NCBI GenBank assembly: GCA_947501005.1
Contig: CANMTU010000001.1
Coordinates: 954,501-1,018,500, forward strand
Source of the DNA: an uncultured Erythrobacter sp.
GTDB lineage: Bacteria; Pseudomonadota; Alphaproteobacteria; Sphingomonadales; Sphingomonadaceae
DNA length: 64,000 nucleotides
Reading direction: 5' to 3'
The notes beneath the pieces were generated by a model that did no database searches, was not told the origin of the DNA, and worked only from the letters and a program-made list of their open reading frames with translations. The translations under genes were made by a program, and so were the position numbers. Below, piece by piece: positions 1 through 64,000 of the stretch (position 1 is its first letter; each line of letters begins with the position of its first letter).

Positions 1-145
1 AATGTTTAATTGGCCATCCATTTTGATTTCATTTATTGCGCACCGGGTTGCGGAGGGATCGTTGAGCCGTCCGGTCGGATAGCGTTCACCGAACGAAACC
101 GGAAATACGCGAGCAGCGTGGGCGGTGGGCCTCGTTCGCCGAGCC
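1..145. other. Non-coding stretch upstream of the str operon
   Basis: No gene is supported here. The reading frame of rpsL stays open back to base 10, but the residues before base 544 match nothing in S12 and the composition is not coding-like. In most bacteria rpoC lies just upstream of rpsL, so this is probably the rpoC-rpsL intergenic region; that is inference because rpoC is outside the window. Confidence 0.4.
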
Positions 146-174
146 TTGACCGCGTCGCGCTCCCGCTCTATCTG
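146..174 (+). promoter_or_regulatory. Candidate promoter of the str operon
   Basis: TTGACC (146-151) is followed by exactly 17 bases and TATCTG (169-174), a good sigma70-type match. Transcription from here would give a leader of about 360 bases before rpsL. The leader contains a 6-bp hairpin at 312-329 (tcccgg/ccggga) and an imperfect stem between about 420 and 463. No experimental start is known; the call rests on hexamers and spacing. Confidence 0.4.
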
Positions 175-543
175 CCCGCCCATCCGGCGCAGGATTCGTG
201 CCTGCCCGGTCAGATAGAGCTGAACATTGCCGGTCATGTCCCGGGAGCCTGTCGCGAATGCGTATGCATATGGCGGTCGGGCTCTTTTCTATTGAGGCTC
301 CCTCGACGCGATCCCGGTCTTCGCCGGGACGTCGGAAGAGGGGGTATCGGGGCAGCCGTCAAAGTAACCCGGTGGCCGTGTGGGCCGTGGGTGGAGTGTT
401 TCAGGCTCGTGCAGGCAGGTCGCCCGGTGCTTCAGGTGCCGCGTGCGCCCCGGGCACGGGCGGAACGCATCGCCGACAATCCCCAAGTCGCCGCCATTAA
501 CGCCTCGCCCCTACGGGTCGGGCACACGGTGAAGAGAGACCTC

Positions 544-915
544 ATGCCGACAATCAACCAGCTGGTCCGCAAGGGCCGCGAACCGCAGAAGGCCAAGTCC
601 AAGGTTCCTGCGATGGAAGCCAACCCGCAGAAGCGCGGCGTTTGCACCCGCGTCTATACGACGACCCCGAAGAAGCCGAACTCGGCTCTGCGCAAGGTGG
701 CCAAGGTCCGCCTGACCAACCAGCGCGAAGTCATCTCCTACATTCCGGGCGAAGGCCACAACCTGCAGGAACACAGCGTCGTGCTGATCCGCGGCGGCCG
801 TGTGCGCGACTTGCCGGGCGTGCGCTATCACGTGCTGCGCGGCGTGCTCGACACGCAGGGCGTGAAGGACCGCAAGCAGAGCCGTTCGAAGTACGGCGCG
901 AAGCGTCCGAAGTGA
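544..915 (+). CDS. rpsL: 30S ribosomal protein S12
   Basis: S12 sits in the decoding centre of the 30S subunit and helps monitor codon-anticodon pairing. The 123-residue product has the family signatures: [13 protein letters not shown] around residues 39-51, [11 protein letters not shown] around 69-79 and a basic C-terminus. The start at 544 gives the canonical [10 protein letters not shown]; the longer open frame upstream is not S12-like. Residue 43 is the usual Lys, but residue 88 (E. coli numbering, in RVRDLPG) is Arg instead of the nearly universal Lys. Replacements at this position are classic streptomycin-resistance mutations. First gene of the str operon, followed by rpsG after a 170-base gap holding a palindromic repeat. 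Confidence 0.98.
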
Positions 916-935
916 TCTGACTGCCAGCGGGTCAG

Positions 936-1045
936 GTCGTCCCGAACTCGGTTCGGGATCCATGGCTCCGCCGGCGCAGGTTCGGTTAGTTTCGAGCGCC
1001 GCCCGTTCCGCCGGTTGGACCCTGAAGCGAATTCAGGGTGACGGT
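936..1045. repeat. REP-like palindromic intergenic element
   Basis: The rpsL-rpsG gap contains two perfect inverted repeats. At 940-958 an 8-bp stem (tcccgaac/gttcggga) closes a 3-base loop; at 1019-1039 an 8-bp stem (accctgaa/ttcagggt) closes a 5-base loop. The paired layout and wording resemble the dispersed intergenic palindromes common in sphingomonad genomes. That resemblance is from memory; only this one copy occurs in the window. It could also act as an mRNA processing or stability element. Confidence 0.45.
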
Positions 1046-1085
1046 GGGAGAAGGGTGGAAAGCTCCAAGAGAAGGAATTCGTGCC

Positions 1086-1556
1086 ATGTCACGTCGTCGT
1101 CGTCCCGAGAAGCGGGAAATCCTGCCTGATCCGAAATTCAACGATCAGGTGCTTTCGAAATTCATGAACAACCTGATGTATGACGGTCGCAAGGCCGTTG
1201 CCGAAGGCATCGTCTACACCGCGCTCGATGTGGTCGAGGAAAAGGCCAAGGCCAACCCGGTCGAGCTGTTCCACGCCGCGTTGCAGAACGTCGCCCCGCA
1301 GGTCGAGGTGCGCAGCCGCCGCGTCGGCGGTGCGACCTATCAGGTCCCGGTCGAGGTCCGTCCCGAGCGGGCGCAGGCGCTGGCGATCCGCTGGTTGATC
1401 GGCGCGGCCCGTGGTCGTCCCGAAACCACCATGTCGGCGCGCCTGTCGGGCGAGCTGATGGATGCGGCCAACAATCGCGGCAACGCGGTCAAGAAGCGCG
1501 AAGACACGCACCGCATGGCGGACGCCAACCGCGCCTTCAGCCACTACCGCTGGTAG
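1086..1556 (+). CDS. rpsG: 30S ribosomal protein S7
   Basis: S7 nucleates assembly of the 30S head by binding the 3' domain of 16S rRNA and lies near the E site. The 156-residue product has the normal bacterial length and hallmarks: a basic N-terminus ([10 protein letters not shown]), the [15 protein letters not shown] helix, the [14 protein letters not shown] beta-hairpin near residues 76-89 and the SHYRW-type end. ATG 1086 is chosen because it gives the canonical N-terminus and follows a GAAGGA ribosome-binding site; the in-frame GTG at 1038 lies in the upstream repeat. Confidence 0.98.
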
Positions 1557-1607
1557 GGTTGCAGGGCAGGGCGGGGCCGCGCGGCGCTATGTCGTGCGGC
1601 CTGCGTC

Positions 1608-1637
1608 TTCAACCCGGCGCACGAAGTACCATATAGG
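1608..1637 (+). promoter_or_regulatory. Candidate internal promoter for fusA
   Basis: In the 121-base rpsG-fusA gap, TTCAAC (1608-1613) and TATAGG (1632-1637) are 18 bases apart. The -10 is good and the -35 moderate. It could give fusA-tuf extra transcription independent of rpsL-rpsG. Confidence 0.3.
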
Positions 1638-1677
1638 GGCCTGAGACGTCTCACCCCTGCAGTTCGAGGAATTCCAC

Positions 1678-3810
<2,133 letters not shown>

Positions 3811-3901
3811 CCAGGCTTCACCGTTTAGGGGCGGCGCCTGATTCCGCGGGCGCCGTTTCCTCCCCGCAGACATTCATCTTCAAGACAAAGGTTATTGGAA
3901 A

Positions 3902-5077
3902 ATGGCGAAGGAAAAATTCCAGCGTAACAAGCCCCACGTCAACGTCGGCACGATTGGCCACGTCGACCACGGCAAGACCACGCTGACCGCGGCGATCACC
4001 AAGGTGCAGGACGCACCGGTCGATTTCGCGAACATCGACAAGGCGCCGGAAGAGCGCGAGCGCGGCATCACCATCTCGACCGCACACGTCGAGTACGAGA
4101 CCGAGAACCGTCACTACGCACACGTCGACTGCCCCGGCCACGCCGACTACGTGAAGAACATGATCACCGGTGCCGCCCAGATGGACGGTGCGATCCTGGT
4201 AGTGAACGCCGCCGACGGCCCCATGCCGCAGACGCGTGAGCATATCCTGCTCGCTCGCCAGGTCGGCGTTCCGGCGCTCGTCGTGTACATGAACAAGGTC
4301 GACCAGGTGGACGACGAGGAAATTCTCGAACTTGTCGAACTGGAAGTGCGTGAACTCCTCTCGAGCTACGACTTCGACGGCGACAACATTCCGATCATCA
4401 AGGGCTCGGCGCTGGCCGCTCTCGAAGGCCGCGATCCGGAAATCGGCGAGAACTCGATCAAGGAGCTGATGGCTGCCGTTGACGAGCACATCCCGACGCC
4501 CGACCGTCCGATCGACAAGCCGTTCCTCATGCCGATCGAAGACGTGTTCTCGATCTCGGGCCGTGGTACGGTCGTCACCGGCCGTGTCGAAACCGGCATC
4601 GTGAACGTGGGCGACGAAGTCGAGATCATCGGCATCAAGGACACCGCCAAGACGACGGTGACCGGCGTGGAAATGTTCCGCAAGCTGCTCGACCGCGGCG
4701 AAGCGGGCGACAATATCGGCGCCCTGATCCGCGGCGTTGCGCGTGAAGACGTGGAGCGTGGCCAGGTTCTCGCCAAGCCGGGTTCGGTTACGCCGCACAC
4801 CGACTTCAGCGCCGAAGTCTACGTCCTGTCGAAGGACGAAGGCGGCCGTCACACGCCGTTCTTCGCGAACTACCGTCCGCAGTTCTACTTCCGTACGACC
4901 GACGTGACCGGTGAAGTGGTTCTGCCCGAAGGCACTGAAATGGTGATGCCGGGTGACAACGTGACGATCGAAGTCAAGCTCATCGCACCGATCGCGATGG
5001 ACGAAGGCCTGCGTTTCGCGATCCGCGAAGGTGGCCGCACCGTGGGTTCGGGCGTCGTCGCCTCGATCTCGAAGTAA
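3902..5077 (+). CDS. tuf: Elongation factor Tu
   Basis: EF-Tu carries aminoacyl-tRNA to the ribosomal A site as a GTP complex. The 391-residue product shows GHVDHGKT at 19-26, DCPGH, NKVD and SAL, then domains II and III ending [10 protein letters not shown]. The stretch between the P loop and the RGITI of switch I is about five residues shorter than in E. coli; rhizobial EF-Tu has the same short form, so this is a lineage trait and not damage. It ends the str operon and is followed by hairpin terminators before rpsJ. Whether a second tuf copy exists elsewhere cannot be judged. Confidence 0.98.
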
Positions 5078-5110
5078 TTCGTTTCGCGCTTCGGCGCGTA
5101 CGGAATGGCA

Positions 5111-5149
5111 AGGCCCGTCCCCTCACCGGGGGCGGGCCTCTGCTTTGCG
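5111..5149 (+). terminator. Hairpin after tuf
   Basis: aggcccg (5111-5117) pairs with cgggcct (5133-5139), and an inner cccc/gggg extends the stem after a one-base bulge. Only a short, interrupted T tract follows (ctgctttgc), so termination may be partial. It lies 33 bases after the tuf stop codon. Confidence 0.45.
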
Positions 5150-5224
5150 GGTCGTCACGAACGTGTCATCGGCACGGCTTATCGTGGACAAGCGCCCTGC
5201 AGCGGCTTTTGCGCAAATCGGGGG

Positions 5225-5253
5225 TTGTCAGCCTTCCGCCACCTCCGTATAGG
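5225..5253 (+). promoter_or_regulatory. Candidate promoter of the S10 operon
   Basis: TTGTCA (5225-5230), a 17-base spacer and TATAGG (5248-5253) form one of the best sigma70-like pairs in the window. It lies between the tuf terminator and rpsJ. The predicted start near 5260 would place a terminator hairpin inside the leader, upstream of rpsJ. Confidence 0.5.
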
Positions 5254-5295
5254 CCCTCCAACAGACGCGGATTCGTCCCCGTCTATCGAAATTCA

Positions 5296-5350
5296 AAAAG
5301 GCCGCCCGTTCCGGGAAACCGGGCATAGCGGGGCGGGCCTTTTCTTTTTG
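5296..5350 (+). terminator. Terminator or attenuator in the rpsJ leader
   Basis: The arm aaaaggc-cgccc (5296-5306) pairs with ggcgggcctttt (5332-5343) with one bulge, and the T-rich run ccttttctttttg follows. This is a strong intrinsic terminator by form. Because it lies downstream of the candidate S10 promoter, it may attenuate rpsJ transcription and not merely end tuf transcripts. A small hairpin at 5263-5284 precedes it, and mutually exclusive pairings (5354-5366 versus 5358-5379) follow it. Confidence 0.55.
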
Positions 5351-5400
5351 TTTGCGGGCCACCCGCTGGTTCGCGTGGCTCTTTCTTATCGGTGTAGGTA

Positions 5401-5712
5401 ATGGAAGCTCAGAATATCCGCATTCGCCTAAAGGCGTTCGACCACCGCGTTCTCGACCAGGCGACTGGCGAAATCGCAGACACCGCGCGCCGGACGGGTG
5501 CTCTTATTCGTGGCCCCATTCCCATGCCGACGCGGATCGAGAAGTTCACCGTGAACCGCGGTCCGCACATCGACAAGAAGTCGCGTGAGCAGTTCGAGGT
5601 GCGTACCTACAAGCGGCTGCTCGACATCGTGCAGCCGAACGCCCAGACGGTGGATGCGCTGATGAAGCTTGATCTGTCGGCGGGTGTTAACGTCGAAATC
5701 AAGCTCGCTTGA
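5401..5712 (+). CDS. rpsJ: 30S ribosomal protein S10
   Basis: S10 is a head protein of the 30S subunit and, as NusE, a partner of NusB in antitermination. The 103-residue product begins [19 protein letters not shown] and carries [19 protein letters not shown] in the tRNA-proximal loop and the typical VNVEIKLA end. It opens the S10 operon. The Shine-Dalgarno sequence is weak (tgtaggta before ATG). An unusually long 248-base gap separates it from rplC. Confidence 0.98.
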
Positions 5713-5960
5713 GCTAGACCGGTCGGCGGCGGGACCCTAAACCGCCGAAAGTTACAGGGGCTCTCGATTGCCCCGCCGGGTTTGAAAGATCCCGGCAAGA
5801 CATCGGGATACCGCCGGATCTGATCCGGGTCTGCGTCCCCCGTTCGCTTCCCCGCTCTTTCGAAACGGGAGGCACTTTGGCCCGGACGGGGCGACGCATC
5901 ACAAACGGGCCAAGCACGCACCTCGGATGGGCCGGGGTGCCTCTGTCGAGGAGTTTGACG
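5713..5960 (+). promoter_or_regulatory. Structured rpsJ-rplC spacer
   Basis: No gene is supported here. Two perfect hairpins are visible: 5775-5796 (gccggg/cccggc) and 5814-5828 (ccggat/atccgg). The usual spacing between rpsJ and rplC is tens of bases, so a 248-base structured spacer suggests an RNA element or processing site. No convincing -35/-10 pair was found in it. Confidence 0.35.
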
Positions 5961-6830
5961 ATGCGCACAGGCGTTATCGCAAAGAAAGTCGGGATGACCC
6001 GCCTCTTCCAGGAGGACGGACGGCACGTGCCGGTTACCGTTCTCGCGCTGGAAGATTGCCAGGTTACTGCCCACCGCACGGGCGACAAGGACGGCTATTT
6101 CGGCGTTCAGGTCGGCGCGGGCGAAGCCAAGCAGAAGAACGTGAACAAGCCGCAGCGCGAAGCTTTCGCCAAGGCGGAAGTCGCGCTCAAGATGCGGGTC
6201 GCGGAATTCCGCGTCGAAAACGAGGAAGCGCTGCTTCCCGTCGGCGCGTTCATCTCTGCGGAGCATTTCATCGCCGGCCAGAAGGTCGACATCACCGGTC
6301 ACACGCAGGGCAAGGGCTTTGCCGGCGCCATGAAGCGTTGGGGCTTCGGCGGTCTGCGCGCGACGCACGGCGTCTCGGTCTCGCACCGTTCGCACGGTTC
6401 GACTGGCCAGCGCCAGGATCCGGGCCGCGTGTTCAAGGGCAAGAAGATGGCCGGCCACATGGGCGACCGTCAACGCACCCAGCAGAACCTCGAAATCGTC
6501 CGCACCGATGCTGATCGCGGTCTCCTGTTCGTCAAGGGCTCGGTGCCCGGTGCGAAAAATGGCTGGCTGCTCGTTCGCGACGCGGTGAAGATCACGCCGG
6601 CCGAGGAACTGCCGTTCCCGGGCGTGATGCGCCGCAACTCGGCCGAGTTCGAGCATCAGGAAGCCGATGCCGGCATGGTCGAGACCGCCGCCGAGCATGA
6701 AGTGTCGACCGAAGTTTCCGCCGAGGAGCAGGAGCGCCTGCTCAAGGAACAGGAAGCCGGTGTCGAAACCGAAAACACCACCGATACGCCTGCTGCCGAT
6801 ACCGGCGACGGCGACAGCAAGGAGGGCTGA
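5961..6830 (+). CDS. rplC: 50S ribosomal protein L3 with acidic C-terminal tail
   Basis: L3 is an early 23S rRNA-binding protein whose central loop reaches the peptidyl-transferase centre. Residues 1 to about 215 form a normal L3, including HGSTGQ with Gln150, the residue methylated by PrmB in E. coli. The product is 289 residues against 209 in E. coli: from about residue 225 a Glu/Ala/Thr-rich, strongly acidic, probably disordered tail follows, ending [12 protein letters not shown] 5961, after a GAGGAG-type site, gives the canonical [13 protein letters not shown]; the longer frame upstream is spacer. rplD follows after 3 bases. Confidence 0.97.
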
Positions 6831-6833
6831 TCC

Positions 6834-7472
6834 GTGAAGGTGAAGGTCCAGAATATCGACGGGGCATCGTCGGGCGATATCGAGCTGAACGACGACGTGT
6901 TCGGCATCGAACCGCGCGCCGACATTCTCCACCGGGTTGTCACCTGGCAGCTCGAGAACCGCCGCGCGACGGCTCGTCCCACGCGTGAGCGTTCGGACGT
7001 TGCTCGCACGGGCAAGAAGTTCGGCCGCCAGAAGGGTTCGGGCGGCGCACGTCACGGCGATCGCGGCGCTCCGATCTTCATCGGCGGCGGCAAGGCCCAC
7101 GGTGCGCGCAAGCGGGATTTCGAGCAGTCGCTCAACAAGAAGGTCCGCGCGCTTGGCCTGAAGATGGCGCTTTCGAGCAAGGCGAAGGACGGACTGATCA
7201 TCGTCGACAGCCTCGATCTTGCCGAAGCCAAGACCAAGGCGCTGAAAGGCCAGTTCGACAAGAATGGCTGGAACGGCAAGGTACTGGTGATCGACGGCGA
7301 CAACGTGAACGACGGCTTCCGCAAGGCTGCCGGGAACCTGCCGGGCATCAATGTCCTGCCGGCACGCGGTGCCAACGTCTACGACATCCTGAAGCACGAC
7401 ATGCTGGTCCTCACCAAGGACGCGGTCGAAAAGCTGGAGGGCCGCTTCGCCCTTCCGGGAGGATCGAACTAA
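6834..7472 (+). CDS. rplD: 50S ribosomal protein L4
   Basis: L4 lines the exit tunnel constriction through its extended loop, and in E. coli it also represses its own S10 operon. The 212-residue product has the loop signature [20 protein letters not shown] and the Rossmann-like globular domain ([31 protein letters not shown]). It starts with GTG 3 bases after rplC and its TAA overlaps the rplW ATG (TAATG), pointing to translational coupling. It matters as the possible effector of the rpsJ leader attenuator, which is inference. Confidence 0.97.
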
Positions 7473-7792
7473 TGGCTAAGAAGCAGAAAGCCGAGATCGA
7501 CGCGCGCCACTACGACGTCGTCCTCTCGCCGCACATCACCGAGAAGAGCACGATGGCCTCGGAAAACAACGCCGTCGTCTTCAAGGTTGCGAACACCGCC
7601 ACCAAGCCGCAGATCAAGGAGGCCGTCGAGGCCATCTTCGATCGCAAGGTCGCCGCGGTGAACACGATCGTGGTGAAGGGCAAGACCAAGCGCTGGCGGG
7701 GCAAGCCCTACACGCGCAGCGATATCAAGAAGGCGATCGTGAAGCTGGCCGAAGGTCAGGATCCGATCGACGTGACAGAGGGTGTGATTTAA
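7472..7792 (+). CDS. rplW: 50S ribosomal protein L23
   Basis: L23 sits at the tunnel exit and is the docking site for trigger factor and SRP. The 106-residue product carries the family features [14 protein letters not shown] near residues 13-26 and the [21 protein letters not shown] loop region. It overlaps the rplD stop by one base and ends one base before rplB. Confidence 0.97.
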
Positions 7793-7793
7793 G

Positions 7794-8630
7794 ATGGCAC
7801 TCAAGAATTACAAACCGACGAGCCCGGCGCGCCGCGGTCTCATCCTTGTCGACAAGTCGGGCCTGTACAAGGGCAAGCCCGTCAAGTCGCTCGTGGAAGG
7901 CAAGCGCAAGACCGGTGGCCGCAACAACAAGGGCCACGTCACCTCGCGCGGCATGGCCGGCGGCCACAAGCAGAAGTACCGCATCGTCGACTTCAAGCGT
8001 CGCAAGTGGGACGTCGAAGGCACGGTCGAACGGCTCGAATACGATCCGAACCGCACCGCCTTCATCGCGCTGGTCAAGTATTCGGACGACGAGCTTGCCT
8101 ATATCCTCGCGCCGCAGCGGCTTGCCGTCGGCGACAAGGTGATCGCGGGCGAGCGGACCGATACCAAGCCTGGCAACGCCATGCTTCTCGGCCAGATGCC
8201 GGTCGGCACGATCTGCCACAATGTCGAGATGAAGCCGGGCAAGGGCGGCCAGATCGCCCGCGCGGCGGGGTCCTATGTCCAGCTCGTCGGTCGTGACCGC
8301 GGGATGGTCATCGTCCGCCTCAATAGCGGCGAGCAGCGTTACCTGCGTGCCGATTGCATGGGCACGGTCGGTGCGGTTTCAAATCCCGACAACCAGAACC
8401 AGAACTTCGGCAAGGCCGGGCGCAAGCGGTGGATGGGCGTCAAGCCGCTGACCCGTGGTGTCGCCAAGAACCCGGTCGACCACCCGCACGGTGGCGGTGA
8501 AGGCCGGACCTCGGGCGGTCGTCACCCGGTGACCCCGTGGGGCAAGCCGACCAAGGGTGCCCGCACCCGCAACAACAAGCAGACGGACAAGATGATCATC
8601 CGTTCGCGCCACGCCAAGAAGAAGAGGTAA
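7794..8630 (+). CDS. rplB: 50S ribosomal protein L2
   Basis: L2 is an essential 23S-binding protein needed for subunit association and peptidyl transfer. The 278-residue product has the usual length, with [20 protein letters not shown]-like early rRNA contacts and the hallmark [19 protein letters not shown] region near residues 226-244, including the conserved His that approaches the active site. It is tightly packed between rplW and rpsS. Confidence 0.98.
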
Positions 8631-8636
8631 CCGGAC

Positions 8637-8912
8637 ATGGCACGTTCCGTCTGGAAAGGTCCGTTCGTCGAACTCAGCCTTCTGAAGAAGGCGCAGGACG
8701 CACAGGAAGCGAGCAATACGAAGCCGATCAAGACCTGGTCGCGGCGTAGCACGATTCTTCCCGATTTCGTCGGCCTGACGTTCAACGTCTACAACGGTCG
8801 TAAATTCATCCCCGTCGCCGTCTCCGAAGAGATGGTCGGCCACAAGCTCGGCGAATTCGCGCCCACCCGCACCTTCCCGGGCCATGCGTCGGACAAGAAG
8901 GGCAAGCGCTGA
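8637..8912 (+). CDS. rpsS: 30S ribosomal protein S19
   Basis: S19 forms the head complex with S13 near the A site. The 91-residue product has [12 protein letters not shown], the [21 protein letters not shown] segment and [12 protein letters not shown]. It overlaps rplV by one base (TGATG). Confidence 0.98.
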
Positions 8913-9289
8913 TGAGCAAGCAGAAAGCACCCCGCCGCGTTGCGGATAACGAGGCGCTGGCCGTGGGCACGATGATCCGTGGCTCGGCGCAGAAGCTCAA
9001 CCTCGTCGCCGAACTCATCCGCGGCAAGCGCGCGGAAGAGGCGTTGAACATCCTCGCGTTCTCGAAGAAGTCGATGGCGCGCGATGCGACCAAGGTGCTC
9101 GCTTCGGCGATCGCCAATGCGGAAAACAATCACAACCTCGATGTCGATGCGCTCGTCGTCGCAGAAGCGTCGGTCGGCAAGTCGATCACCATGAAGCGTT
9201 TCCACACGCGGGGCCGTGGCAAGTCCACACGCATCCTCAAGCCGTTCAGCCGGCTGCGCATCGTGGTTCGCGAGCAGGAAGAGGCGTAA
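8912..9289 (+). CDS. rplV: 50S ribosomal protein L22
   Basis: L22 lines the exit tunnel opposite L4, and its loop is a macrolide-resistance locus. The 125-residue product includes the helical body [20 protein letters not shown] and the loop segment [25 protein letters not shown]. It overlaps rpsS by one base and lies two bases before rpsC. Confidence 0.98.
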
Positions 9290-9291
9290 AG

Positions 9292-9987
9292 ATGGGCCAT
9301 AAGAGCAATCCGATCGGTCTGCGCCTGCAGATCAACCGCACCTGGGACAGTCGCTGGTATGCCGAAGGGCGCGACTATGCCAAGCTGCTCAGCGAAGACA
9401 TCGAAATTCGCAAGCACATCATGAACAGCCTGCCGCAGGCCGCGATCTCCAAGGTGGTGATCGAACGTCCGGCAAAGCTGTGCCGGATCTCGATCTATGC
9501 TGCCCGCCCCGGTGTCATCATCGGCAAGAAGGGCGCGGACATCGAGAAGCTGCGCACCAAGCTCGCGTCTATGACGGCGAGCGAGGTGAAGCTGAACATC
9601 GTCGAGATTCGCAAGCCGGAAGTCGATGCCAAGCTCGTTGCGCAGGGCATCGCCGATCAGCTGATCCGCCGCGTGGCGTTCCGCCGGGCGATGAAGCGTG
9701 CGATGCAGTCGGCCATGCGCCTTGGTGCCGAAGGCATCAAGATCATGTGCGGCGGCCGTTTGGGCGGGGCGGAAATCGCCCGCGTCGAACAGTATCGCGA
9801 AGGCCGGGTGCCGCTGCATACGCTGCGCGCCAATATCGACTATGCCGAAGCCGAGGCGCTGACCGCCTATGGCATCATCGGCATCAAGGTGTGGGTCTTC
9901 AAGGGCGAGATTCTCGGCCATGATCCGACCGCGCAGGATCGTCTGATGATGGAATCGCAGACCTCCGGCGTCCGGCCGGCCCGCTGA
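9292..9987 (+). CDS. rpsC: 30S ribosomal protein S3
   Basis: S3 is part of the mRNA entry tunnel and helicase centre. The 231-residue product begins [12 protein letters not shown] and contains the KH-domain [14 protein letters not shown] near residues 72-85 and the C-terminal [10 protein letters not shown]-type motif (here [12 protein letters not shown]). It is followed by rplP after 22 bases, with a ribosome-binding site GGAAAG. Confidence 0.98.
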
Positions 9988-10009
9988 TTGCAGGACATAG
10001 GAAAGAACC

Positions 10010-10444
10010 ATGCTGCAACCTAAGAAAACGAAATACCGCAAGGCGTTCAAGGGCAAGATCCATGGCAACGCCAAGGGCGGCACGACGCTGAACTTCGGGT
10101 CGTATGGCCTGAAGACGCTCGAGCCCGAGCGGATTACCGCGCGCCAGATCGAGGCGGCCCGCCGCGCGATCACGCGACACATCAAGCGTCAGGGTCGGCT
10201 CTGGATCCGGGTGTTCCCCGACGTGCCGGTGTCGAAGAAGCCCGCCGAAGTCCGTCAGGGCAAGGGCAAGGGTTCGGTCGAATACTGGGCTGCACGGGTC
10301 AAGCCGGGCCGTATCCTGTTCGAACTCGACGGCGTTGCGGGTCCGCTCGCGGCCGAGGCGTTCGAGCGCGCGGCCATGAAGCTTCCCGTGAAGACCAAGG
10401 TCGTCGCCCGCTTCGGCGACTCCAGCCACCTGGGAGGCGAATGA
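10010..10444 (+). CDS. rplP: 50S ribosomal protein L16
   Basis: L16 organises the A site and central protuberance of the 50S subunit. The 144-residue product opens [11 protein letters not shown], carries [25 protein letters not shown] and [23 protein letters not shown], and matches the normal length. Its stop codon overlaps the rpmC start region. Confidence 0.98.
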
Positions 10445-10668
10445 TGGCCGCTAACGAAATCAAGATCGACGATCTTCGCCAGAAGAGCGACGACCAGTTG
10501 ACCGCACAGCTGACGGACCTCAAGCGCGAGCAGTTCAACCTGCGCTTCCAGTCGGCCACCAACCAGCTGGAAAAGCCGTCGCGCATCCGCGAAGTGCGCC
10601 GCACGATCGCCAAGATCAAGACGCTCCAGACCGAACGCGCGAAGAGCGCGGCCTCGGCCAAGGCGTAA
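10444..10668 (+). CDS. rpmC: 50S ribosomal protein L29
   Basis: L29 lies beside L23 at the tunnel exit. The product is a short helical hairpin protein of 74 residues with the family motif LKREQFNLRFQ and the REVRRTIAKIKT helix. Two adjacent ATGs are possible (10441 and 10444). The second is preferred because it lies 6 bases after the GGAGG site, against 3 for the first. Confidence 0.95.
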   Translation: MAANEIKIDDLRQKSDDQLTAQLTDLKREQFNLRFQSATNQLEKPSRIREVRRTIAKIKTLQTERAKSAASAKA

Positions 10669-10678
10669 GGAGTAGACC

Positions 10679-10969
10679 ATGCCCAAGCGTATCCTGATCG
10701 GGACCGTCACCTCCGACAAGACCGACAAGACCGTGACCGTGCTTGTCGAGCGCAAGGTGAAGCACCCGCTTTACGGGAAGATCATTCGCCGCTCGAAGAA
10801 GTATCACGCCCACGACGAAGCCAATGCATTCACGCTCGGCGACATCGTGCGGATCGAGGAAACCCGGCCGATTTCGAAGACCAAGACCTGGATCGTCAAG
10901 GACCGGGTCACGGCGGGCGGGACCCAGGCGGTCGAAGCCGATCTCGATGTCGAGGCGGCCGGCAACTAA
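10679..10969 (+). CDS. rpsQ: 30S ribosomal protein S17
   Basis: S17 is an early 16S-binding OB-fold protein. The 96-residue product shows [18 protein letters not shown], the [20 protein letters not shown] segment and an acidic C-terminal extension ([11 protein letters not shown]) past the usual 80-odd residues. The 60-base gap to rplN holds a perfect 7-bp hairpin at 10985-11005 (tgccgga/tccggca). Confidence 0.97.
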
Positions 10970-11029
10970 ATCAGACGAAGGAACTGCCGGACGCCTGTTC
11001 CGGCAAGCCAGTGAGAAGGAAACGGATCG

Positions 11030-11398
11030 ATGATCCAGATGCAATCCAATCTCGACGTCGCGGACAATAGCGGCGCCAAGCGCGTCCAGTGCATCAAGGT
11101 ACTGGGCGGCTCGAAGCGCCGCACCGCGTCCGTCGGCGACGTGATCGTGGTTTCCGTCAAGGAAGCCCAACCGCGCACGAAGGTGAAGAAGGGCGACGTG
11201 CACCGCGCCGTCATCGTTCGCACGAAGAAGGACGTCCGCCGCCCCGATGGCAGCGTGATCCGCTTCGACAGCAATGCCGCCGTGCTCGTCAACAAGAACG
11301 AAGAGCCGATCGGCACGCGTATCTTCGGGCCGGTGGTGCGCGAGTTGCGCGGCCGCGGTTTCATGAAGATCGTCAGCCTTGCTCCGGAGGTGCTGTGA
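11030..11398 (+). CDS. rplN: 50S ribosomal protein L14
   Basis: L14 contributes to intersubunit bridge B8 and opens the spc gene set. The 122-residue product begins [19 protein letters not shown] and contains [18 protein letters not shown] and the [18 protein letters not shown] end, all canonical. Its stop overlaps the rplX start (TGATG). Confidence 0.98.
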
Positions 11399-11718
11399 TG
11401 GCGTCTGCAAAGATCAAGAAGGGTGACAGCGTCGTCGTCCTGTCCGGCAAGGACAAGGGCAAGACCGGTACGGTCGCCAAGGTGATGCCGAAGGACGGCA
11501 AGGTCGTCGTCGAAGGTGTCAACGTGGCCGCTCGTCACCGCAAGCCGAACCAGCAGAACCCGCAGGGTGGCATCGATCGCTTCGAGGCGCCGATGCATAT
11601 CTCGAAGGTCGCGTTGGCCGATCCCAAAGACGGCAAGCCCACGCGCGTCCGCTTCGAAGAGAAGGACGGCAAGAAGGTGCGCGTCGCCGTGAAGTCCGGG
11701 GAGACGATCGATGGCTGA
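11398..11718 (+). CDS. rplX: 50S ribosomal protein L24
   Basis: L24 is an assembly-initiating 23S-binding protein with a KOW motif. From ATG 11398 the product is 106 residues: [20 protein letters not shown] forms the KOW motif, followed by [18 protein letters not shown] and [17 protein letters not shown]. The longer open frame starting further upstream runs through rplN and is not used. It overlaps rplN by one base and rplE by eight bases. Confidence 0.97.
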
Positions 11719-12292
11719 TTACACGCCTCGCATGAAGCAGCGCTACGACGACGAGATCGTCAAGGCGATGACCGAGAAGTTCGGCTACAGCAACCGGCTC
11801 GAAGTCCCGCGTCTGGAAAAGATCACGCTCAACATGGGTGTGGGCGAAGCCAGCCAGGACAAGAAGAAGGTCCAGACCGCCGCCGAGGAAATGGCGTTGA
11901 TCGCCGGTCAGAAGCCGGTCATCACCAAGGCCAAGAAGTCGATCGCACAGTTCAAGCTGCGCGAAGGCATGCCGATCGGTGCGAAGGTGACCCTGCGCCG
12001 TGAACGGATGTACGAGTTTCTCGATCGTCTCGTGACCGTCGCGATGCCGCGCATCCGCGACTTTCGCGGGCTGAACCCGAAATCGTTTGACGGCCGCGGC
12101 AATTACGCGATGGGTCTGAAAGAGCAGATCATCTTCCCCGAGATCTCCTACGACCGGATCGAAAAGGTCCGCGGCATGGATATCATCGTCACCACCACGG
12201 CTAAGACCGACGAGGAAGCGCGCGAGTTGCTGCGTCTCTTCGGTTTCCCGTTCCCTGCCGACCAGCAGGCCGAAGCGAAGGAGGCGGCGTGA
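11711..12292 (+). CDS. rplE: 50S ribosomal protein L5
   Basis: L5 binds 5S rRNA and contacts P-site tRNA. The 193-residue product has [47 protein letters not shown] and the conserved [21 protein letters not shown] segment. Its start lies inside the end of rplX, so translation is probably coupled. Confidence 0.98.
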
Positions 12293-12332
12293 GCCGCCCC
12301 TCGCAACCAGTCAGGAAAGGAACTTAAGTCCA

Positions 12333-12638
12333 ATGGCGAAACTGAGTTCGATCAACAAGAACGAGCGTCGCAAGAAGCTCGTGAAGCAGTATGCCGACAA
12401 GTACGCGAAGCTCAAGGCAATCGCTGACGATGAGAGCCTCGACGAGGGCGAGCGTCTGATCGCTCGTCTCAAGATGGCTGAACTGCCGCGTAACGCGAAC
12501 CCGACCCGGGTGCGCAACCGCTGCTCCACCACCGGCCGCCCGCGCGGCTATTACCGCAAGTTCGGCCTCAACCGCATCGAACTGCGCGACCTCGGCAACA
12601 AGGGCCTCATTCCCGGCCTGACCAAGTCGAGCTGGTGA
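12333..12638 (+). CDS. rpsN: 30S ribosomal protein S14, zinc-independent form
   Basis: S14 is a late-assembling head protein. The 101-residue product is the long C-minus type: it lacks the CxxC-CxxC zinc motif and ends [21 protein letters not shown] followed by [10 protein letters not shown]. It lies between rplE and rpsH as in other proteobacteria. Confidence 0.98.
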
Positions 12639-12649
12639 GGAATCGATAG

Positions 12650-13045
12650 ATGGCTATGACCGATCCCTTGGGTGACATGCTCACCCGTATCCGCAACGGA
12701 CAGCAGGCGAAGAAGGACAGCGTCCTTTCGCCGGCCAGCAAGCTGCGTGCGAACGTGCTCGAAGTTCTCCAGCGGGAAGGCTACATCCGTGGCTACTCCC
12801 CGGACGAGAGCGGCAAGCACCCGGCGCTGCGGATCGAACTGAAATATTTCGAAGGCGAGCCCGCGATCAAGCACGTTGCGCGCGTTTCGAAGCCCGGCCG
12901 GCGGGTCTATGCCGGCTCGAAGGAACTGCCCACGGTCCGCAACGGGCTTGGCATCACCATCGTCTCGACGCCGAAGGGTGTGCTTTCCGATGCGGAAGCC
13001 CGCACCGAAAACGTCGGCGGCGAAGTGCTGGCGGAGGTATTCTGA
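12650..13045 (+). CDS. rpsH: 30S ribosomal protein S8
   Basis: S8 is a primary 16S-binding protein and, in E. coli, the repressor of spc translation. The 131-residue product carries [14 protein letters not shown], the [17 protein letters not shown] segment and [20 protein letters not shown], all canonical. Its stop overlaps rplF (TGATG). Confidence 0.98.
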
Positions 13046-13578
13046 TGAGCCGCATCGGCAAGAAACCGGTCACGATCCCCAGCGGGGTCACCGCGAACAT
13101 CGAAGGCGATACGCTCAGCGTAAAGGGTCCCAAGGGGACGCTGACCATGGGGCTGTCGGACCTCGTCGACTACACGCTCGAAGATGGGTCGATCGCCGTT
13201 AAGCCGGCCAACGATACCAAGGCCGCGCGGAGCCACTGGGGCATGCAGCGCACGCTCGTCTCCAACCTCGTCGAAGGCGTGACCGAAGGCTATACCAAGG
13301 TCCTCGAGATCACCGGCGTCGGATACCGTGCGCAGGCCCAGGGCAAGAACCTGCGGCTTCAGCTTGGCTATTCGCACGACGTCGACCTCGACGTGCCGGC
13401 GGGCATCGAGGTGAAGACACCGGATCAGACCACGGTCGAGATCAGCGGAATCGACAAGCAGGCGGTCGGTCAGTTCGCCGCCAATGTCCGTCGCTGGCGC
13501 AAGCCCGAACCCTACAAGGGCAAGGGTATCAAGTATCGCGGCGAGTACATCTTCCGCAAGGAAGGGAAGAAGAAGTAA
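13045..13578 (+). CDS. rplF: 50S ribosomal protein L6
   Basis: L6 binds near the sarcin-ricin loop. The 177-residue product begins [15 protein letters not shown], has KGPKGTLTM, and ends with the conserved [19 protein letters not shown] segment and a Lys-rich tail. rplR starts one base after its stop. Confidence 0.98.
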
Positions 13579-13579
13579 G

Positions 13580-13924
13580 ATGGCAAAGCTTTCTCTTTTC
13601 GAACGTCGCCGGCGCCGCGTGCGCACGGCGCTTCGCAACCGCGCCGCCGGCAAGCCGCGTCTCTCGGTCCACCGCACCGGCAAGCACATCTACGCCCAGG
13701 TCATCGACGATGCCGAAGGCAAGACGCTTGCTGCCGCCTCGACGCTCGGTGCCGATGCGTCGGGTGCGAATGTCGATGCCGCCAAGAGGGTCGGCAGCGA
13801 TATCGCAGCGGCTGCCAAGCAGGCCGGCGTGACCACCGTGGTGTTCGATCGCGGCGGGTTCCTGTTCCACGGCCGCGTCAAGGCGCTGGCCGACGCCGCT
13901 CGCGAAGGCGGGCTGGAGTTCTGA
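13580..13924 (+). CDS. rplR: 50S ribosomal protein L18
   Basis: L18 binds 5S rRNA in the central protuberance. From ATG 13580 the 114-residue product begins [19 protein letters not shown] and shows [18 protein letters not shown] and [28 protein letters not shown]. The in-frame upstream extension overlaps rplF and is rejected. It overlaps the rpsE start by one base. Confidence 0.97.
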
Positions 13925-14826
13925 TGATGCCAGAAAACGAAAACACCGAAAACAACGCGCCGGAAAACAACGCGGCCGAAACCGAAGGCACGTCCCAGAC
14001 GGGCGGCGTCACGGAAACGCCCGAAGTCGCGGCAGCAAAGGCCGCGTCCGGCGTGGTCGAGGCGGAAACCGATCACGGCGTGACGAATGAAACGCCCGCG
14101 ATCGCCGACACTCCGTCGGAAGCGGCCGACAACCAGAGCCCCGCCCAGGGTGCCGAGGGTCAGCCGCGCGAACGGGGCGGCCGCGATCGCGGTGGCCGCG
14201 ACAATCGTGGTGGCGGCGGTGGCAACGACCGTGGCGGCCGGGGCCGTGGCGGGCGCGACAATCGTCGTGGCAACCGCCGCGAGGAAGAAGATGACGGCAT
14301 CATCGAGAAGCTCGTCCACATCAACCGCGTCTCCAAGACGGTGAAGGGCGGCAAGCGCTTCGGCTTCGCGGCTCTGGTCGTGGTCGGCGACGGGTCGGGC
14401 CGGGTCGGCTTCGGCAAGGGCAAGGCCCGCGAAGTGCCGGAAGCGATCAGCAAGGCGACCGCCGCGGCGCGCAAGCAGATGGTCCGCGTTCCGCTCAAGG
14501 AAGGGCGCACTCTGCATCACGACGGCAATGGCCGGTTCGGCGCGGGCAAGGTGACCTTGCGTACGGCGCCTCCGGGTACCGGCATCATCGCCGGCGGTCC
14601 GATGCGTGCCGTGTTCGAGAGCCTCGGCGTCTCGGACGTCGTGACCAAGTCGGTGGGGACGTCCAATCCCTATAACATGATCCGCGCCACGTTCGACGCG
14701 CTGACCAACCAGACGTCGCCGAAATCGGTGGCGCAGCGTCGGGGCAAGAAGGTCGCTGACCTGCTTAGCCGAGGCGGCGCTTCGCAGGCCGAGGCGCAAG
14801 CCGACGCCGCAGCGATTGTGGAGTAA
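13924..14826 (+). CDS. rpsE: 30S ribosomal protein S5 with acidic/RGG N-terminal extension
   Basis: S5 shapes the mRNA channel and translational accuracy. The C-terminal half (about residues 126-290) is a complete S5, with [36 protein letters not shown] and the [15 protein letters not shown] domain. The product is 300 residues against about 167 in E. coli. Residues 1-80 are rich in Glu, Asn, Thr and Ala, and 81-119 form an Arg/Gly/Asp low-complexity RGG-like block, followed by an EEEDD cluster. ATG 13924 has a GGAG site 5 bases upstream and overlaps the rplR stop. The extension is in frame and uninterrupted, so it is likely translated. Confidence 0.95.
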
Positions 14827-14831
14827 GAACG

Positions 14832-15020
14832 ATGGCCAACAACAGCACCATCAAGATCAAGCAGATCGGTTCGCCGATCCGCCGTCCGAAGGACCAGCGC
14901 AAGATCCTCGTCGGCCTCGGGCTCGACAAGATGCACAAGGTGGTCGAGCGGCAGGACACGCCCGAAGTGCGCGGGGCGATCGCCAAGATCCCGCACCTCG
15001 TGACGGTCGTCGAGGATTGA
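14832..15020 (+). CDS. rpmD: 50S ribosomal protein L30
   Basis: L30 is a small 50S protein. The 62-residue product contains [40 protein letters not shown] and MIxKI-like [11 protein letters not shown], matching the family. It lies 5 bases after rpsE and is followed by a terminator-like hairpin before rplO. Confidence 0.97.
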
Positions 15021-15037
15021 TCGACACAAAGATTGAC

Positions 15038-15079
15038 GAAGGCGGCCTGCTGGACTAGCGGGCCGCCTTCTTCTTTTCA
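15038..15079 (+). terminator. Terminator-like hairpin between rpmD and rplO
   Basis: A perfect 10-bp stem, gaaggcggcc (15038-15047) with ggccgccttc (15061-15070), encloses a 13-base loop. The tail ttcttttc gives a T-rich run. In form it is an intrinsic terminator, yet it sits inside the spc gene set, 18 bases after rpmD. It probably reduces expression of rplO-secY-adk relative to upstream genes or responds to an antitermination signal. Confidence 0.55.
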
Positions 15080-15108
15080 GCGCGAACAAAGCGAAAGCGA
15101 GTGCAGAC

Positions 15109-15606
15109 ATGACTATGAAACTCAACGACATCCGCGACAATGATGGTGCCCGCAAAAGCCGCATCCGCGTCGGACGCGGCATCGGCTCGGGCAAGGGCAA
15201 GACCGGCGGACGCGGCCAGAAGGGCCAGAAGAGCCGTTCGGGCGTCGCCATCAAGGGCTTCGAGGGCGGCCAGATGCCGCTCCACATGCGTCTGCCGAAG
15301 CGCGGTTTCACCAACATCTTCGCCAAGGACTATGCCGAGGTGAACCTGGGCATGATCCAGAAGTTCATCGATGCGGGCAAGCTCGACGCGAACAGCGACA
15401 TCGATCATGCGGCGCTCAAGGCCGCAGGTCTTGCGCGCGGCGGCAAGGACGGTGTCCGCCTGCTCGGCAAGGGCGAGTTGACCACCACGGCGAAGTTCGT
15501 CGTAGCGGGCGCGTCGAAGGGCGCGATCGAGGCGGTGCAAAACGCCGGCGGCAGCGTCGAGACGACTGCCCCCAAGAAGGGCGACGCCGCCTATAACGGC
15601 AAATAA
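15109..15606 (+). CDS. rplO: 50S ribosomal protein L15
   Basis: L15 binds 23S rRNA late in 50S assembly. The 165-residue product has [22 protein letters not shown], the Gly/Lys-rich [20 protein letters not shown] segment and [20 protein letters not shown] 15109 or ATG 15115 could start it; the second gives the family's usual MKLN start and both have weak ribosome-binding sites. Confidence 0.96.
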
Positions 15607-15711
15607 GCAGCACAAATAGGGCGGCGGGGTTCGACAAGTCGGACCGCGCCCCCTATCTAGCTTTCCTGTGCCGGGAGGGACCGGCGTCACACCAGGACCG
15701 AAACGCACGTA

Positions 15712-17076
15712 ATGGCTACACGCGCCGACAATCTCGCGAGCAATCTGAGCCTTGCCAATTTTTCCAAGGCGACCGAGCTCAAGAAGCGTATCTGGTTCAC
15801 GATCGGCGCGCTGATCGTTTTCCGGTTCCTGAGCTTCGTCCCGCTTCCCGGGGTCAATCCGTTGATCCTGAGCTCGCTCTACGACCAGACGCGGGGCGGG
15901 ATCCTGGACCTGTTCAACACCTTTTCGGGCGGCAGCCTCGAGCGGATGAGCCTCATCGCGCTCGGCGTCATGCCCTATATCACCGCTTCGATCGTCATCC
16001 AGATGGCGGCGGCGCTGCATCCCTCTCTGGCCGCGCTGAAGAAGGAAGGGTCGGCGGGGCGGCAGAAGCTCAACCAGTACACCCGCTACGGCACCGTGCT
16101 GCTGTGCGCGGTGCAGGGCTGGTTCCTGGCCTCGGGGCTCGAAAGCTACGGCGCGCAGAGCGGGCTGCAGGCAGTGGTCGATCCCGGCATCATGTTCCGC
16201 GTCGGCGCGGTCATTTCGCTGATCGGCGGCACGATGTTCCTGCTGTGGCTGGGCGAACAGATCACCAGCCGCGGTATCGGCAACGGCGTCTCGCTCATCA
16301 TCATGGCGGGCATCGTCGCCCAGTTCCCGACATTCATCTCCAACATGACCTCGGGCTACAGCGAAGGCTCGATCGGCACCGGCGTGCTGCTCGGCTTCAT
16401 TCTGATGGTCGTGGGGCTGATCCTGCTGATCTGCTTCGTCGAGCGGGCGCAGCGTCGCCTGCTGATCCAGTATCCCAAGCGTGCGACGCAGCGCGGCATG
16501 ATGCAGGCGGACCGCTCGCACCTGCCGCTCAAGCTGAACACGGCCGGCGTCATTCCGCCGATCTTCGCCAGTTCGCTGCTGCTGTTGCCGCTCACGATCA
16601 CGCAGTTCGCGGGCAATTCGCTCGATACGGACAGCACGTTCGGCGGCGGCGTGCAGACCGTGCTGCAATATCTCCAGCACGGCCAGCCGCTCTACATGAC
16701 GCTCTATGCGATCGGCATCATCTTCTTCTGCTTCTTCTACACGGCGGTGGTCTTCAATCCGGAAGAAACAGCGGAAAACCTGAAGAAGAATGGCGGCTTC
16801 ATTCCCGGCATCCGTCCGGGCAAGCGGACCGAGCAATATCTCGACTACGTGCTGACCCGTATCACCGTGATCGGCGCGATCTATCTGACCTTCGTCTGCG
16901 TCGTGCCGGAATACATGATCGCGCAGACCGGCGTTCCGCTTTTTCTTGGCGGCACCAGCTTGCTGATCGTCGTGAACGTGACGGTGGATACGATCAGCCA
17001 GATCCAGTCGCATCTGCTGGCGCACCAGTATGGCGACCTCATCAAGAAAGCCAAACTCAAGGGCCGCATGCGCTAA
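15712..17076 (+). CDS. secY: Protein translocase subunit SecY
   Basis: SecY is the membrane channel of the Sec translocon. The 454-residue product has ten hydrophobic segments. Early conserved features are RIWFTIGALIVFRFLSFVPLPG (TM1) and the plug region GGSLERMSLIALGVMPYITASI. Cytoplasmic loops carry GQITSRGIGNG-type and TEQYLDYVLTRIT motifs. It follows rplO by 105 bases, a gap with an imperfect atagggc/gccccctat hairpin. adk follows after 28 bases. Confidence 0.98.
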   Translation: MATRADNLASNLSLANFSKATELKKRIWFTIGALIVFRFLSFVPLPGVNPLILSSLYDQTRGGILDLFNTFSGGSLERMSLIALGVMPYITASIVIQMAAALHPSLAALKKEGSAGRQKLNQYTRYGTVLLCAVQGWFLASGLESYGAQSGLQAVVDPGIMFRVGAVISLIGGTMFLLWLGEQITSRGIGNGVSLIIMAGIVAQFPTFISNMTSGYSEGSIGTGVLLGFILMVVGLILLICFVERAQRRLLIQYPKRATQRGMMQADRSHLPLKLNTAGVIPPIFASSLLLLPLTITQFAGNSLDTDSTFGGGVQTVLQYLQHGQPLYMTLYAIGIIFFCFFYTAVVFNPEETAENLKKNGGFIPGIRPGKRTEQYLDYVLTRITVIGAIYLTFVCVVPEYMIAQTGVPLFLGGTSLLIVVNVTVDTISQIQSHLLAHQYGDLIKKAKLKGRMR

Positions 17077-17104
17077 GGCCACGGGGGCGAAGGGGACGAG
17101 CGCG

Positions 17105-17749
17105 ATGGATATCATTCTTCTTGGGCCGCCGGGTGCGGGCAAGGGCACCCAGGCGCACCGCCTGGTCGAGCATCACGGGATGCGGCAATTGTCCACCGGC
17201 GACATGCTGCGCGCGGCGGTCAAGGCGCGCACGCCAGTCGGTATCAAGGCCCAGGCCATCATGGAGAAGGGCGAACTGGTTTCGGACGACATCGTCTCCG
17301 AACTGATCGACGCCGAACTTACTGCGATGGGGCCGGCGACCGGCGCGATCTTCGATGGCTACCCCCGGACCGCCGTGCAGGCCGAGGCGCTGGACGGCAT
17401 CCTCGCCAAGCATGGGCGCAAGCTCGATCACGTCATCGAGCTCAAGGTCGATGAGGACGCCCTTGTCGAGCGCATCACCGGCCGCTTCACCTGTGCCGAA
17501 TGCGGCGAGAGCTATCACGACATCTTCGCGCAGCCCGCGACCGAGGGCCAGTGCGACGTATGCGGCTCGACGGAATTCAAGCGCCGGCCCGACGACAACG
17601 AAGAGACTGTGCGCCACCGGATGCAGGTCTATCGCAACGAGACCGCGCCGATCCTGCCCGGCTACGAGAAACGCGGCATCGTCACCCGTGTGGACGGGAT
17701 GGCCTCGATCGAGGACGTTACCGTCGCGATCGACGATATTCTCGTCTGA
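17105..17749 (+). CDS. adk: Adenylate kinase
   Basis: Adk interconverts ATP + AMP and 2 ADP. The 214-residue product carries the P loop GPPGAGKGTQ near residues 7-16, the AMP-site FDGYPRT and the LID domain. The LID has four cysteines (CAECG near 128 and CDVCG near 149), so it is probably a zinc-binding type. ATG 17105 gives the canonical MDIILLGPPGAGKGT. A 6-bp hairpin at 17759-17774 follows the stop. It is the last gene before the unusual insert that separates it from rpsM. Confidence 0.98.
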   Translation: MDIILLGPPGAGKGTQAHRLVEHHGMRQLSTGDMLRAAVKARTPVGIKAQAIMEKGELVSDDIVSELIDAELTAMGPATGAIFDGYPRTAVQAEALDGILAKHGRKLDHVIELKVDEDALVERITGRFTCAECGESYHDIFAQPATEGQCDVCGSTEFKRRPDDNEETVRHRMQVYRNETAPILPGYEKRGIVTRVDGMASIEDVTVAIDDILV

Positions 17750-18471
17750 GGCTGCTTTCTCGACTGGCGTCGAGCTCTAGGTTCCGCTCGCAATGCGGAT
17801 ATGGCACGTTCTGTATTGTGCGATTGGAGCTGCATCCATGTTGGTGGTTCCCGGTCCAGTGCTGGGCGAAGTGGTTGGCACCATCGAGAGTGCTTTGTAA
17901 CTCGCGAGACAGCAGACGTCGCGGCTATACCGATGCATTCGTGAGTCGCGCTGACCCGGCCTGCGGATTGCCGGGTCGAGGGCCATCTGATGGTCGGACG
18001 ATGCGGCGAACTGACTTCTACTGCGCAGGCCGGTGGATGTTTCCGCGAACGCATCCCGAGTGGAAAGGGCGCAACGGCGTCCCCGCTCGAGGCAGCGCGC
18101 GGCACGCCGTGATCGTGCTCACCGACCCGTTGAAGACCTAGCGCATCCGCGGCGGCCTTGGCCCGTAGCAAGGCGAAACGGTTGCGGGCGTTCTGCCTGT
18201 AACGTCGTCGTCCGGCGAGGGCGACACCCGGATCCTGTGGGAATACGCAGTCGGCAGGCCAATGCGCTACAGAAGCGCGGACCTATCCGCAACATTGAAC
18301 GGCGTGATCAGCCTGCCACCAGCAGGACCGCGAGATCATTGCGGCAAACTCGAACACGGCGTCGCCCCCACAGTAACGCCGCCCGGATGAACGATCCGCC
18401 ACTCCGTGCGTAGGAGAAACGCAGCCGCCTTTCAGCGGCGGTTCCTTTTGAACGCTAGCGGAGCGCATGGC
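17750..18471. other. Long gene-free region between adk and the glutamate dehydrogenase
   Basis: About 720 bases with no convincing gene. Open frames here give compositions unlike proteins and no recognisable domain. Structure seen: a perfect 8-bp hairpin at 17953-17977 (gacccggc/gccgggtc), a gcgct/agcgc hairpin near 18264-18277, and a GCCGC/GCGGC hairpin followed by ttccttttg at about 18423-18450. The last could end upstream transcripts or fold in the leader of the next gene. The stretch may be decayed coding DNA or hold an RNA gene; neither can be shown by reading. Confidence 0.4.
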
Positions 18472-19827
18472 TTGCCGACCGACGATATACCCGACCTCGA
18501 TGCCTTTCTCGATGGCGTCCGCCAACGCAATTCCGGCGAAGAAGAGTTCGTCCAGGCTGTCGGCGAAGTGGCCGCGGATGTCCTGCCGTTCATCGCCGAC
18601 CACGCGCAATACCGGCAGGCGCAAATCCTGCGCCGCATGACCGAGCCCGACCGCGTGATTTCCTTCCGCGTCTGCTGGGAAGACGACAATGGCGATATCC
18701 AGGTCGAGCGGGGCTGGCGCGTGCAGAACAACAACGCGATCGGCCCCTACAAGGGCGGCCTGCGCTTCTCCGGCAACGTCACCCAGAGCGTGCTCAAGTT
18801 CCTCGCCTTCGAGCAGACCTTCAAGAACGCGCTGACCGGTCTGCCGATGGGCGGGGGCAAGGGCGGATCGAACTTCGACCCCAAGAGCCGGAGCGCGGCC
18901 GAGATCATGCGCTTCTGCCAGAGCTTCATGACCGAACTCTACCGCCATATCGGGCCGGACGTGGACGTGCCCGCCGGCGATATCGGCGTCGGCAGCCGCG
19001 AGATCGGCTATCTGTTCGGTCAGTACAAGCGCATCTCCGGGCGCTGGGAAGGGGCGCTGACCGGCAAGGCACTCGCTTATGGCGGCTCGCGCCTGCGGAC
19101 CGAAGCGACCGGGTTCGGCGTCGTCCATTTCCTGCGGGAAATGCTCGAGAATGCCGGCGAGGAGCTTGAGGGCAAGACCGCCATCGTCTCCGGTTCGGGC
19201 AATGTCGCGCTGCATGCTGCCCGGAAGCTCATTGCATGCGGGGTCAAGGTGCTGACCCTGTCGGACAGCGACGGCTTCGTCCACGATCCCGATGGCATTG
19301 ACGAGGAAAAGCTCGACTGGGTGATGACGCTCAAGCTGGACCGGCGCGGGCGGATATCGGAATATGCCGACGAGTTCGGCGGCGCCGAATATCACGCGGG
19401 CAAGGCGCCGTGGCACGTCGCCTGCGATCTCGCGCTGCCCTGCGCCACCCAGAACGAGCTCGACGAGGATGGGGCCAGGGCCTTGCTCGACAACGGGGTC
19501 ATGGCGGTGGTCGAAGGCGCCAACATGCCCAGCACGCGCGCCGCCTCCGACAGGTTCCGCAAGGCGGGCATCCTGTTCGGTCCGGCGAAGGCCGCGAATG
19601 CCGGCGGGGTCGCGGTCTCGGGCCTGGAGATCACCCAGAACGCGCAACGCATGTTCTGGGAACGCGACAAGCTCGACGACATGCTGACCGCGCTGATGAA
19701 GGACATTCACGACAAGTGCCGGGCGGACGGCGAAGGCGAGGACGGCCGCGTGGATTACGTGCGCGGCGCCAATATCGCGGGTTTCCGCAAGGTCGCCGAC
19801 GCGATGCTCGATTTCGGCGTGATGTAG
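18472..19827 (+). CDS. gdhA: NADP-type glutamate dehydrogenase (hexameric GdhA family)
   Basis: The enzyme links 2-oxoglutarate plus ammonium to glutamate. The product aligns along its length with the E. coli GdhA type: RVIxFRVxW-like start, WRVQNNNAIGPYKGGLRF, PMGGGKGGSNFDPKS with the conserved Lys at about residue 130, DVPAGDIGVGSREIG, the Rossmann segment SGSGNVALHAA and EGANMPSTRAAS. TTG 18472 is chosen because a GGAG lies 8 bases upstream and the resulting 451 residues match the family; the frame is open back to GTG 18406. NADP preference is inferred from the family. Its place between adk and rpsM is unusual. Confidence 0.88.
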   Translation: MPTDDIPDLDAFLDGVRQRNSGEEEFVQAVGEVAADVLPFIADHAQYRQAQILRRMTEPDRVISFRVCWEDDNGDIQVERGWRVQNNNAIGPYKGGLRFSGNVTQSVLKFLAFEQTFKNALTGLPMGGGKGGSNFDPKSRSAAEIMRFCQSFMTELYRHIGPDVDVPAGDIGVGSREIGYLFGQYKRISGRWEGALTGKALAYGGSRLRTEATGFGVVHFLREMLENAGEELEGKTAIVSGSGNVALHAARKLIACGVKVLTLSDSDGFVHDPDGIDEEKLDWVMTLKLDRRGRISEYADEFGGAEYHAGKAPWHVACDLALPCATQNELDEDGARALLDNGVMAVVEGANMPSTRAASDRFRKAGILFGPAKAANAGGVAVSGLEITQNAQRMFWERDKLDDMLTALMKDIHDKCRADGEGEDGRVDYVRGANIAGFRKVADAMLDFGVM

Positions 19828-19837
19828 GAGGAAGCGA

Positions 19838-20614
19838 ATGGATCTTGGCATAGCGGGGCGTCATGCCGTCATCTGCGCGTCGAGCGCCGGGCTGGGGCGT
19901 GGCTGCGCCCTGCATCTCGCGCAGGCGGGATGCAGCATCGTCATCAACGGGCGTGACGAAGCGAAGCTCGAACGGGCGGCGGCGGCCCTGCGCAAGGATA
20001 CCGGGGCCGAGATCACCGCCATCCCCGGCGACGTCACTCAGGCCGCTACCCGCGAGAACCTGCTTGCCGTCAAGCCGGTCGACATTCTGGTGACCAATGC
20101 CGGCGGGCCGCCGCTGGCCGACTTTCGCGAGCTGTCGAATGCGGACATCCACAGCGGACTCGAAAGCAACATGGTCACCCCGATCGCGCTGGTGCAGGGC
20201 GTGATCGACGCGATGGTCGAGCGGCGCTTCGGCCGCATCGTCAACATAACCTCGGCCAGCGTGCTGACGGGTATTCCCGGCCTCGACCCGTCCTCCGGCG
20301 CGCGGGCGGGGCTGACGGCATTTCTTTCCGGCGTGGCGCGGCAGGTTGCGGGGTCCAACGTCACGATCAACAACCTTCTGCCCGGCAATTTCGACACCGA
20401 CCGGCAGGCCGCGATCATCGCCCGCACCGCGCAGCAATCCGGCAAGGACGAAGAGGCAGTGCGGCAGCAGCGCGAAGCATCGAGCCCGGCGGGCCGGTTC
20501 GGCACGCCCGACGAGTTCGGTGCCGCCTGCGCCTTCCTCGCCAGTACCCACGCCGGCTACATCACGGGGCAGAACCTGCTGATGGACGGCGGGGCGTTCA
20601 GCGCGAATTTCTAG
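19838..20614 (+). CDS. Short-chain dehydrogenase family protein lacking the catalytic Tyr
   Basis: The 258-residue product is an SDR fold: a nucleotide-binding turn SSAGLGRG near residues 15-22, TNAGGPP at about 87-92, the NITSAS strand with Ser139 and a C-terminal TGQNLLMDGG. At the positions of the classical Tyr152-x3-Lys156 pair it has Ser152 and Arg156, so normal SDR hydride chemistry is doubtful. FabG-like subgroups with this change exist, and the substrate is unknown. It starts 10 bases after gdhA and is probably cotranscribed. Likely role: a variant reductase or non-enzymatic binding protein. Confidence 0.8.
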   Translation: MDLGIAGRHAVICASSAGLGRGCALHLAQAGCSIVINGRDEAKLERAAAALRKDTGAEITAIPGDVTQAATRENLLAVKPVDILVTNAGGPPLADFRELSNADIHSGLESNMVTPIALVQGVIDAMVERRFGRIVNITSASVLTGIPGLDPSSGARAGLTAFLSGVARQVAGSNVTINNLLPGNFDTDRQAAIIARTAQQSGKDEEAVRQQREASSPAGRFGTPDEFGAACAFLASTHAGYITGQNLLMDGGAFSANF

Positions 20615-20929
20615 GCGGCCTGTCCCGGAACGGGCTCGGGCGACGTGCGCGCGATTGACTTTTTCGGCGCGCGGCGGCAATCCGGCGCGATCGACGGGGC
20701 GAGGGCAGGCGTGCGGCGCCGCCCCGCGCGCATGGGTTGTTGACGTCTCCGTCGAATCCGCCTAAGCGCGCCTTTCATTCGGCATTATTGCTAACCGGTT
20801 CGCGGTCGCCTTCGTGCACGCTGTCCGGTTTTTTGCGTTTCATCGCAATGCGATCCTGCCGCATGAATTGTAGCGATGAGATAGGGTGGCCGCCTATGCG
20901 GCCTGGCCCTGTGGAGCATGGAGAAGCAA
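20615..20929 (+). promoter_or_regulatory. Leader region of the alpha (rpsM) operon
   Basis: No gene is seen. A possible promoter is TTGACG (20740-20745), 17 bases, TAAGCG (20763-20768); the -10 is poor. A hairpin at 20888-20903 (ggccgc/gcggcc, loop ctat) ends 26 bases before the chosen rpsM start, and an atcgc/gcgat palindrome lies near 20842-20855. E. coli has an S4-binding leader at this place; no clear match to it can be claimed. Confidence 0.3.
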
Positions 20930-21298
20930 GTGGCTCGTATTGCCGGGGTAAACATCCCCACCAACAAGCGCGTGATCATCGCGCTCACCTATATTCACGG
21001 TATCGGCCGGACCAAGGCCGTCGAGATCGCCGACAAGCTCGGCATCGATCACAGCGCCCGCGTGCAGGACCTGTCCGACGAGGAAGTGCTGCGCATCCGC
21101 GAGACGATCGATGCGGATCACATGGTCGAAGGCGACCTTCGCCGCGACACGGCGATGAACATCAAGCGCCTGATGGACCTGCGGTCCTATCGTGGTCTGC
21201 GTCACCGGTCGGGCCTGCCCGTCCGCGGTCAGCGCACGCACACCAACGCCCGCACCCGCAAGGGCAAGGCCAAGCCGATCGCCGGCAAGAAGAAGTAA
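20930..21298 (+). CDS. rpsM: 30S ribosomal protein S13
   Basis: S13 forms the head contacts to the 50S subunit and P-site tRNA. GTG 20930 is chosen: it gives the universal [14 protein letters not shown] start (122 residues) and lies just after GGAGAAG. The ATG at 20918 would add MEKQ and overlap that site. It has the HGIGRTKA motif, the [25 protein letters not shown] segment and a Lys-rich end. It opens the alpha gene set. Confidence 0.96.
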
Positions 21299-21357
21299 GC
21301 GCAGGGCATCGCCCTCCCGCTTTTCCCTTCTTTCAAAGTTTATAAGGAATACGACCA

Positions 21358-21747
21358 ATGGCACGCGAACCAGGCCGGGTAAGGCGGCGCGACAAGAAGA
21401 ACATTTCTTCGGGCGTCGCGCATATCAACGCCAGCTTCAACAACACCTTGATCACCATCACCGATGCGCAGGGCAATGCCATCAGCTGGTCCAGCGCCGG
21501 CATGATGGGCTTCAAGGGCAGCCGCAAGTCGACGCCCTATGCCGCGCAGGTCGCCGCTGACGATGCCGGCAAGAAGGCCGCCGAACACGGCGTGCGCACC
21601 CTCGAAGTCGAAGTGAAGGGCCCGGGTTCGGGCCGCGAGAGCGCGCTGCGCGGTCTTGCAGCCGTCGGTTTCACCATTACCTCGATCCGCGACGTGACGC
21701 CGATCCCGCACAACGGTGTGCGCCCGTCCAAGCGGCGTCGCGTCTGA
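21358..21747 (+). CDS. rpsK: 30S ribosomal protein S11
   Basis: S11 lies on the platform near the mRNA exit. The 129-residue product shows [39 protein letters not shown] and the basic end [11 protein letters not shown]. It follows rpsM after 59 bases with AAGGA as ribosome-binding site. Confidence 0.98.
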
Positions 21748-21857
21748 TCCGTACCTGTCCGGCGGGCCTGTCCTAGGTCCGCCGAACCGTTTCACGGACC
21801 GGACGTCGCCGACCAGACGCTCCGGTCCCGCCCGCACCTAAGCCCCAGGGGAAATCC

Positions 21858-22913
21858 ATGTCCGTCAACACCAAGAACTGGCAGGAACTCAAGAAACCCA
21901 ATACACTCGACATCAAGGAAGCCGGCGATCGCAAGCGCAAGGCCACGTTCGTCGCCGAACCGCTGGAGCGCGGCTTCGGCCTGACGCTCGGCAATGCCCT
22001 GCGCCGCGTGCTGCTGTCCTCGCTGCAGGGCGCTTCGATCACCGCGATCAAGATCGAGAACGTGCTGCACGAATTCTCCTCGCTCGCCGGCGTGCGCGAG
22101 GACGTGACCGACATCGTTCTCAACGTGAAGCAGATCGCGCTGCGCATGGAAGGCGAGGGCGCCAAGCGCCTCCAGCTGTCCGCCACCGGCCCCGGCGCGG
22201 TCAAGGCGGGGGATATCGCCGTTTCGGGTGACATCGAGGTGATGAACAAGGATCTCGTGATCTGCCATCTCGACGAAGGCGCCACGCTCAACATGGAACT
22301 GACGGCGGATATCGGCAAAGGCTATCGCCCCGCCGTGATGAACCGTCCGGTCGATGCGCCGATTGGCCTCATCCCGGTGGACAGCCTCTATTCGCCGGTA
22401 CGTCAGGTCAGCTACAAGGTTGAGAATGCCCGCGTTGGCCAGGAACTGGATTACGACAAGCTCAGCCTGACGGTCGAGACCGACGGCACCGTCACCCCGG
22501 AAGACGCGGTGGCCTATGCCGCTCGTATCCTGCAGGACCAGCTCAGCCTGTTCGTCCATTTCGAGGAAGGCATTCCGCAGCCGGCCGGCGGCACCATCGG
22601 CCAGGCGGCCGAGCCGCAGGAAAGCGATACCAACCAGCTCAACCGCTACCTGCTCAAGAAGGTCGACGAGCTGGAGCTTTCGGTGCGCAGCGCCAACTGC
22701 CTTAAGAACGACAACATCATCTATATCGGCGATCTCGTGCAGAAGACCGAGGCGGAAATGCTTCGCACGCCGAATTTCGGTCGCAAGAGCCTGAACGAGA
22801 TCAAGGAAGTCCTGTCCTCGATGGGTCTGCGTCTCGGCATGGATATCCCCGGATGGCCGCCGGAAAACATCGAGGAAATGGCCAAGAAGCTCGAACAGGA
22901 ACTGCTCGGCTAG
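21858..22913 (+). CDS. rpoA: RNA polymerase alpha subunit
   Basis: Alpha dimerises to nucleate RNA polymerase, and its C-terminal domain binds UP elements and activators. The 351-residue product has the N-terminal assembly domain ([20 protein letters not shown] near residues 40-60), a linker around 235-255 and the C-terminal domain with [13 protein letters not shown] and [14 protein letters not shown]. Ribosome-binding site AGGGGA. Confidence 0.98.
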
Positions 22914-22923
22914 GCAAGGTATC

Positions 22924-22958
22924 GGCGGCGCACCGCCCGGTTTCGGGGAAGCGCCGCC
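22924..22958 (+). other. Hairpin in the rpoA-rplQ gap
   Basis: ggcggcgc (22924-22931) pairs perfectly with gcgccgcc (22951-22958) around a 19-base loop. No T run follows, so an mRNA stability or processing role is more likely than termination. Confidence 0.35.
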
Positions 22959-23006
22959 AGCACTGGGCTACCTGGAACGGGCCCTTTTCGAACGAAGGAT
23001 ATTGAA

Positions 23007-23432
23007 ATGCGTCACAAACTTTCCGGCCGCAAGCTGCAGCGCAAGACCGGCCACCGCAAGGCCCTGTTCCGCAACATGGCGACCGCGCTGATCAAGCACG
23101 AGCAGATCCTCACCACCGCCCCCAAGGCGAAGGAACTGCGCCCCTATGTCGAAAAGCTGATCACACTGGCCAAGCGCGGCGGCCTGTCGAACCGCCGCCT
23201 CGCCATGAGCAAGCTGGGCGACGAGACGCAGTTGAAGAAACTGTTCGACATTCTGGCTGAGCGCTATTCCGACCGCGAAGGCGGCTACACCCGCGTGATC
23301 AAGGCCGGCTATCGCGGCAGCGACGCGGCGCCGATGGCGGTGATCGAATTCGTCGACCGCGACGTCGATGCCAAGGGGCAGGACAGCGGCCCGGTAATGA
23401 ACCAGGACGAAGACGAACTCGAAGCGGCGTAA
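23007..23432 (+). CDS. rplQ: 50S ribosomal protein L17
   Basis: L17 lies near the tunnel exit. The 141-residue product begins [24 protein letters not shown] and has [27 protein letters not shown] short acidic tail ([10 protein letters not shown]) makes it a little longer than E. coli L17. It is the last gene of the superoperon and is followed by a strong terminator. Confidence 0.98.
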
Positions 23433-23454
23433 GCCTCTCGAAAACGAACGAGCG

Positions 23455-23493
23455 GGGTCGGAGGGGCAACCTTCCGGCCCCTTTTGTTTTGCT
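23455..23493 (+). terminator. Intrinsic terminator after rplQ
   Basis: ggggtcggaggg (23455-23466) pairs over 12 positions, two of them G-U, with ccttccggcccc (23471-23482) around a GCAA tetraloop, and ttttgttttg follows. It ends the ribosomal superoperon 22 bases after the rplQ stop. Confidence 0.85.
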
Positions 23494-23523
23494 TGTCGCG
23501 CGTGTCGTGCCACAACCGCCGGC

Positions 23524-24924
23524 ATGATCCGCAAGACTTTCAAAGCCGCCGCGCTCCTCGCGCTTGTTCCTCTTGCCGCGCCAGCCATGGCGCAGTCGGT
23601 TTCGCAGGCGGAGGTGCAGGCTCGCTATGACCGTGCGCTGGCTGCGGGATACAAGGCGCTGTTCACCTGCGGCGCGATCGGCAATTCCGACCCGTCCGGC
23701 TTGCGGCGGACGGCTCTGTCGGTCGACGCGATGGAGCTGTCGGGTATCCAGAAGCCGCTCGATGAGATCGTCGGGACGATGACCGCCGTGGTCGAGCAGG
23801 GCGAGGACCGGAACCTCGACCATGTCAGCGTGGCGTTCGCAGACGATGTCATGCCGCGCGTGGCGGTCTTCAAGGGCAGCGGCCAAGGCTGTGCGCTGCT
23901 TCCGATCGGGGCGGTCGTTCCCATTGGCGAAACGCCATCCCGTAAGGCGATCGAGGTCGTTACGCCGCCGCATGCGGAACGACCGCTGGCGCCGCAGACG
24001 GGGACGGCGGTTGCCAAGCTGGCGCGCACGGCCTTCGATCCCGCCTATGGTGAGGGCGCGCGAACGACAGCGGTTCTTATCCAGCGCGACGGGCGCATCC
24101 TGGGCGAAGCCTTCGCGGCGGGCTATGACGGGGATCTACCGCAACGCACCTGGTCCGTCGCCAAGAGCATCGCCGCCACCCTCGTCGGCGCAGCGGTGAA
24201 GCGGGGCGAGGCGAGGGTCGAAGCCTCGGCCGGTCTCGGCGAAAGCGAGGCCGACCCGCGCCGTGCCATCACCATCGACAACCTCCTGCGCATGGCATCG
24301 GGCCGCTATCAGGATACGCCCGGCAATCGGACGGACGCTTTGTATTTTGGCGGGGCCACGGTGGCGGAAACGGCGCTGGGCTGGCCGTTGCTCTACCGGC
24401 CGGGCAGCGTCTTTCGTTACGCCAATAACGACACGCTGGCCGCGATCATGGCGATCGACGCGACATTTGAGAACCATCCCCCCGCCGACCTGTTCGCCAA
24501 ACTCGGCATGGGCGCGACCGTCGCCGAGACCGACTGGCAGGGTGACTACATCCTCTCCAGCCAGGTCTGGTCGACCGCGCGCGATCTGGCGAAGCTTGGT
24601 CAGCTCTACCTCGACGATGGCGTCCTGCCTTCGGGCGAGCGGATCCTGCCGGAAGGCTGGGCCGAATATGTCGCCACCCCCTCCGGCCCCCAGCCCGACG
24701 GGGCATTCGGCTACGGCGCGGGCTTCTGGCTGTTCGACAAGTCCGAAGGCATTCCGGCGGATACCTACGCCATGATGGGCAATCGCGGGCAGTATGTCGT
24801 TATCGTGCCCAGCCGCAATGTCGTCATCGTCCGGCGGGGCGAGGATCCGGTCGGCGCGAGTTTCGACATTGCCGCCTTCACTCGCGACGTTCTCGCGGCG
24901 TTGCCGGGTCATTCAGGAAAGTAA
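23524..24924 (+). CDS. Secreted beta-lactamase-fold serine hydrolase
   Basis: The 466-residue product belongs to the class C beta-lactamase/penicillin-binding-like hydrolases. It has a signal peptide ending near APAMAQ (residue 23), an N-terminal region of about 150 residues of unknown type, and then the hydrolase domain. The active-site SxxK is SVAK at 211-214 and the second motif YAN starts at 299. Substrate is unknown: members include esterases, peptidases and 6-aminohexanoate-oligomer hydrolases. It lies just after the rplQ terminator and probably has its own promoter. Confidence 0.8.
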   Translation: MIRKTFKAAALLALVPLAAPAMAQSVSQAEVQARYDRALAAGYKALFTCGAIGNSDPSGLRRTALSVDAMELSGIQKPLDEIVGTMTAVVEQGEDRNLDHVSVAFADDVMPRVAVFKGSGQGCALLPIGAVVPIGETPSRKAIEVVTPPHAERPLAPQTGTAVAKLARTAFDPAYGEGARTTAVLIQRDGRILGEAFAAGYDGDLPQRTWSVAKSIAATLVGAAVKRGEARVEASAGLGESEADPRRAITIDNLLRMASGRYQDTPGNRTDALYFGGATVAETALGWPLLYRPGSVFRYANNDTLAAIMAIDATFENHPPADLFAKLGMGATVAETDWQGDYILSSQVWSTARDLAKLGQLYLDDGVLPSGERILPEGWAEYVATPSGPQPDGAFGYGAGFWLFDKSEGIPADTYAMMGNRGQYVVIVPSRNVVIVRRGEDPVGASFDIAAFTRDVLAALPGHSGK

Positions 24925-24970
24925 CGCACAGCCTGAACAAAATCTGTCATCGCGGTTCAGTCCGATCTCA

Positions 24971-25016
24971 CCGGGGCCGGCTATGAATAGTCATAGCCGA
25001 GGCAATCCCGCCCCGG
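24971..25016 (+). promoter_or_regulatory. Nested inverted repeat in the leader of the next gene
   Basis: ggctatga (24979-24986) and tcatagcc (24991-24998) form a perfect 8-bp palindrome with loop atag. An outer ccggggc (24971-24977) pairs with gccccgg (25010-25016). It ends 23 bases before the start codon at 25039, so it may be an operator or a leader RNA structure. Confidence 0.4.
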
Positions 25017-25038
25017 TTTCGACGAGGGAGGACCTCAC

Positions 25039-25614
25039 ATGACAGACAGGATCAGGACAATCGCGAAGGGTGGGATCGCGGCCGCAACCATGGGCGCGAT
25101 GACGCTGGCAGGCGCCACGCCCGCCGCCGCCCAACGCTATGACCGGAACGACGACGGCATTTCGGTCGGCGAGATCATCGCCGGGGCGGTCATCATCGGC
25201 GGGATCGCCGCCATCGCCAACTCCTCCAATCGTGACCGCGACTATTATCGAGGCGACCGCTATTACCGCGACGGCCGCTACTACCGCGACGGCAACGATT
25301 ATCGCCGCACCGCCTATCGCCATCGCGGCAATCCGCGCGGCGCGGTCGAACGCTGCGTGGGCGCGGCGCGCAACGATGCCATGCGCTATGGCTACGGCTA
25401 TGCCCAGGTGACCGACATTCGCGACGTGCGGGACACGCGCTATGGCTGGCGGGTGAAGGGTCGCATCGCGGTCGAAGGACAGCGCGGTTATGACCGGTAC
25501 GACCGGTACGACCGGCGCGGTTACCGGGATGCCGATCGCGGCAATTTCACCTGCTATGTCGAGCGTGGCCGGGTTCGCGACGTGAATTTCAGCGGCATTC
25601 GCGGCCTGCGTTGA
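25039..25614 (+). CDS. Secreted Arg/Asp/Tyr-rich protein, paralogue of the next gene
   Basis: The 191-residue product has a signal peptide ending near TPAAAQ (residue 32), then DRNDDGISVGEIIAGAVIIGG, a hydrophobic Gly/Ile/Ala segment that may act as a membrane anchor or glycine-zipper-like hairpin. A low-complexity DRDYYRGDRYYRDGRYYRDG tract follows. The C-terminal domain contains a conserved CVGAARNDAM and FTCYVERGRVRDVNF. The DNA has tandem 9-base repeats near 25494-25518 encoding DRY repeats. No function is known. It shares its layout with the next gene, which suggests duplication. GAGGGAGG ribosome-binding site. Confidence 0.65.
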   Translation: MTDRIRTIAKGGIAAATMGAMTLAGATPAAAQRYDRNDDGISVGEIIAGAVIIGGIAAIANSSNRDRDYYRGDRYYRDGRYYRDGNDYRRTAYRHRGNPRGAVERCVGAARNDAMRYGYGYAQVTDIRDVRDTRYGWRVKGRIAVEGQRGYDRYDRYDRRGYRDADRGNFTCYVERGRVRDVNFSGIRGLR

Positions 25615-25703
25615 CTCAACGCACCATCGGCAAGGCGGTTCAGATATCCGACAGTCTGAGCCGCCTATGCCGCATGGTCCTTATTCGCAAACGGGTTTAC
25701 GCC

Positions 25704-26453
25704 ATGCCCTTCGCCAGATCGCTTCTCGCCGCCCCCGCAATGCTCGCCGCGCTGGCGATGACCGCGACGCCCGTCGCCGCGGCGCCGCTCCCCGCCGGCA
25801 TGCAATCGCAGCCCGTGCCCGGGGCCGTGGGTTGGCGCGAGAGCGCCGGGGTTCAGCATCAATATCGCCGCTGGCACCATCGCCGGGATCGCGACGTCGA
25901 TGGCGGTGACATCGTTGCAGGCGTGCTGATCATTGGCGCGATCGCCGCCATCGCCAGCGCCGTTTCGAAGAACAACGACCGGTACGAGCGCTATCCGGCG
26001 ACCGACCGCCTGCCGCCCGAGCCTTACCGCGACAGATACCGGTCCGGCGATGGCCTGGGCAATGCCGCCGACATGTGCGTGGACGAGATCGCGCGCGAAC
26101 GCCGGGTGGAGAATGTCGATCAGGTCCGGCGCCTGGCGAGCGGATGGATCGTAACCGGGACCACGTTCGAAGGGCAGGAATTCACCTGCACCATCGACCA
26201 GACCGGCTGGATCGACGCGATCGAATATGGCGGCGAGGCGCGATCTGACGGATATGCGGACGGTTACGACTTCGCGCGCGATGGCGCGGCTGTGAATCGG
26301 CAATATGACGACGACCGCTATGCCGCCGAACGCGCGCGACTGACGCGGGCTGGGGCTACGGATGATGCCTTGGACGAACCGCAACCCGCCTATCCCGGCG
26401 GCCCGCTGCCCGGTGACGAGGATCGCCCGCTCTACGAGGGCGAGGCGGACTGA
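25704..26453 (+). CDS. Secreted protein with paralogous GxIIAG segment
   Basis: The 249-residue product has a signal peptide (cleavage near VAAAP, about residue 27), a His/Arg-rich stretch, VDGGDIVAGVLIIGAIAAIAS resembling the hydrophobic segment of the preceding gene, then CVDEIARERRVENVDQVRRL and EFTCTIDQTGWIDAIEYGG, the same C-terminal plan. An acidic tail of about 60 residues is added. ATG 25704 gives a clean signal peptide; ATG 25674 is an alternative. It ends immediately before the convergent channel gene at 26454. Function unknown. Confidence 0.6.
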   Translation: MPFARSLLAAPAMLAALAMTATPVAAAPLPAGMQSQPVPGAVGWRESAGVQHQYRRWHHRRDRDVDGGDIVAGVLIIGAIAAIASAVSKNNDRYERYPATDRLPPEPYRDRYRSGDGLGNAADMCVDEIARERRVENVDQVRRLASGWIVTGTTFEGQEFTCTIDQTGWIDAIEYGGEARSDGYADGYDFARDGAAVNRQYDDDRYAAERARLTRAGATDDALDEPQPAYPGGPLPGDEDRPLYEGEAD

Positions 26454-27086
26454 TCAGGCCCGGTCGCGCTCGCCATAGGCGGGGAGCGACAGGTTGTAGC
26501 GGATCGCGGCGAGCCGAAGGCCGAACCCGGCCACGGTCGCGGCGATCCAGACCCACCACCGCTCGACCCCGATAAGCTCGCCCACCACCGTGATGCTGGC
26601 CGAGAGCGCCGCCGCCGTGACGTAGAGTTCCGGGCGCATGAGGATCGAGGGGCGGCCCGCCAGCACATCGCGGATGATGCCCCCGGCGCAGCCAGTTACC
26701 ACGCCCATCATGAAGGCCGGCACTGGCGGCACCCCGTATTCGAGCGCCTTGGCCGTTCCGAGCACGGCATAGGCGGCGAGGCCCAGCCCATCGGCGATCG
26801 AAAGGACGCGCCCTTCCACCCACCGCGTCGGCGTGAACCACGAGAACAGCGCGATGCCGAGGCAGAGCGGCGCGACCCAGGGATCGGTCATCCAGAACAC
26901 CGGCGCCTCGATCAGCAGGTCGCGGATCGTCCCGCCGCCGACTCCTGTCACCAGCGCGAAGAAGCACAGGGTGACCAGCGTCTGCCGTTCCTTCGCCGCG
27001 ACCAGCGCGCCCGTCAGCGCGAAGATCGCCACGCCGACGAGATCGAGCCAGTCGAGCACCGGGGTCAGGACGGCTTCGGGCGTCAT
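26454..27086 (-). CDS. TRIC/UPF0126 family cation channel protein
   Basis: The 210-residue membrane protein has about seven hydrophobic segments in two repeats. Each repeat carries the family signature GxGGGxxRDxL: VTGVGGGTIRDLLI near residue 56 and VTGCAGGIIRDVLAG near residue 140. Bacterial members of this family are trimeric cation channels. The start ATG overlaps the stop of the PepSY gene (ATGA), so it is the last gene of the long minus-strand unit. The longer frame upstream is out of the PepSY frame and not coding. Confidence 0.85.
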   Translation of the reverse strand: MTPEAVLTPVLDWLDLVGVAIFALTGALVAAKERQTLVTLCFFALVTGVGGGTIRDLLIEAPVFWMTDPWVAPLCLGIALFSWFTPTRWVEGRVLSIADGLGLAAYAVLGTAKALEYGVPPVPAFMMGVVTGCAGGIIRDVLAGRPSILMRPELYVTAAALSASITVVGELIGVERWWVWIAATVAGFGLRLAAIRYNLSLPAYGERDRA

Positions 27087-27787
27087 GACTGCGCGCGGCG
27101 GCGGGCCTTGCGCCGCCGGAACAACAGGGTGATCCCGATCAGCGTGCCGAGCAGCGACAGGGCGGCGAACAGGATGAGGGCGGGGTGGCTGGTATCCTCG
27201 CGCGTTTCGAGATCCATGATGTGCAGCCCCCACATAAAATCGAAGATCCGCCACCAGCGGGTCCGCACCGCCGCGATCTCGCCCGTCTCCGTCCCGACAT
27301 AGACATGCGTTCCGTCCCTTAGCGCGACCTGCCACACGGGTTCGGGGCGGCGGAAGTCGAGCGGCGGCTCCTCCGCGCCGAAGCGGGTCGCGTCCACCAC
27401 CGCGTCGCCCCCGACGATCCGCTCGGCCACGATCATGCGGGCCTCGATCTCGGAGAGTGACCCCATGGGCGAACCGTCCATGCGGTATCGCTCCGCCGTG
27501 CCGTCCATGTAGGTGATGCGGGTGACGGTCTCGCCGCGTTCGACCTGCGTGGCGACCGAGCGGACGGGGCGGGCAGGGTCCGCCGGCAGCGATACGGCGA
27601 TCTGCGTTTCGGGGGGCAGGGCGGTTTCGGCCACGTCCCGGCGCAGATGGTTGCCGCGCACCTCCTCGATCGGCTTCACCACCATGACGAGGCCCGACAG
27701 CGTCCACAGGAGCAGCGGCACGCCGATCAGCCAGCCGAGCCAGATATGCCAGCGCGCCAGCCGGCGCATGAATGTGCGGGTGTTCAT
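27083..27787 (-). CDS. PepSY-domain membrane protein
   Basis: The 234-residue product has an N-terminal membrane segment (about residues 13-38, HIWLGWLIGVPLLLWTLSG), a periplasmic region with PepSY-like strands (VYVGTETGEIAAVRT) and a C-terminal membrane segment before an Arg-rich end. Proteins of this kind occur with iron transport and ferric reductases, but no such partner is present here. The start at 27787 gives MNTRTFMRRLARWHIWLGW. It lies 60 bases after the CPBP gene and overlaps the TRIC gene. Confidence 0.75.
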   Translation of the reverse strand: MNTRTFMRRLARWHIWLGWLIGVPLLLWTLSGLVMVVKPIEEVRGNHLRRDVAETALPPETQIAVSLPADPARPVRSVATQVERGETVTRITYMDGTAERYRMDGSPMGSLSEIEARMIVAERIVGGDAVVDATRFGAEEPPLDFRRPEPVWQVALRDGTHVYVGTETGEIAAVRTRWWRIFDFMWGLHIMDLETREDTSHPALILFAALSLLGTLIGITLLFRRRKARRRAQS

Positions 27788-27846
27788 GGTGTCGTCCGTC
27801 CGATCCGCCCCCGCCCATGACGAAGCGGGCGGGCAGAGGCAAGGCC

Positions 27847-28629
27847 TCAGTCGGGGCGCGGCCTTCCGCTCATCCTGCGCAGGCCCAGCCCGACGAGGGG
27901 GCGTACGACCAGCCCCATGAGGTCGATCACGATATGCAGAACGATGGCGGTCACGAGGCTGTAGGTCGTCGCATAGGCCGCGGCGAGAACGAGGCCGAGG
28001 AGGCCGGTGGCGACCACCCCAATCCCGCCCTGATAGGTATGGCACGCGGCGAAGATCGTGCACGAGATCAGGAAACCCCACACGATCGGCACGCCCAGCG
28101 TCGCCAGGCCGAGCGGGATCAGCGCGCGGAACAGCAATTCCTCGCCAATGCCCGCGCCCAGCGCCAGCAGCCCCGTCCACCGCGCCTCCGCCAGGCTGCG
28201 CGGCAGGAGCGAATGGACCTCGCCGAGCATGAAGCTGCGCCCCTTCCCGCGCAGCACCGGGATCAGCTCGAGCACGACAATGAGCGCGACGAGACCCAGC
28301 AGCGGCTGCCACGCGAACTCGAACGCGAAATCGTCGCCGGTCAGCCCGGTATGCGTCCACACCGCGTAAGCGAACGGCGCGACGACGGCGCCGGGAGCGA
28401 AGGCCAGCGCCAGATGACCGCTAAGCGCGAGGGCGGCGAGCGGGGCGGCGACCATGACGAGCCATTGCTCGGCGGCCTTGCGGCGATACCAGGCGATCCG
28501 CGCATCGGATTGCGCGGCGGCGCGCATGCGGACCAGTCCGCCGAAGCCGCGCCGCATATAGCGCCACAATAGCCCAAGGCAGACAGCAAGGCTCGCCGCC
28601 GTGAGGCCGAGATGCGCCGCATGGTTCAA
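27847..28629 (-). CDS. CPBP family intramembrane protease
   Basis: The 260-residue product has several membrane segments and all motifs of the CAAX-protease/bacteriocin-processing (Abi) family: GIGEELLFRALIP (EExxxR), FAACHTYQGG (FxxxH) and LHIVIDLMG (HxxxD). These residues form the metal-dependent active site. TTG 28629 is the only sensible start; it overlaps the TGA of the preceding SEDS-like gene (TTGA), so the two are translationally coupled. Substrate unknown. Confidence 0.8.
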   Translation of the reverse strand: MNHAAHLGLTAASLAVCLGLLWRYMRRGFGGLVRMRAAAQSDARIAWYRRKAAEQWLVMVAAPLAALALSGHLALAFAPGAVVAPFAYAVWTHTGLTGDDFAFEFAWQPLLGLVALIVVLELIPVLRGKGRSFMLGEVHSLLPRSLAEARWTGLLALGAGIGEELLFRALIPLGLATLGVPIVWGFLISCTIFAACHTYQGGIGVVATGLLGLVLAAAYATTYSLVTAIVLHIVIDLMGLVVRPLVGLGLRRMSGRPRPD

Positions 28630-29447
28630 GCCCGCCCACTCTCCGCCAGCCCGAGCGCGAGGCCGAAGCCGAGGATCGGCGCGGCGCCGTAACCGATGAA
28701 GGGATAGGGATAGTGCGAGATCAGAGCCATGATCACGAACCCGAACAGCGCGCCGGCGAGGCCATAGGATGTCGCGGGGCTGGTGCGCAGGCCCTTCAAC
28801 ATGGTGAAGAAGCTCGCCACCATCGCGGCCGAAAGCAGCAGCGCCCATAGCAGACCGGTTCCCGCCGCATGGGGCAGGACACGTTCGACGAAGGCCTGCG
28901 GGGGCAGTTCGCCGCGCAGGCCCATCGAGATAGTGAGGAAAAACCCGGCGATGCAGACGAGGCCGTAGCGCCAGTCCTTCGTGCGGTCGTGAATGCCGAC
29001 GGCGGCGAAGGTCACGGCCAGCCCTGCTGCCGCGTCAGGCTGGGCGGTGAGGGGCAGGAGCGCCGCGCCCAGCAGCCAGGCGCCCCAGTCCCGGTCCTTC
29101 ACCGCCGCGACGGCGAGGGCAGGCACGGCAAGCGCCCCGCTGTTGAGGCCGACCGGACCGAGCGCGATCCACCGCACGACGCCGTTGATCCCCGGCCCGG
29201 TGAGGAAAGGCAGGCACAGCGCGAACAGCGCGCCGATGGCAAGCAATCGCCAGTGCAGGGTTTGCGCCGGCGCCTTCGCGAACACGAGCCACGCGGTCGC
29301 CGCGGCGAGCGCCGCCGCGTTCACCACGCGGTAGCTTTCCGGCGATCCGGCCCAGCCCATCCACGCGATCCCGGCCAGGACCGGGGCAGCAAGCGCGAAC
29401 AGCGCGGCAGCCGGCAAAGCGGCCATCGCGCGCCGCGCCACTGCCAT
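28626..29447 (-). CDS. Short SEDS-like (FtsW/RodA-type) membrane protein
   Basis: The 273-residue product has about eight hydrophobic segments. Three stretches match the order and wording of SEDS glycosyltransferases: NGVVRWIALGP at 88-98, AQPDAAAGLA from 135 and PYPFIGYG at 247-254. Genuine FtsW/RodA proteins have about 370-410 residues and a HTDFIFA-type segment with the catalytic Asp; that middle part is missing here. It is therefore either a divergent non-catalytic relative or a derived membrane protein. It begins one base after lpd and is coupled to the CPBP protease. Confidence 0.6.
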   Translation of the reverse strand: MAVARRAMAALPAAALFALAAPVLAGIAWMGWAGSPESYRVVNAAALAAATAWLVFAKAPAQTLHWRLLAIGALFALCLPFLTGPGINGVVRWIALGPVGLNSGALAVPALAVAAVKDRDWGAWLLGAALLPLTAQPDAAAGLAVTFAAVGIHDRTKDWRYGLVCIAGFFLTISMGLRGELPPQAFVERVLPHAAGTGLLWALLLSAAMVASFFTMLKGLRTSPATSYGLAGALFGFVIMALISHYPYPFIGYGAAPILGFGLALGLAESGRA

Positions 29448-29448
29448 G

Positions 29449-30864
29449 TCAGACGTGGATCGGCTTGCCCTGCACCGCCATCGCCGCTTCCTTCATCGCT
29501 TCGGAATGCGTCGGGTGCGCGTGGCAGGTATAGGCAATGTCCTCGCTCGTCGTGCCGAATTCCATTGCCTGCGCGGCCTGCGCGATCATCGTGCCGGCGA
29601 CGCTGGCGATCGCCCAGACACCCAGCACCCGGTCGCTTTCCGCCTCAGCGATGATCTTCACGAAGCCGTCCGGCTCGTGATTGGTCTTGGCGCGGCTGTT
29701 GGCCATCATCGGGAACTTGCCGACCTTGATCTTGGCCTTGTCGCCCATCTTCTCGATCGCTTCCTCGGTGGTGAGGCCGACGCCGGCGATCTCGGGCCAG
29801 GTGTAGACGACGCTGGGAATGAGCGCGTGGTTCACGATGCCGGTCTGGCCGGCAATGTTCTCGGCGCAGGCGATGCCTTCGTCTTCCGCTTTGTGGGCGA
29901 GCATCGGGCCGGGGATCACGTCGCCGATCGCCCACACGCCTTCGACCGGGGTGCGGAAATCGTGGTCGGTCTCGATCTGGCCCTTCTTGTTCGGGGTGAT
30001 CCCGATGGCGTCGAGGCCGAGGCCGTCGGTGTTCGGCCGCCGCCCGATCGACACCAGCACGCAGTCGGCCTCGATCGTCTCGGCATCGCCGCCCGCCGCG
30101 GGTTCGAGCGTGACCACCGCCTTGTCGCCTTTGGTCTCGACGCCGGTGATCTTGGTGGACAGCTTGAGTTCCATCCCCTGCTTCTTGAAGATCTTGCCCG
30201 CTTCCTTGCGCACGTCGCCGTCCATGCCGGGCAGCAGCGCGTCGAGATATTCGACCACCGTGACCTCGGCCCCCAGCCGCCGCCAGACCGAGCCCATTTC
30301 CAGCCCGATCACGCCGCCGCCGATGACGACCATCTTTTCCGGCACCTTGGGCAGTTCGAGCGCGCCGGTGCTGTCGACCACCACGCCCTTCGCATTGTCG
30401 ATCTCGACATTGGGTAGGGGGGTGACGCTGGAACCGGTGGCGATGACGACGTTCTTCGCAGTCACCGTCTCGTCGCCCACCTTGACCGTGTGCGGATCCT
30501 GGAAAGTGGCGCGGCCTTTCTTCCAGTCGACCTTGTTCTTCTTGAACAGGAATTCGATCCCGCCGGTCAGGCCCTTGACCGCATCGCGGCGCTGGTCGTG
30601 CATCTTCTCGAGGTTGAGCTTCGGCGTCACCTCGATGCCCATGTCGGCCATCGCGCCGTTCGCCGCCGCGTCGTAATACTCGCTGGCGTGCAGCATGGCC
30701 TTCGACGGAATGCAGCCGACATTGAGGCAGGTTCCGCCCAGCGTCTCGCGGCTTTCGGCGCACGCCGTCTTGAGGCCAAGCTGCGCGGCGCGGATCGCGG
30801 CGACATAGCCGCCGGGGCCGGCGCCGATGACGAGGACGTCGTAGTCGTACTGGGTATTGCTCAT
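29449..30864 (-). CDS. lpdA: Dihydrolipoyl dehydrogenase (E3)
   Basis: E3 reoxidises dihydrolipoamide of 2-oxo-acid dehydrogenase complexes with NAD+. The 471-residue product has the FAD motif VIGAGPGGYVAA near 12-23, the redox disulfide GGTCLNVGC with Cys46 and Cys51, a NAD-binding VIGGGVIGLEMG segment and the C-terminal HAHPTHSE with the catalytic His. Neighbouring sucA and sucB show that it serves the 2-oxoglutarate complex. Its start overlaps the stop of the small lipoprotein gene. Confidence 0.97.
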   Translation of the reverse strand: MSNTQYDYDVLVIGAGPGGYVAAIRAAQLGLKTACAESRETLGGTCLNVGCIPSKAMLHASEYYDAAANGAMADMGIEVTPKLNLEKMHDQRRDAVKGLTGGIEFLFKKNKVDWKKGRATFQDPHTVKVGDETVTAKNVVIATGSSVTPLPNVEIDNAKGVVVDSTGALELPKVPEKMVVIGGGVIGLEMGSVWRRLGAEVTVVEYLDALLPGMDGDVRKEAGKIFKKQGMELKLSTKITGVETKGDKAVVTLEPAAGGDAETIEADCVLVSIGRRPNTDGLGLDAIGITPNKKGQIETDHDFRTPVEGVWAIGDVIPGPMLAHKAEDEGIACAENIAGQTGIVNHALIPSVVYTWPEIAGVGLTTEEAIEKMGDKAKIKVGKFPMMANSRAKTNHEPDGFVKIIAEAESDRVLGVWAIASVAGTMIAQAAQAMEFGTTSEDIAYTCHAHPTHSEAMKEAAMAVQGKPIHV

Positions 30865-31238
30865 CAGGTTTCAGTCCTGCTGGAATTGGTTTCTGTCGTG
30901 CCGAGGCCGAGCGCTTCGTCGGCGCATTGCGCCACGATGTCCTGTAGCCCGCTGGCCTCGCCCGCCATCAGGTCGGTGACGCTGAGATTCTCGCGCGCCC
31001 GCCGGGTCGCACAGTCGCAGATCTGCGCCGCCGCCGCGGACAGGGTGGCATTGTTCTCCAACTGCGAGACGCAGGTTGCGCGCAATTGCGCGGTCATCGC
31101 GCCGCCGCCGCCTTCGCCGCCACCATTTTCGCCTCCGGTGGTGCCGCCGTCACCCGCACCCGCGTCGTTCTGCCCGCAGGCGGCAAGCGCGAGCATGGCA
31201 GCGAACAGCGGGGCGAGGGCAAGCCTGGACATGGTCAT
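30864..31238 (-). CDS. Small lipoprotein encoded between sucB and lpd
   Basis: The 124-residue product begins [21 protein letters not shown], a lipoprotein signal with the lipidated Cys at about 21. A Gly/Glu-rich linker follows, then a domain with CVSQLENNATLSAAAAQICDC and a further Cys near AQCADEA. The Cys pattern (CxxQL, CxC, C) suggests a small helical domain seen in alphaproteobacterial hypothetical proteins. ATG 31238 overlaps the sucB stop and the gene's stop overlaps lpd, so it is coupled to both. Function unknown. Confidence 0.7.
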   Translation of the reverse strand: MTMSRLALAPLFAAMLALAACGQNDAGAGDGGTTGGENGGGEGGGGAMTAQLRATCVSQLENNATLSAAAAQICDCATRRARENLSVTDLMAGEASGLQDIVAQCADEALGLGTTETNSSRTET

Positions 31239-32521
31239 CACAAATCGATCAGCATCCGGGTCGGATCCTCGATCGCCTCCTTGATGATCTTGAGAGCGGT
31301 CACCGCCTCGCGCCCGTCGATCAGGCGGTGGTCGTAGGACAGGGCAAGATACATCATCGGACGGATGACGATTTCCCCGTCGACCACGACCGGCCGATCC
31401 TCGATCCGGTGCAGGCCGAGCACGGCGCTTTGCGGCGGGTTGATGATCGGGGTCGACATGAGGCTGCCAAACACGCCGCCGTTCGAGATGGTGAAGGTGC
31501 CGCCCTTCATGTCCTCCATCGTCAGCGTGCCGTCCTTGGCGCGCTTGCCGAAATCGGCGATGTCCTTCTCGATCCGCGCGAAGCCCTTGTCCTGCGCGTC
31601 GCGGATCACCGGGACGACGAGACCGTTGGGCGCGCTGACCGCCACCGAGATATCGACATAGTCGTGATAGACGATCTCGTCGCCCTCGATATAGGCGTTC
31701 GCCGCCGGCACGTCCTTCAGTGCAAGACAGGCGGCCTTGGCGAAGAAGCCCATGAAGCCCAGCTTGATGTCGTGCTTCTTGGCGAACAGATCCTTGTACT
31801 TCTCGCGCGCTTCGATGACCGCGCTCATGTCGCAATCGTTGAAGGTGGTAAGAAGGGCGGCATTATCCTGCGCGCCCTTCAGCCGCTTGGCGATGGTCTG
31901 GCGCATCCGCGTCATCTTGACGCGTTCCTCGCGCCGCTCGCCCGTGCTGGCGGGGGCGGACTGGGTTGCCGCCTGAGCCGGCGCGGCATCGGCGATCGTG
32001 CCGCCGCCGTCCTTCTTCGCCTTCGCCGCCGTCTCGACGTCTTCCTTGGTCAGCCGACCGTCCTTGCCCGTGCCGGTGATGGTGGAGGGATCGAGCCCGG
32101 CTTCGAGCACCGCGCGGCGAACCGCGGGCGACAGCGTCTGGTTGCCGTCCTTCGGCTGGCTCGCCGGGGCGGGGCTGGGGGCGGGGCTTGCGGAAGGAGC
32201 GGGAGCGTTCGCGCGCTCCTCCTTGCCTGCCTCACGTTCCTGCTGCGCGCGGCCCGCTTCCTCGCCGGTGGCGGCGACGGTGCCGCCTTCCTCGACGACC
32301 GCGATCACCGCGCCGACCTCGACCGTATCGCCCACCGCGACCCTGAATTCCTGGATCACGCCGGCGACGGGCGAGGGCGCCTCGACCGCGACCTTGTCGG
32401 TTTCGAGGCTGACGATCGGTTCGTCGACCGCCACGGCATCGCCGGGCTGCTTCAGAAATTCGCCGATGGTCGCCTCGGTGACGCTTTCGCCGAGTGTGGG
32501 AACCTTGATTTCAGTGGCCAT
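31238..32521 (-). CDS. sucB: Dihydrolipoyl succinyltransferase (E2 of 2-oxoglutarate dehydrogenase)
   Basis: E2 transfers the succinyl group from E1 to CoA. The 427-residue product has a lipoyl domain at 1-75 with the lipoylated Lys43 in ETDKVAVE, an Ala/Pro/Glu-rich linker, a peripheral-subunit-binding domain near residues 120-160 ([19 protein letters not shown]) and the catalytic domain ending [13 protein letters not shown] with the catalytic His. It follows sucA after 27 bases. Confidence 0.97.
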
Positions 32522-32548
32522 GTGTTCGTTTATCCTTCGGGGCCTGGA

Positions 32549-35383
32549 TCATTTGCAATCGGTATGGACGGTCGAGATATCGCCGCCATTGAGGCCGAGC
32601 GCGATGTTCACCAGCGCCTCCTGCTGCATCTTGTGACGGCTGGCATAGCCGGTGGCGGGCGATGCGGCCACCTCGCGCCCGGCATAGCACGGCCGCATGC
32701 CGGCCTTGCCCGCCTTCGCCGCCGCCTCTTCGATCAGCCGGTCGACGAAGAACCACGCGCCGTTGTTCTTCGGTTCTTCCTGACACCACACGATCGTCTC
32801 GAGATTGGGCATCCGTTCGAGGCGGACGGCCAGCGGCTCACCGGGGAAGGGATAGAGCTGCTCGATCCGCACGATGGAGACATCGTCCAGCTCCGCCTCG
32901 TCGCGACGCTGCATGAGGTCGTAGGCGACCTTGCCGCTGCACAGCACCAGCCGCTTGACCTTCTCGTCGGCGATCGCGGTCATGTCGGACTTGATCCGCA
33001 TGAAGTGCGTATCGCCCTGAAATTCTGCCGCGTCCGACTTGGCGAGGGGATGACGCAGCAGGCTCTTGGGCGTCATGATGACGAGCGGCTTGCGGAACGG
33101 GCGCAGCATCTGGCGGCGCAGCACGTGGAAGTAGTTCGCCGGCGTGGTGATGTTGCACACCTGGATATTGTCGTTCGCGCACAATTGCAGGAACCGCTCG
33201 AGCCGGGCGCTGGAATGTTCCGGCCCCTGGCCCTCGTACCCATGCGGCAGCAGCAGGACGAGGCCGTTGGCGCGCAGCCACTTGACCTCGCCGCTGGCGA
33301 TGAACTGGTCGATCATGATCTGCGCGCCGTTGACGAAATCGCCGAACTGCGCCTCCCACATCACCAGCGTCTTGGGATCGGCCATGGCGAAGCCGTATTC
33401 GAAGCCGAGCACGCCATATTCCGATAGCGGGCTGTCATACACCTCGAACTTGCCGTGGGGCAGCGTGGAGAGGGGGACGTATTTGCGCTCGTCCTTCTGG
33501 TCGACCCACACGGCGTGGCGCTGGCTGAACGTGCCGCGCCCCGAATCCTGCCCCGAGAGCCTGACGCCGTACCCTTCGGTGACGAGACTGCCGAAGGCGA
33601 GCGCCTCGGCCGTCGCCCAGTCGATGCCTTCGCCCTTGTCGAACATCTCCTTCTTGGCGTCGAGCACGCGGCCCAGCGTCTTGTGGATGGTGAGATCGTC
33701 GGGCACGCTGGTGAGCGTGCGCCCGAGGCTGTCGAACAGCTTGGGCGCGATCGCGCTTTCGATGTTGCGGCGCGCGGTTTCCGGATCGGCCGGTTTGCTC
33801 AGGCCCGACCAGCGGCCGCCGAACCAGTCCGCCTCGTTCGCCTTGTAGCTCTTGGCCGCCTCGAACTCTTCCTCCAGCCGGTCGACGAATTCGCTGCACA
33901 GCGTGTCGGCATAGCTGGCGTCGATCACGCCTTCTTCTTCCAGCCGCCGGGAATAGAGCTGGCTCACCTTGGGATGCGCGCGAATGGCGTCGTACATCAG
34001 CGGCTGGGTGAATTTCGGCTCGTCGCCCTCGTTATGGCCGAAGCGGCGATAACACCACATGTCGATCACGATGTCGCGCCCGAACGCGTTGCGATATTCG
34101 ATGGCGAGCTTGCAGGCGAAGGTCACCGCCTCGGGATCGTCGCCGTTGACGTGGAGGATCGGCGCCTGGACGCCCTTCGCCACGTCGGAGGGATAGGGGC
34201 TCGACCGGGCGAACTGGGGCGAGGTAGTGAAGCCGATCTGGTTGTTGATCACGAAATGGATGCAGCCGCCGGTATTGTAGCCGCGCACGCCGGAAAAGCC
34301 GAAGCATTCCCACACGATGCCCTGGCCCGCGAAGGCCGCATCGCCGTGGATCAGGACCGGAAGCACCTGCTCGTGCTTCTTCAGATCGTCGCGGATCGCC
34401 TGCTGCGCGCGCGCCTTTCCAAGGACGACGGGGTTCACCGCCTCCAGATGGCTGGGATTGGGCACGAGGCTCATATGCACCTCGATCCCGTCGAACGAAC
34501 GGTCGGTGCTGGTGCCGAGGTGGTATTTCACGTCGCCCGACCCGCCGACATCGTCGGGATTGGCGCTGCCGCCTTGGAACTCGTGGAAGATGACCCGGTA
34601 AGGCTTGGCCATCACGTTAGCGAGCACGTTCAGCCGGCCGCGATGCGCCATGCCGTAGATGATCTCGCGCACGCCCGTCTGGCCGCCATACTTGATCAGC
34701 GCCTCGAGCGCGGGGATCATCGATTCCCCGCCATCGAGGCCGAACCGTTTGGTGCCGACATATTTCTTGCCGAGGAAGCTTTCGTACTGTTCCCCCCGGA
34801 TCACCGCGGCGAGGATGGCGCGCTTGCCCTCGTCGGTGAACTGGATCGTTTCCTCGGGCGTCTCGAACCGGTCCTGCAGGAAGCGCCGCTCCTGCGTGTC
34901 GGCGATGTGCATGTATTCGAGGCCGACATTGCCGCAATAGGTATGGCGCAGCGCATCATAAAGATCGCCGATCGTGACCCAGCCGAAGCCGAACACCCCG
35001 CCTACGAAGACTTCGAGGTCTTCCTCGCCTTCGAAGCCGTGCCCGGCGAGCGTGAGGTCCTCCGGGATCTCGCGCTGCGACAGGTTCAACGGATCGAGAT
35101 TGGCGGCAAGGTGGCCGCGCACGCGGAAGGTGCGCACCAGCATCATCGCGCGGTTGGAATCGTCCGACGCCTTTTCGAGCGCCTTCTCGTCCACCGGCTT
35201 GCCGGCCTTCTGCGCCGCTTCCTTGACCGCCAGCCGCATCTGCGTGGGATCGAGCGCGGCGACGAGGTCCGCCCCGCTATCCGCGACTTCGGCGAGCCAT
35301 GCCGGGTTGGCCCAGCTCGGGCCGGGCTGCGGGCCTTCCTGATCGGTCAGCTCGGGAAGGAAATCGTGGCTCTCGTTACCCAT
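32549..35383 (-). CDS. sucA: 2-oxoglutarate dehydrogenase E1
   Basis: E1 decarboxylates 2-oxoglutarate with thiamine diphosphate. The 944-residue product has the N-terminal FLPELTDQEGPQPGPSWANP region, the MAHRGRLNVLANVMAKPY and IHGDAAFAGQGIVWE segments of the ThDP-binding domain, HLPHGYEGQGPEHSSARLERFLQL and the C-terminal CQEEPKNNGAWFF. Length is normal for proteobacteria. It is preceded by a 101-base gap to sucD with a hairpin. Confidence 0.97.
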   Translation of the reverse strand: MGNESHDFLPELTDQEGPQPGPSWANPAWLAEVADSGADLVAALDPTQMRLAVKEAAQKAGKPVDEKALEKASDDSNRAMMLVRTFRVRGHLAANLDPLNLSQREIPEDLTLAGHGFEGEEDLEVFVGGVFGFGWVTIGDLYDALRHTYCGNVGLEYMHIADTQERRFLQDRFETPEETIQFTDEGKRAILAAVIRGEQYESFLGKKYVGTKRFGLDGGESMIPALEALIKYGGQTGVREIIYGMAHRGRLNVLANVMAKPYRVIFHEFQGGSANPDDVGGSGDVKYHLGTSTDRSFDGIEVHMSLVPNPSHLEAVNPVVLGKARAQQAIRDDLKKHEQVLPVLIHGDAAFAGQGIVWECFGFSGVRGYNTGGCIHFVINNQIGFTTSPQFARSSPYPSDVAKGVQAPILHVNGDDPEAVTFACKLAIEYRNAFGRDIVIDMWCYRRFGHNEGDEPKFTQPLMYDAIRAHPKVSQLYSRRLEEEGVIDASYADTLCSEFVDRLEEEFEAAKSYKANEADWFGGRWSGLSKPADPETARRNIESAIAPKLFDSLGRTLTSVPDDLTIHKTLGRVLDAKKEMFDKGEGIDWATAEALAFGSLVTEGYGVRLSGQDSGRGTFSQRHAVWVDQKDERKYVPLSTLPHGKFEVYDSPLSEYGVLGFEYGFAMADPKTLVMWEAQFGDFVNGAQIMIDQFIASGEVKWLRANGLVLLLPHGYEGQGPEHSSARLERFLQLCANDNIQVCNITTPANYFHVLRRQMLRPFRKPLVIMTPKSLLRHPLAKSDAAEFQGDTHFMRIKSDMTAIADEKVKRLVLCSGKVAYDLMQRRDEAELDDVSIVRIEQLYPFPGEPLAVRLERMPNLETIVWCQEEPKNNGAWFFVDRLIEEAAAKAGKAGMRPCYAGREVAASPATGYASRHKMQQEALVNIALGLNGGDISTVHTDCK

Positions 35384-35439
35384 CGGGTTACCTTTCGCGC
35401 CGATCCATACGCCGGCTCATAATGCCAATGCCTCGGCGG

Positions 35440-35476
35440 CGCGGAAGGCTCCCGGGGAGGAGAAAACCTTTCCGCG
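35440..35476 (-). other. Hairpin in the sucD-sucA gap
   Basis: On the minus strand cgcggaaagg (35476-35467) pairs with ccttccgcg (35448-35440) with one bulged base; an 18-base loop lies between. There is no T run. It may set the ratio of sucD to sucA mRNA by processing or pausing. Confidence 0.35.
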
Positions 35477-35484
35477 GCCGTAGG

Positions 35485-36371
35485 TCAGGCAAGTTCCTTC
35501 AGCATCGCATCGAGCGTGGTGCCGAGTTCGCTCGGGCTGGGGGAGACGCGGATGCCCGCATCTTCCATCGCCGCGATCTTGTCGTCCGCGCCGCCCTGGC
35601 CGCCCGAGACGATCGCGCCGGCATGGCCCATGCGGCGACCCGGAGGCGCCGTGCGGCCCGCGATGAAGCCGACCATCGGCTTGCGCCGGCCCTTGGCAGC
35701 CTGGTCCTTGATGAAGGCGGCGGCTTCTTCTTCCGCGCTGCCCCCGATCTCGCCGATCATGATGATCGACTTGGTCTCGTCGTCGTCGAGGAACAGGTCG
35801 AGGACGTCGATGAAGTTGGTGCCGTTGACCGGATCGCCGCCGATGCCGACCGCCGTGGTCTGGCCGAGGCCGACCTGCGTGGTCTGGTGCACGGCTTCAT
35901 AGGTCAGCGTGCCGGAACGCGAGACGACGCCGACGCTGCCCTTCTTGAAGATCGAGCCGGGCATGATGCCGATCTTGCATTCGCCGGGCGTGAGCACGCC
36001 GGGACAGTTCGGCCCGATCAGGCGGGATTTCGACCCTTCGAGCGCGGCCTTTACCCGCACCATGTCGAGCACCGGGATGCCTTCGGTGATGGCGACGATC
36101 AGTTGCATCTCGGCATCGATCGCCTCGCAGATCGCATCGGCCGCGAAGGGCGGCGGAACGTAGATGCACGAGGCAGTCGCGCCGGTCTCGGCCTTGGCTT
36201 CCTTTACCGTATTGAAGTTGGGCAGGCCGATATGCGTCGTGCCGCCTTTGCCGGGCGTCACGCCCGCAACCATCTGCGTCCCGTAATCGAGCGCCTGCTG
36301 CGTGTGGAACGTGCCGGTATCGCCGGTCATCCCTTGGGTGATGACCTTGGTGTTCTTGTCTACGAGGATGC

Positions 36372-36375
<4 letters not shown>
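35485..36375 (-). CDS. sucD: Succinate-CoA ligase alpha subunit
   Basis: SucD with SucC converts succinyl-CoA to succinate, conserving the energy as a nucleoside triphosphate. The 296-residue product has the CoA-binding start ([18 protein letters not shown]), [20 protein letters not shown] and the phosphohistidine loop [12 protein letters not shown] near residues 249-259. The sucC partner is not beside it and not in the window. The start overlaps the stop of the preceding unknown gene. Confidence 0.97.
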
Positions 36376-38139
<1,764 letters not shown>

Positions 38140-38158
38140 GCAGATACGGATTGTTGCG

Positions 38159-38566
38159 CTAGTGGATCATAAGCAGAACGGGGTTCGCCAGCCGTTGTTC
38201 CACGCGCAGCGCCAGCGCCCGGTCGAGAGACGAGCAGATGGCGAGCCACCAGCGCCGCGCCGTCTCGTCGCCGTCCTCATGCGCGGTTTCCGCCCGCCGC
38301 GCCGCGATGAGGGCCGAGGCCATGCCGTGCCCGGCGAAGTGGCGCAGCGCCGCGCGCATCGTATCGCCCATCTCGTTCGCGGGCGAGGGTGCGCCATTGT
38401 CGTTCGCCGCCCGCTTCACCGCGCGCCTGGCCAGCGCGCGGGCAATCGGCGAACGGGCGACGGAACGAGCGGCGGCGAAACGAACGGCCATGAGAAGCAA
38501 ACCCCGATTGTCTTTCCACGTCTGTGCGCGTGGTGCCGATCCGATAGGCCGCCGCACGCTAAACAT
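38159..38566 (-). CDS. Small conserved-type hypothetical protein with ANDNGAP motif
   Basis: The product is 135 residues from ATG 38566, which has AGGA five bases upstream. The alternative ATG 38491 gives 110 residues beginning MAVRFAAARS. It is Ala/Arg-rich and helical, with ALARRAVKRAANDNGAPSP in the middle; ANDNGAP-type motifs recur in small sphingomonad hypotheticals. No signal peptide or domain is recognised. It is transcribed away from the divergent btuB promoter. Confidence 0.5.
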   Translation of the reverse strand: MFSVRRPIGSAPRAQTWKDNRGLLLMAVRFAAARSVARSPIARALARRAVKRAANDNGAPSPANEMGDTMRAALRHFAGHGMASALIAARRAETAHEDGDETARRWWLAICSSLDRALALRVEQRLANPVLLMIH

Positions 38567-38582
38567 CGGTTCCTCAGCATGA

Positions 38583-38611
38583 TTGACGGACGGTAAAGCC
38601 CAGCCTAGAGG
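38583..38611 (+). promoter_or_regulatory. Promoter of the btu operon
   Basis: TTGACG (38583-38588), a 17-base spacer and TAGAGG (38606-38611). The predicted start near 38618 falls right at the 5' edge of the cobalamin riboswitch, which supports the call. Confidence 0.6.
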
Positions 38612-38619
38612 CGCGGCCA

Positions 38620-38800
38620 AGGCACGGGTTGGCGCGTTTCGGCGCGCCCTAAGAGGGAACGGGGCGAAACCCCGGCTGCCCCCGCAACTGTGACCGGTGA
38701 GGTGCGCTCCACGATGCCACTGTCTGCCTTCGGGCAAGCGGGAAGGCGGGGCGCGGCCGACGATCCGGGAGCCAGGAGACCTGCCCATGCCTGTCGTTCG
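38620..38800 (+). promoter_or_regulatory. Cobalamin (B12) riboswitch
   Basis: The conserved core elements appear in the right order: aagagggaac (38651 onward), ggctgcccccgcaactgt (the B12-box side, 38675-38692), gccactgt (38715), a ggcaagcgggaagg segment and ggagccaggagacctgcc (38768-38785). P1 arms are near 38621 and 38790. It sits between its promoter and btuB, so B12 should repress uptake. Edges are approximate to about 10 bases. Confidence 0.92.
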
Positions 38801-38891
38801 GCCGCGGGCGGGGTGTACCGATGGCATGCGCGGATGGGGCGATCCTGCTCCCTCCCGTCATGAGCGGCATTCGCTTGTGATCGGAGGTTCC

Positions 38892-40757
38892 GTGTATAAA
38901 TACCTGTTTCTGTTGTCCGCTGCCTTGGCCGCCCCCCTGTCCGCCCAGGATATCGACGATGGCACGGGCGAAGAGGGGGAGATCATCCTCACCCCGCTGC
39001 CCAATGAGCCGACCATAACCGTCACGGCCAATGGCCTCGGCACCGATATCCGCAACACCGGCCAGCCCGTCACCATTATCAGCCGCGAGGAAATCGAGGC
39101 CGTGCAGGGGGCGGACGTTACCCGCATCCTCCAGCGCACACCCGGCATGTCCTTCTCACGCAGCGGCGGGATCGGCAGCCTGACCAGCGTCAACGTGCGC
39201 GGCGCCGCGCCCGAGCAATTGCTGGTGCTGATCGACGGGGTGCGCGTCGCCGATACAGCCTCCACCAGCGGCTCGTTCGATTTCGGCAATCTGCTGCTGC
39301 CGACCGTCGGCAAGTTCGACATCCTGCGCGGCGCGAACAGCACGATCTGGGGATCGGACGCGGTCGCCGGGGTGATCGATATCACCACTCGCGCCGAAAC
39401 CGGCATGGAAGGCACAGCCGAATACGGCGCGCGCGACACGGTCCTCGCCAATGTTTCCGCCGGCACGGGCAATGACAGCGTGTTCGTCGGCCTCGTGGGT
39501 TCGTGGTTCCAGACCGACGGGTTCTCCGCCGCCGCCAGTGGGACCGAACCCGACGGCTACGAACAGTTCGCCATCGGCGCGACCGGTTTCCTCGACCTGA
39601 CCCCGACGCTCGAATTGTTCGCCCATGCGAACCTGCGCCAGTCCGACCTCGAGATCGACGGCTTCCAGTCCGAACCGCCCTATGGCCTGATCGACAGCGG
39701 CGACACGCAGGAGACCGAGCAGTATTCGGGCGATATCGGGCTCGCCTATTACGGCAACGACCTGACCCTGCGCGGCGCCTACAGCCTCTCGCGCACGCAA
39801 CGCGACAATCTCGATGCCGATGGGGCACTGAGCTTCGCCAGCGATGGCGAGACGGAGCGGGTGCAGCTGCGCGGCGAATACCGGGTGCTGGGCGGGCTGT
39901 CGGTCGCGTTCGGCGGCGAGCATGACTGGTCGCGCTTCGACACTGATGCCGGCGAAAGAGCCGAGGTCGAGATTACCGGCGTCTATGCGCAGCTCGGCTG
40001 GGTGATGGGCGCATTGTCGTTGCATGCCGGGGGCCGGGTGGACGATCACGAATTCTTCGGCACCCACACCAGCTTCGGCGGCGATGCGAGCTACCGGCTG
40101 GACGCGGACTGGCGGCTGCGCGCCAGCATCGGGGAAGGGTTCAAGGCCCCTTCGCTCTATCAGCTCTATTCCTTCTACGGCAATCTCGACCTCGAACCGG
40201 AGGAAAGCACCAGCATCGATATCGGTATCGAACGCGGTGAGCGCGATCGCGGACCCTATGTCGCGCTCACCGCCTTCCGCCGGACGAGCGACAATCTGAT
40301 CGGCTTCGCCTTCACCGAGAACCGGCCGTTCGGCGTGTATCAGAACACCGCCGAAGCCCGCGCGCAGGGGATCGAGGCCGAGGCGGGGATCGACTTGTTC
40401 GAAGGCGCGCGGATCGGCGGGGTCTATACCTATGTCGATACCGAGGATCGCGAAACGGATCTGCGCCTCGCGCGGCGCCCGCGCCATTTCGGCACCCTGT
40501 TCGCGGACTGGCAAACCGGCTTCGGCTTGAAACTGGGCGCGGATTTCCGCGTATCGGGGCCAAGTTACGACAATGCGTCGAACACCGTGCGCCTCGAAGG
40601 ATACGAAGTGCTCGACCTGCGGGCAGGTTATGAATTCGGCGAGAACCTGGAACTCTACGGCCGGGTCGAGAACGTGTTCGACACCGAGTACCAGACGGCG
40701 CAGGGCTACAACACGCCGGGGCGGGGCGCGTTCGTCGGGGTCAGGGCGCGGATGTGA
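38892..40757 (+). CDS. btuB: TonB-dependent vitamin B12 receptor
   Basis: BtuB is the outer-membrane channel for cobalamin, driven by TonB. GTG 38892 follows GGAGG and gives 621 residues with a signal peptide ending near PLSAQ (about residue 18). A TonB-box-like PTITVTANG comes at about 40-48, then the plug (SREEIEAVQGADVTRILQRTPG, NVRGAAPEQLLVLIDGVRV, WGSDAVAGVIDI) and a beta-barrel ending VENVFDTEY and GAFVGVRARM. The in-frame ATG at 38787 lies inside the riboswitch and is rejected. The stop overlaps btuF (ATGTGATG). Confidence 0.93.
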   Translation: MYKYLFLLSAALAAPLSAQDIDDGTGEEGEIILTPLPNEPTITVTANGLGTDIRNTGQPVTIISREEIEAVQGADVTRILQRTPGMSFSRSGGIGSLTSVNVRGAAPEQLLVLIDGVRVADTASTSGSFDFGNLLLPTVGKFDILRGANSTIWGSDAVAGVIDITTRAETGMEGTAEYGARDTVLANVSAGTGNDSVFVGLVGSWFQTDGFSAAASGTEPDGYEQFAIGATGFLDLTPTLELFAHANLRQSDLEIDGFQSEPPYGLIDSGDTQETEQYSGDIGLAYYGNDLTLRGAYSLSRTQRDNLDADGALSFASDGETERVQLRGEYRVLGGLSVAFGGEHDWSRFDTDAGERAEVEITGVYAQLGWVMGALSLHAGGRVDDHEFFGTHTSFGGDASYRLDADWRLRASIGEGFKAPSLYQLYSFYGNLDLEPEESTSIDIGIERGERDRGPYVALTAFRRTSDNLIGFAFTENRPFGVYQNTAEARAQGIEAEAGIDLFEGARIGGVYTYVDTEDRETDLRLARRPRHFGTLFADWQTGFGLKLGADFRVSGPSYDNASNTVRLEGYEVLDLRAGYEFGENLELYGRVENVFDTEYQTAQGYNTPGRGAFVGVRARM

Positions 40758-41587
40758 TGCGCTGGGCCGGGGCGCTGGCCCTGCTTCTCGCAGGCGGATG
40801 CGGGGGCGGCGATCCGGCGCCCCCCGCACGATCCTCCTCCGCGGTTCAGGCCGCGCCCACCATCGTCAGCCTCAATCCCTGCACCGACGCGATCCTCGCA
40901 CGGGTCACCGGGCCGGGCCAGTTGCTGGCGATTTCGCATTACAGCAAGGATCCGCGCAGCACCTCCATGCCGGCCGCCGAGGCCGCGCGATACCGGGCGA
41001 CCGGGGGGACGGTGGAAGAGGTGCTGGCCCTGCGGCCGGATGTGGTGGTCGCCTCGACCTTTCTCGCGCCCGCGACCCGCGCGGCGCTGGACGATCTCGG
41101 CCTGCGCGTCGTGACCTTCGGCGCCGCCTCCTCGATTGCGGAGAGCGAGGCGCAGATCCGCGAACTCGCCGCGCTGGCGGGGCATGAGGGGCAGGGCGAA
41201 CAGATGATTGCCGCCATCCGGCAGGCACTGGCGAAAGCGCGCGCGAACCCTGCACAGGTCGAGGCGGCGCTGTGGCAACCGGGCGGTATCGTTCCAGGAA
41301 AAGCCTCGCTTATCAGCGATTTGCTGCGCAGCACGGGCTTCGTCAGCTATTCCGCCAGACGCGGCATGGCGCAGGGCGATTACCTTTCGCTGGAACAGGT
41401 CGTCGCGGACCCGCCGGAAATCCTGCTGGTTGCGGGCAGCGAGGAGGGGCAGCGGCATCCGGTGCTGGGCGATCTGCCCGCCATGCGCCGCGAACCGCTC
41501 GACACGCGCCTCCTCTACTGCGGCGGACCGACGATCATTCGCACGGCCGAACGGCTGGCCGAGATCCGCCGGGGAACCGCCGGGTGA
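40757..41587 (+). CDS. btuF: Vitamin B12 substrate-binding lipoprotein
   Basis: The 276-residue product is a class III periplasmic binding protein: lipobox LLLAGGC (Cys near residue 15), then TIVSLNPCTDAIL, GTVEEVLALRPDVVV and a long connecting helix. BtuF delivers B12 to BtuCD; here it appears lipid-anchored. The operon with btuB and a cobalamin riboswitch supports the substrate. ATG 40757 overlaps the btuB stop, and its stop overlaps btuC. Confidence 0.88.
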   Translation: MRWAGALALLLAGGCGGGDPAPPARSSSAVQAAPTIVSLNPCTDAILARVTGPGQLLAISHYSKDPRSTSMPAAEAARYRATGGTVEEVLALRPDVVVASTFLAPATRAALDDLGLRVVTFGAASSIAESEAQIRELAALAGHEGQGEQMIAAIRQALAKARANPAQVEAALWQPGGIVPGKASLISDLLRSTGFVSYSARRGMAQGDYLSLEQVVADPPEILLVAGSEEGQRHPVLGDLPAMRREPLDTRLLYCGGPTIIRTAERLAEIRRGTAG

Positions 41588-42537
41588 ACCGCGCCGCGCT
41601 TATCTTCGGGGCGCTGCTGCTGCTCGCCCTGCCGCTGTCGCTGCTGGCGGGTCGCGTGTGGATCGATCCGGCGACGACTCCCAACGCCGCGCTGATTCTG
41701 GGCGAGTTGCGCTTGCCCCGTGCCGTGCTGGCCGCGGTCGTCGGCGCCGGGCTGGGGGCGAGCGGGGCGGCCATGCAGGGCTATCTGCGCAATCCGCTGG
41801 CCGATCCGGGCCTGTTCGGCATCGCGCCCGGCGCGGCGCTGGGCGCGGTGACGGCGCTGTTCTTCGGATATGCGGCCAGTCCTTATCTCCTGCCACTGTT
41901 CGCCCTGCTCGGCGCGGGCGGGGCAATGGCGCTGCTCGCGGCGATTGCCGGGCGGACGGGGGGGATCGCCCTGTTCACGCTGGCCGGCCTGATGATCGCG
42001 AGCCTTGCCGGGGCGCTGACCGCGCTCGCAATCTCCATGGCGCCCAACGCCTTCGCGATGAGCGAGATCGTGCTGTGGCTCAATGGCGCGCTGACCGACC
42101 GCAGCTGGCGCGAGGTGTGGATCGCCGCCCCGCTGGTGCTGCCGGGCATCGCGGTGCTGTGGCGGGCTGGACGCGCTCTCGATGCACTGATGCTGGGAGA
42201 TGCGGCGGCGCGCTCGCTGGGTGTGGATACCGGGCGGCTGCTGTGGCTGCTGGTCGTCGGCGTAGGCCTGACGGTGGGGGCGGGGGTCGCGGTGGCCGGG
42301 ATCATCGGTTTCGTCGGCCTCATCGTGCCCCACCTCGTTCGCCCGCTGACCGATCGGCGGCCCTCGCAGCTGATCCTGCCGAGCGCGCTGGCGGGCGCCT
42401 TGCTGGTCGTGATCGCGGACAGTTTCGTGCGCATCCTGCCGCTCGTCACCGAATTGCGGCTGGGCATCGCGCTCAGCCTGATCGGCGCACCGTTCTTCCT
42501 GTGGCTGCTGCTGCGGATGCGGCGGGGGTTGGCATGA
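41584..42537 (+). CDS. btuC: Vitamin B12 ABC transporter permease
   Basis: The 317-residue product is a FecCD/BtuC-type permease with about ten membrane segments: LGELRLPRAVLAAVVGAGLGASGAAMQG, RNPLADPGLFGIAPGA, and the coupling motif GFVGLIVPHLVR near residues 243-254. GTG 41584 overlaps the btuF stop (GTGA). It pairs with btuD. Confidence 0.93.
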   Translation: MNRAALIFGALLLLALPLSLLAGRVWIDPATTPNAALILGELRLPRAVLAAVVGAGLGASGAAMQGYLRNPLADPGLFGIAPGAALGAVTALFFGYAASPYLLPLFALLGAGGAMALLAAIAGRTGGIALFTLAGLMIASLAGALTALAISMAPNAFAMSEIVLWLNGALTDRSWREVWIAAPLVLPGIAVLWRAGRALDALMLGDAAARSLGVDTGRLLWLLVVGVGLTVGAGVAVAGIIGFVGLIVPHLVRPLTDRRPSQLILPSALAGALLVVIADSFVRILPLVTELRLGIALSLIGAPFFLWLLLRMRRGLA

Positions 42538-43283
42538 TCCTGGCGGCGCGCGACGTCAGCCTGCACGACCGGCTGCGGGACGTTTCGGTCGCGCTCCAGC
42601 CCGGCCGGATCACGGCGATCTGCGGGCCGAACGGGGCGGGCAAGTCGACCCTGCTGGAATGCCTCGCCGGGCTGCTCACGCCAAATGCGGGCGGCGTGGA
42701 ACTGGGCGGAGAGACGCTGGCGAAAATGCCCGCTAGGGCTCGTGCGCGCCGCATCGGTTATCTGCCGCAACAGGGCGAGATCGCGTGGGACGTGCCGGTG
42801 CGCAGCCTCATCGAACTCGGCCGCCTGCCGCATGGCGACCGCCGACGCGAACCGGTCGATGCCGCGATCCGCGCGCTCGACCTCGAGGCGTTCGAGGCTC
42901 GGCGCGCGCAATCGCTTTCCGGTGGGGAGACCGCGCGCGTCCTGCTTGCGCGCGTCCTGGCGGGCGAACCGCAATGGATCCTCGCCGACGAACCGCTTGC
43001 CGCGCTCGACCTCGCGCATCAGCTTGCCCTGATCGGTCACCTGCGCCGCGCCGCCACGGCAGGGGCGGGCGTCGTCATCGTGCTGCACGATCTGGCCATC
43101 GCGCGAAACCATGCGGACCACGTCGTCCTGATGCATGAAGGCCGGATCGCGCAAAGCGGGCCGGCACCCCAAGCCTTGCACGAGGACGCGATCGAGGCGG
43201 TGTTCGGGGTGGGATGCGAATGGATCGGCGAAGCGGGGCGTTATGCGCTCTCGCCTCGGCCTGTCGCAACCGCACGCGCCTAA
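42534..43283 (+). CDS. btuD: Vitamin B12 ABC transporter ATPase
   Basis: The 249-residue product powers BtuC. It has Walker A GPNGAGKST near residues 32-40, a Q-loop in RIGYLPQQGE, signature LSGGETAR, Walker B WILADEP and the H-loop VLHDLA. ATG 42534 overlaps the btuC stop (ATGA). Confidence 0.93.
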   Translation: MILAARDVSLHDRLRDVSVALQPGRITAICGPNGAGKSTLLECLAGLLTPNAGGVELGGETLAKMPARARARRIGYLPQQGEIAWDVPVRSLIELGRLPHGDRRREPVDAAIRALDLEAFEARRAQSLSGGETARVLLARVLAGEPQWILADEPLAALDLAHQLALIGHLRRAATAGAGVVIVLHDLAIARNHADHVVLMHEGRIAQSGPAPQALHEDAIEAVFGVGCEWIGEAGRYALSPRPVATARA

Positions 43284-43382
43284 CCTTTCCGGCGGGGCGT
43301 CGCGCGAGCACATCCGCAAGGTCGCACCTCCCCCCTTTCCCAGCCAAGCGGCACTTCGCCTGTCCGCCGGCGTTGACCCTGC

Positions 43383-43679
43383 ATGGCCCGCGACGATCTG
43401 ATCGAGGACTGGTTCGTCCTCACCCGCGAAACCATGCCGGCGCTCGCGGCGGAGCGGGGGCGGCCGGTGCGCCTCGACCATTGTTTCCAGCGCATCCTGC
43501 TCGACAATGCGGTCGGCGCCCGGTGGCGCGACAGGATCGCCGCCCCGGCCTATCGCCACGCGACGGACGCGCAGCTCCAACGCGCCCTCGAACTCGGGCG
43601 CGCGGTCGTGGCGGGCGCACAGGATTTGGCGACGCTCAACCGCCGGTCGCTGGAATGGCGCGGCAAACGGGTTCGCTGA
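43383..43679 (+). CDS. Small conserved-type protein of unknown function
   Basis: The 98-residue product begins MARDDLIEDWFVLTRETMP and has DHCFQRILLDNAVGARW in the middle and ALNRRSLEWRG near the end; the family is one I recognise as a recurring small alphaproteobacterial protein without a proven role. It follows btuD by 99 bases on the same strand. No signal peptide or membrane segment. Confidence 0.6.
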   Translation: MARDDLIEDWFVLTRETMPALAAERGRPVRLDHCFQRILLDNAVGARWRDRIAAPAYRHATDAQLQRALELGRAVVAGAQDLATLNRRSLEWRGKRVR

Positions 43680-43737
43680 CGCCGACGCGGCCGGGAAGGG
43701 CGTTCAAATTCCCGCGATCCGGCGCTACGGCGATCGG

Positions 43738-44733
43738 ATGCCAACTTCCCCTGTTTTAGCCGAGCCCTATTGGCTGCCCCACCGGATCGACGTGGCGGCC
43801 AGAACCGTCGAATTCATCCGCATTGCGCGCGGCGCGTTCGACGATCCGGTGTTCCTCGCTCAGCGTGAGGTCCAGCCTGCGGATCGCGGCTTCGCGACAT
43901 GGGACGAGATTACCGCCGGCGAACCGCCCATGCCCCCGGTCTGCTTCATCTTCCACACCGCCTTCTGCCGTTCGACCCTGCTGGCCCGCGCGCTCGACAT
44001 GCCGGGGAAGGGTCTGGGCCTGAGCGAGCCGGGCCTGTTCGCCGGTCTCGCGAACGCGCAGGGCCGCGCCGATCACCTGATCCGCCCGCTGGTCGCCCTG
44101 CTGGCCCGCTCGCCCGGCAATGCCGAGATCGCCTTCGTCAAGCCGACCAACCATGCCAACCGGCTGATGCCCGCACTCCTGAAAGCAGTGCCGGAAGCGC
44201 GGGCGATCCTGATGACGAACGGCCTGCCGCAATTCCTTGGGGCGGTGGCGCGCAAGGGGCTGATGGGGCGGCGCTGGGGGCGGCAATTGCTCCTCGAAAT
44301 GCAGGCCTATGCCGGGCTCGACCTGGGGATGGATTCGCGCGAGACGTTCGCGATGACGGATATGCAGGCGGCGGGCCTCGCCTGGTTTCTGGCGCAGCGC
44401 TGGTTCGCCCTGCATCGTGCGGGCGAGGTGCCGGGGGTTGCGCCCGATCGGCTGGCGGTCCTCGACGGCGATCGGTTCGACCGCGAACGCGCGCGGACCT
44501 TGGAGGCGGCATTCGCCTTCGCCGGGTCCGCTCTGGCGTCCGACGCGGCGGCGGCGCGGGCGAGTTCGCCCGTCTTCACCACCCACGCAAAATCGGGCGC
44601 GGCGTTTTCCGGCGACGATGCCGATGCCGCCAGCCCCCGGTTCGCCGAGGAGGTCGGTCAGGTGGGCCAGTGGATCGAGGCCATCGCGAAGCAGACCGGG
44701 CTCGACCTGCCGCTGCGCCACGATCTGTTCTGA
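43738..44733 (+). CDS. Sulfotransferase-like P-loop protein
   Basis: The 331-residue product has a 5'-phosphosulfate-loop-like FIFHTAFCRST at residues 70-80 and further segments in the order expected of PAPS-dependent sulfotransferases (AFVKPTNHANRL, ARAILMTNGLPQFL). The match is to the general fold and not to a named enzyme; the acceptor is unknown. ATG 43738 is chosen as the first start after the preceding gene. A terminator follows the stop. Confidence 0.55.
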   Translation: MPTSPVLAEPYWLPHRIDVAARTVEFIRIARGAFDDPVFLAQREVQPADRGFATWDEITAGEPPMPPVCFIFHTAFCRSTLLARALDMPGKGLGLSEPGLFAGLANAQGRADHLIRPLVALLARSPGNAEIAFVKPTNHANRLMPALLKAVPEARAILMTNGLPQFLGAVARKGLMGRRWGRQLLLEMQAYAGLDLGMDSRETFAMTDMQAAGLAWFLAQRWFALHRAGEVPGVAPDRLAVLDGDRFDRERARTLEAAFAFAGSALASDAAAARASSPVFTTHAKSGAAFSGDDADAASPRFAEEVGQVGQWIEAIAKQTGLDLPLRHDLF

Positions 44734-44741
44734 GGACACGA

Positions 44742-44776
44742 AAAAGCCCGCCGCCGGTGATCCGGGGCGGGCTTTT
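44742..44776. terminator. Bidirectional terminator
   Basis: aaaagcccgcc (44742-44752) pairs perfectly with ggcgggctttt (44766-44776). A run of A on one side and T on the other lets it serve both the + gene ending at 44733 and the - gene ending at 44795. Confidence 0.85.
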
Positions 44777-44794
44777 CCTGGTGTGCGGGACGGA

Positions 44795-47080
44795 TCAGTT
44801 GCGGATCGTGCCCGCGCCCGCATCGGTCGCGCCCGCCGGGCCGTCATCCGATACCGAGCCGGTTTCCTCTTCGCCCGGGACCAGCCCGCGTGCTTCCAGC
44901 ATCGGCTGCACGTCCGGGCGGCGCCCGGCGAAGTTTTCGAACATGTCGAAATAGTCCATCGTTCCGCCGCGGCTCAGCACGGTTTCGCGATAATGGTCGC
45001 CGTTCGCGCGGGTCAGGCCGCCATTGTCCATGAACCACTTGCGGCTGTCACGGTCGAGCATCTCGGTCCACAGATAGCTGTAATACCCGGCGCTGTAACC
45101 GGCGGGCGAGCTGAAGATGTGGTTGAAATAGGTGCTGCGATAGCGTGGCGGCACGAGATCGATTTCCAGCCCCAGTTCCTCGAGCGAACGGCGTTCGAAC
45201 GCGGAGACCTCGGCAGGCGTGTCGATCGCGGCGGCCTCTTCGGCGGACAGCGCGCTCCACTTCATGTCGAGCAGCGCCGCGGCGACGACTTCACCGAAAT
45301 CATAGCCCTGGTTGTAACGCCCCGCCGCCTCGATCTTCTCGATCATGGCGTTGGGGATCGTCTCGCCGGTTTCGACATGCTTGGCGTAATTGCTCAGCAC
45401 CGAGGGGTAGGTCGCCCACACCTCGTTCACCTGGCTGGGATATTCGACGAAGTCGCGCGCCGTCGCCGTGCCCGACAGGCTGGCATATTTCTGGTCGGCG
45501 AAGAAGCCGTGCAGCGCGTGGCCGAATTCGTGGAACATCGTGTTGACGTTGTCGAAACTGACGAGCTGAGGCTGGCCGGCCGGTGCCTTGGGAATGTTCA
45601 GCACGTTGTAGATGACCGGCTTGGTGCCGCGCAGATGGCTCTGGTCGACGAAGTTCGACATCCACGCCCCACCCCGCTTGGACGGACGCTGGAACGGATC
45701 GAAATAGAAGATGCCGAGCTGCGAGCCGTCCCTGTCCATCACGTCGTAGGTGGTGACGTCGGGGTGATAGACCGGCAGGTCGGTACGCTTCTTGAAGGTC
45801 AGGCCGTAAAGCTGGTTGGCGGCGTAGAACACCCCGTCTTCCAGCACCTTGTCGAGCTGGAAATACTGCATCATGGCGTCTTCGTCGAGGTCGAAGCGCT
45901 GCGCCTTCACCTCGTTGGCATAGCGATACCAGTCCCACGGCCGCACGTCGAAATCGCCGCCCTCGCTGGCGATGACCTTGTTGAGCTCTTCCGCCTCGCG
46001 CCGCTGGGTGGCGGCAAGGGCGGGGACCATCTGGCCCATGAAGTCGAGCGCGGTCTTGGGATTTTCCGCCATCCGGTCCCACATGGCGTAGGTCGCCCAG
46101 TCGTTTTCGCCGAACAGGGCGGCCTTCTGCGCGCGCAGGGCGGCGATGCGGGCCACCAGCGTGCGGGTATCGTATTTCGGATTGGTCCCGTCGGCCCGGT
46201 TGTAGGACGCCTTGAACAGCTTTTCGCGCGCGGCCCGGTTCTCCATCGAGGGCAACAGGGGTTGCTGCGTCGTGTTCTGGAGCGCGATGGCGAACTTGCC
46301 CGGCATACCGCGTTCCGCCGCGAGATCGGCCGCCGCCTTGATGTCCGCATCGGACAGGCCGGCGAGCTGCTCGCGGCTGTCGTAGATCACGGCCTGTTCG
46401 TTGGTCGCGGTGCGCAGCATCTGGCCGAACTCGGTGGTCAGCGTGGTGAGCTGCGAATTGATCGCCTTCACCTGCTCGCGCTGCGCATCGGTGAGCATGG
46501 CGCCGGCATGGACCATGCCTTCATACGTATCCTCGAGCAGCTTGGCGTCTTCCGGCGTCAGGCTCATCGCGGCGCGATTGTCGTACACCGTCTTCACCCG
46601 CTCGAACAGCGCGGGATTGAGGGAGATCGCATCGTAATGCGCGGTCAGCTTGGGGCCGATCTCGGTATCGATCTGGTCCAGCCGGTCGGTCGTGTTGGCG
46701 CCGGTCAGCGTGTAGAACACCGAGGAGACACGGCCCAGCATCCGGCCCGATTCCTCCAGCGCCACGATGGTGTTGGCAAAGGTCGGCGCGGCGGGGTTGT
46801 TGACGATCGCGTCGATCTCGGCCGACTGGATCGCCATGCCCTGTTCGAAGGCGGGGACGTAGTCGTCCTCGCTGATCTTGGTGAAGTCCGGCGCCTGCAG
46901 GGGCAGGGTGCTGTCGGACGCGAAATAGCCGGTTCCTTGCGGGATGGCGGCGGTCGCACTGGTGCGCGTATCGCTGGCGGATGCGGTATCCATGGTGCCT
47001 CCGGGCATGGTGGAGCAGGCACCCAGCAGGGCGGCGCTCGCGAGAAGGGGGGTCGTGCTGGCCAGGAAATGGGCCTTCAT
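44795..47080 (-). CDS. dcp: M3-family peptidyl-dipeptidase, lipoprotein
   Basis: The 761-residue product is a zinc metallopeptidase of the thimet/Dcp family. The active site is HEFGH at 517-521 in MFHEFGHALHGFF, with the third ligand in the downstream helix. ATG 47080 (GGAGA upstream) gives MKAHFLASTTPLLASAALLGAC, a lipobox with Cys near residue 22, so the enzyme is probably periplasmic and membrane-anchored, unlike cytoplasmic E. coli Dcp. The C-terminus has an acidic/Gly-rich tail. It likely removes dipeptides from peptide C-termini. Confidence 0.88.
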   Translation of the reverse strand: MKAHFLASTTPLLASAALLGACSTMPGGTMDTASASDTRTSATAAIPQGTGYFASDSTLPLQAPDFTKISEDDYVPAFEQGMAIQSAEIDAIVNNPAAPTFANTIVALEESGRMLGRVSSVFYTLTGANTTDRLDQIDTEIGPKLTAHYDAISLNPALFERVKTVYDNRAAMSLTPEDAKLLEDTYEGMVHAGAMLTDAQREQVKAINSQLTTLTTEFGQMLRTATNEQAVIYDSREQLAGLSDADIKAAADLAAERGMPGKFAIALQNTTQQPLLPSMENRAAREKLFKASYNRADGTNPKYDTRTLVARIAALRAQKAALFGENDWATYAMWDRMAENPKTALDFMGQMVPALAATQRREAEELNKVIASEGGDFDVRPWDWYRYANEVKAQRFDLDEDAMMQYFQLDKVLEDGVFYAANQLYGLTFKKRTDLPVYHPDVTTYDVMDRDGSQLGIFYFDPFQRPSKRGGAWMSNFVDQSHLRGTKPVIYNVLNIPKAPAGQPQLVSFDNVNTMFHEFGHALHGFFADQKYASLSGTATARDFVEYPSQVNEVWATYPSVLSNYAKHVETGETIPNAMIEKIEAAGRYNQGYDFGEVVAAALLDMKWSALSAEEAAAIDTPAEVSAFERRSLEELGLEIDLVPPRYRSTYFNHIFSSPAGYSAGYYSYLWTEMLDRDSRKWFMDNGGLTRANGDHYRETVLSRGGTMDYFDMFENFAGRRPDVQPMLEARGLVPGEEETGSVSDDGPAGATDAGAGTIRN

Positions 47081-47208
47081 GATCTCTCCAATAATCTGTA
47101 GCAAGGCGGCGATAGGCAGGATGCCCGCCGCGGGAAACACTCGGTATGTATCAGGTGCCGGTTGAACCGCAGATTGCGCAAGAGCGCAACATCATTTCCG
47201 CCCATCCC

Positions 47209-47850
47209 TCACAGCCGCCGGCCGAGCCCGCGCTGCGTACGGTCCTTCGCGGCGCGCGCCGCTTCCATCAGGGCCTGGCGGTTGACCGTCACCAGCCGGG
47301 GCCGCCCGCCCTGCCGGTCCACCACCAGCCACAGCGAGCCGAGCTCGAAATAGGCGCCCTGCCGGTTCTCCACCGTGATCTGCGACAGGTCGAGCCGGAC
47401 GAGCGCGTCGAGCACGGCGGGGTCGAACACCTCGTCGAACATCGCGCCGATCTCCTGCGCGCCGAGTTCGCGGCGCCGGCCCGCATCGTCGATATAGAGC
47501 AGGGGGAAGCCGATCGCATCGATCAGGCGCGCCTCGTCCCGGCTCTGTGCCGCGGTGCGCAGGGTGTCGATCGCGGCGCGGAACTCGCTCGGCGTGGTGC
47601 CGGTCGCGCAGGAAATCGCGCCGCCCCGCGCCCGGTCGTTCGCGCGGTCGAAATCGATGTCGGGCGCGGTCTGGGCCGACCACAGCAGCAACAGGCAGTC
47701 CTGCGCCGGATCGGGCGCCGCGCCGCTCCGCACCGCTTCGAGCAATTGCGGATCGTCGGCGGGCGAGGCGGGTTCGCCTGAACCGCAGGCGGCGAGGGCG
47801 GCAGCGAGGGCGGCGGTAAATGCCAGCGCAAGGGGGTGCGGCGTTCTCAT
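47209..47850 (-). CDS. Lipoprotein of unknown function
   Basis: The 213-residue product starts MRTPHPLALAFTAALAAALAAC, a lipoprotein signal with Cys near 22. The mature part has a further Cys pair (DCLLLLW and ISCATG). No domain is recognised. ATG 47850 overlaps the stop of thpR (ATGA), so it is translated with it. A perfect hairpin at 47174-47189 (ttgcgc/gcgcaa) lies downstream, before dcp. Confidence 0.65.
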   Translation of the reverse strand: MRTPHPLALAFTAALAAALAACGSGEPASPADDPQLLEAVRSGAAPDPAQDCLLLLWSAQTAPDIDFDRANDRARGGAISCATGTTPSEFRAAIDTLRTAAQSRDEARLIDAIGFPLLYIDDAGRRRELGAQEIGAMFDEVFDPAVLDALVRLDLSQITVENRQGAYFELGSLWLVVDRQGGRPRLVTVNRQALMEAARAAKDRTQRGLGRRL

Positions 47851-48392
47851 GGTTCGTGTCGGGCCGGAAAGGTCATGACCGGTTCGTAGATCGAGCCGGA
47901 CGGGCGCAGATGGCTTTCATACAGGCGGAACGCATCGCAGGTGAAATGCCCGGCCTGCAATTCGGCGGTCCGGGCGAGGAAGGGCGCGATGGTCCCGCTG
48001 CTCGTATTGAGGCGGGCGATCGTGATGTGCGGCGCGAATTTGCGATGTTCCGGTTCCAAGCCGATTTCGACGCAGGCCCGCTCGACCTGCTGGCGCAGGG
48101 CGAGGAGGGGCGGGGTGCGTTCGATATCGGCGAACAGTGTATGGGCACGCCCCTTGCGCTCGAACCGGCCGGTGCCGGCCACGGTAATCGGGAAAGGCGC
48201 GAAACGGATGGCGGCGAGCGCCTCGGCAATGTCGTTCGCCTGGTGGCGATCGACCTCCCCGATATAGCGCAGGGTGAGATGCAGCTGATCGTCCTCCTGC
48301 CAGCGCGCCTCGCGCACGCCTTCCATTAAGTCGAGCAGGGCATCGCGGACCGCCTCGGGCGGGCGGATGGCGACGAACAGGCGATGCGACAT
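47847..48392 (-). CDS. thpR: 2'-5' RNA ligase-type RNA 2',3'-cyclic phosphodiesterase
   Basis: ThpR opens 2',3'-cyclic phosphates of RNA and can join RNA halves in vitro. The 181-residue product has both HxTx motifs: HLTL at 38-41 and HITI at 122-125, the catalytic pair of the 2H phosphoesterase fold. It begins MSHRLFVAIRPPEAV. It lies 15 bases after the lysozyme gene. Confidence 0.92.
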   Translation of the reverse strand: MSHRLFVAIRPPEAVRDALLDLMEGVREARWQEDDQLHLTLRYIGEVDRHQANDIAEALAAIRFAPFPITVAGTGRFERKGRAHTLFADIERTPPLLALRQQVERACVEIGLEPEHRKFAPHITIARLNTSSGTIAPFLARTAELQAGHFTCDAFRLYESHLRPSGSIYEPVMTFPARHEP

Positions 48393-48407
48393 GGTGGGCC
48401 GGGCGCG

Positions 48408-49325
48408 TCAGGCGGTGTTGCGGCGCGGCGCCGTCTCGCGCGGGTCTTCGTAAGAGGCCTCGGTGAAGATCTGTGCGCGGCGTTCGCTGCGATATTCCAG
48501 CCCGCGCGCGATCTTGCCCCGTGCCGTGGTGTAGCGCAGCTCGTCGGCCATGGCGGCGTAGTCGCCATTCGCGATCGCCTCGTTCAGCCGCGGGCTGCGC
48601 CGTTCGCCAACCCCGCCTTCGCCGACATTGTAGACGAGATCGAGCAGGGCATCGAACTCGTGCTGGAACAGCGGCAGGTCGCCGACCAGCGAGCGCACCC
48701 CGTCGGCGGCGGTCGCGAGATCGCGTTCGAGGAAGGCGAGTACCTGCTCCTCGTCGATCCTGTCGCCCACGCGCAACCCGTCATGCGGGGTGACGAGATG
48801 GCCGACGCCGACGGTGGGATAGCCCGCGACATCGCGATAGACCCGGTAGCGCACGCCCTCTTCCTCGATCAGCGCGCGCTTGAAGGTATCGCTCGGCACC
48901 ATGGCGCTGGGGGGCAGGCGAATGCCCTCCCGCTCGTTCGTTTCCATCTCGAGGGCATTGTCGCCCGGCGTGAAATCGGGCGCGGTAAAGGCTGCAAGGC
49001 TGAGGGCGCCGGCCCCCATCAGCATGCTCGCCTGCTTGCGGACCGAGCGGTGCGGCGAAATGCCGAACGCCCTGGCCGCGGCCTGCCGGGCACGCGCGAG
49101 TTCGCGCCGCCGGTCGCGGGTCGCCGCGATGCGGTGGCGCAGCGGCCGGCCCTTGCTCTCGTTCTTGCCCGCAGCGGTAGCGCGCTCGTCCTCCAGCGGG
49201 CGGTTGAGTTCGTCCAGGAGGCGCTGCATCGTTTCGCTGTCGGCGTTCCGGTTTCCTGCTCCGGACGTGGTCGAACCGGCTGGCGGCACCTGTTCGGTGC
49301 CGGTTGATCTGGCGGGTCGGTTCAT
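48408..49325 (-). CDS. Membrane-anchored GH24 lysozyme
   Basis: The 305-residue product has a charged, Arg-rich N-terminal region (1-98), one membrane segment (about 99-116, ASMLMGAGALSLAAFTAP) and a phage-type lysozyme domain. The T4-lysozyme-like triad is visible as Glu156, Asp165 and Thr171 in EEGVRYRVYRDVAGYPTVGVGH. Such domains cut peptidoglycan. No holin, spanin or other phage gene is near, so it looks like a host cell-wall enzyme. ATG 49325 is the chosen start; the frame upstream is not protein-like. Confidence 0.8.
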   Translation of the reverse strand: MNRPARSTGTEQVPPAGSTTSGAGNRNADSETMQRLLDELNRPLEDERATAAGKNESKGRPLRHRIAATRDRRRELARARQAAARAFGISPHRSVRKQASMLMGAGALSLAAFTAPDFTPGDNALEMETNEREGIRLPPSAMVPSDTFKRALIEEEGVRYRVYRDVAGYPTVGVGHLVTPHDGLRVGDRIDEEQVLAFLERDLATAADGVRSLVGDLPLFQHEFDALLDLVYNVGEGGVGERRSPRLNEAIANGDYAAMADELRYTTARGKIARGLEYRSERRAQIFTEASYEDPRETAPRRNTA

Positions 49326-49637
49326 CGAAATGGCCCTTCGTTGCGGCTTCGCGGGGGCGCTTCGGCGATGACCGTTCGCGGTTCTCGTTCGCCCGCGCAC
49401 CCGCATAAAAAGAATGTCATGTATCAAGGTAACGAACGACCGGGCGCGAAGTATCCACGCTTCACCGAAAGCAGGCCACGCATCGGGCGGTCGCGCGTTG
49501 CGGCCGGTTGGGGCATGGTGGGGGCACAAGAACTCCCTTCGCCGGTTGAGCCGCGCGCAAGGCGCCCCATATTTGGCATCGAACCAGAACCGTCGATGCA
49601 CGTTCTCGTCGCTATGCCCGGTCGCTATCCAATGCGC
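49326..49637. other. Divergent intergenic region between the lysozyme gene and uvrA
   Basis: No gene is supported. It must hold the promoter of the minus-strand lysozyme unit; TTACCT and TTTATG at 17 bases spacing near 49400-49430 on the minus strand are a weak candidate. The right end holds the uvrA promoter, listed separately. Confidence 0.3.
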
Positions 49638-49666
49638 TTGACCCGCGCGAACACTTCAGGAACACG
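49638..49666 (+). promoter_or_regulatory. uvrA promoter with LexA (SOS) box
   Basis: GAAC (49649-49652), seven bases, GAAC (49660-49663) is exactly the alphaproteobacterial LexA operator. It overlaps a TTGACC -35 (49638-49643) and its -10 position, where AACACG is a poor hexamer. The predicted transcription start falls at or next to the uvrA ATG (49673), so the message may be leaderless; there is no Shine-Dalgarno sequence. LexA binding here would block RNA polymerase until DNA damage. Confidence 0.75.
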
Positions 49667-49672
49667 CCCCAC

Positions 49673-52636
49673 ATGGCATTAACCAAGATTTCCGTGCGGG
49701 GCGCCCGCGAACACAACCTCAAGGGCGTCGATATCGACTTGCCGCGCGACAGTCTGATCGTGATCACCGGCCTCAGCGGGAGCGGCAAGTCCAGCCTCGC
49801 CTTCGACACCATCTATGCCGAGGGGCAGCGGCGCTATGTGGAGTCGCTCAGCGCCTATGCGCGCCAGTTTCTCGAGATGATGCAGAAGCCCGATGTCGAA
49901 CATATCGACGGCCTCTCGCCCGCCATCTCGATCGAGCAGAAGACCACCAGCCGCAATCCGCGTTCGACCGTGGCGACCGTCACCGAAATTTACGACTACA
50001 TGCGCCTGCTGTGGGCGCGGGTCGGCGTGCCCTATTCCCCTGCCACCGGCCTGCCGATCGAGGCGCAGACCGTTTCCAACATGGTGGACCGGGTGATGGC
50101 GCTGCCCGAAGGCACCCGCCTCTATCTGCTTGCCCCGGTCGTGCGCGCGCGCAAGGGCGAGTATCGCCGCGAACTGGCCGAATGGCAAAAGGCCGGTTTC
50201 ACCCGCGTGCGGATCGACGGCGAGATGTATCCGATCGAGGAAGCCCCCGCGCTCGACAAGAAACTGAAGCATGACATCGAGGTCGTGGTGGACCGGCTGG
50301 CGGTGAAACCCGAACTGGAAACCCGGCTGGCCGACAGTTTCGAACAGGCGCTCAAACTGGCCGACGGGCTCGCCTATGTCGATCTGGCCGACACCACCGT
50401 TGCCGAGGCACTGGCCGACCGGCAGGATGTGCGCCCCGCCGTGATTGGGCCGGACAGCGGGAAGGGCGGCGCCATGAAGGGCGCAGGCCTGCCCGATAAT
50501 CGCATCGTCTTTTCCGAACGCTTCTCATGCCCCGTCAGCGGCTTCACCATCGAGGAGGTCGAGCCGCGCCTGTTCTCGTTCAACGCGCCCCAGGGCGCCT
50601 GCCCGACCTGCGACGGCATCGGCGAAAAGCAGCTGTTCGACCCGCAACTGGTCGTCCCCAACGAAGCGCTGAGCCTGAAGAAAGGCGCCGTGGTCCCTTG
50701 GGCCAAGAGCAATCCGCCGTCGCCCTATTACATGCAGGTCCTCTCCAGCCTGGCGGCCGAATTCGGTTTCGACCTGACGACGCCGTGGGAGGACCTGACG
50801 CCCGAACAACGCGACACCATCCTGCACGGCACCAAGGGCAAGTCAGTCCCGCTCACCTTCAAGGACGGGCGCAAGCAATACACCGTGCACAAGGCGTTCG
50901 AAGGCGTGATCGGCAACCTCAACCGCCGCATGCTCCAGACCGAAAGCGCCTGGATGCGCGAGGAACTGGCCAAGTACCAGACCGCGCAGCCTTGCGAGAC
51001 CTGCCACGGCAAGCGTCTCAACGAAAAGGCGCTGGCGGTGAAGATCGCCGGGACCGACATCGCCACGCCCACCCAGATGAGCGTTGCCGATGCCAAGGCC
51101 TATTTTCTCGACCTGCCGGAGAAACTCGGCGCGACGCAGCAGCAGATCGCCCGCGCCATCCTGAAAGAGATAAACGAGCGGCTGGGCTTCCTCGACAATG
51201 TCGGGCTGGATTACCTCAATCTCGACCGCACCAGCGGCACGCTGTCCGGCGGGGAGAGCCAGCGCATCCGCCTCGCCTCGCAGATCGGCAGCGGGTTGTC
51301 AGGCGTGCTCTACGTCCTCGACGAGCCGAGCATCGGCCTCCATCAGCGCGACAACGACCGCCTGCTCGAAACCCTCAAGCGCCTGCGCGATCTCGGCAAC
51401 ACCGTCATTGTGGTGGAACATGACGAGGACGCGATCCGCGCCGCAGACTACGTCGTCGACCTCGGGCCGGGCGCCGGTGTGCATGGGGGCGAGGTCGTTG
51501 CCGAGGGCACGCTGAAGCAGGTGCTGAAATCGAAGAAGTCGCTCACCGCCGACTACCTTACCGGGCGCCGCGCGATCGAAGTGCCGGCCAAGCGCCGCAA
51601 GGGCAACGGCAAGAAGCTCACCGTGCATGGCGCGCGGGCGAACAACCTCAACAACGTCACCGCCAGCCTGCCGCTCGGCACCTTCACCTGCGTCACCGGG
51701 GTCAGCGGGTCGGGCAAGTCGTCCTTCACCATCGACACGCTCTACGCCGCCGCCGCCCGCACGCTGAACGGCGCGCGGATCGTGGCGGGCGCGCACGACA
51801 AGGTCACCGGCCTCGAACATTGCGACAAGGTGATCGAGATCGACCAGTCCCCCATCGGCCGCACCCCGCGATCGAACCCCGCCACCTATACCGGCGCCTT
51901 CACCCAGATCCGCGACTGGTTCGCCGGCCTGCCCGAAAGCCAGGCGCGCGGCTACAAGCCGGGCCGCTTCAGCTTCAACGTCAAGGGCGGGCGGTGCGAG
52001 GCGTGCCAGGGCGACGGCCTCATCAAGATCGAGATGCACTTCCTCCCCGACGTCTACGTCACCTGCGAGGAATGCGGCGGCAAGCGCTACAACCGCGAGA
52101 CGCTGGAGGTGCGCTTCAAGGGCCTCTCCATTGCCGACGTGCTCGACATGACGATCGAGGACGCGGAGGAGTTCTTCAAGGCCGTCCCCCCCATCCGCGA
52201 CAAGATGCACATGCTCAACGAGGTGGGGCTGAGCTACGTCAAGGTCGGCCAGCAGGCGACCACGCTGTCGGGCGGCGAGGCGCAGCGGGTGAAGCTCGCC
52301 AAGGAACTTGCCCGCCGCAGCACGGGGCAGACGCTCTACATCCTCGACGAGCCGACCACCGGCCTGCATTTCGAGGACGTGCGCAAACTGCTCGAAGTGC
52401 TGCACCGGCTGGTGGAGCAGGGCAATTCCGTGGTGGTGATCGAACACAATCTCGACGTCATCAAGACCGCCGACTACGTGCTCGACCTGGGGCCGGGCGG
52501 CGGCGTGCGCGGCGGCGAGATCGTGGCGCAGGGCACGCCGGAAGAGGTGGTCGAGGTGGCGGAGAGCTTTACCGGGCACTACCTCAAGCCGCTGCTGGCG
52601 AGGAGCGCGGAGCGGCAGCGGGAGGCGGCGGAGTAA
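49673..52636 (+). CDS. uvrA: Excinuclease ABC subunit A
   Basis: UvrA recognises bulky DNA lesions for nucleotide-excision repair with UvrB and UvrC. The 987-residue product has two ABC ATPase halves: Walker [10 protein letters not shown] at 33-41 and GVSGSGKSS from about 676. Zinc-binding CxxC pairs (CPTCDG, CETCHG in the first half; CEACQG and CEECGG in the second), two signature motifs ([16 protein letters not shown]) and both Walker B segments ([14 protein letters not shown]) are present. ATG 49673 is supported by [16 protein letters not shown]. Confidence 0.98.
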
Positions 52637-52699
52637 TTTCTGATGAGGCTTAGTGAGTTTGACAAGGCTACATGTCAACTTTCATTCAAGGTAGGTAGA

Positions 52700-54319
52700 A
52701 TGATGACAAACCAGATACTGGCTAATGTAAATGTCCCTACGGTCGACCGTCACATTCTGCTGCCGATCCAAACATCTCGCCCTCTTTATGTCTTCGGAAG
52801 AAACGGAAGCGGAAAATCTTCCTTAGTTCATCATATAGTCCAGCAGTTGCCAAGATCAATTTATATTCCCGGTTCTAGACCAAGTTATTTCGACAATGAT
52901 AGCTTACATTTGACGCCGGCAACTCGAAGGCAAATGGAGGATAGTTGGGTTAGCTGGGATCGGCAGCCACAGACAAGATACCGCCCCATCAACGGAACGC
53001 AACGTAATGAACGTGCCATTCTTGATCTTCAACAGGCGGAAACACAATTCAAAGTCGATGCCGCAAACGAAATAAAGGCGCAAGGTGAAACCTCATCTGC
53101 TATAAGGCGCCTTCAGACCGCCACATCTCCCTTCGATCGTGTAAACACTTTGTTACGACAAGCGAATTTACCAGTTTCGATTTTAATGCAAGATGGTGAG
53201 TTGGTTGCCAGACGAGATGGTGGTGCATACAGCATCGCACGAATGTCCGATGGCGAGCGGACTGCTTTGGTTTTAGCTGCGGAAATTGTTTGTGCACCTA
53301 GTGCTTCAATATTCGTGATAGATGAGCCAGAGTTACATTTACATAAATCAATAGTAGTACCTCTTATCGCGGCCCTAATAGCAGAAAGGACAGACTGTGC
53401 ATTTGTGATTAGTACTCATGAGCTTGAATTACCTAGCCACAGTTTAACGGGGTCAGCCGTAATAACTCGTGGATGTCAATGGAACGGAGATCTTGTTCGC
53501 TCTTGGCAAGCCGATTATGTGACCGAACTTGGTGAGGTTCCCGAGAATTTGCGAGTTGACGTGCTCGGTTCGCGTACGAGAATCGTCTTTGTAGAAGGTG
53601 AGGAAAGTAGTCTCGATCAACCTTTCTACGCTCTGTTATTTCCGAACGTTTCTGTTCGTGCGAGAAATAGTGCTAGAGAGGTAAAGGAGGCTGTACGATC
53701 CTTAAATCAAATTTTTTCAATTCATCATGCTGAGCCGTTTGGCATAATTGATAATGATGGACTCGATAAAGACGAAATTTCAGCGTTAAAGCAGGAAAAC
53801 ATCTTTCCGCTAAGTTATGGTACAATAGAATCCTTCTACTACGGTGAAGAATGCCTAAGGGCGGTAGCCGCAGTGCAATCTCAAACTTTTGGAACGGAAG
53901 CAGTAGAGTTGTTTTCCGCCGCTAATGCAGCGGCATTAGCCTGTCTAGATAACGACCAGACCAAGACACATCTAGCACTGCGTGTTGCAGAGCAAAGCCT
54001 TAGAAACGAGATACTCAAACAGATCCCCACAAGGGCTGAATTGCAAAATCCAAAATCGGCAGAGGTCGCAATTCAGTTGAGTTCCCTTTACTCTGATGCT
54101 CGTAGCAACTTGGATCAACATATCAGAGACGAAGACATAAAGAGCATTATTGCGCGGTTTCCCATACGTGAAACTCGACTCCTAGATACGATTGCGATCA
54201 ACTTGAAGTTTAGAGGGCGTAGAGATTACGAAGCTGCCGTACTGGCGCGTATTGCGAATGATGAAAGTCTTAGGAACGCGCTGCGAGCTAAACTAGGAGA
54301 TTTGTCTGATAAACTCTGA
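52700..54319 (+). CDS. ABC-type ATPase fused to a TOPRIM/DUF4435-like domain (PARIS/OLD-like defence candidate)
   Basis: From ATG 52700 the product is 539 residues (ATG 52643 would add 19). An AAGGTAGG lies 4-7 bases before the tandem ATGs 52700/52703. N-terminal ATPase: Walker A GRNGSGKSS at 33-41, signature MSDGER at 182-187, Walker B FVIDEPE near 205-211 and switch His in STHE. A C-terminal region from about 295 has IVFVEGEE, GIIDNDGLD and PLSYGTIES, the Glu...DxD...E pattern of TOPRIM/DUF4435 domains. This architecture fits a merged AriA-AriB (PARIS) or a class of OLD nuclease. The gene is clearly AT-richer than its neighbours (26/60 G+C counted at 53341-53400 versus 39/60 at 52321-52380 in uvrA) and uses TTA, AGA and ATA codons, so it was probably acquired by transfer. 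Confidence 0.7.
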   Translation: MMTNQILANVNVPTVDRHILLPIQTSRPLYVFGRNGSGKSSLVHHIVQQLPRSIYIPGSRPSYFDNDSLHLTPATRRQMEDSWVSWDRQPQTRYRPINGTQRNERAILDLQQAETQFKVDAANEIKAQGETSSAIRRLQTATSPFDRVNTLLRQANLPVSILMQDGELVARRDGGAYSIARMSDGERTALVLAAEIVCAPSASIFVIDEPELHLHKSIVVPLIAALIAERTDCAFVISTHELELPSHSLTGSAVITRGCQWNGDLVRSWQADYVTELGEVPENLRVDVLGSRTRIVFVEGEESSLDQPFYALLFPNVSVRARNSAREVKEAVRSLNQIFSIHHAEPFGIIDNDGLDKDEISALKQENIFPLSYGTIESFYYGEECLRAVAAVQSQTFGTEAVELFSAANAAALACLDNDQTKTHLALRVAEQSLRNEILKQIPTRAELQNPKSAEVAIQLSSLYSDARSNLDQHIRDEDIKSIIARFPIRETRLLDTIAINLKFRGRRDYEAAVLARIANDESLRNALRAKLGDLSDKL

Positions 54320-54392
54320 ATTATCAGATCTTTCCTACAGTGACCCGGGGCCATAAGCGATCAGGTCCTTGCTTCATTAAAGCTGCCGGACC

Positions 54393-55289
54393 ATGAACGC
54401 CCTCACCCCCCTCGACACCTCCGCTCCCGCCGAGCCGCACACCGTCTTCTCCCCCAAGCGGCAGGCCGAGTTCCTGCAGAGCCTTCAGCTGTTCGGCAAT
54501 GTCCGGCTCGCGGCGCGGGCGGCGCGGGTGTCGGCGCAGACGGCGTATCGGACGCGGCGGGGCTCGGCGGCGTTTGCGCGGGCGTGGGACAGCGCGCTGC
54601 TCGCGGCGCGGGACCAGGCCGAGCAGGTGCTAGCCGACCGGGCGCTCAACGGGTGGGAGGAGGCGGTGTTCTATCATGGCGAGGAGGTGGCGCGGCGGCG
54701 GCGCTATTCCGACCGCCTGCTGCTCGCGCATCTCGCGCGGCTCGACCGGCTGGAGGCCCGCCCCGAAATCGCCGCCGGTCTCGCCACGCTGGACGCCGCG
54801 ATCGCCGGCCTGTCGCGCGGCGAGGCGCTGCCGGAACCGGATTTGCATGAGGAGCGTGTTCCACCCGTTCCATCGCGTAGGATGCCGGGCGGGCCAGTCC
54901 TCCCCGCGTCCAACACCGGCGAGGAGGCGCCCGACGAGGACGCGGACGGCTGGCTGGAGGACGAGGGCGGGGCGCTGATAGATCCGCTGAACGATCAGTT
55001 CTGGCCCGGCTCTTACGCGCGGCGCATCCCGCCCGCCGGCTATCCCGAATGGGAGGCGGACATGGACGATCCGGCGCATTGGGTGAACGGCGCTTATATC
55101 CCGCCGCTCGGCCGCGCGCTGCGTGCGATGGAGGCGGCCCGCCCGCGCGGCGCCCTCCTGCCCCTGCAACTGGGCGGCAACAATGCGGAGGCGGTGCAGC
55201 TGGCGGCGTTCGAGGCCGGGCTGCCCGAATGGTGGCTCATCGCCAGCGAGGATGCGCTGGATGCCGCGCTGGATGCGGCGGCGGGGTAG
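54393..55289 (+). CDS. Hypothetical protein with N-terminal helix-turn-helix-like region
   Basis: The 298-residue product has VFSPKRQAEFLQSLQLFGNVRLAARAARVSAQTAYRTRR in the first 60 residues, resembling the homeodomain-like DNA-binding start of phage terminase small subunits and related regulators. The rest is acidic, Pro/Ala-rich and without a recognised domain. Codon use returns to the GC-rich background here. The 73-base gap from the preceding gene has AT-rich left and GC-rich right halves. Not a phage gene by context. Confidence 0.55.
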   Translation: MNALTPLDTSAPAEPHTVFSPKRQAEFLQSLQLFGNVRLAARAARVSAQTAYRTRRGSAAFARAWDSALLAARDQAEQVLADRALNGWEEAVFYHGEEVARRRRYSDRLLLAHLARLDRLEARPEIAAGLATLDAAIAGLSRGEALPEPDLHEERVPPVPSRRMPGGPVLPASNTGEEAPDEDADGWLEDEGGALIDPLNDQFWPGSYARRIPPAGYPEWEADMDDPAHWVNGAYIPPLGRALRAMEAARPRGALLPLQLGGNNAEAVQLAAFEAGLPEWWLIASEDALDAALDAAAG

Positions 55290-55292
55290 GCC

Positions 55293-55805
55293 TCAGCCCG
55301 CGAGCAGGGCCAGTTCGACCGTGCCCTTGCCACGCGCCACGATGCCGAGATCCTTGGCGGCGGCGCGGCTCACGTCGATCAGGCGGCTGTCGTGGAACGG
55401 CCCGCGATCGTTGATCCGCACGACCACCGAGGCGCCGGTGCGCGGATTGGTCACCCGCACGCGGCTGCCGAAGGGCAGGGTGCGGTGTGCGGCGGTGTAG
55501 CCGTTCATGTCGAACCGCTCGCCACTGGCGGTGGGGCGACCGTGGAACTGCTTGCCGTAGAACGAGGCGGTCCCGCTGCCGAGGGCGGTCGCGGCAGGCT
55601 CGGCCTCGACCGGCGGTTCGAACGTGTCGAGGTCCACGACGCCGCGCCCCGGCCGCGGCGCCTCGGGCAGGGCTGCGTAGCGGGAGAACTGCTGCTCGAA
55701 CCCCGGCACGGCAGCGCGCCGCATCGCGTCCTGCGAATGGCCGGCAGTGCTCGGCAAGGCGATGGCTGCGGCAAAAAGCGCCGCGCGCAGCGTGAGATTG
55801 ATCAT
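55293..55805 (-). CDS. rlpA: RlpA-type septal lytic transglycosylase (DPBB domain)
   Basis: RlpA cleaves naked glycan strands, often at the septum. The 170-residue product has a signal peptide (cleavage near TAGHSQ, about residue 25) and a double-psi beta-barrel domain in the C-terminal half: GTASFYGKQFHGRPTASGE, AAHRTLPFGSRVRV and VRINDRGPFHDSRLIDVSRAAA. It has no SPOR domain and no lipobox Cys. The start ATG lies just behind a hairpin that covers the ribosome-binding site. argG lies upstream on the same strand. Confidence 0.85.
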   Translation of the reverse strand: MINLTLRAALFAAAIALPSTAGHSQDAMRRAAVPGFEQQFSRYAALPEAPRPGRGVVDLDTFEPPVEAEPAATALGSGTASFYGKQFHGRPTASGERFDMNGYTAAHRTLPFGSRVRVTNPRTGASVVVRINDRGPFHDSRLIDVSRAAAKDLGIVARGKGTVELALLAG

Positions 55806-55844
55806 CGGGTAAACCCTCCGTTCGTCCGAGGAGGGGCTTACCCG
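55806..55844 (-). promoter_or_regulatory. Hairpin covering the rlpA ribosome-binding site
   Basis: On the minus strand cgggtaagcccctcc (55844-55830) pairs with ggagggtttacccg (55819-55806): 6 plus 7 base pairs with a 2x1 internal loop and a loop of 10 bases. The second arm holds GGAGGG, the only good Shine-Dalgarno sequence, and ends at the base before the ATG. Translation would need the stem opened by heat, a protein or an RNA. Confidence 0.5.
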
Positions 55845-55936
55845 TGGGTTCCGTGAGAGTCCTTAATTCGCCCCGCCGCTTGCCCCGCGGCCGCAACGGC
55901 TGGGCGCACTATGAGGCGGAAATGGGGCGAACCGTT

Positions 55937-57166
55937 TTAACGATCCCGGCGGGCGAGCAGGCGGAGGCGCAGGGCATTCAGTTTGATGAAGCCTTCCGCG
56001 TCCTTCTGGTCGTAGGCGCCGGCATCGTCCTCGAACGTGACATGCGCTTCGGAATAGAGGGAATTGGGCGACTTCCGCCCGACGACGCTGGCCAGCCCCT
56101 TGTAGAGCTTGAGCCGAACCGTGCCGCTGACGCTTTCCTGGCTGAGGTCGATCGCCGCCTGCAGCATGGCGCGTTCGGGGCTGAACCACAGGCCGTTATA
56201 GATGAGCTCGGCATAGCGCGGCATCAGCTCGTCCTTGAGGTGCGCGGCGCCGCGGTCGAGGGTGATCTGCTCGATCCCGCGATGGGCGCGGGCGTAGATC
56301 TCGCCGCCGGGCGTTTCGTACATGCCGCGCGATTTCATGCCAACGAAGCGGTTCTCGACGAGGTCGAGGCGGCCGATGCCATGACGCCGGCCGCATTCGT
56401 TCAGCGCGGCAAGCAGGGTTGCCGGGCTCATGGTCTCGCCGTTCAGGGAAACGCCGTCGCCCTTCTCGAAGCCGATCTCGATATATTCGGGCGTGTCGGG
56501 CGCGTCCTCCGGATGGTTGGTGCGGGAATAGACGTAGTCCGGCGTCTCCTCCCACGGATCTTCCAGCACCTTGCCTTCGGACGAGGTGTGCAGCAGGTTC
56601 GCATCGACCGAGAACGGGCTTTCGCCACGCTTGTCCTTCGGGACGTTGATCTGATGCGCTTCGGCCCAGGCGATCAGGGAGGTGCGGCTGGTCAGGTCCC
56701 ATTCGCGCCACGGGGCGATGACCGCGATGTCGGGGTCGAGGGCATAGGCGGAAAGTTCGAAGCGCACCTGATCGTTGCCCTTGCCGGTCGCGCCGTGGGC
56801 GATGGCGTCGGCGCCGGTCTCGTGTGCGATCTCGACGAGGCGCTTGGAGATCAGCGGGCGGGCGATGCTGGTGCCCAGCAGATAGTCACCTTCGTAGCGG
56901 GCATTGGCACGCATCATCGGGAAGACGAAATCGCGCACGAATTCCTCGCGCAGATCCTCGATGAAGATGTGCTGGTCGGGAATGCCCATGGCGCGGGCCT
57001 TTTCGCGCGCCGGTTCGATCTCCTCGCCCTGGCCGAGATCGGCGGTGAAGGTGATGACTTCGAGCCCGCGTTCCACCTCGAGCCATTTCGCGATGACGGA
57101 GGTGTCCAGACCGCCCGAATAGGCGAGGACGACCCGTTTTATTCCGGGGTTGCGGCTGTCGGACAT
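55937..57166 (-). CDS. argG: Argininosuccinate synthase
   Basis: ArgG joins citrulline and aspartate with ATP to make argininosuccinate, the penultimate step to arginine. The 409-residue product has the PP-loop SGGLDTS at 17-23, [21 protein letters not shown] and SKRLVEIA, with the normal length. It is divergent from ku across a 151-base gap. Confidence 0.97.
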
Positions 57167-57317
57167 GCAGGCACCTTTCGTAAGACGGCGCGGCGGCTAG
57201 CAGGGGGCGAGGGCGTAGGCAAACGCGAAGCGGTTGGCCGGCACCAAGCGCGTCTTCGTCTACCCAAGGAAACCTTTGGGGCGGTCGCGCGCTGACTCGG
57301 GCAGCAAGGAGAACCCG

Positions 57318-58160
57318 ATGGCCGCACGCGCATATTGGCAGGGACAGATCAGGCTCGCCCTGGTCAGCATTCCGGTCGAGATCTATTCGGCCACCAAGAC
57401 CGGGTCGAAGATCAGCTTCAACCAGATACACGAACCCTCGGGCAAACGCGTATCCTATGAAAAGGTCGTCTCCGGCATCGGCCCGATCGATCGGGACGAC
57501 ATCATCAAGGGCTACGAAATTTCCAAGGGCAATTACGTCCTTTTGGAAGAGGAAGAGATCGAGGCGGTAAAGGTCGAGAGCAAGCGGACGCTGGAACTGG
57601 TCCAGTTCGTCGACGCGAGCGAGATCGATCCGCTCTATTACGAGAAACCCTATTACGTCGCGCCGAAGGACGAGCTGGCGGAAGAAGCCTTCGTCGTGCT
57701 GCGCGAGGCGCTGCGCAAGGCAGGCAAGATCGGCCTCGGGCAATTGTCGGTCCGCGGGCAGGAGAAGCTGGTCGCGCTGAAGCCGTGCGGCAAGGGGCTG
57801 CTGCTCGAAACGCTCCGCTATGCCGACGAGGTGCGCAAGGGGCAGGCGTTCTTCTCCGAGATCGAGGAAAGCAAGCCGGACAAGGAATTGCTCGAACTCG
57901 CGACCACGCTGATCGACAAAAAGACCGCCCCGTTCGATGCGAGCGAGTTCGAGGATCGCTATGTCGAGGCGCTGCGCAAGCTGATCGACAAGAAGGCCAA
58001 GTCGAAGAGCGACAAGCTGGTGCTGGAGGATGTGGACGAGCCGGAGGGCGGCAAGTCCGGCAATGTCATCGATCTGATGGCGGCGCTGAAGAAATCGGTC
58101 GGCAGCGAGAAGGACGGCGCGGCCAAGAAGGCGCCCGCCCGCAAGAAGAAATCCGCCTGA
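57318..58160 (+). CDS. ku: Non-homologous end-joining protein Ku
   Basis: Bacterial Ku binds double-strand breaks and recruits LigD. The 280-residue product begins MAARAYWQGQIRLALVSIPVEIYSA and has the core beta-barrel segments KISFNQIHEPSGKRVSYEK, YYVAPKDELAEEAFVVL and a Lys-rich C-terminus. ATG 57318 follows AAGGAG. ligD starts 3 bases later, a two-gene repair operon. Confidence 0.96.
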   Translation: MAARAYWQGQIRLALVSIPVEIYSATKTGSKISFNQIHEPSGKRVSYEKVVSGIGPIDRDDIIKGYEISKGNYVLLEEEEIEAVKVESKRTLELVQFVDASEIDPLYYEKPYYVAPKDELAEEAFVVLREALRKAGKIGLGQLSVRGQEKLVALKPCGKGLLLETLRYADEVRKGQAFFSEIEESKPDKELLELATTLIDKKTAPFDASEFEDRYVEALRKLIDKKAKSKSDKLVLEDVDEPEGGKSGNVIDLMAALKKSVGSEKDGAAKKAPARKKKSA

Positions 58161-58163
58161 CCC

Positions 58164-60683
58164 ATGGCCCGCTCCGATCCCCTCGCAACCTACAATGCCA
58201 AGCGCGACTTCAAGAAGACGCCCGAACCGGCGGGCCAGGCGACGGCGAGCGAGACCGGTGACCTCTTCATCGTCCAGAAGCACGATGCGACCCGGCTGCA
58301 CTGGGACCTGCGGCTGGAGGTCGACGGGGTCCTGAAAAGCTGGGCGGTGACCAAGGGGCCCTCGCCCGATCCCGATATCAAACGGCTGGCGGTGCGGACC
58401 GAGGATCACCCGATGTCCTATGCCGAGTTCGAGGGCACCATTCCCAAGGGTGAATATGGCGGCGGCACGGTCATGCTGTGGGACCGGGGCAGCTGGGCGC
58501 CGATCGAGGGCAAGAGCGTGAAAGATCTGGAGAAAGGCCACCTCCATTTCACGCTTCAGGGCGAGCGGATGAAGGGCGAATGGCTGCTTATCCGCCTGAA
58601 GAAGAAGCCGGGCGAGAAGCGCGAGAACTGGCTGCTGCGCAAATTGCAGGACGAGCATGCCGAGGAAGGCGATCTGCTCGTTCAGCGCGAGCTGACCAGT
58701 GTGCTGACCCAGCGTTCCATGGCGGAGATCGCGGCGGACAAGAAGGGCGAGTTTCCGCTTGCCGGCAAGAAGGACGACGCGTTCCTTTCGCAGATGGAGA
58801 AGGCGAGCGCGCATAATGCCAAGAAGGCGAAGGCGCCGGGGGGTAAGCGCAAGGCCGCAGCCCTGCCGGAGTTCCGCAAGCCGCAGCTCGCCACGCTGGT
58901 CGACGATGTGCCCGCCGGCAATGGCTGGATGCACGAGATCAAGTTCGACGGATATCGCGCACTGATCGCGGCTAAGGGCAAAGAGGTCCGCGTCTATACC
59001 CGCAGCGGGAAGGACTGGACCGACAAGTTCGGCCCGCTGGTGAATGCGATCGCCGAACTCGACCTGCCGGCGTGCCTGATCGACGGCGAGATCGTGGCTT
59101 ACGATGCTAAGGGCAACCCCGATTTCTCCTCGCTCCAGTCGGTGCTGAAACGCGGCCACGGATCGCAGGCGCAGAGCGACCGCCTTGCCTTTTACGGGTT
59201 CGACCTGCTCGAACTGCAGGGCGAGGATCTGGCGAAGCTGCCCAATATAGAGCGCAAGGAGCGGCTGGAGGCCTTGCTCGGCACGGCGCAGCCGCCAATC
59301 CACGTGGCCGACCATGTGATCGGGGCGGGGGAGAAACTCTATCGCAGCATGTGCGATGCGGGGCAGGAAGGGATCATCTCCAAGACGATCGACGGGCCGT
59401 ATTCCGGCAGCCGGTCGAAACGCTGGGTGAAGGTGAAATGCACCCGGCGGCAGGAATTCGTGATCATCGGCTGGAAGAAATCCTCCGCCAAGGGGCGGCC
59501 GTTCGCATCTCTGCTGATGGCGCAGCACGAGCGGGGCGACCTGGTCTACAAAGGCAATGTCGGCACCGGCTTCACTGCGGACGACCTTGACGACCTTGCT
59601 GCCAAGATGAACCGGCTGGAACGCAAGACGCCGCCGGCGGAGGTCGACAAGGTTTCATCCCGAGGGGTGACGTGGCTGACACCGAAACTGGTCGCCGAGG
59701 TCGCGTTCGCCGAATTCACCGGCGACGGCAATATCCGCCACGGCAGCTATCTCGGCCTGCGCGGCGACAAGCAGGCCAGCGAAGTCAGGCCCGAGACGGC
59801 GGAGGCGGCTCCCGATGAAACGGCCGAGGTCGAGATCACCAGCCGCGACCGGGTGGTGTTTCCCGACAGCGGCCAGACCAAGGGCCAGCTTGCCGATTAT
59901 TACCAGGCTGTCGCCGCGATCATGCTGCCATTCGCAGGCCACCGCCCGATCAGCCTCGTGCGCTGTCCGCAAGGCAGGGCGCGCAAATGCTTCTTTCAGA
60001 AGCACGACAGCGGATCGTTCGGGGACGGGGTGCAGCAGGTCTCCATCGCGGAGAAGGACGGTGGACACGAGGATTATCTGTATGTCGAGGATGCGCGGGG
60101 CCTGCTCCAATGCGTGCAGATGGGCACGATCGAGTTTCACGGCTGGGCCGCCCGCAGCGAGGCGGTGGAACTGCCCGACCGGATGATCTTCGACCTCGAT
60201 CCCGACGAGGGGTTGGACTTCGAGGACGTGAAGACCGCGGCGACCGACATTCGCGACCGGCTGGCCGACATCGGTCTCGTCAGCTTCGCCATGCTGTCCG
60301 GCGGAAAGGGCGTGCACGTCGTGGCCCCCCTGACGCCGGGCCATTCGTGGGAGGCGCACAAGGATTTCTCCCGCCGCTTCGCCGAGGCGCTCTCCCTCGC
60401 CGAACCGGACCGCTTCACCGCCACCATGAGCAAGGCCAAGCGCAAGGGAAAGATCTTCATAGACTGGCTGCGCAACCAGCGCGGCGCGACCGCCGTCGTC
60501 CCTTATTCCGCGCGGGCGCGTGAAGGGGCGCCGGTAGCCGTACCGATCGCCTGGAACGAGTTGAAGGCGATGGACAATGCCAAGCCGTACTCGATCGACG
60601 ACGGCAAGCGCCTGCTCGACCGGGCGCAGAGCAAGGCGCTCGCGGGCTGGGGGTTCGCCAGCCAGACCTTGCCCGACCTCTAG
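58164..60683 (+). CDS. ligD: Multifunctional DNA ligase D
   Basis: LigD processes and seals broken ends with Ku. The 839-residue product has three domains in the order phosphoesterase (1 to about 190; VQKHDATRLHWDLRLE), ATP-dependent ligase (about 240-535; adenylated Lys260 in EIKFDGYRA, IDGEIVAYD) and primase/polymerase (about 550-839; RPISLVRCPQG, IFDLDPDEG, LSGGKGVHVV). The two Asp of the polymerase site are at DLDPD near 678. It overlaps the convergent cfa-like gene by four bases. Confidence 0.96.
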   Translation: MARSDPLATYNAKRDFKKTPEPAGQATASETGDLFIVQKHDATRLHWDLRLEVDGVLKSWAVTKGPSPDPDIKRLAVRTEDHPMSYAEFEGTIPKGEYGGGTVMLWDRGSWAPIEGKSVKDLEKGHLHFTLQGERMKGEWLLIRLKKKPGEKRENWLLRKLQDEHAEEGDLLVQRELTSVLTQRSMAEIAADKKGEFPLAGKKDDAFLSQMEKASAHNAKKAKAPGGKRKAAALPEFRKPQLATLVDDVPAGNGWMHEIKFDGYRALIAAKGKEVRVYTRSGKDWTDKFGPLVNAIAELDLPACLIDGEIVAYDAKGNPDFSSLQSVLKRGHGSQAQSDRLAFYGFDLLELQGEDLAKLPNIERKERLEALLGTAQPPIHVADHVIGAGEKLYRSMCDAGQEGIISKTIDGPYSGSRSKRWVKVKCTRRQEFVIIGWKKSSAKGRPFASLLMAQHERGDLVYKGNVGTGFTADDLDDLAAKMNRLERKTPPAEVDKVSSRGVTWLTPKLVAEVAFAEFTGDGNIRHGSYLGLRGDKQASEVRPETAEAAPDETAEVEITSRDRVVFPDSGQTKGQLADYYQAVAAIMLPFAGHRPISLVRCPQGRARKCFFQKHDSGSFGDGVQQVSIAEKDGGHEDYLYVEDARGLLQCVQMGTIEFHGWAARSEAVELPDRMIFDLDPDEGLDFEDVKTAATDIRDRLADIGLVSFAMLSGGKGVHVVAPLTPGHSWEAHKDFSRRFAEALSLAEPDRFTATMSKAKRKGKIFIDWLRNQRGATAVVPYSARAREGAPVAVPIAWNELKAMDNAKPYSIDDGKRLLDRAQSKALAGWGFASQTLPDL

Positions 60684-61921
60684 CGCAGACGGGCTTCGGT
60701 TTCCGCCATGTAGTCGCGCGAGAGGGGGAGGGCGCGGCGGTTGCGGGCGAACTGTATCTGGTAATTGCCCATCCCACCCCATTCGAACGCCGCCGTCGCC
60801 CCGGCAAGGTAGAAGGTCCACAGGCGGTAGAAGCGCTCGTCATACATGGCGACGATTGCCTCGCGATTCGCCTCGCACCTGGCATACCAGGCGCGCAGAG
60901 TCCTGGCGTAATGCAGGCGCCAGGTTTCGATGTCGGTATGGATCAGGCGGTATTTCTCGCTCGCCGCCAGCGTTTCCGACAGCGCCGGGATGTAGCCGCC
61001 CGGGAAGATGTACTTGCGCGTGAACGCGTCGGTCGTGCCGGGGCCGCCGAACCGGCCGATGGTGTGGACCAGCATCACCCCGTCATCCTTCAGCAGATTG
61101 GCACAGGCTTCGAAGAAATTGCCGAATTGCGGCCGGCCGACATGCTCGAACATGCCGACCGAGACGATCCGGTCGAAGGTTTCGCCCCGGGCCGGAAGAT
61201 CGCGATAATCGACCAGTTCGAAGCGCACCCTGTCCGCCACCCCTGCCTCCGCCGCGCGTTCGCGCGCCAGCGCGAGCTGCTCTTCGCTGAGTGTGATGCC
61301 GAGGACGTCCGCGTCGAAATGGCGCGCGATGAAAATCGCCATGCCGCCCCATCCGCACCCGATATCGAGCACGCGCTGTCCCGGTCGGATAAACAGCTTG
61401 GCCGCGATATGCGCGAGTTTCGCCTCCTGCGCCTCGGCCAGCGTGTCGACGCCCTCGGGCCAGTAGCCGCAACTGTACTGCATGTGCTCGGGATCGAGCA
61501 TCAGGCGGTAGAGATCGTTGCCGATGTCGTAATGATGCGCGACGTTGCTTTTCGAACGGACCGCGTTGTTCAGCGATTCCATTGCGAAGGCGGTGCGATT
61601 GGCGATCCGTCTGCCCAATGTCGGGCCGCGCAATTCGCCGCCCTTGTCCCAGGGCTGGTTGGAGCGCAGCAGCTGCACGAGCTCCATGATCCCGCCCCGT
61701 TCCATCACGAGGCGCCCGTCCATGAACGCCTCGGCGGCGCCCAGGCGCGGATCGATCAAAATATCGCGCGGAACGGCATCATCGGTAAAGCGAATGGCGA
61801 CATCGGGGAAATCGGCGTCGAAGGATCCGAAGGCGTCCACCGAGCCATCGGCATAGAAAACCTCGAGCGTTCCGCGTTTGACGATGGAGCGAAGGAATCC
61901 GGAAAGCACATTCTTGTTCAT
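60680..61921 (-). CDS. Cyclopropane-fatty-acid-synthase-type methyltransferase
   Basis: The 413-residue SAM-dependent enzyme has the CFA/mycolic-acid synthase layout. There is an N-terminal region of about 120 residues, AHHYDIGNDLY at 128-138, the SAM motif VLDIGCGWGG at 184-193, and SVGMFEHVG and FPGGYIPALSE in the lipid-binding half. Such enzymes methylenate or methylate unsaturated phospholipid chains. ATG 61921 gives MNKNVLSGFLRSI. It is convergent with ligD with no terminator between. Confidence 0.88.
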   Translation of the reverse strand: MNKNVLSGFLRSIVKRGTLEVFYADGSVDAFGSFDADFPDVAIRFTDDAVPRDILIDPRLGAAEAFMDGRLVMERGGIMELVQLLRSNQPWDKGGELRGPTLGRRIANRTAFAMESLNNAVRSKSNVAHHYDIGNDLYRLMLDPEHMQYSCGYWPEGVDTLAEAQEAKLAHIAAKLFIRPGQRVLDIGCGWGGMAIFIARHFDADVLGITLSEEQLALARERAAEAGVADRVRFELVDYRDLPARGETFDRIVSVGMFEHVGRPQFGNFFEACANLLKDDGVMLVHTIGRFGGPGTTDAFTRKYIFPGGYIPALSETLAASEKYRLIHTDIETWRLHYARTLRAWYARCEANREAIVAMYDERFYRLWTFYLAGATAAFEWGGMGNYQIQFARNRRALPLSRDYMAETEARLR

Positions 61922-62000
61922 GATCGTGCGATAATCAGCGAACCGGCGGAAATGCAAGGCAGCCGAACCCGGCTCGGCGGACCAGGGTCACGAACCGGCG

Positions 62001-62738
62001 TCAGATACCGGCGTACCAGTGATAGCCCGACCGGTCTTCCCAGTAACCGCCGCCGCCCGCGCCGATCCGGTCAAGGCTGGCGACGGCCTCGATCGCGGTC
62101 AGGTATTTGGCGTGTTTGTATCCCAATTGCTTTTCGATGCGCATGCGCAGCGGGGCGCCGTTGCGAACCGGCAGCGGCGCACCGTTCAACCGGTGCGCGA
62201 CGATGGTCTGGGAATGAAAGGCGTCAACCAGATCGACGCTTTCGTAATATTCCGCCCCGGCCAGTTCGTCGGCGCAGCGGAAGACGATGAAGCGTGCTTC
62301 CTCGCGCAAACCGGCGGCATTCAGCAACGTCGATAATTGCGGCCCCGTCCACTGGCCGATCGCGCTCCACCCCTCGACGCAGTCGTGCCGGGTGATCTGC
62401 GTGCGCTGCGGCAGCCGGCGGATATTGTCCAGCGACAGCGACAGCGGGTGTCTGACCAGACCGCGCACCTCGAGCCGCCAATCTTCGAACCCGTTCGCCT
62501 CGTGGGCGGGGTAGTCGCCGGCGGGCTGGGTGGTGCCATTGCCGCGAAAGAAGGGCGAAATGTCCTCGGGCGCGAATTCGAGGGCCAGTGCATCGCGCGG
62601 ATTGAGCAGGCGGTGCGCGCTCTTGTGCCAGTCCTCCGCCGCCGCGAACAGGCGGGTGCCCGGCGCGCTGTCGGCCACGCGGTTGCACCCGGCGACGAAT
62701 GCGGCACTGGCGGCGGCGAGGAAGTTCCTACGTTTCAT
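62001..62738 (-). CDS. Sulfite-oxidase-family molybdopterin oxidoreductase
   Basis: The 245-residue product has a Tat-type start (MKRRNFLAAASAAF) and a lipobox-like AGC with Cys18. The molybdenum-coordinating Cys is Cys120 in RHDCVEGWSAIGQW, followed by YESVDLVDAFHSQTIVA and PLRMRIEKQLGYKHAKYL. The neighbouring cytochrome b suggests a quinone-linked pair, like MsrPQ, but the substrate cannot be told. Its start overlaps the cytochrome b gene by 11 bases. Confidence 0.85.
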   Translation of the reverse strand: MKRRNFLAAASAAFVAGCNRVADSAPGTRLFAAAEDWHKSAHRLLNPRDALALEFAPEDISPFFRGNGTTQPAGDYPAHEANGFEDWRLEVRGLVRHPLSLSLDNIRRLPQRTQITRHDCVEGWSAIGQWTGPQLSTLLNAAGLREEARFIVFRCADELAGAEYYESVDLVDAFHSQTIVAHRLNGAPLPVRNGAPLRMRIEKQLGYKHAKYLTAIEAVASLDRIGAGGGGYWEDRSGYHWYAGI

Positions 62739-63399
62739 GGCGTCGTCCCCCGGTGATCATGCTGCGCATCGAAGCGATCGGGTTGCTGAGAAGGACCAGC
62801 GCGACATGCAGAACGAAGAAGCCGAAGATCGCGAAGCCGAAGATGAAGTGCAGGCTGCGCGCCGATTGCCGCCCACCCATGATCTCGATCATCCAGCCGA
62901 AGGTCGGGGCCATGCCCGGGCTGATCGCGATGCCGGTGAACACCAGCCCGGGGAGCAGGATTCCGAAGACCACCCCGTACGTCGCCTTCTGAAGAAAATT
63001 ATAGGTGCCGTGACCGTGCGTGAAATCGAGCCGCAGATGCGCCTTCACGTCCTGCGCGATGTTGCGCGGCTTCCATTCGCCAAGCCGTGTCTTGATGTCG
63101 CGCATGAAATGGCCGTTGCGAAGCATGGCGACCCAGATGAACAGCAGGCCGAGCGCGAACGGCCAAGCCAGCAGCAGATGCCAGTCGCGCGCGGCGGCGA
63201 GGTCGTAATAACCCGGGATCGTCATCCAGTCGACAAAGCGCGGCACCAGCAACCAGGCGCGCTCCGCCTCGAACCCCCATTCGCCCCAATACAGGCGTGG
63301 ATGCGCGTTCGAGATCGTCAGGCCCGACATGAACAGGATGACCACGCAGAGGAGGTTCAACCAGTGCCACAGGCGGGTGGAGAAGGCATGGCGGCTCAT
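62728..63399 (-). CDS. Cytochrome b-type membrane subunit
   Basis: The 223-residue product has about four to five membrane segments with paired His suited to haem binding: RLWHWLNLLCVVILFMSG, DWHLLLAWPFALGLLF, SLHFIFGFAIFGFFVLHVALVL. It resembles the Ni/Fe-hydrogenase/DUF4405-like cytochrome b561 group and probably carries electrons between quinone and the molybdopterin enzyme. ATG 63399 overlaps the stop of the SDR gene (ATGA). Confidence 0.8.
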   Translation of the reverse strand: MSRHAFSTRLWHWLNLLCVVILFMSGLTISNAHPRLYWGEWGFEAERAWLLVPRFVDWMTIPGYYDLAAARDWHLLLAWPFALGLLFIWVAMLRNGHFMRDIKTRLGEWKPRNIAQDVKAHLRLDFTHGHGTYNFLQKATYGVVFGILLPGLVFTGIAISPGMAPTFGWMIEIMGGRQSARSLHFIFGFAIFGFFVLHVALVLLSNPIASMRSMITGGRRHET

Positions 63400-64000
63400 G
63401 ACACCTGCCCCTCGCGCGCGAGGTAGATCACGTCGCGCGGCTGATCGCACAGATGCTGGCCCGAATCGACGAACAGCGTCTGCCCGCTCGCCAGCCATCC
63501 CTGCGCCAGGAACAGGCAGGCAGCAGCAACCTCGCTCACATCGGTCCGCCGGCCGAGCAGGTTCAGGCGGTGAGAGACCTCGGCCTCGGCGTCGCTCTGG
63601 TCGTGGCTCGGCAGGATGGCGCCGGGGGCGAGGCCGTACACCCGGTCGTCCGCGCTGGCCGCGCCCATGGCCAGCATCGCGATGGTCGCGTGGGCGGCAT
63701 GCTTGCTCATGGTGTAGCTGAAGAAGTCGGGGTTGGGATTGCGCAGCTTCTGATCGGTGAACTGGATCACGCGCCGCCCGCCCCGTGCCGTGGCATTGGC
63801 GAGATAGGCCTGGGCCATCCGGGCGGCGGCGCGGGCATTCACTTGCATCGCCCGTTCGCTGATCGCGGAATCGAGGGCGGTGACAGCATCAGGCTCGAAC
63901 ACCGCCGCGCTGTTTATCAGCAGGCGCCAATCGGGCAGCCATTTCGCCAGGTCCTCGATCATGCGCACGGCCGCGTCGCCATCCGCAAGGTTGCACTGGA
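63396..64000 (-). CDS. FolM/pteridine-reductase-like SDR, 5' end outside the window
   Basis: The readable part is a short-chain dehydrogenase missing its nucleotide-binding N-terminus, which lies beyond base 64000. It has LLINSAAVFEP (NNAG-like), a catalytic YTMSK near DFFSYTMSKHAAHATIAM and LAPGAILPS. The wording DQKLRNPNPDFFSYTMSKHA is like FolM and pteridine reductases. The frame continues to the edge through QCNLADGD before the GTG at 63968. It overlaps the cytochrome b gene and is probably in the same operon. Confidence 0.75.
   Translation of the reverse strand, partial: QCNLADGDAAVRMIEDLAKWLPDWRLLINSAAVFEPDAVTALDSAISERAMQVNARAAARMAQAYLANATARGGRRVIQFTDQKLRNPNPDFFSYTMSKHAAHATIAMLAMGAASADDRVYGLAPGAILPSHDQSDAEAEVSHRLNLLGRRTDVSEVAAACLFLAQGWLASGQTLFVDSGQHLCDQPRDVIYLAREGQVS

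Follow-up and report, generated by a model that had tools for sequence, protein, structure and literature searches.

Among described systems, those closest to the gene analysed here are the PARIS defences. In the paper that named the system, they are recognised by an ABC ATPase (AAA_15 or AAA_21) together with DUF4435, encoded either by two neighbouring genes or by one fused gene (PMC9122126). For the two-gene form, published work describes an AriA ring that keeps AriB inactive, triggering by anti-restriction proteins of phages, of which Ocr is an example, and cleavage by AriB of tRNA-Lys(UUU) in its anticodon stem-loop (PMC9122126, PMC12409363, PMC11455837); the tRNA sequence reported for AriB is UAAUC|A (PMC12409363). 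Mutating the ATPase motifs or the acidic residues of the Toprim domain abolished PARIS defence, according to PMC9122126.

We analysed a gene that lies directly behind uvrA in a stretch of 64,000 nucleotides (the window, by which we mean the whole stretch). We consider it very likely that this gene by itself constitutes a PARIS cassette for defence, that it was horizontally acquired into a standing cargo slot, located between the uvrA stop and a gene resembling a terminase small subunit, and that it would act by the steps proposed below. The features on which the argument rests are as follows.

49673 to 52636, + strand: uvrA, which borders the slot on the left (matches to PDB chains of UvrA with E 0; matched in 38 same-genus loci)
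52703 to 54319, + strand: probable single-gene PARIS (AriAB), an AriA-type ABC ATPase with a DUF4435/Toprim nuclease (PADLOC, Pfam, relatives, AriA structure matches)
52703 to 53500, + strand, domain limit approximate: AriA-like ABC ATPase part (invariant motifs, structure match)
53561 to 53840, + strand, limits approximate: predicted DUF4435/Toprim core (invariant acids E298, D305, D350, D352 and E376; predicted secondary structure)
54332 to 54338, + strand: TTCCTAC, start of the conserved right border, a promoter-like block of the next gene ([TG]TCCTAC in 45 of 47 loci)
54393 to 55289, + strand: right-border gene, 298 aa, terminase-small-subunit-like (phrog_4044, 5.4e-25)
55293 to 55805, - strand: rlpA-like core gene right of the slot (Pfam DPBB_1, 2.2e-24)

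Limits, domains and structure of the PARIS-type gene

The frame at 52643-54319 (+ strand) is open over 558 codons without stops, and we refer to its 558-aa translation as the long frame. The gene proper is probably shorter, spanning 52703-54319 and encoding 538 aa, because in the nearest fetched relative (L002) the only possible start aligns with the ATG at 52703. This is the second of two adjacent ATGs (52700/52703); AAGGTAGG precedes it, and the leader between it and the uvrA stop (52634-52636) is 66 nt long. The initial annotation had given the extent as 52640-54340; the gene is intact, with a probable start at 52703 and its end at 54319. The composition of the gene (GC 0.45, GC3 0.38) compared with that of the next gene to the right (0.73 and 0.87) agrees with the earlier view that a low-GC, foreign gene stands behind uvrA. 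The kilobase 53001-54000 has a GC of 0.452, and all other kilobases of the window have at least 0.59.

The PADLOC profile AriAB matches residues 188-551 of the long frame with an E-value of 3.4e-55, and the second-best PADLOC profile reaches 5e-13. Pfam finds the ABC ATPase AAA_21 (3.9e-11) and, at residues 314-410 of the long frame, DUF4435 (4.2e-5), the latter with 23.9 bits, which is below the curated cut-off of 27 bits. With this qualification on DUF4435, both domains used to recognise PARIS occur in one ORF, and the matches uphold the proposal of a stand-alone ATPase-DUF4435/Toprim fusion of PARIS type. It had also been proposed that the system is undescribed or divergent. We rejected this proposal: single-gene fusions of AAA_21 and DUF4435 are already present in the PARIS-naming paper (PMC9122126), and PADLOC has a profile for them. 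Judged from its sequence, the gene is a single-gene PARIS, which is a form already published.

Conserved residues were read from an alignment of 21 sequences, consisting of the window protein, 18 proteins from IMG/VR, one from Asticcacaulis and one from Streptococcus, with residues counted from the start at 52703. In the ATPase part, G32, G35, G37, K38, SDGE at 182-185, DEPE at 207-210, H212 and H239 are invariant in all 21; we take G32-K38 to be the Walker A motif, SDGE to be the signature and DEPE to be Walker B. The acids of the nuclease part (E298, D305, D350, D352 and E376) are likewise invariant in 21 of 21.

A structure model derived from this alignment has a mean pLDDT of 86.2, and replaced an earlier, weak model built from 3 sequences (pLDDT 63.5). 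Its secondary structure consists of a strand at 293-298, a helix at 305-312, a strand at 317-321, a helix at 324-336, a strand at 344-350, a helix at 356-364 and a strand at 367-370, and this predicted order around the conserved acids fits a Toprim domain. The ATPase part resembles the AriA chains 8ux9_B (VIA-align; Z 14.8, rmsd 3.5, 228 residues) and 8v46_B (Z 14.7), which are tied with PtuA and retron ATPases; because PtuA ATPases match as well as AriA chains, the AriA fold match is not specific. The matches of the structure search mainly span residues 1-341, and neither AriB nor any other Toprim nuclease appears as a separate entry, as the lists were filled by ATPase matches that left the Toprim part barely probed. 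The Toprim fold that had been anticipated is compatible with the strand and helix order of the model, and is unconfirmed by the structure search for that part of the protein. Profile comparison with the AriA-like protein of L116 (a locus described below) gave a probability of 94%, in the ATPase motifs only, and comparison with the short L116 AriB, entered as a single sequence, gave no match.

It is important to consider related nucleases with a similar architecture. GajA and OLD also carry a Toprim domain. If the gene encoded an OLD-type or Gabija-type (GajA) ATPase-Toprim nuclease, the protein would cut DNA instead of tRNA. The domain order, with an ABC ATPase followed by Toprim, is shared (Toprim in OLD nucleases is mentioned in PMC12409363), GajA profiles match the ATPase part with 1.1e-6 at best, and GajA chains occur in the Foldseek lists of both models, while an OLD chain occurs in the list obtained with the earlier, weak model. 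However, the E-value of AriAB is lower than that of any GajA profile by over 40 orders of magnitude, the Pfam domain OLD-like_TOPRIM (PF20469) has no match up to E=1 although the same library finds it in the cargo of L060 and L061, and there is no GajB helicase gene among the neighbours examined (UvrA, TerS-like, RlpA-like, ArgG). We therefore rejected an OLD or Gabija identity on the profiles and regard it as very unlikely, so that the membership in OLD initially considered does not hold. A different possibility is that this PARIS-like fusion has lost its role in defence and is a decaying or domesticated copy. Its occurrence in one of the 25 same-genus genomes sampled would be compatible with this idea, but the frame is open without stops and the catalytic residues are all retained, and we give such a copy only a slight chance.

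Relatives and proposed working of the fused protein

A search at E<=0.001 of 40 sampled genomes, 24 from the same genus and 16 from the same order, gave no match to the protein. The gene is accordingly not present in all relatives, a state that would have counted against the initial interpretation. Across the class, 5 of 385 genomes match at E<=1e-15, the gene's own genome included. The nearest relatives, with 46-48% identity, are from Asticcacaulis and two IMG/VR contigs. In the IMG/VR viral contigs, a search started from the protein alone gave no close relatives, and one started from the alignment gave 23 loci, 18 of which were taken into the alignment. Among phage records, the matches are two entries of one Oenococcus phage, over 38% of the query.

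Relatives also occur in 48 plasmid records, in 25 of these over at least 80% of the query, and those on small plasmids of E. coli and Salmonella are 28-29% identical. For two such plasmids (E. coli and Salmonella; L082 and L083), no AriB gene is listed beside the relative in the PLSDB tables, which are incomplete and include hypothetical proteins; this suggests that the one-gene form is self-contained. The Salmonella plasmid that carries a relative of one-gene PARIS also lists a gene of the ToxN/AbiQ family.

In L116, a locus of another genus, the same slot contains neighbouring AriA-like (L116:5969-7123, + strand) and AriB-like (L116:7059-7838, + strand) genes. The former matches the AriA profile with 6.3e-26, with PtuA profiles near at 4.9e-22, and the latter matches the AriB profile with 1.3e-8 over 87 of 236 profile positions. 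On these profile matches, L116 holds a probable two-gene PARIS in the slot.

With the two-gene PARIS of E. coli as a guide, the following working of the fused protein can be proposed. The N-terminal ABC ATPase, which by its sequence retains the ATPase motifs, would self-assemble and in doing so hold the C-terminal Toprim nuclease off. A phage anti-restriction protein that mimics DNA would then bind the ATPase ring and cause it to switch, and the nuclease would cut a host tRNA, most likely tRNA-Lys(UUU), such that translation would stop and no phage would be produced. Since sensor and nuclease are one chain, release of the nuclease is impossible, and we infer that activation would be a rearrangement inside the complex. 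The tRNA-Lys(UUU) of the host retains UAAUC|A, so the substrate exists in this host, and cleavage of this tRNA by the fused protein would be expected by analogy. Because even the nearest relatives found are only 46-48% identical, the trigger and the tRNA target may differ from those of known PARIS. An additional point is that the genome has two N6_Mtase matches over the cut-off; the host may consequently have restriction that phages need to block, with PARIS serving as a back-up. We believe that the function of the gene can be predicted with good confidence.

The slot behind uvrA and its cargo

We examined the sequence behind uvrA in 38 loci of the genus, among them that of the window, and in 40 loci from further genera of the family, each genus being represented once. 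The same-genus loci derive from 41 genomes (own included), three of which lack a usable uvrA match (G006, G013 and G045), and the others were fetched from among 54 further genomes with uvrA. Counts for the slot leave out loci without a recognised right-hand gene, which are 3 of the 38 same-genus and 17 of the 40 other-genus loci, and for these 17 the slot is not established.

The gene order uvrA, cargo, terminase-small-subunit-like gene, rlpA and argG is widely common to the loci. The right side was recognised in 35 same-genus loci (own included); 34 of them have an insert of at least 1 kb behind uvrA, and 32 of these inserts contain a low-GC stretch (500 bases with less than 52% GC), compared to 4 of 34 for the control, 2.6 kb beyond argG. 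In other genera, such an insert is present in 22 of the 23 loci with a recognised right side and 21 are low in GC, compared to 0 of 3 for the control. Between uvrA and rlpA/argG, 30 of 35 same-genus and 20 of 23 other-genus loci contain a sequence that matches the terminase-like gene in full or in part; in one further same-genus locus (L072), the match is situated beyond argG and is not counted. In the two short loci L056 and L100, uvrA is joined almost directly to rlpA and the terminase-like gene is absent, so that the empty state is one without cargo and also without this gene. The genome with the most similar uvrA (G010, 93%) has in its slot an unrelated gene of 842 aa in the opposite direction, with a weak STAND-NTPase match below the cut-off. 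Conserved flanks with differing cargo in related genomes, by which hotspots are recognised, are therefore found behind uvrA.

These comparisons modify the initial description of a gene that stands alone directly behind uvrA without an integrase. The adjacency is correct, and no integrase is present among the neighbours examined (UvrA, terminase-small-subunit-like, RlpA-like and ArgG), but the gene is not a lone island, as the site is a shared variable slot. No tRNA was found in the window using ARAGORN. Further neighbours, identified by sequence, are Ku and LigD. Among the 38 loci, only those of the window genome, G010 and G009 have Ku and LigD (window 57234-60683) after argG within the fetched stretch, and there may be a second variable site in this region. 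The terminase-small-subunit-like protein has no Pfam match, and the genome contains one weaker second match to it (41%).

Cargo ORFs of low GC were called mechanically (GC <0.56, at least 120 aa), with loci lacking a recognised right side included, so that some ORFs may lie outside the slot; the resulting 107 ORFs from 62 loci form 95 clusters, of which 85 are single. From 50 same-genus cargo proteins that had been prepared, we chose 30, from 29 genomes, by low GC and length, and scanned these with Pfam and PADLOC. The cargo includes reverse transcriptases of the defence groups UG13a (L042) and UG17 (L054), a TIR protein (L043), a dCTP deaminase (L044), a DndC-like protein (L046), AbiL with RloB (L049), AbiU (L053), a beta protein (L055), OLD-like ATPases (L060 and L061), a GmrSD-type protein (L063), an FRG protein (L067), an MT-A70 methylase (L074) and a dGTPase (L075). 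Neither Pfam nor PADLOC gave a match for the cargo of L040, L048/L066, L052, L059 and L069, and PADLOC gave none for that of L101. An additional 10 cargo proteins from other genera were picked by eye and are not a sample. Three species (L041, L050 and L057) share a low-GC gene pair in the slot that by eye resembles an autoinducer-binding regulator and a receiver domain, and is not defence-like.

At least half of a PADLOC profile is covered for 14 of the 30 cargo proteins and for 0 of 10 control genes located beyond argG. By the bare criterion of a match at E<=1e-5, 17 of the 30 cargo proteins have a PADLOC match and 13 have none. However, 5 of the 10 controls match mad2, a methylase-like profile, at this threshold, each over at most 35% of the profile, and a bare E-value would therefore overstate the enrichment. 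We dropped bare E-values for this reason, and the rule on coverage was set after the control matches had been seen. With the caveats that this rule is post hoc and that the cargo was picked by low GC, the cargo is likely enriched in defence genes.

Borders of the slot and movement of cargo

Following the uvrA stop, cargo or unshared sequence often begins at once. Behind uvrA, extra degenerate copies of its 3' end are present in 9 of the 38 same-genus loci, where a score of at least 20 was required and the maxima of five shuffles each were at most 16, and in 4 of the 40 other-genus loci. The nine same-genus remnants are 54-150 nt long and 71-92% identical; the copy in L046, with 150 bases and 92% identity, is located roughly 500 bases behind uvrA and just before the cargo gene. 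In the case of the PARIS gene, no repeat pairs its two ends and no uvrA-end repeat flanks it, and we consequently rejected flanking repeats as its attachment sites.

On the right side, the start of the border gene could be recognised in 47 loci; in 45 of these, [TG]TCCTAC is found in the slot on the + strand, and in 6 of the 47 on the other strand. It is often followed by an ATAACT-like stretch and the inverted pair GGTTCAC/GTGAACC ahead of the ATG (window 54332-54392), and this block could be a regulated promoter, as read by eye, or a recombination border. Five loci (L042, L044, L053, L054 and L069) have two right-border motif sites in a row. Given the uvrA-end copies on the left and the repeated motifs on the right, donor DNA appears to bring its own border piece at both ends.

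We also compared third codon positions in the flanking genes. Within the genus, the difference in uvrA is 0.09-0.14 at 150-270 codons before its end and 0.18-0.37 in windows outside that stretch, a fall to between about a third and a half of the usual value, while argG, at 0.26-0.38, has no such dip. Between genera, the corresponding values for uvrA are 0.22-0.27 and 0.33-0.43; about half of the dip is thus retained, so that much of it may be due to constraint on codons. The last 60 codons of uvrA, at 0.33-0.37, are among the most different.

Two explanations of how the slot is filled should be weighed against each other. One is ordinary homologous recombination in the core genes, where the donor DNA would carry, besides the cargo, parts of uvrA and parts of the right-border gene. 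The border pieces repeated on both sides, i.e., the uvrA ends and the right-border motifs of the five loci mentioned above, are in favour of this explanation, as is the dip in uvrA that argG lacks. Against it, constraint may account for much of a dip that persists by about half between genera, and the end of uvrA is among its most different parts instead of among the most alike. The diversity test in uvrA is accordingly suggestive, leaning toward recombination with about half of its signal explained by constraint, and we see the chances of this explanation as roughly even. The other explanation is an island made by an integrase at an attachment site in the 3' end of uvrA, where the integrase acts in trans or has been lost. 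Many loci do diverge straight after the uvrA stop, and the extra uvrA 3' ends (9 of 38 and 4 of 40) are what would be expected if an element carried its own gene end. However, the Pfam scan of 30 cargo proteins revealed no recombinase, the PARIS gene has no flanking uvrA-end repeat, and the nine remnants, given their lengths and divergence, are not a short exact core; we think an integrase-made island rather unlikely. An ORF in L064, outside the scanned set, is transposase-like by eye.

A more speculative proposal, which we put forward tentatively and hold to be less likely than not, is that the region behind uvrA serves this family as a site at which single defence cassettes are exchanged without an integrase. 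Each cassette would bring a uvrA 3' end of its own, perhaps in packaged or circular form, and the terminase-small-subunit-like gene, which is usually present at the right border, would have a part in moving or keeping the cassettes. If this is true, the cargo that belongs to no known family (L040, L048/L066, L052, L059, L069 and L101) would largely consist of undiscovered defence systems, and the slot would be a ready source for finding new ones.

Comparison with known systems

The gene itself is one more fused PARIS, of a type that is already known. Its fused form is of use as a natural experiment, in that AriB dissociates from AriA in the two-gene model, and a single chain does not permit this. 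The slot matters more than the gene: it is one address, found via uvrA, with differing foreign cargo in nearly every sampled species. It yields a short list of unnamed genes for defence testing and is well suited to studying the movement of defence genes that lack their own integrase.

Compared with the single-gene AriAB form of PARIS (Rousset et al. 2022, PMC9122126), the gene has the same AAA_21-type ATPase and DUF4435/Toprim in one chain, the same motifs and the same sporadic spread, and it also stands alone; it differs in being 46-48% identical to the nearest relatives found and in its location in a uvrA-linked slot. With the two-gene AriA and AriB (8ux9, 8v46) it shares the ATPase fold and the pattern of acidic residues in the nuclease, whereas its single chain means that activation cannot consist in AriB being released. 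OLD, GajA and the PtuA of Septu and retrons have a related ABC ATPase head, but the Toprim of the present protein is of the DUF4435 type, and neither GajB nor PtuB is among the neighbours examined.

For the uvrA-linked slot, we found no description among the papers listed in searches of the open-licence literature; those that contain the word uvrA (PMC13373217, PMC9608740, PMC3710099 and PMC12892991) and one about a Pectobacterium phage (PMC5377504) concern different topics, judging by their titles. We regard the slot as a hotspot of a kind already known, but its borders are unusual and we did not find them in print. The defence hotspots of E. coli (PMC10121019) and P. aeruginosa (PMC10250203) likewise have conserved flanks and a changing cargo, which in those hotspots is rich in defence genes and is likely so here. 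In comparison with these, the borders here are uvrA and a terminase-small-subunit-like gene, the cargo is usually one or two genes, and no integrase was seen in the cargo scanned.
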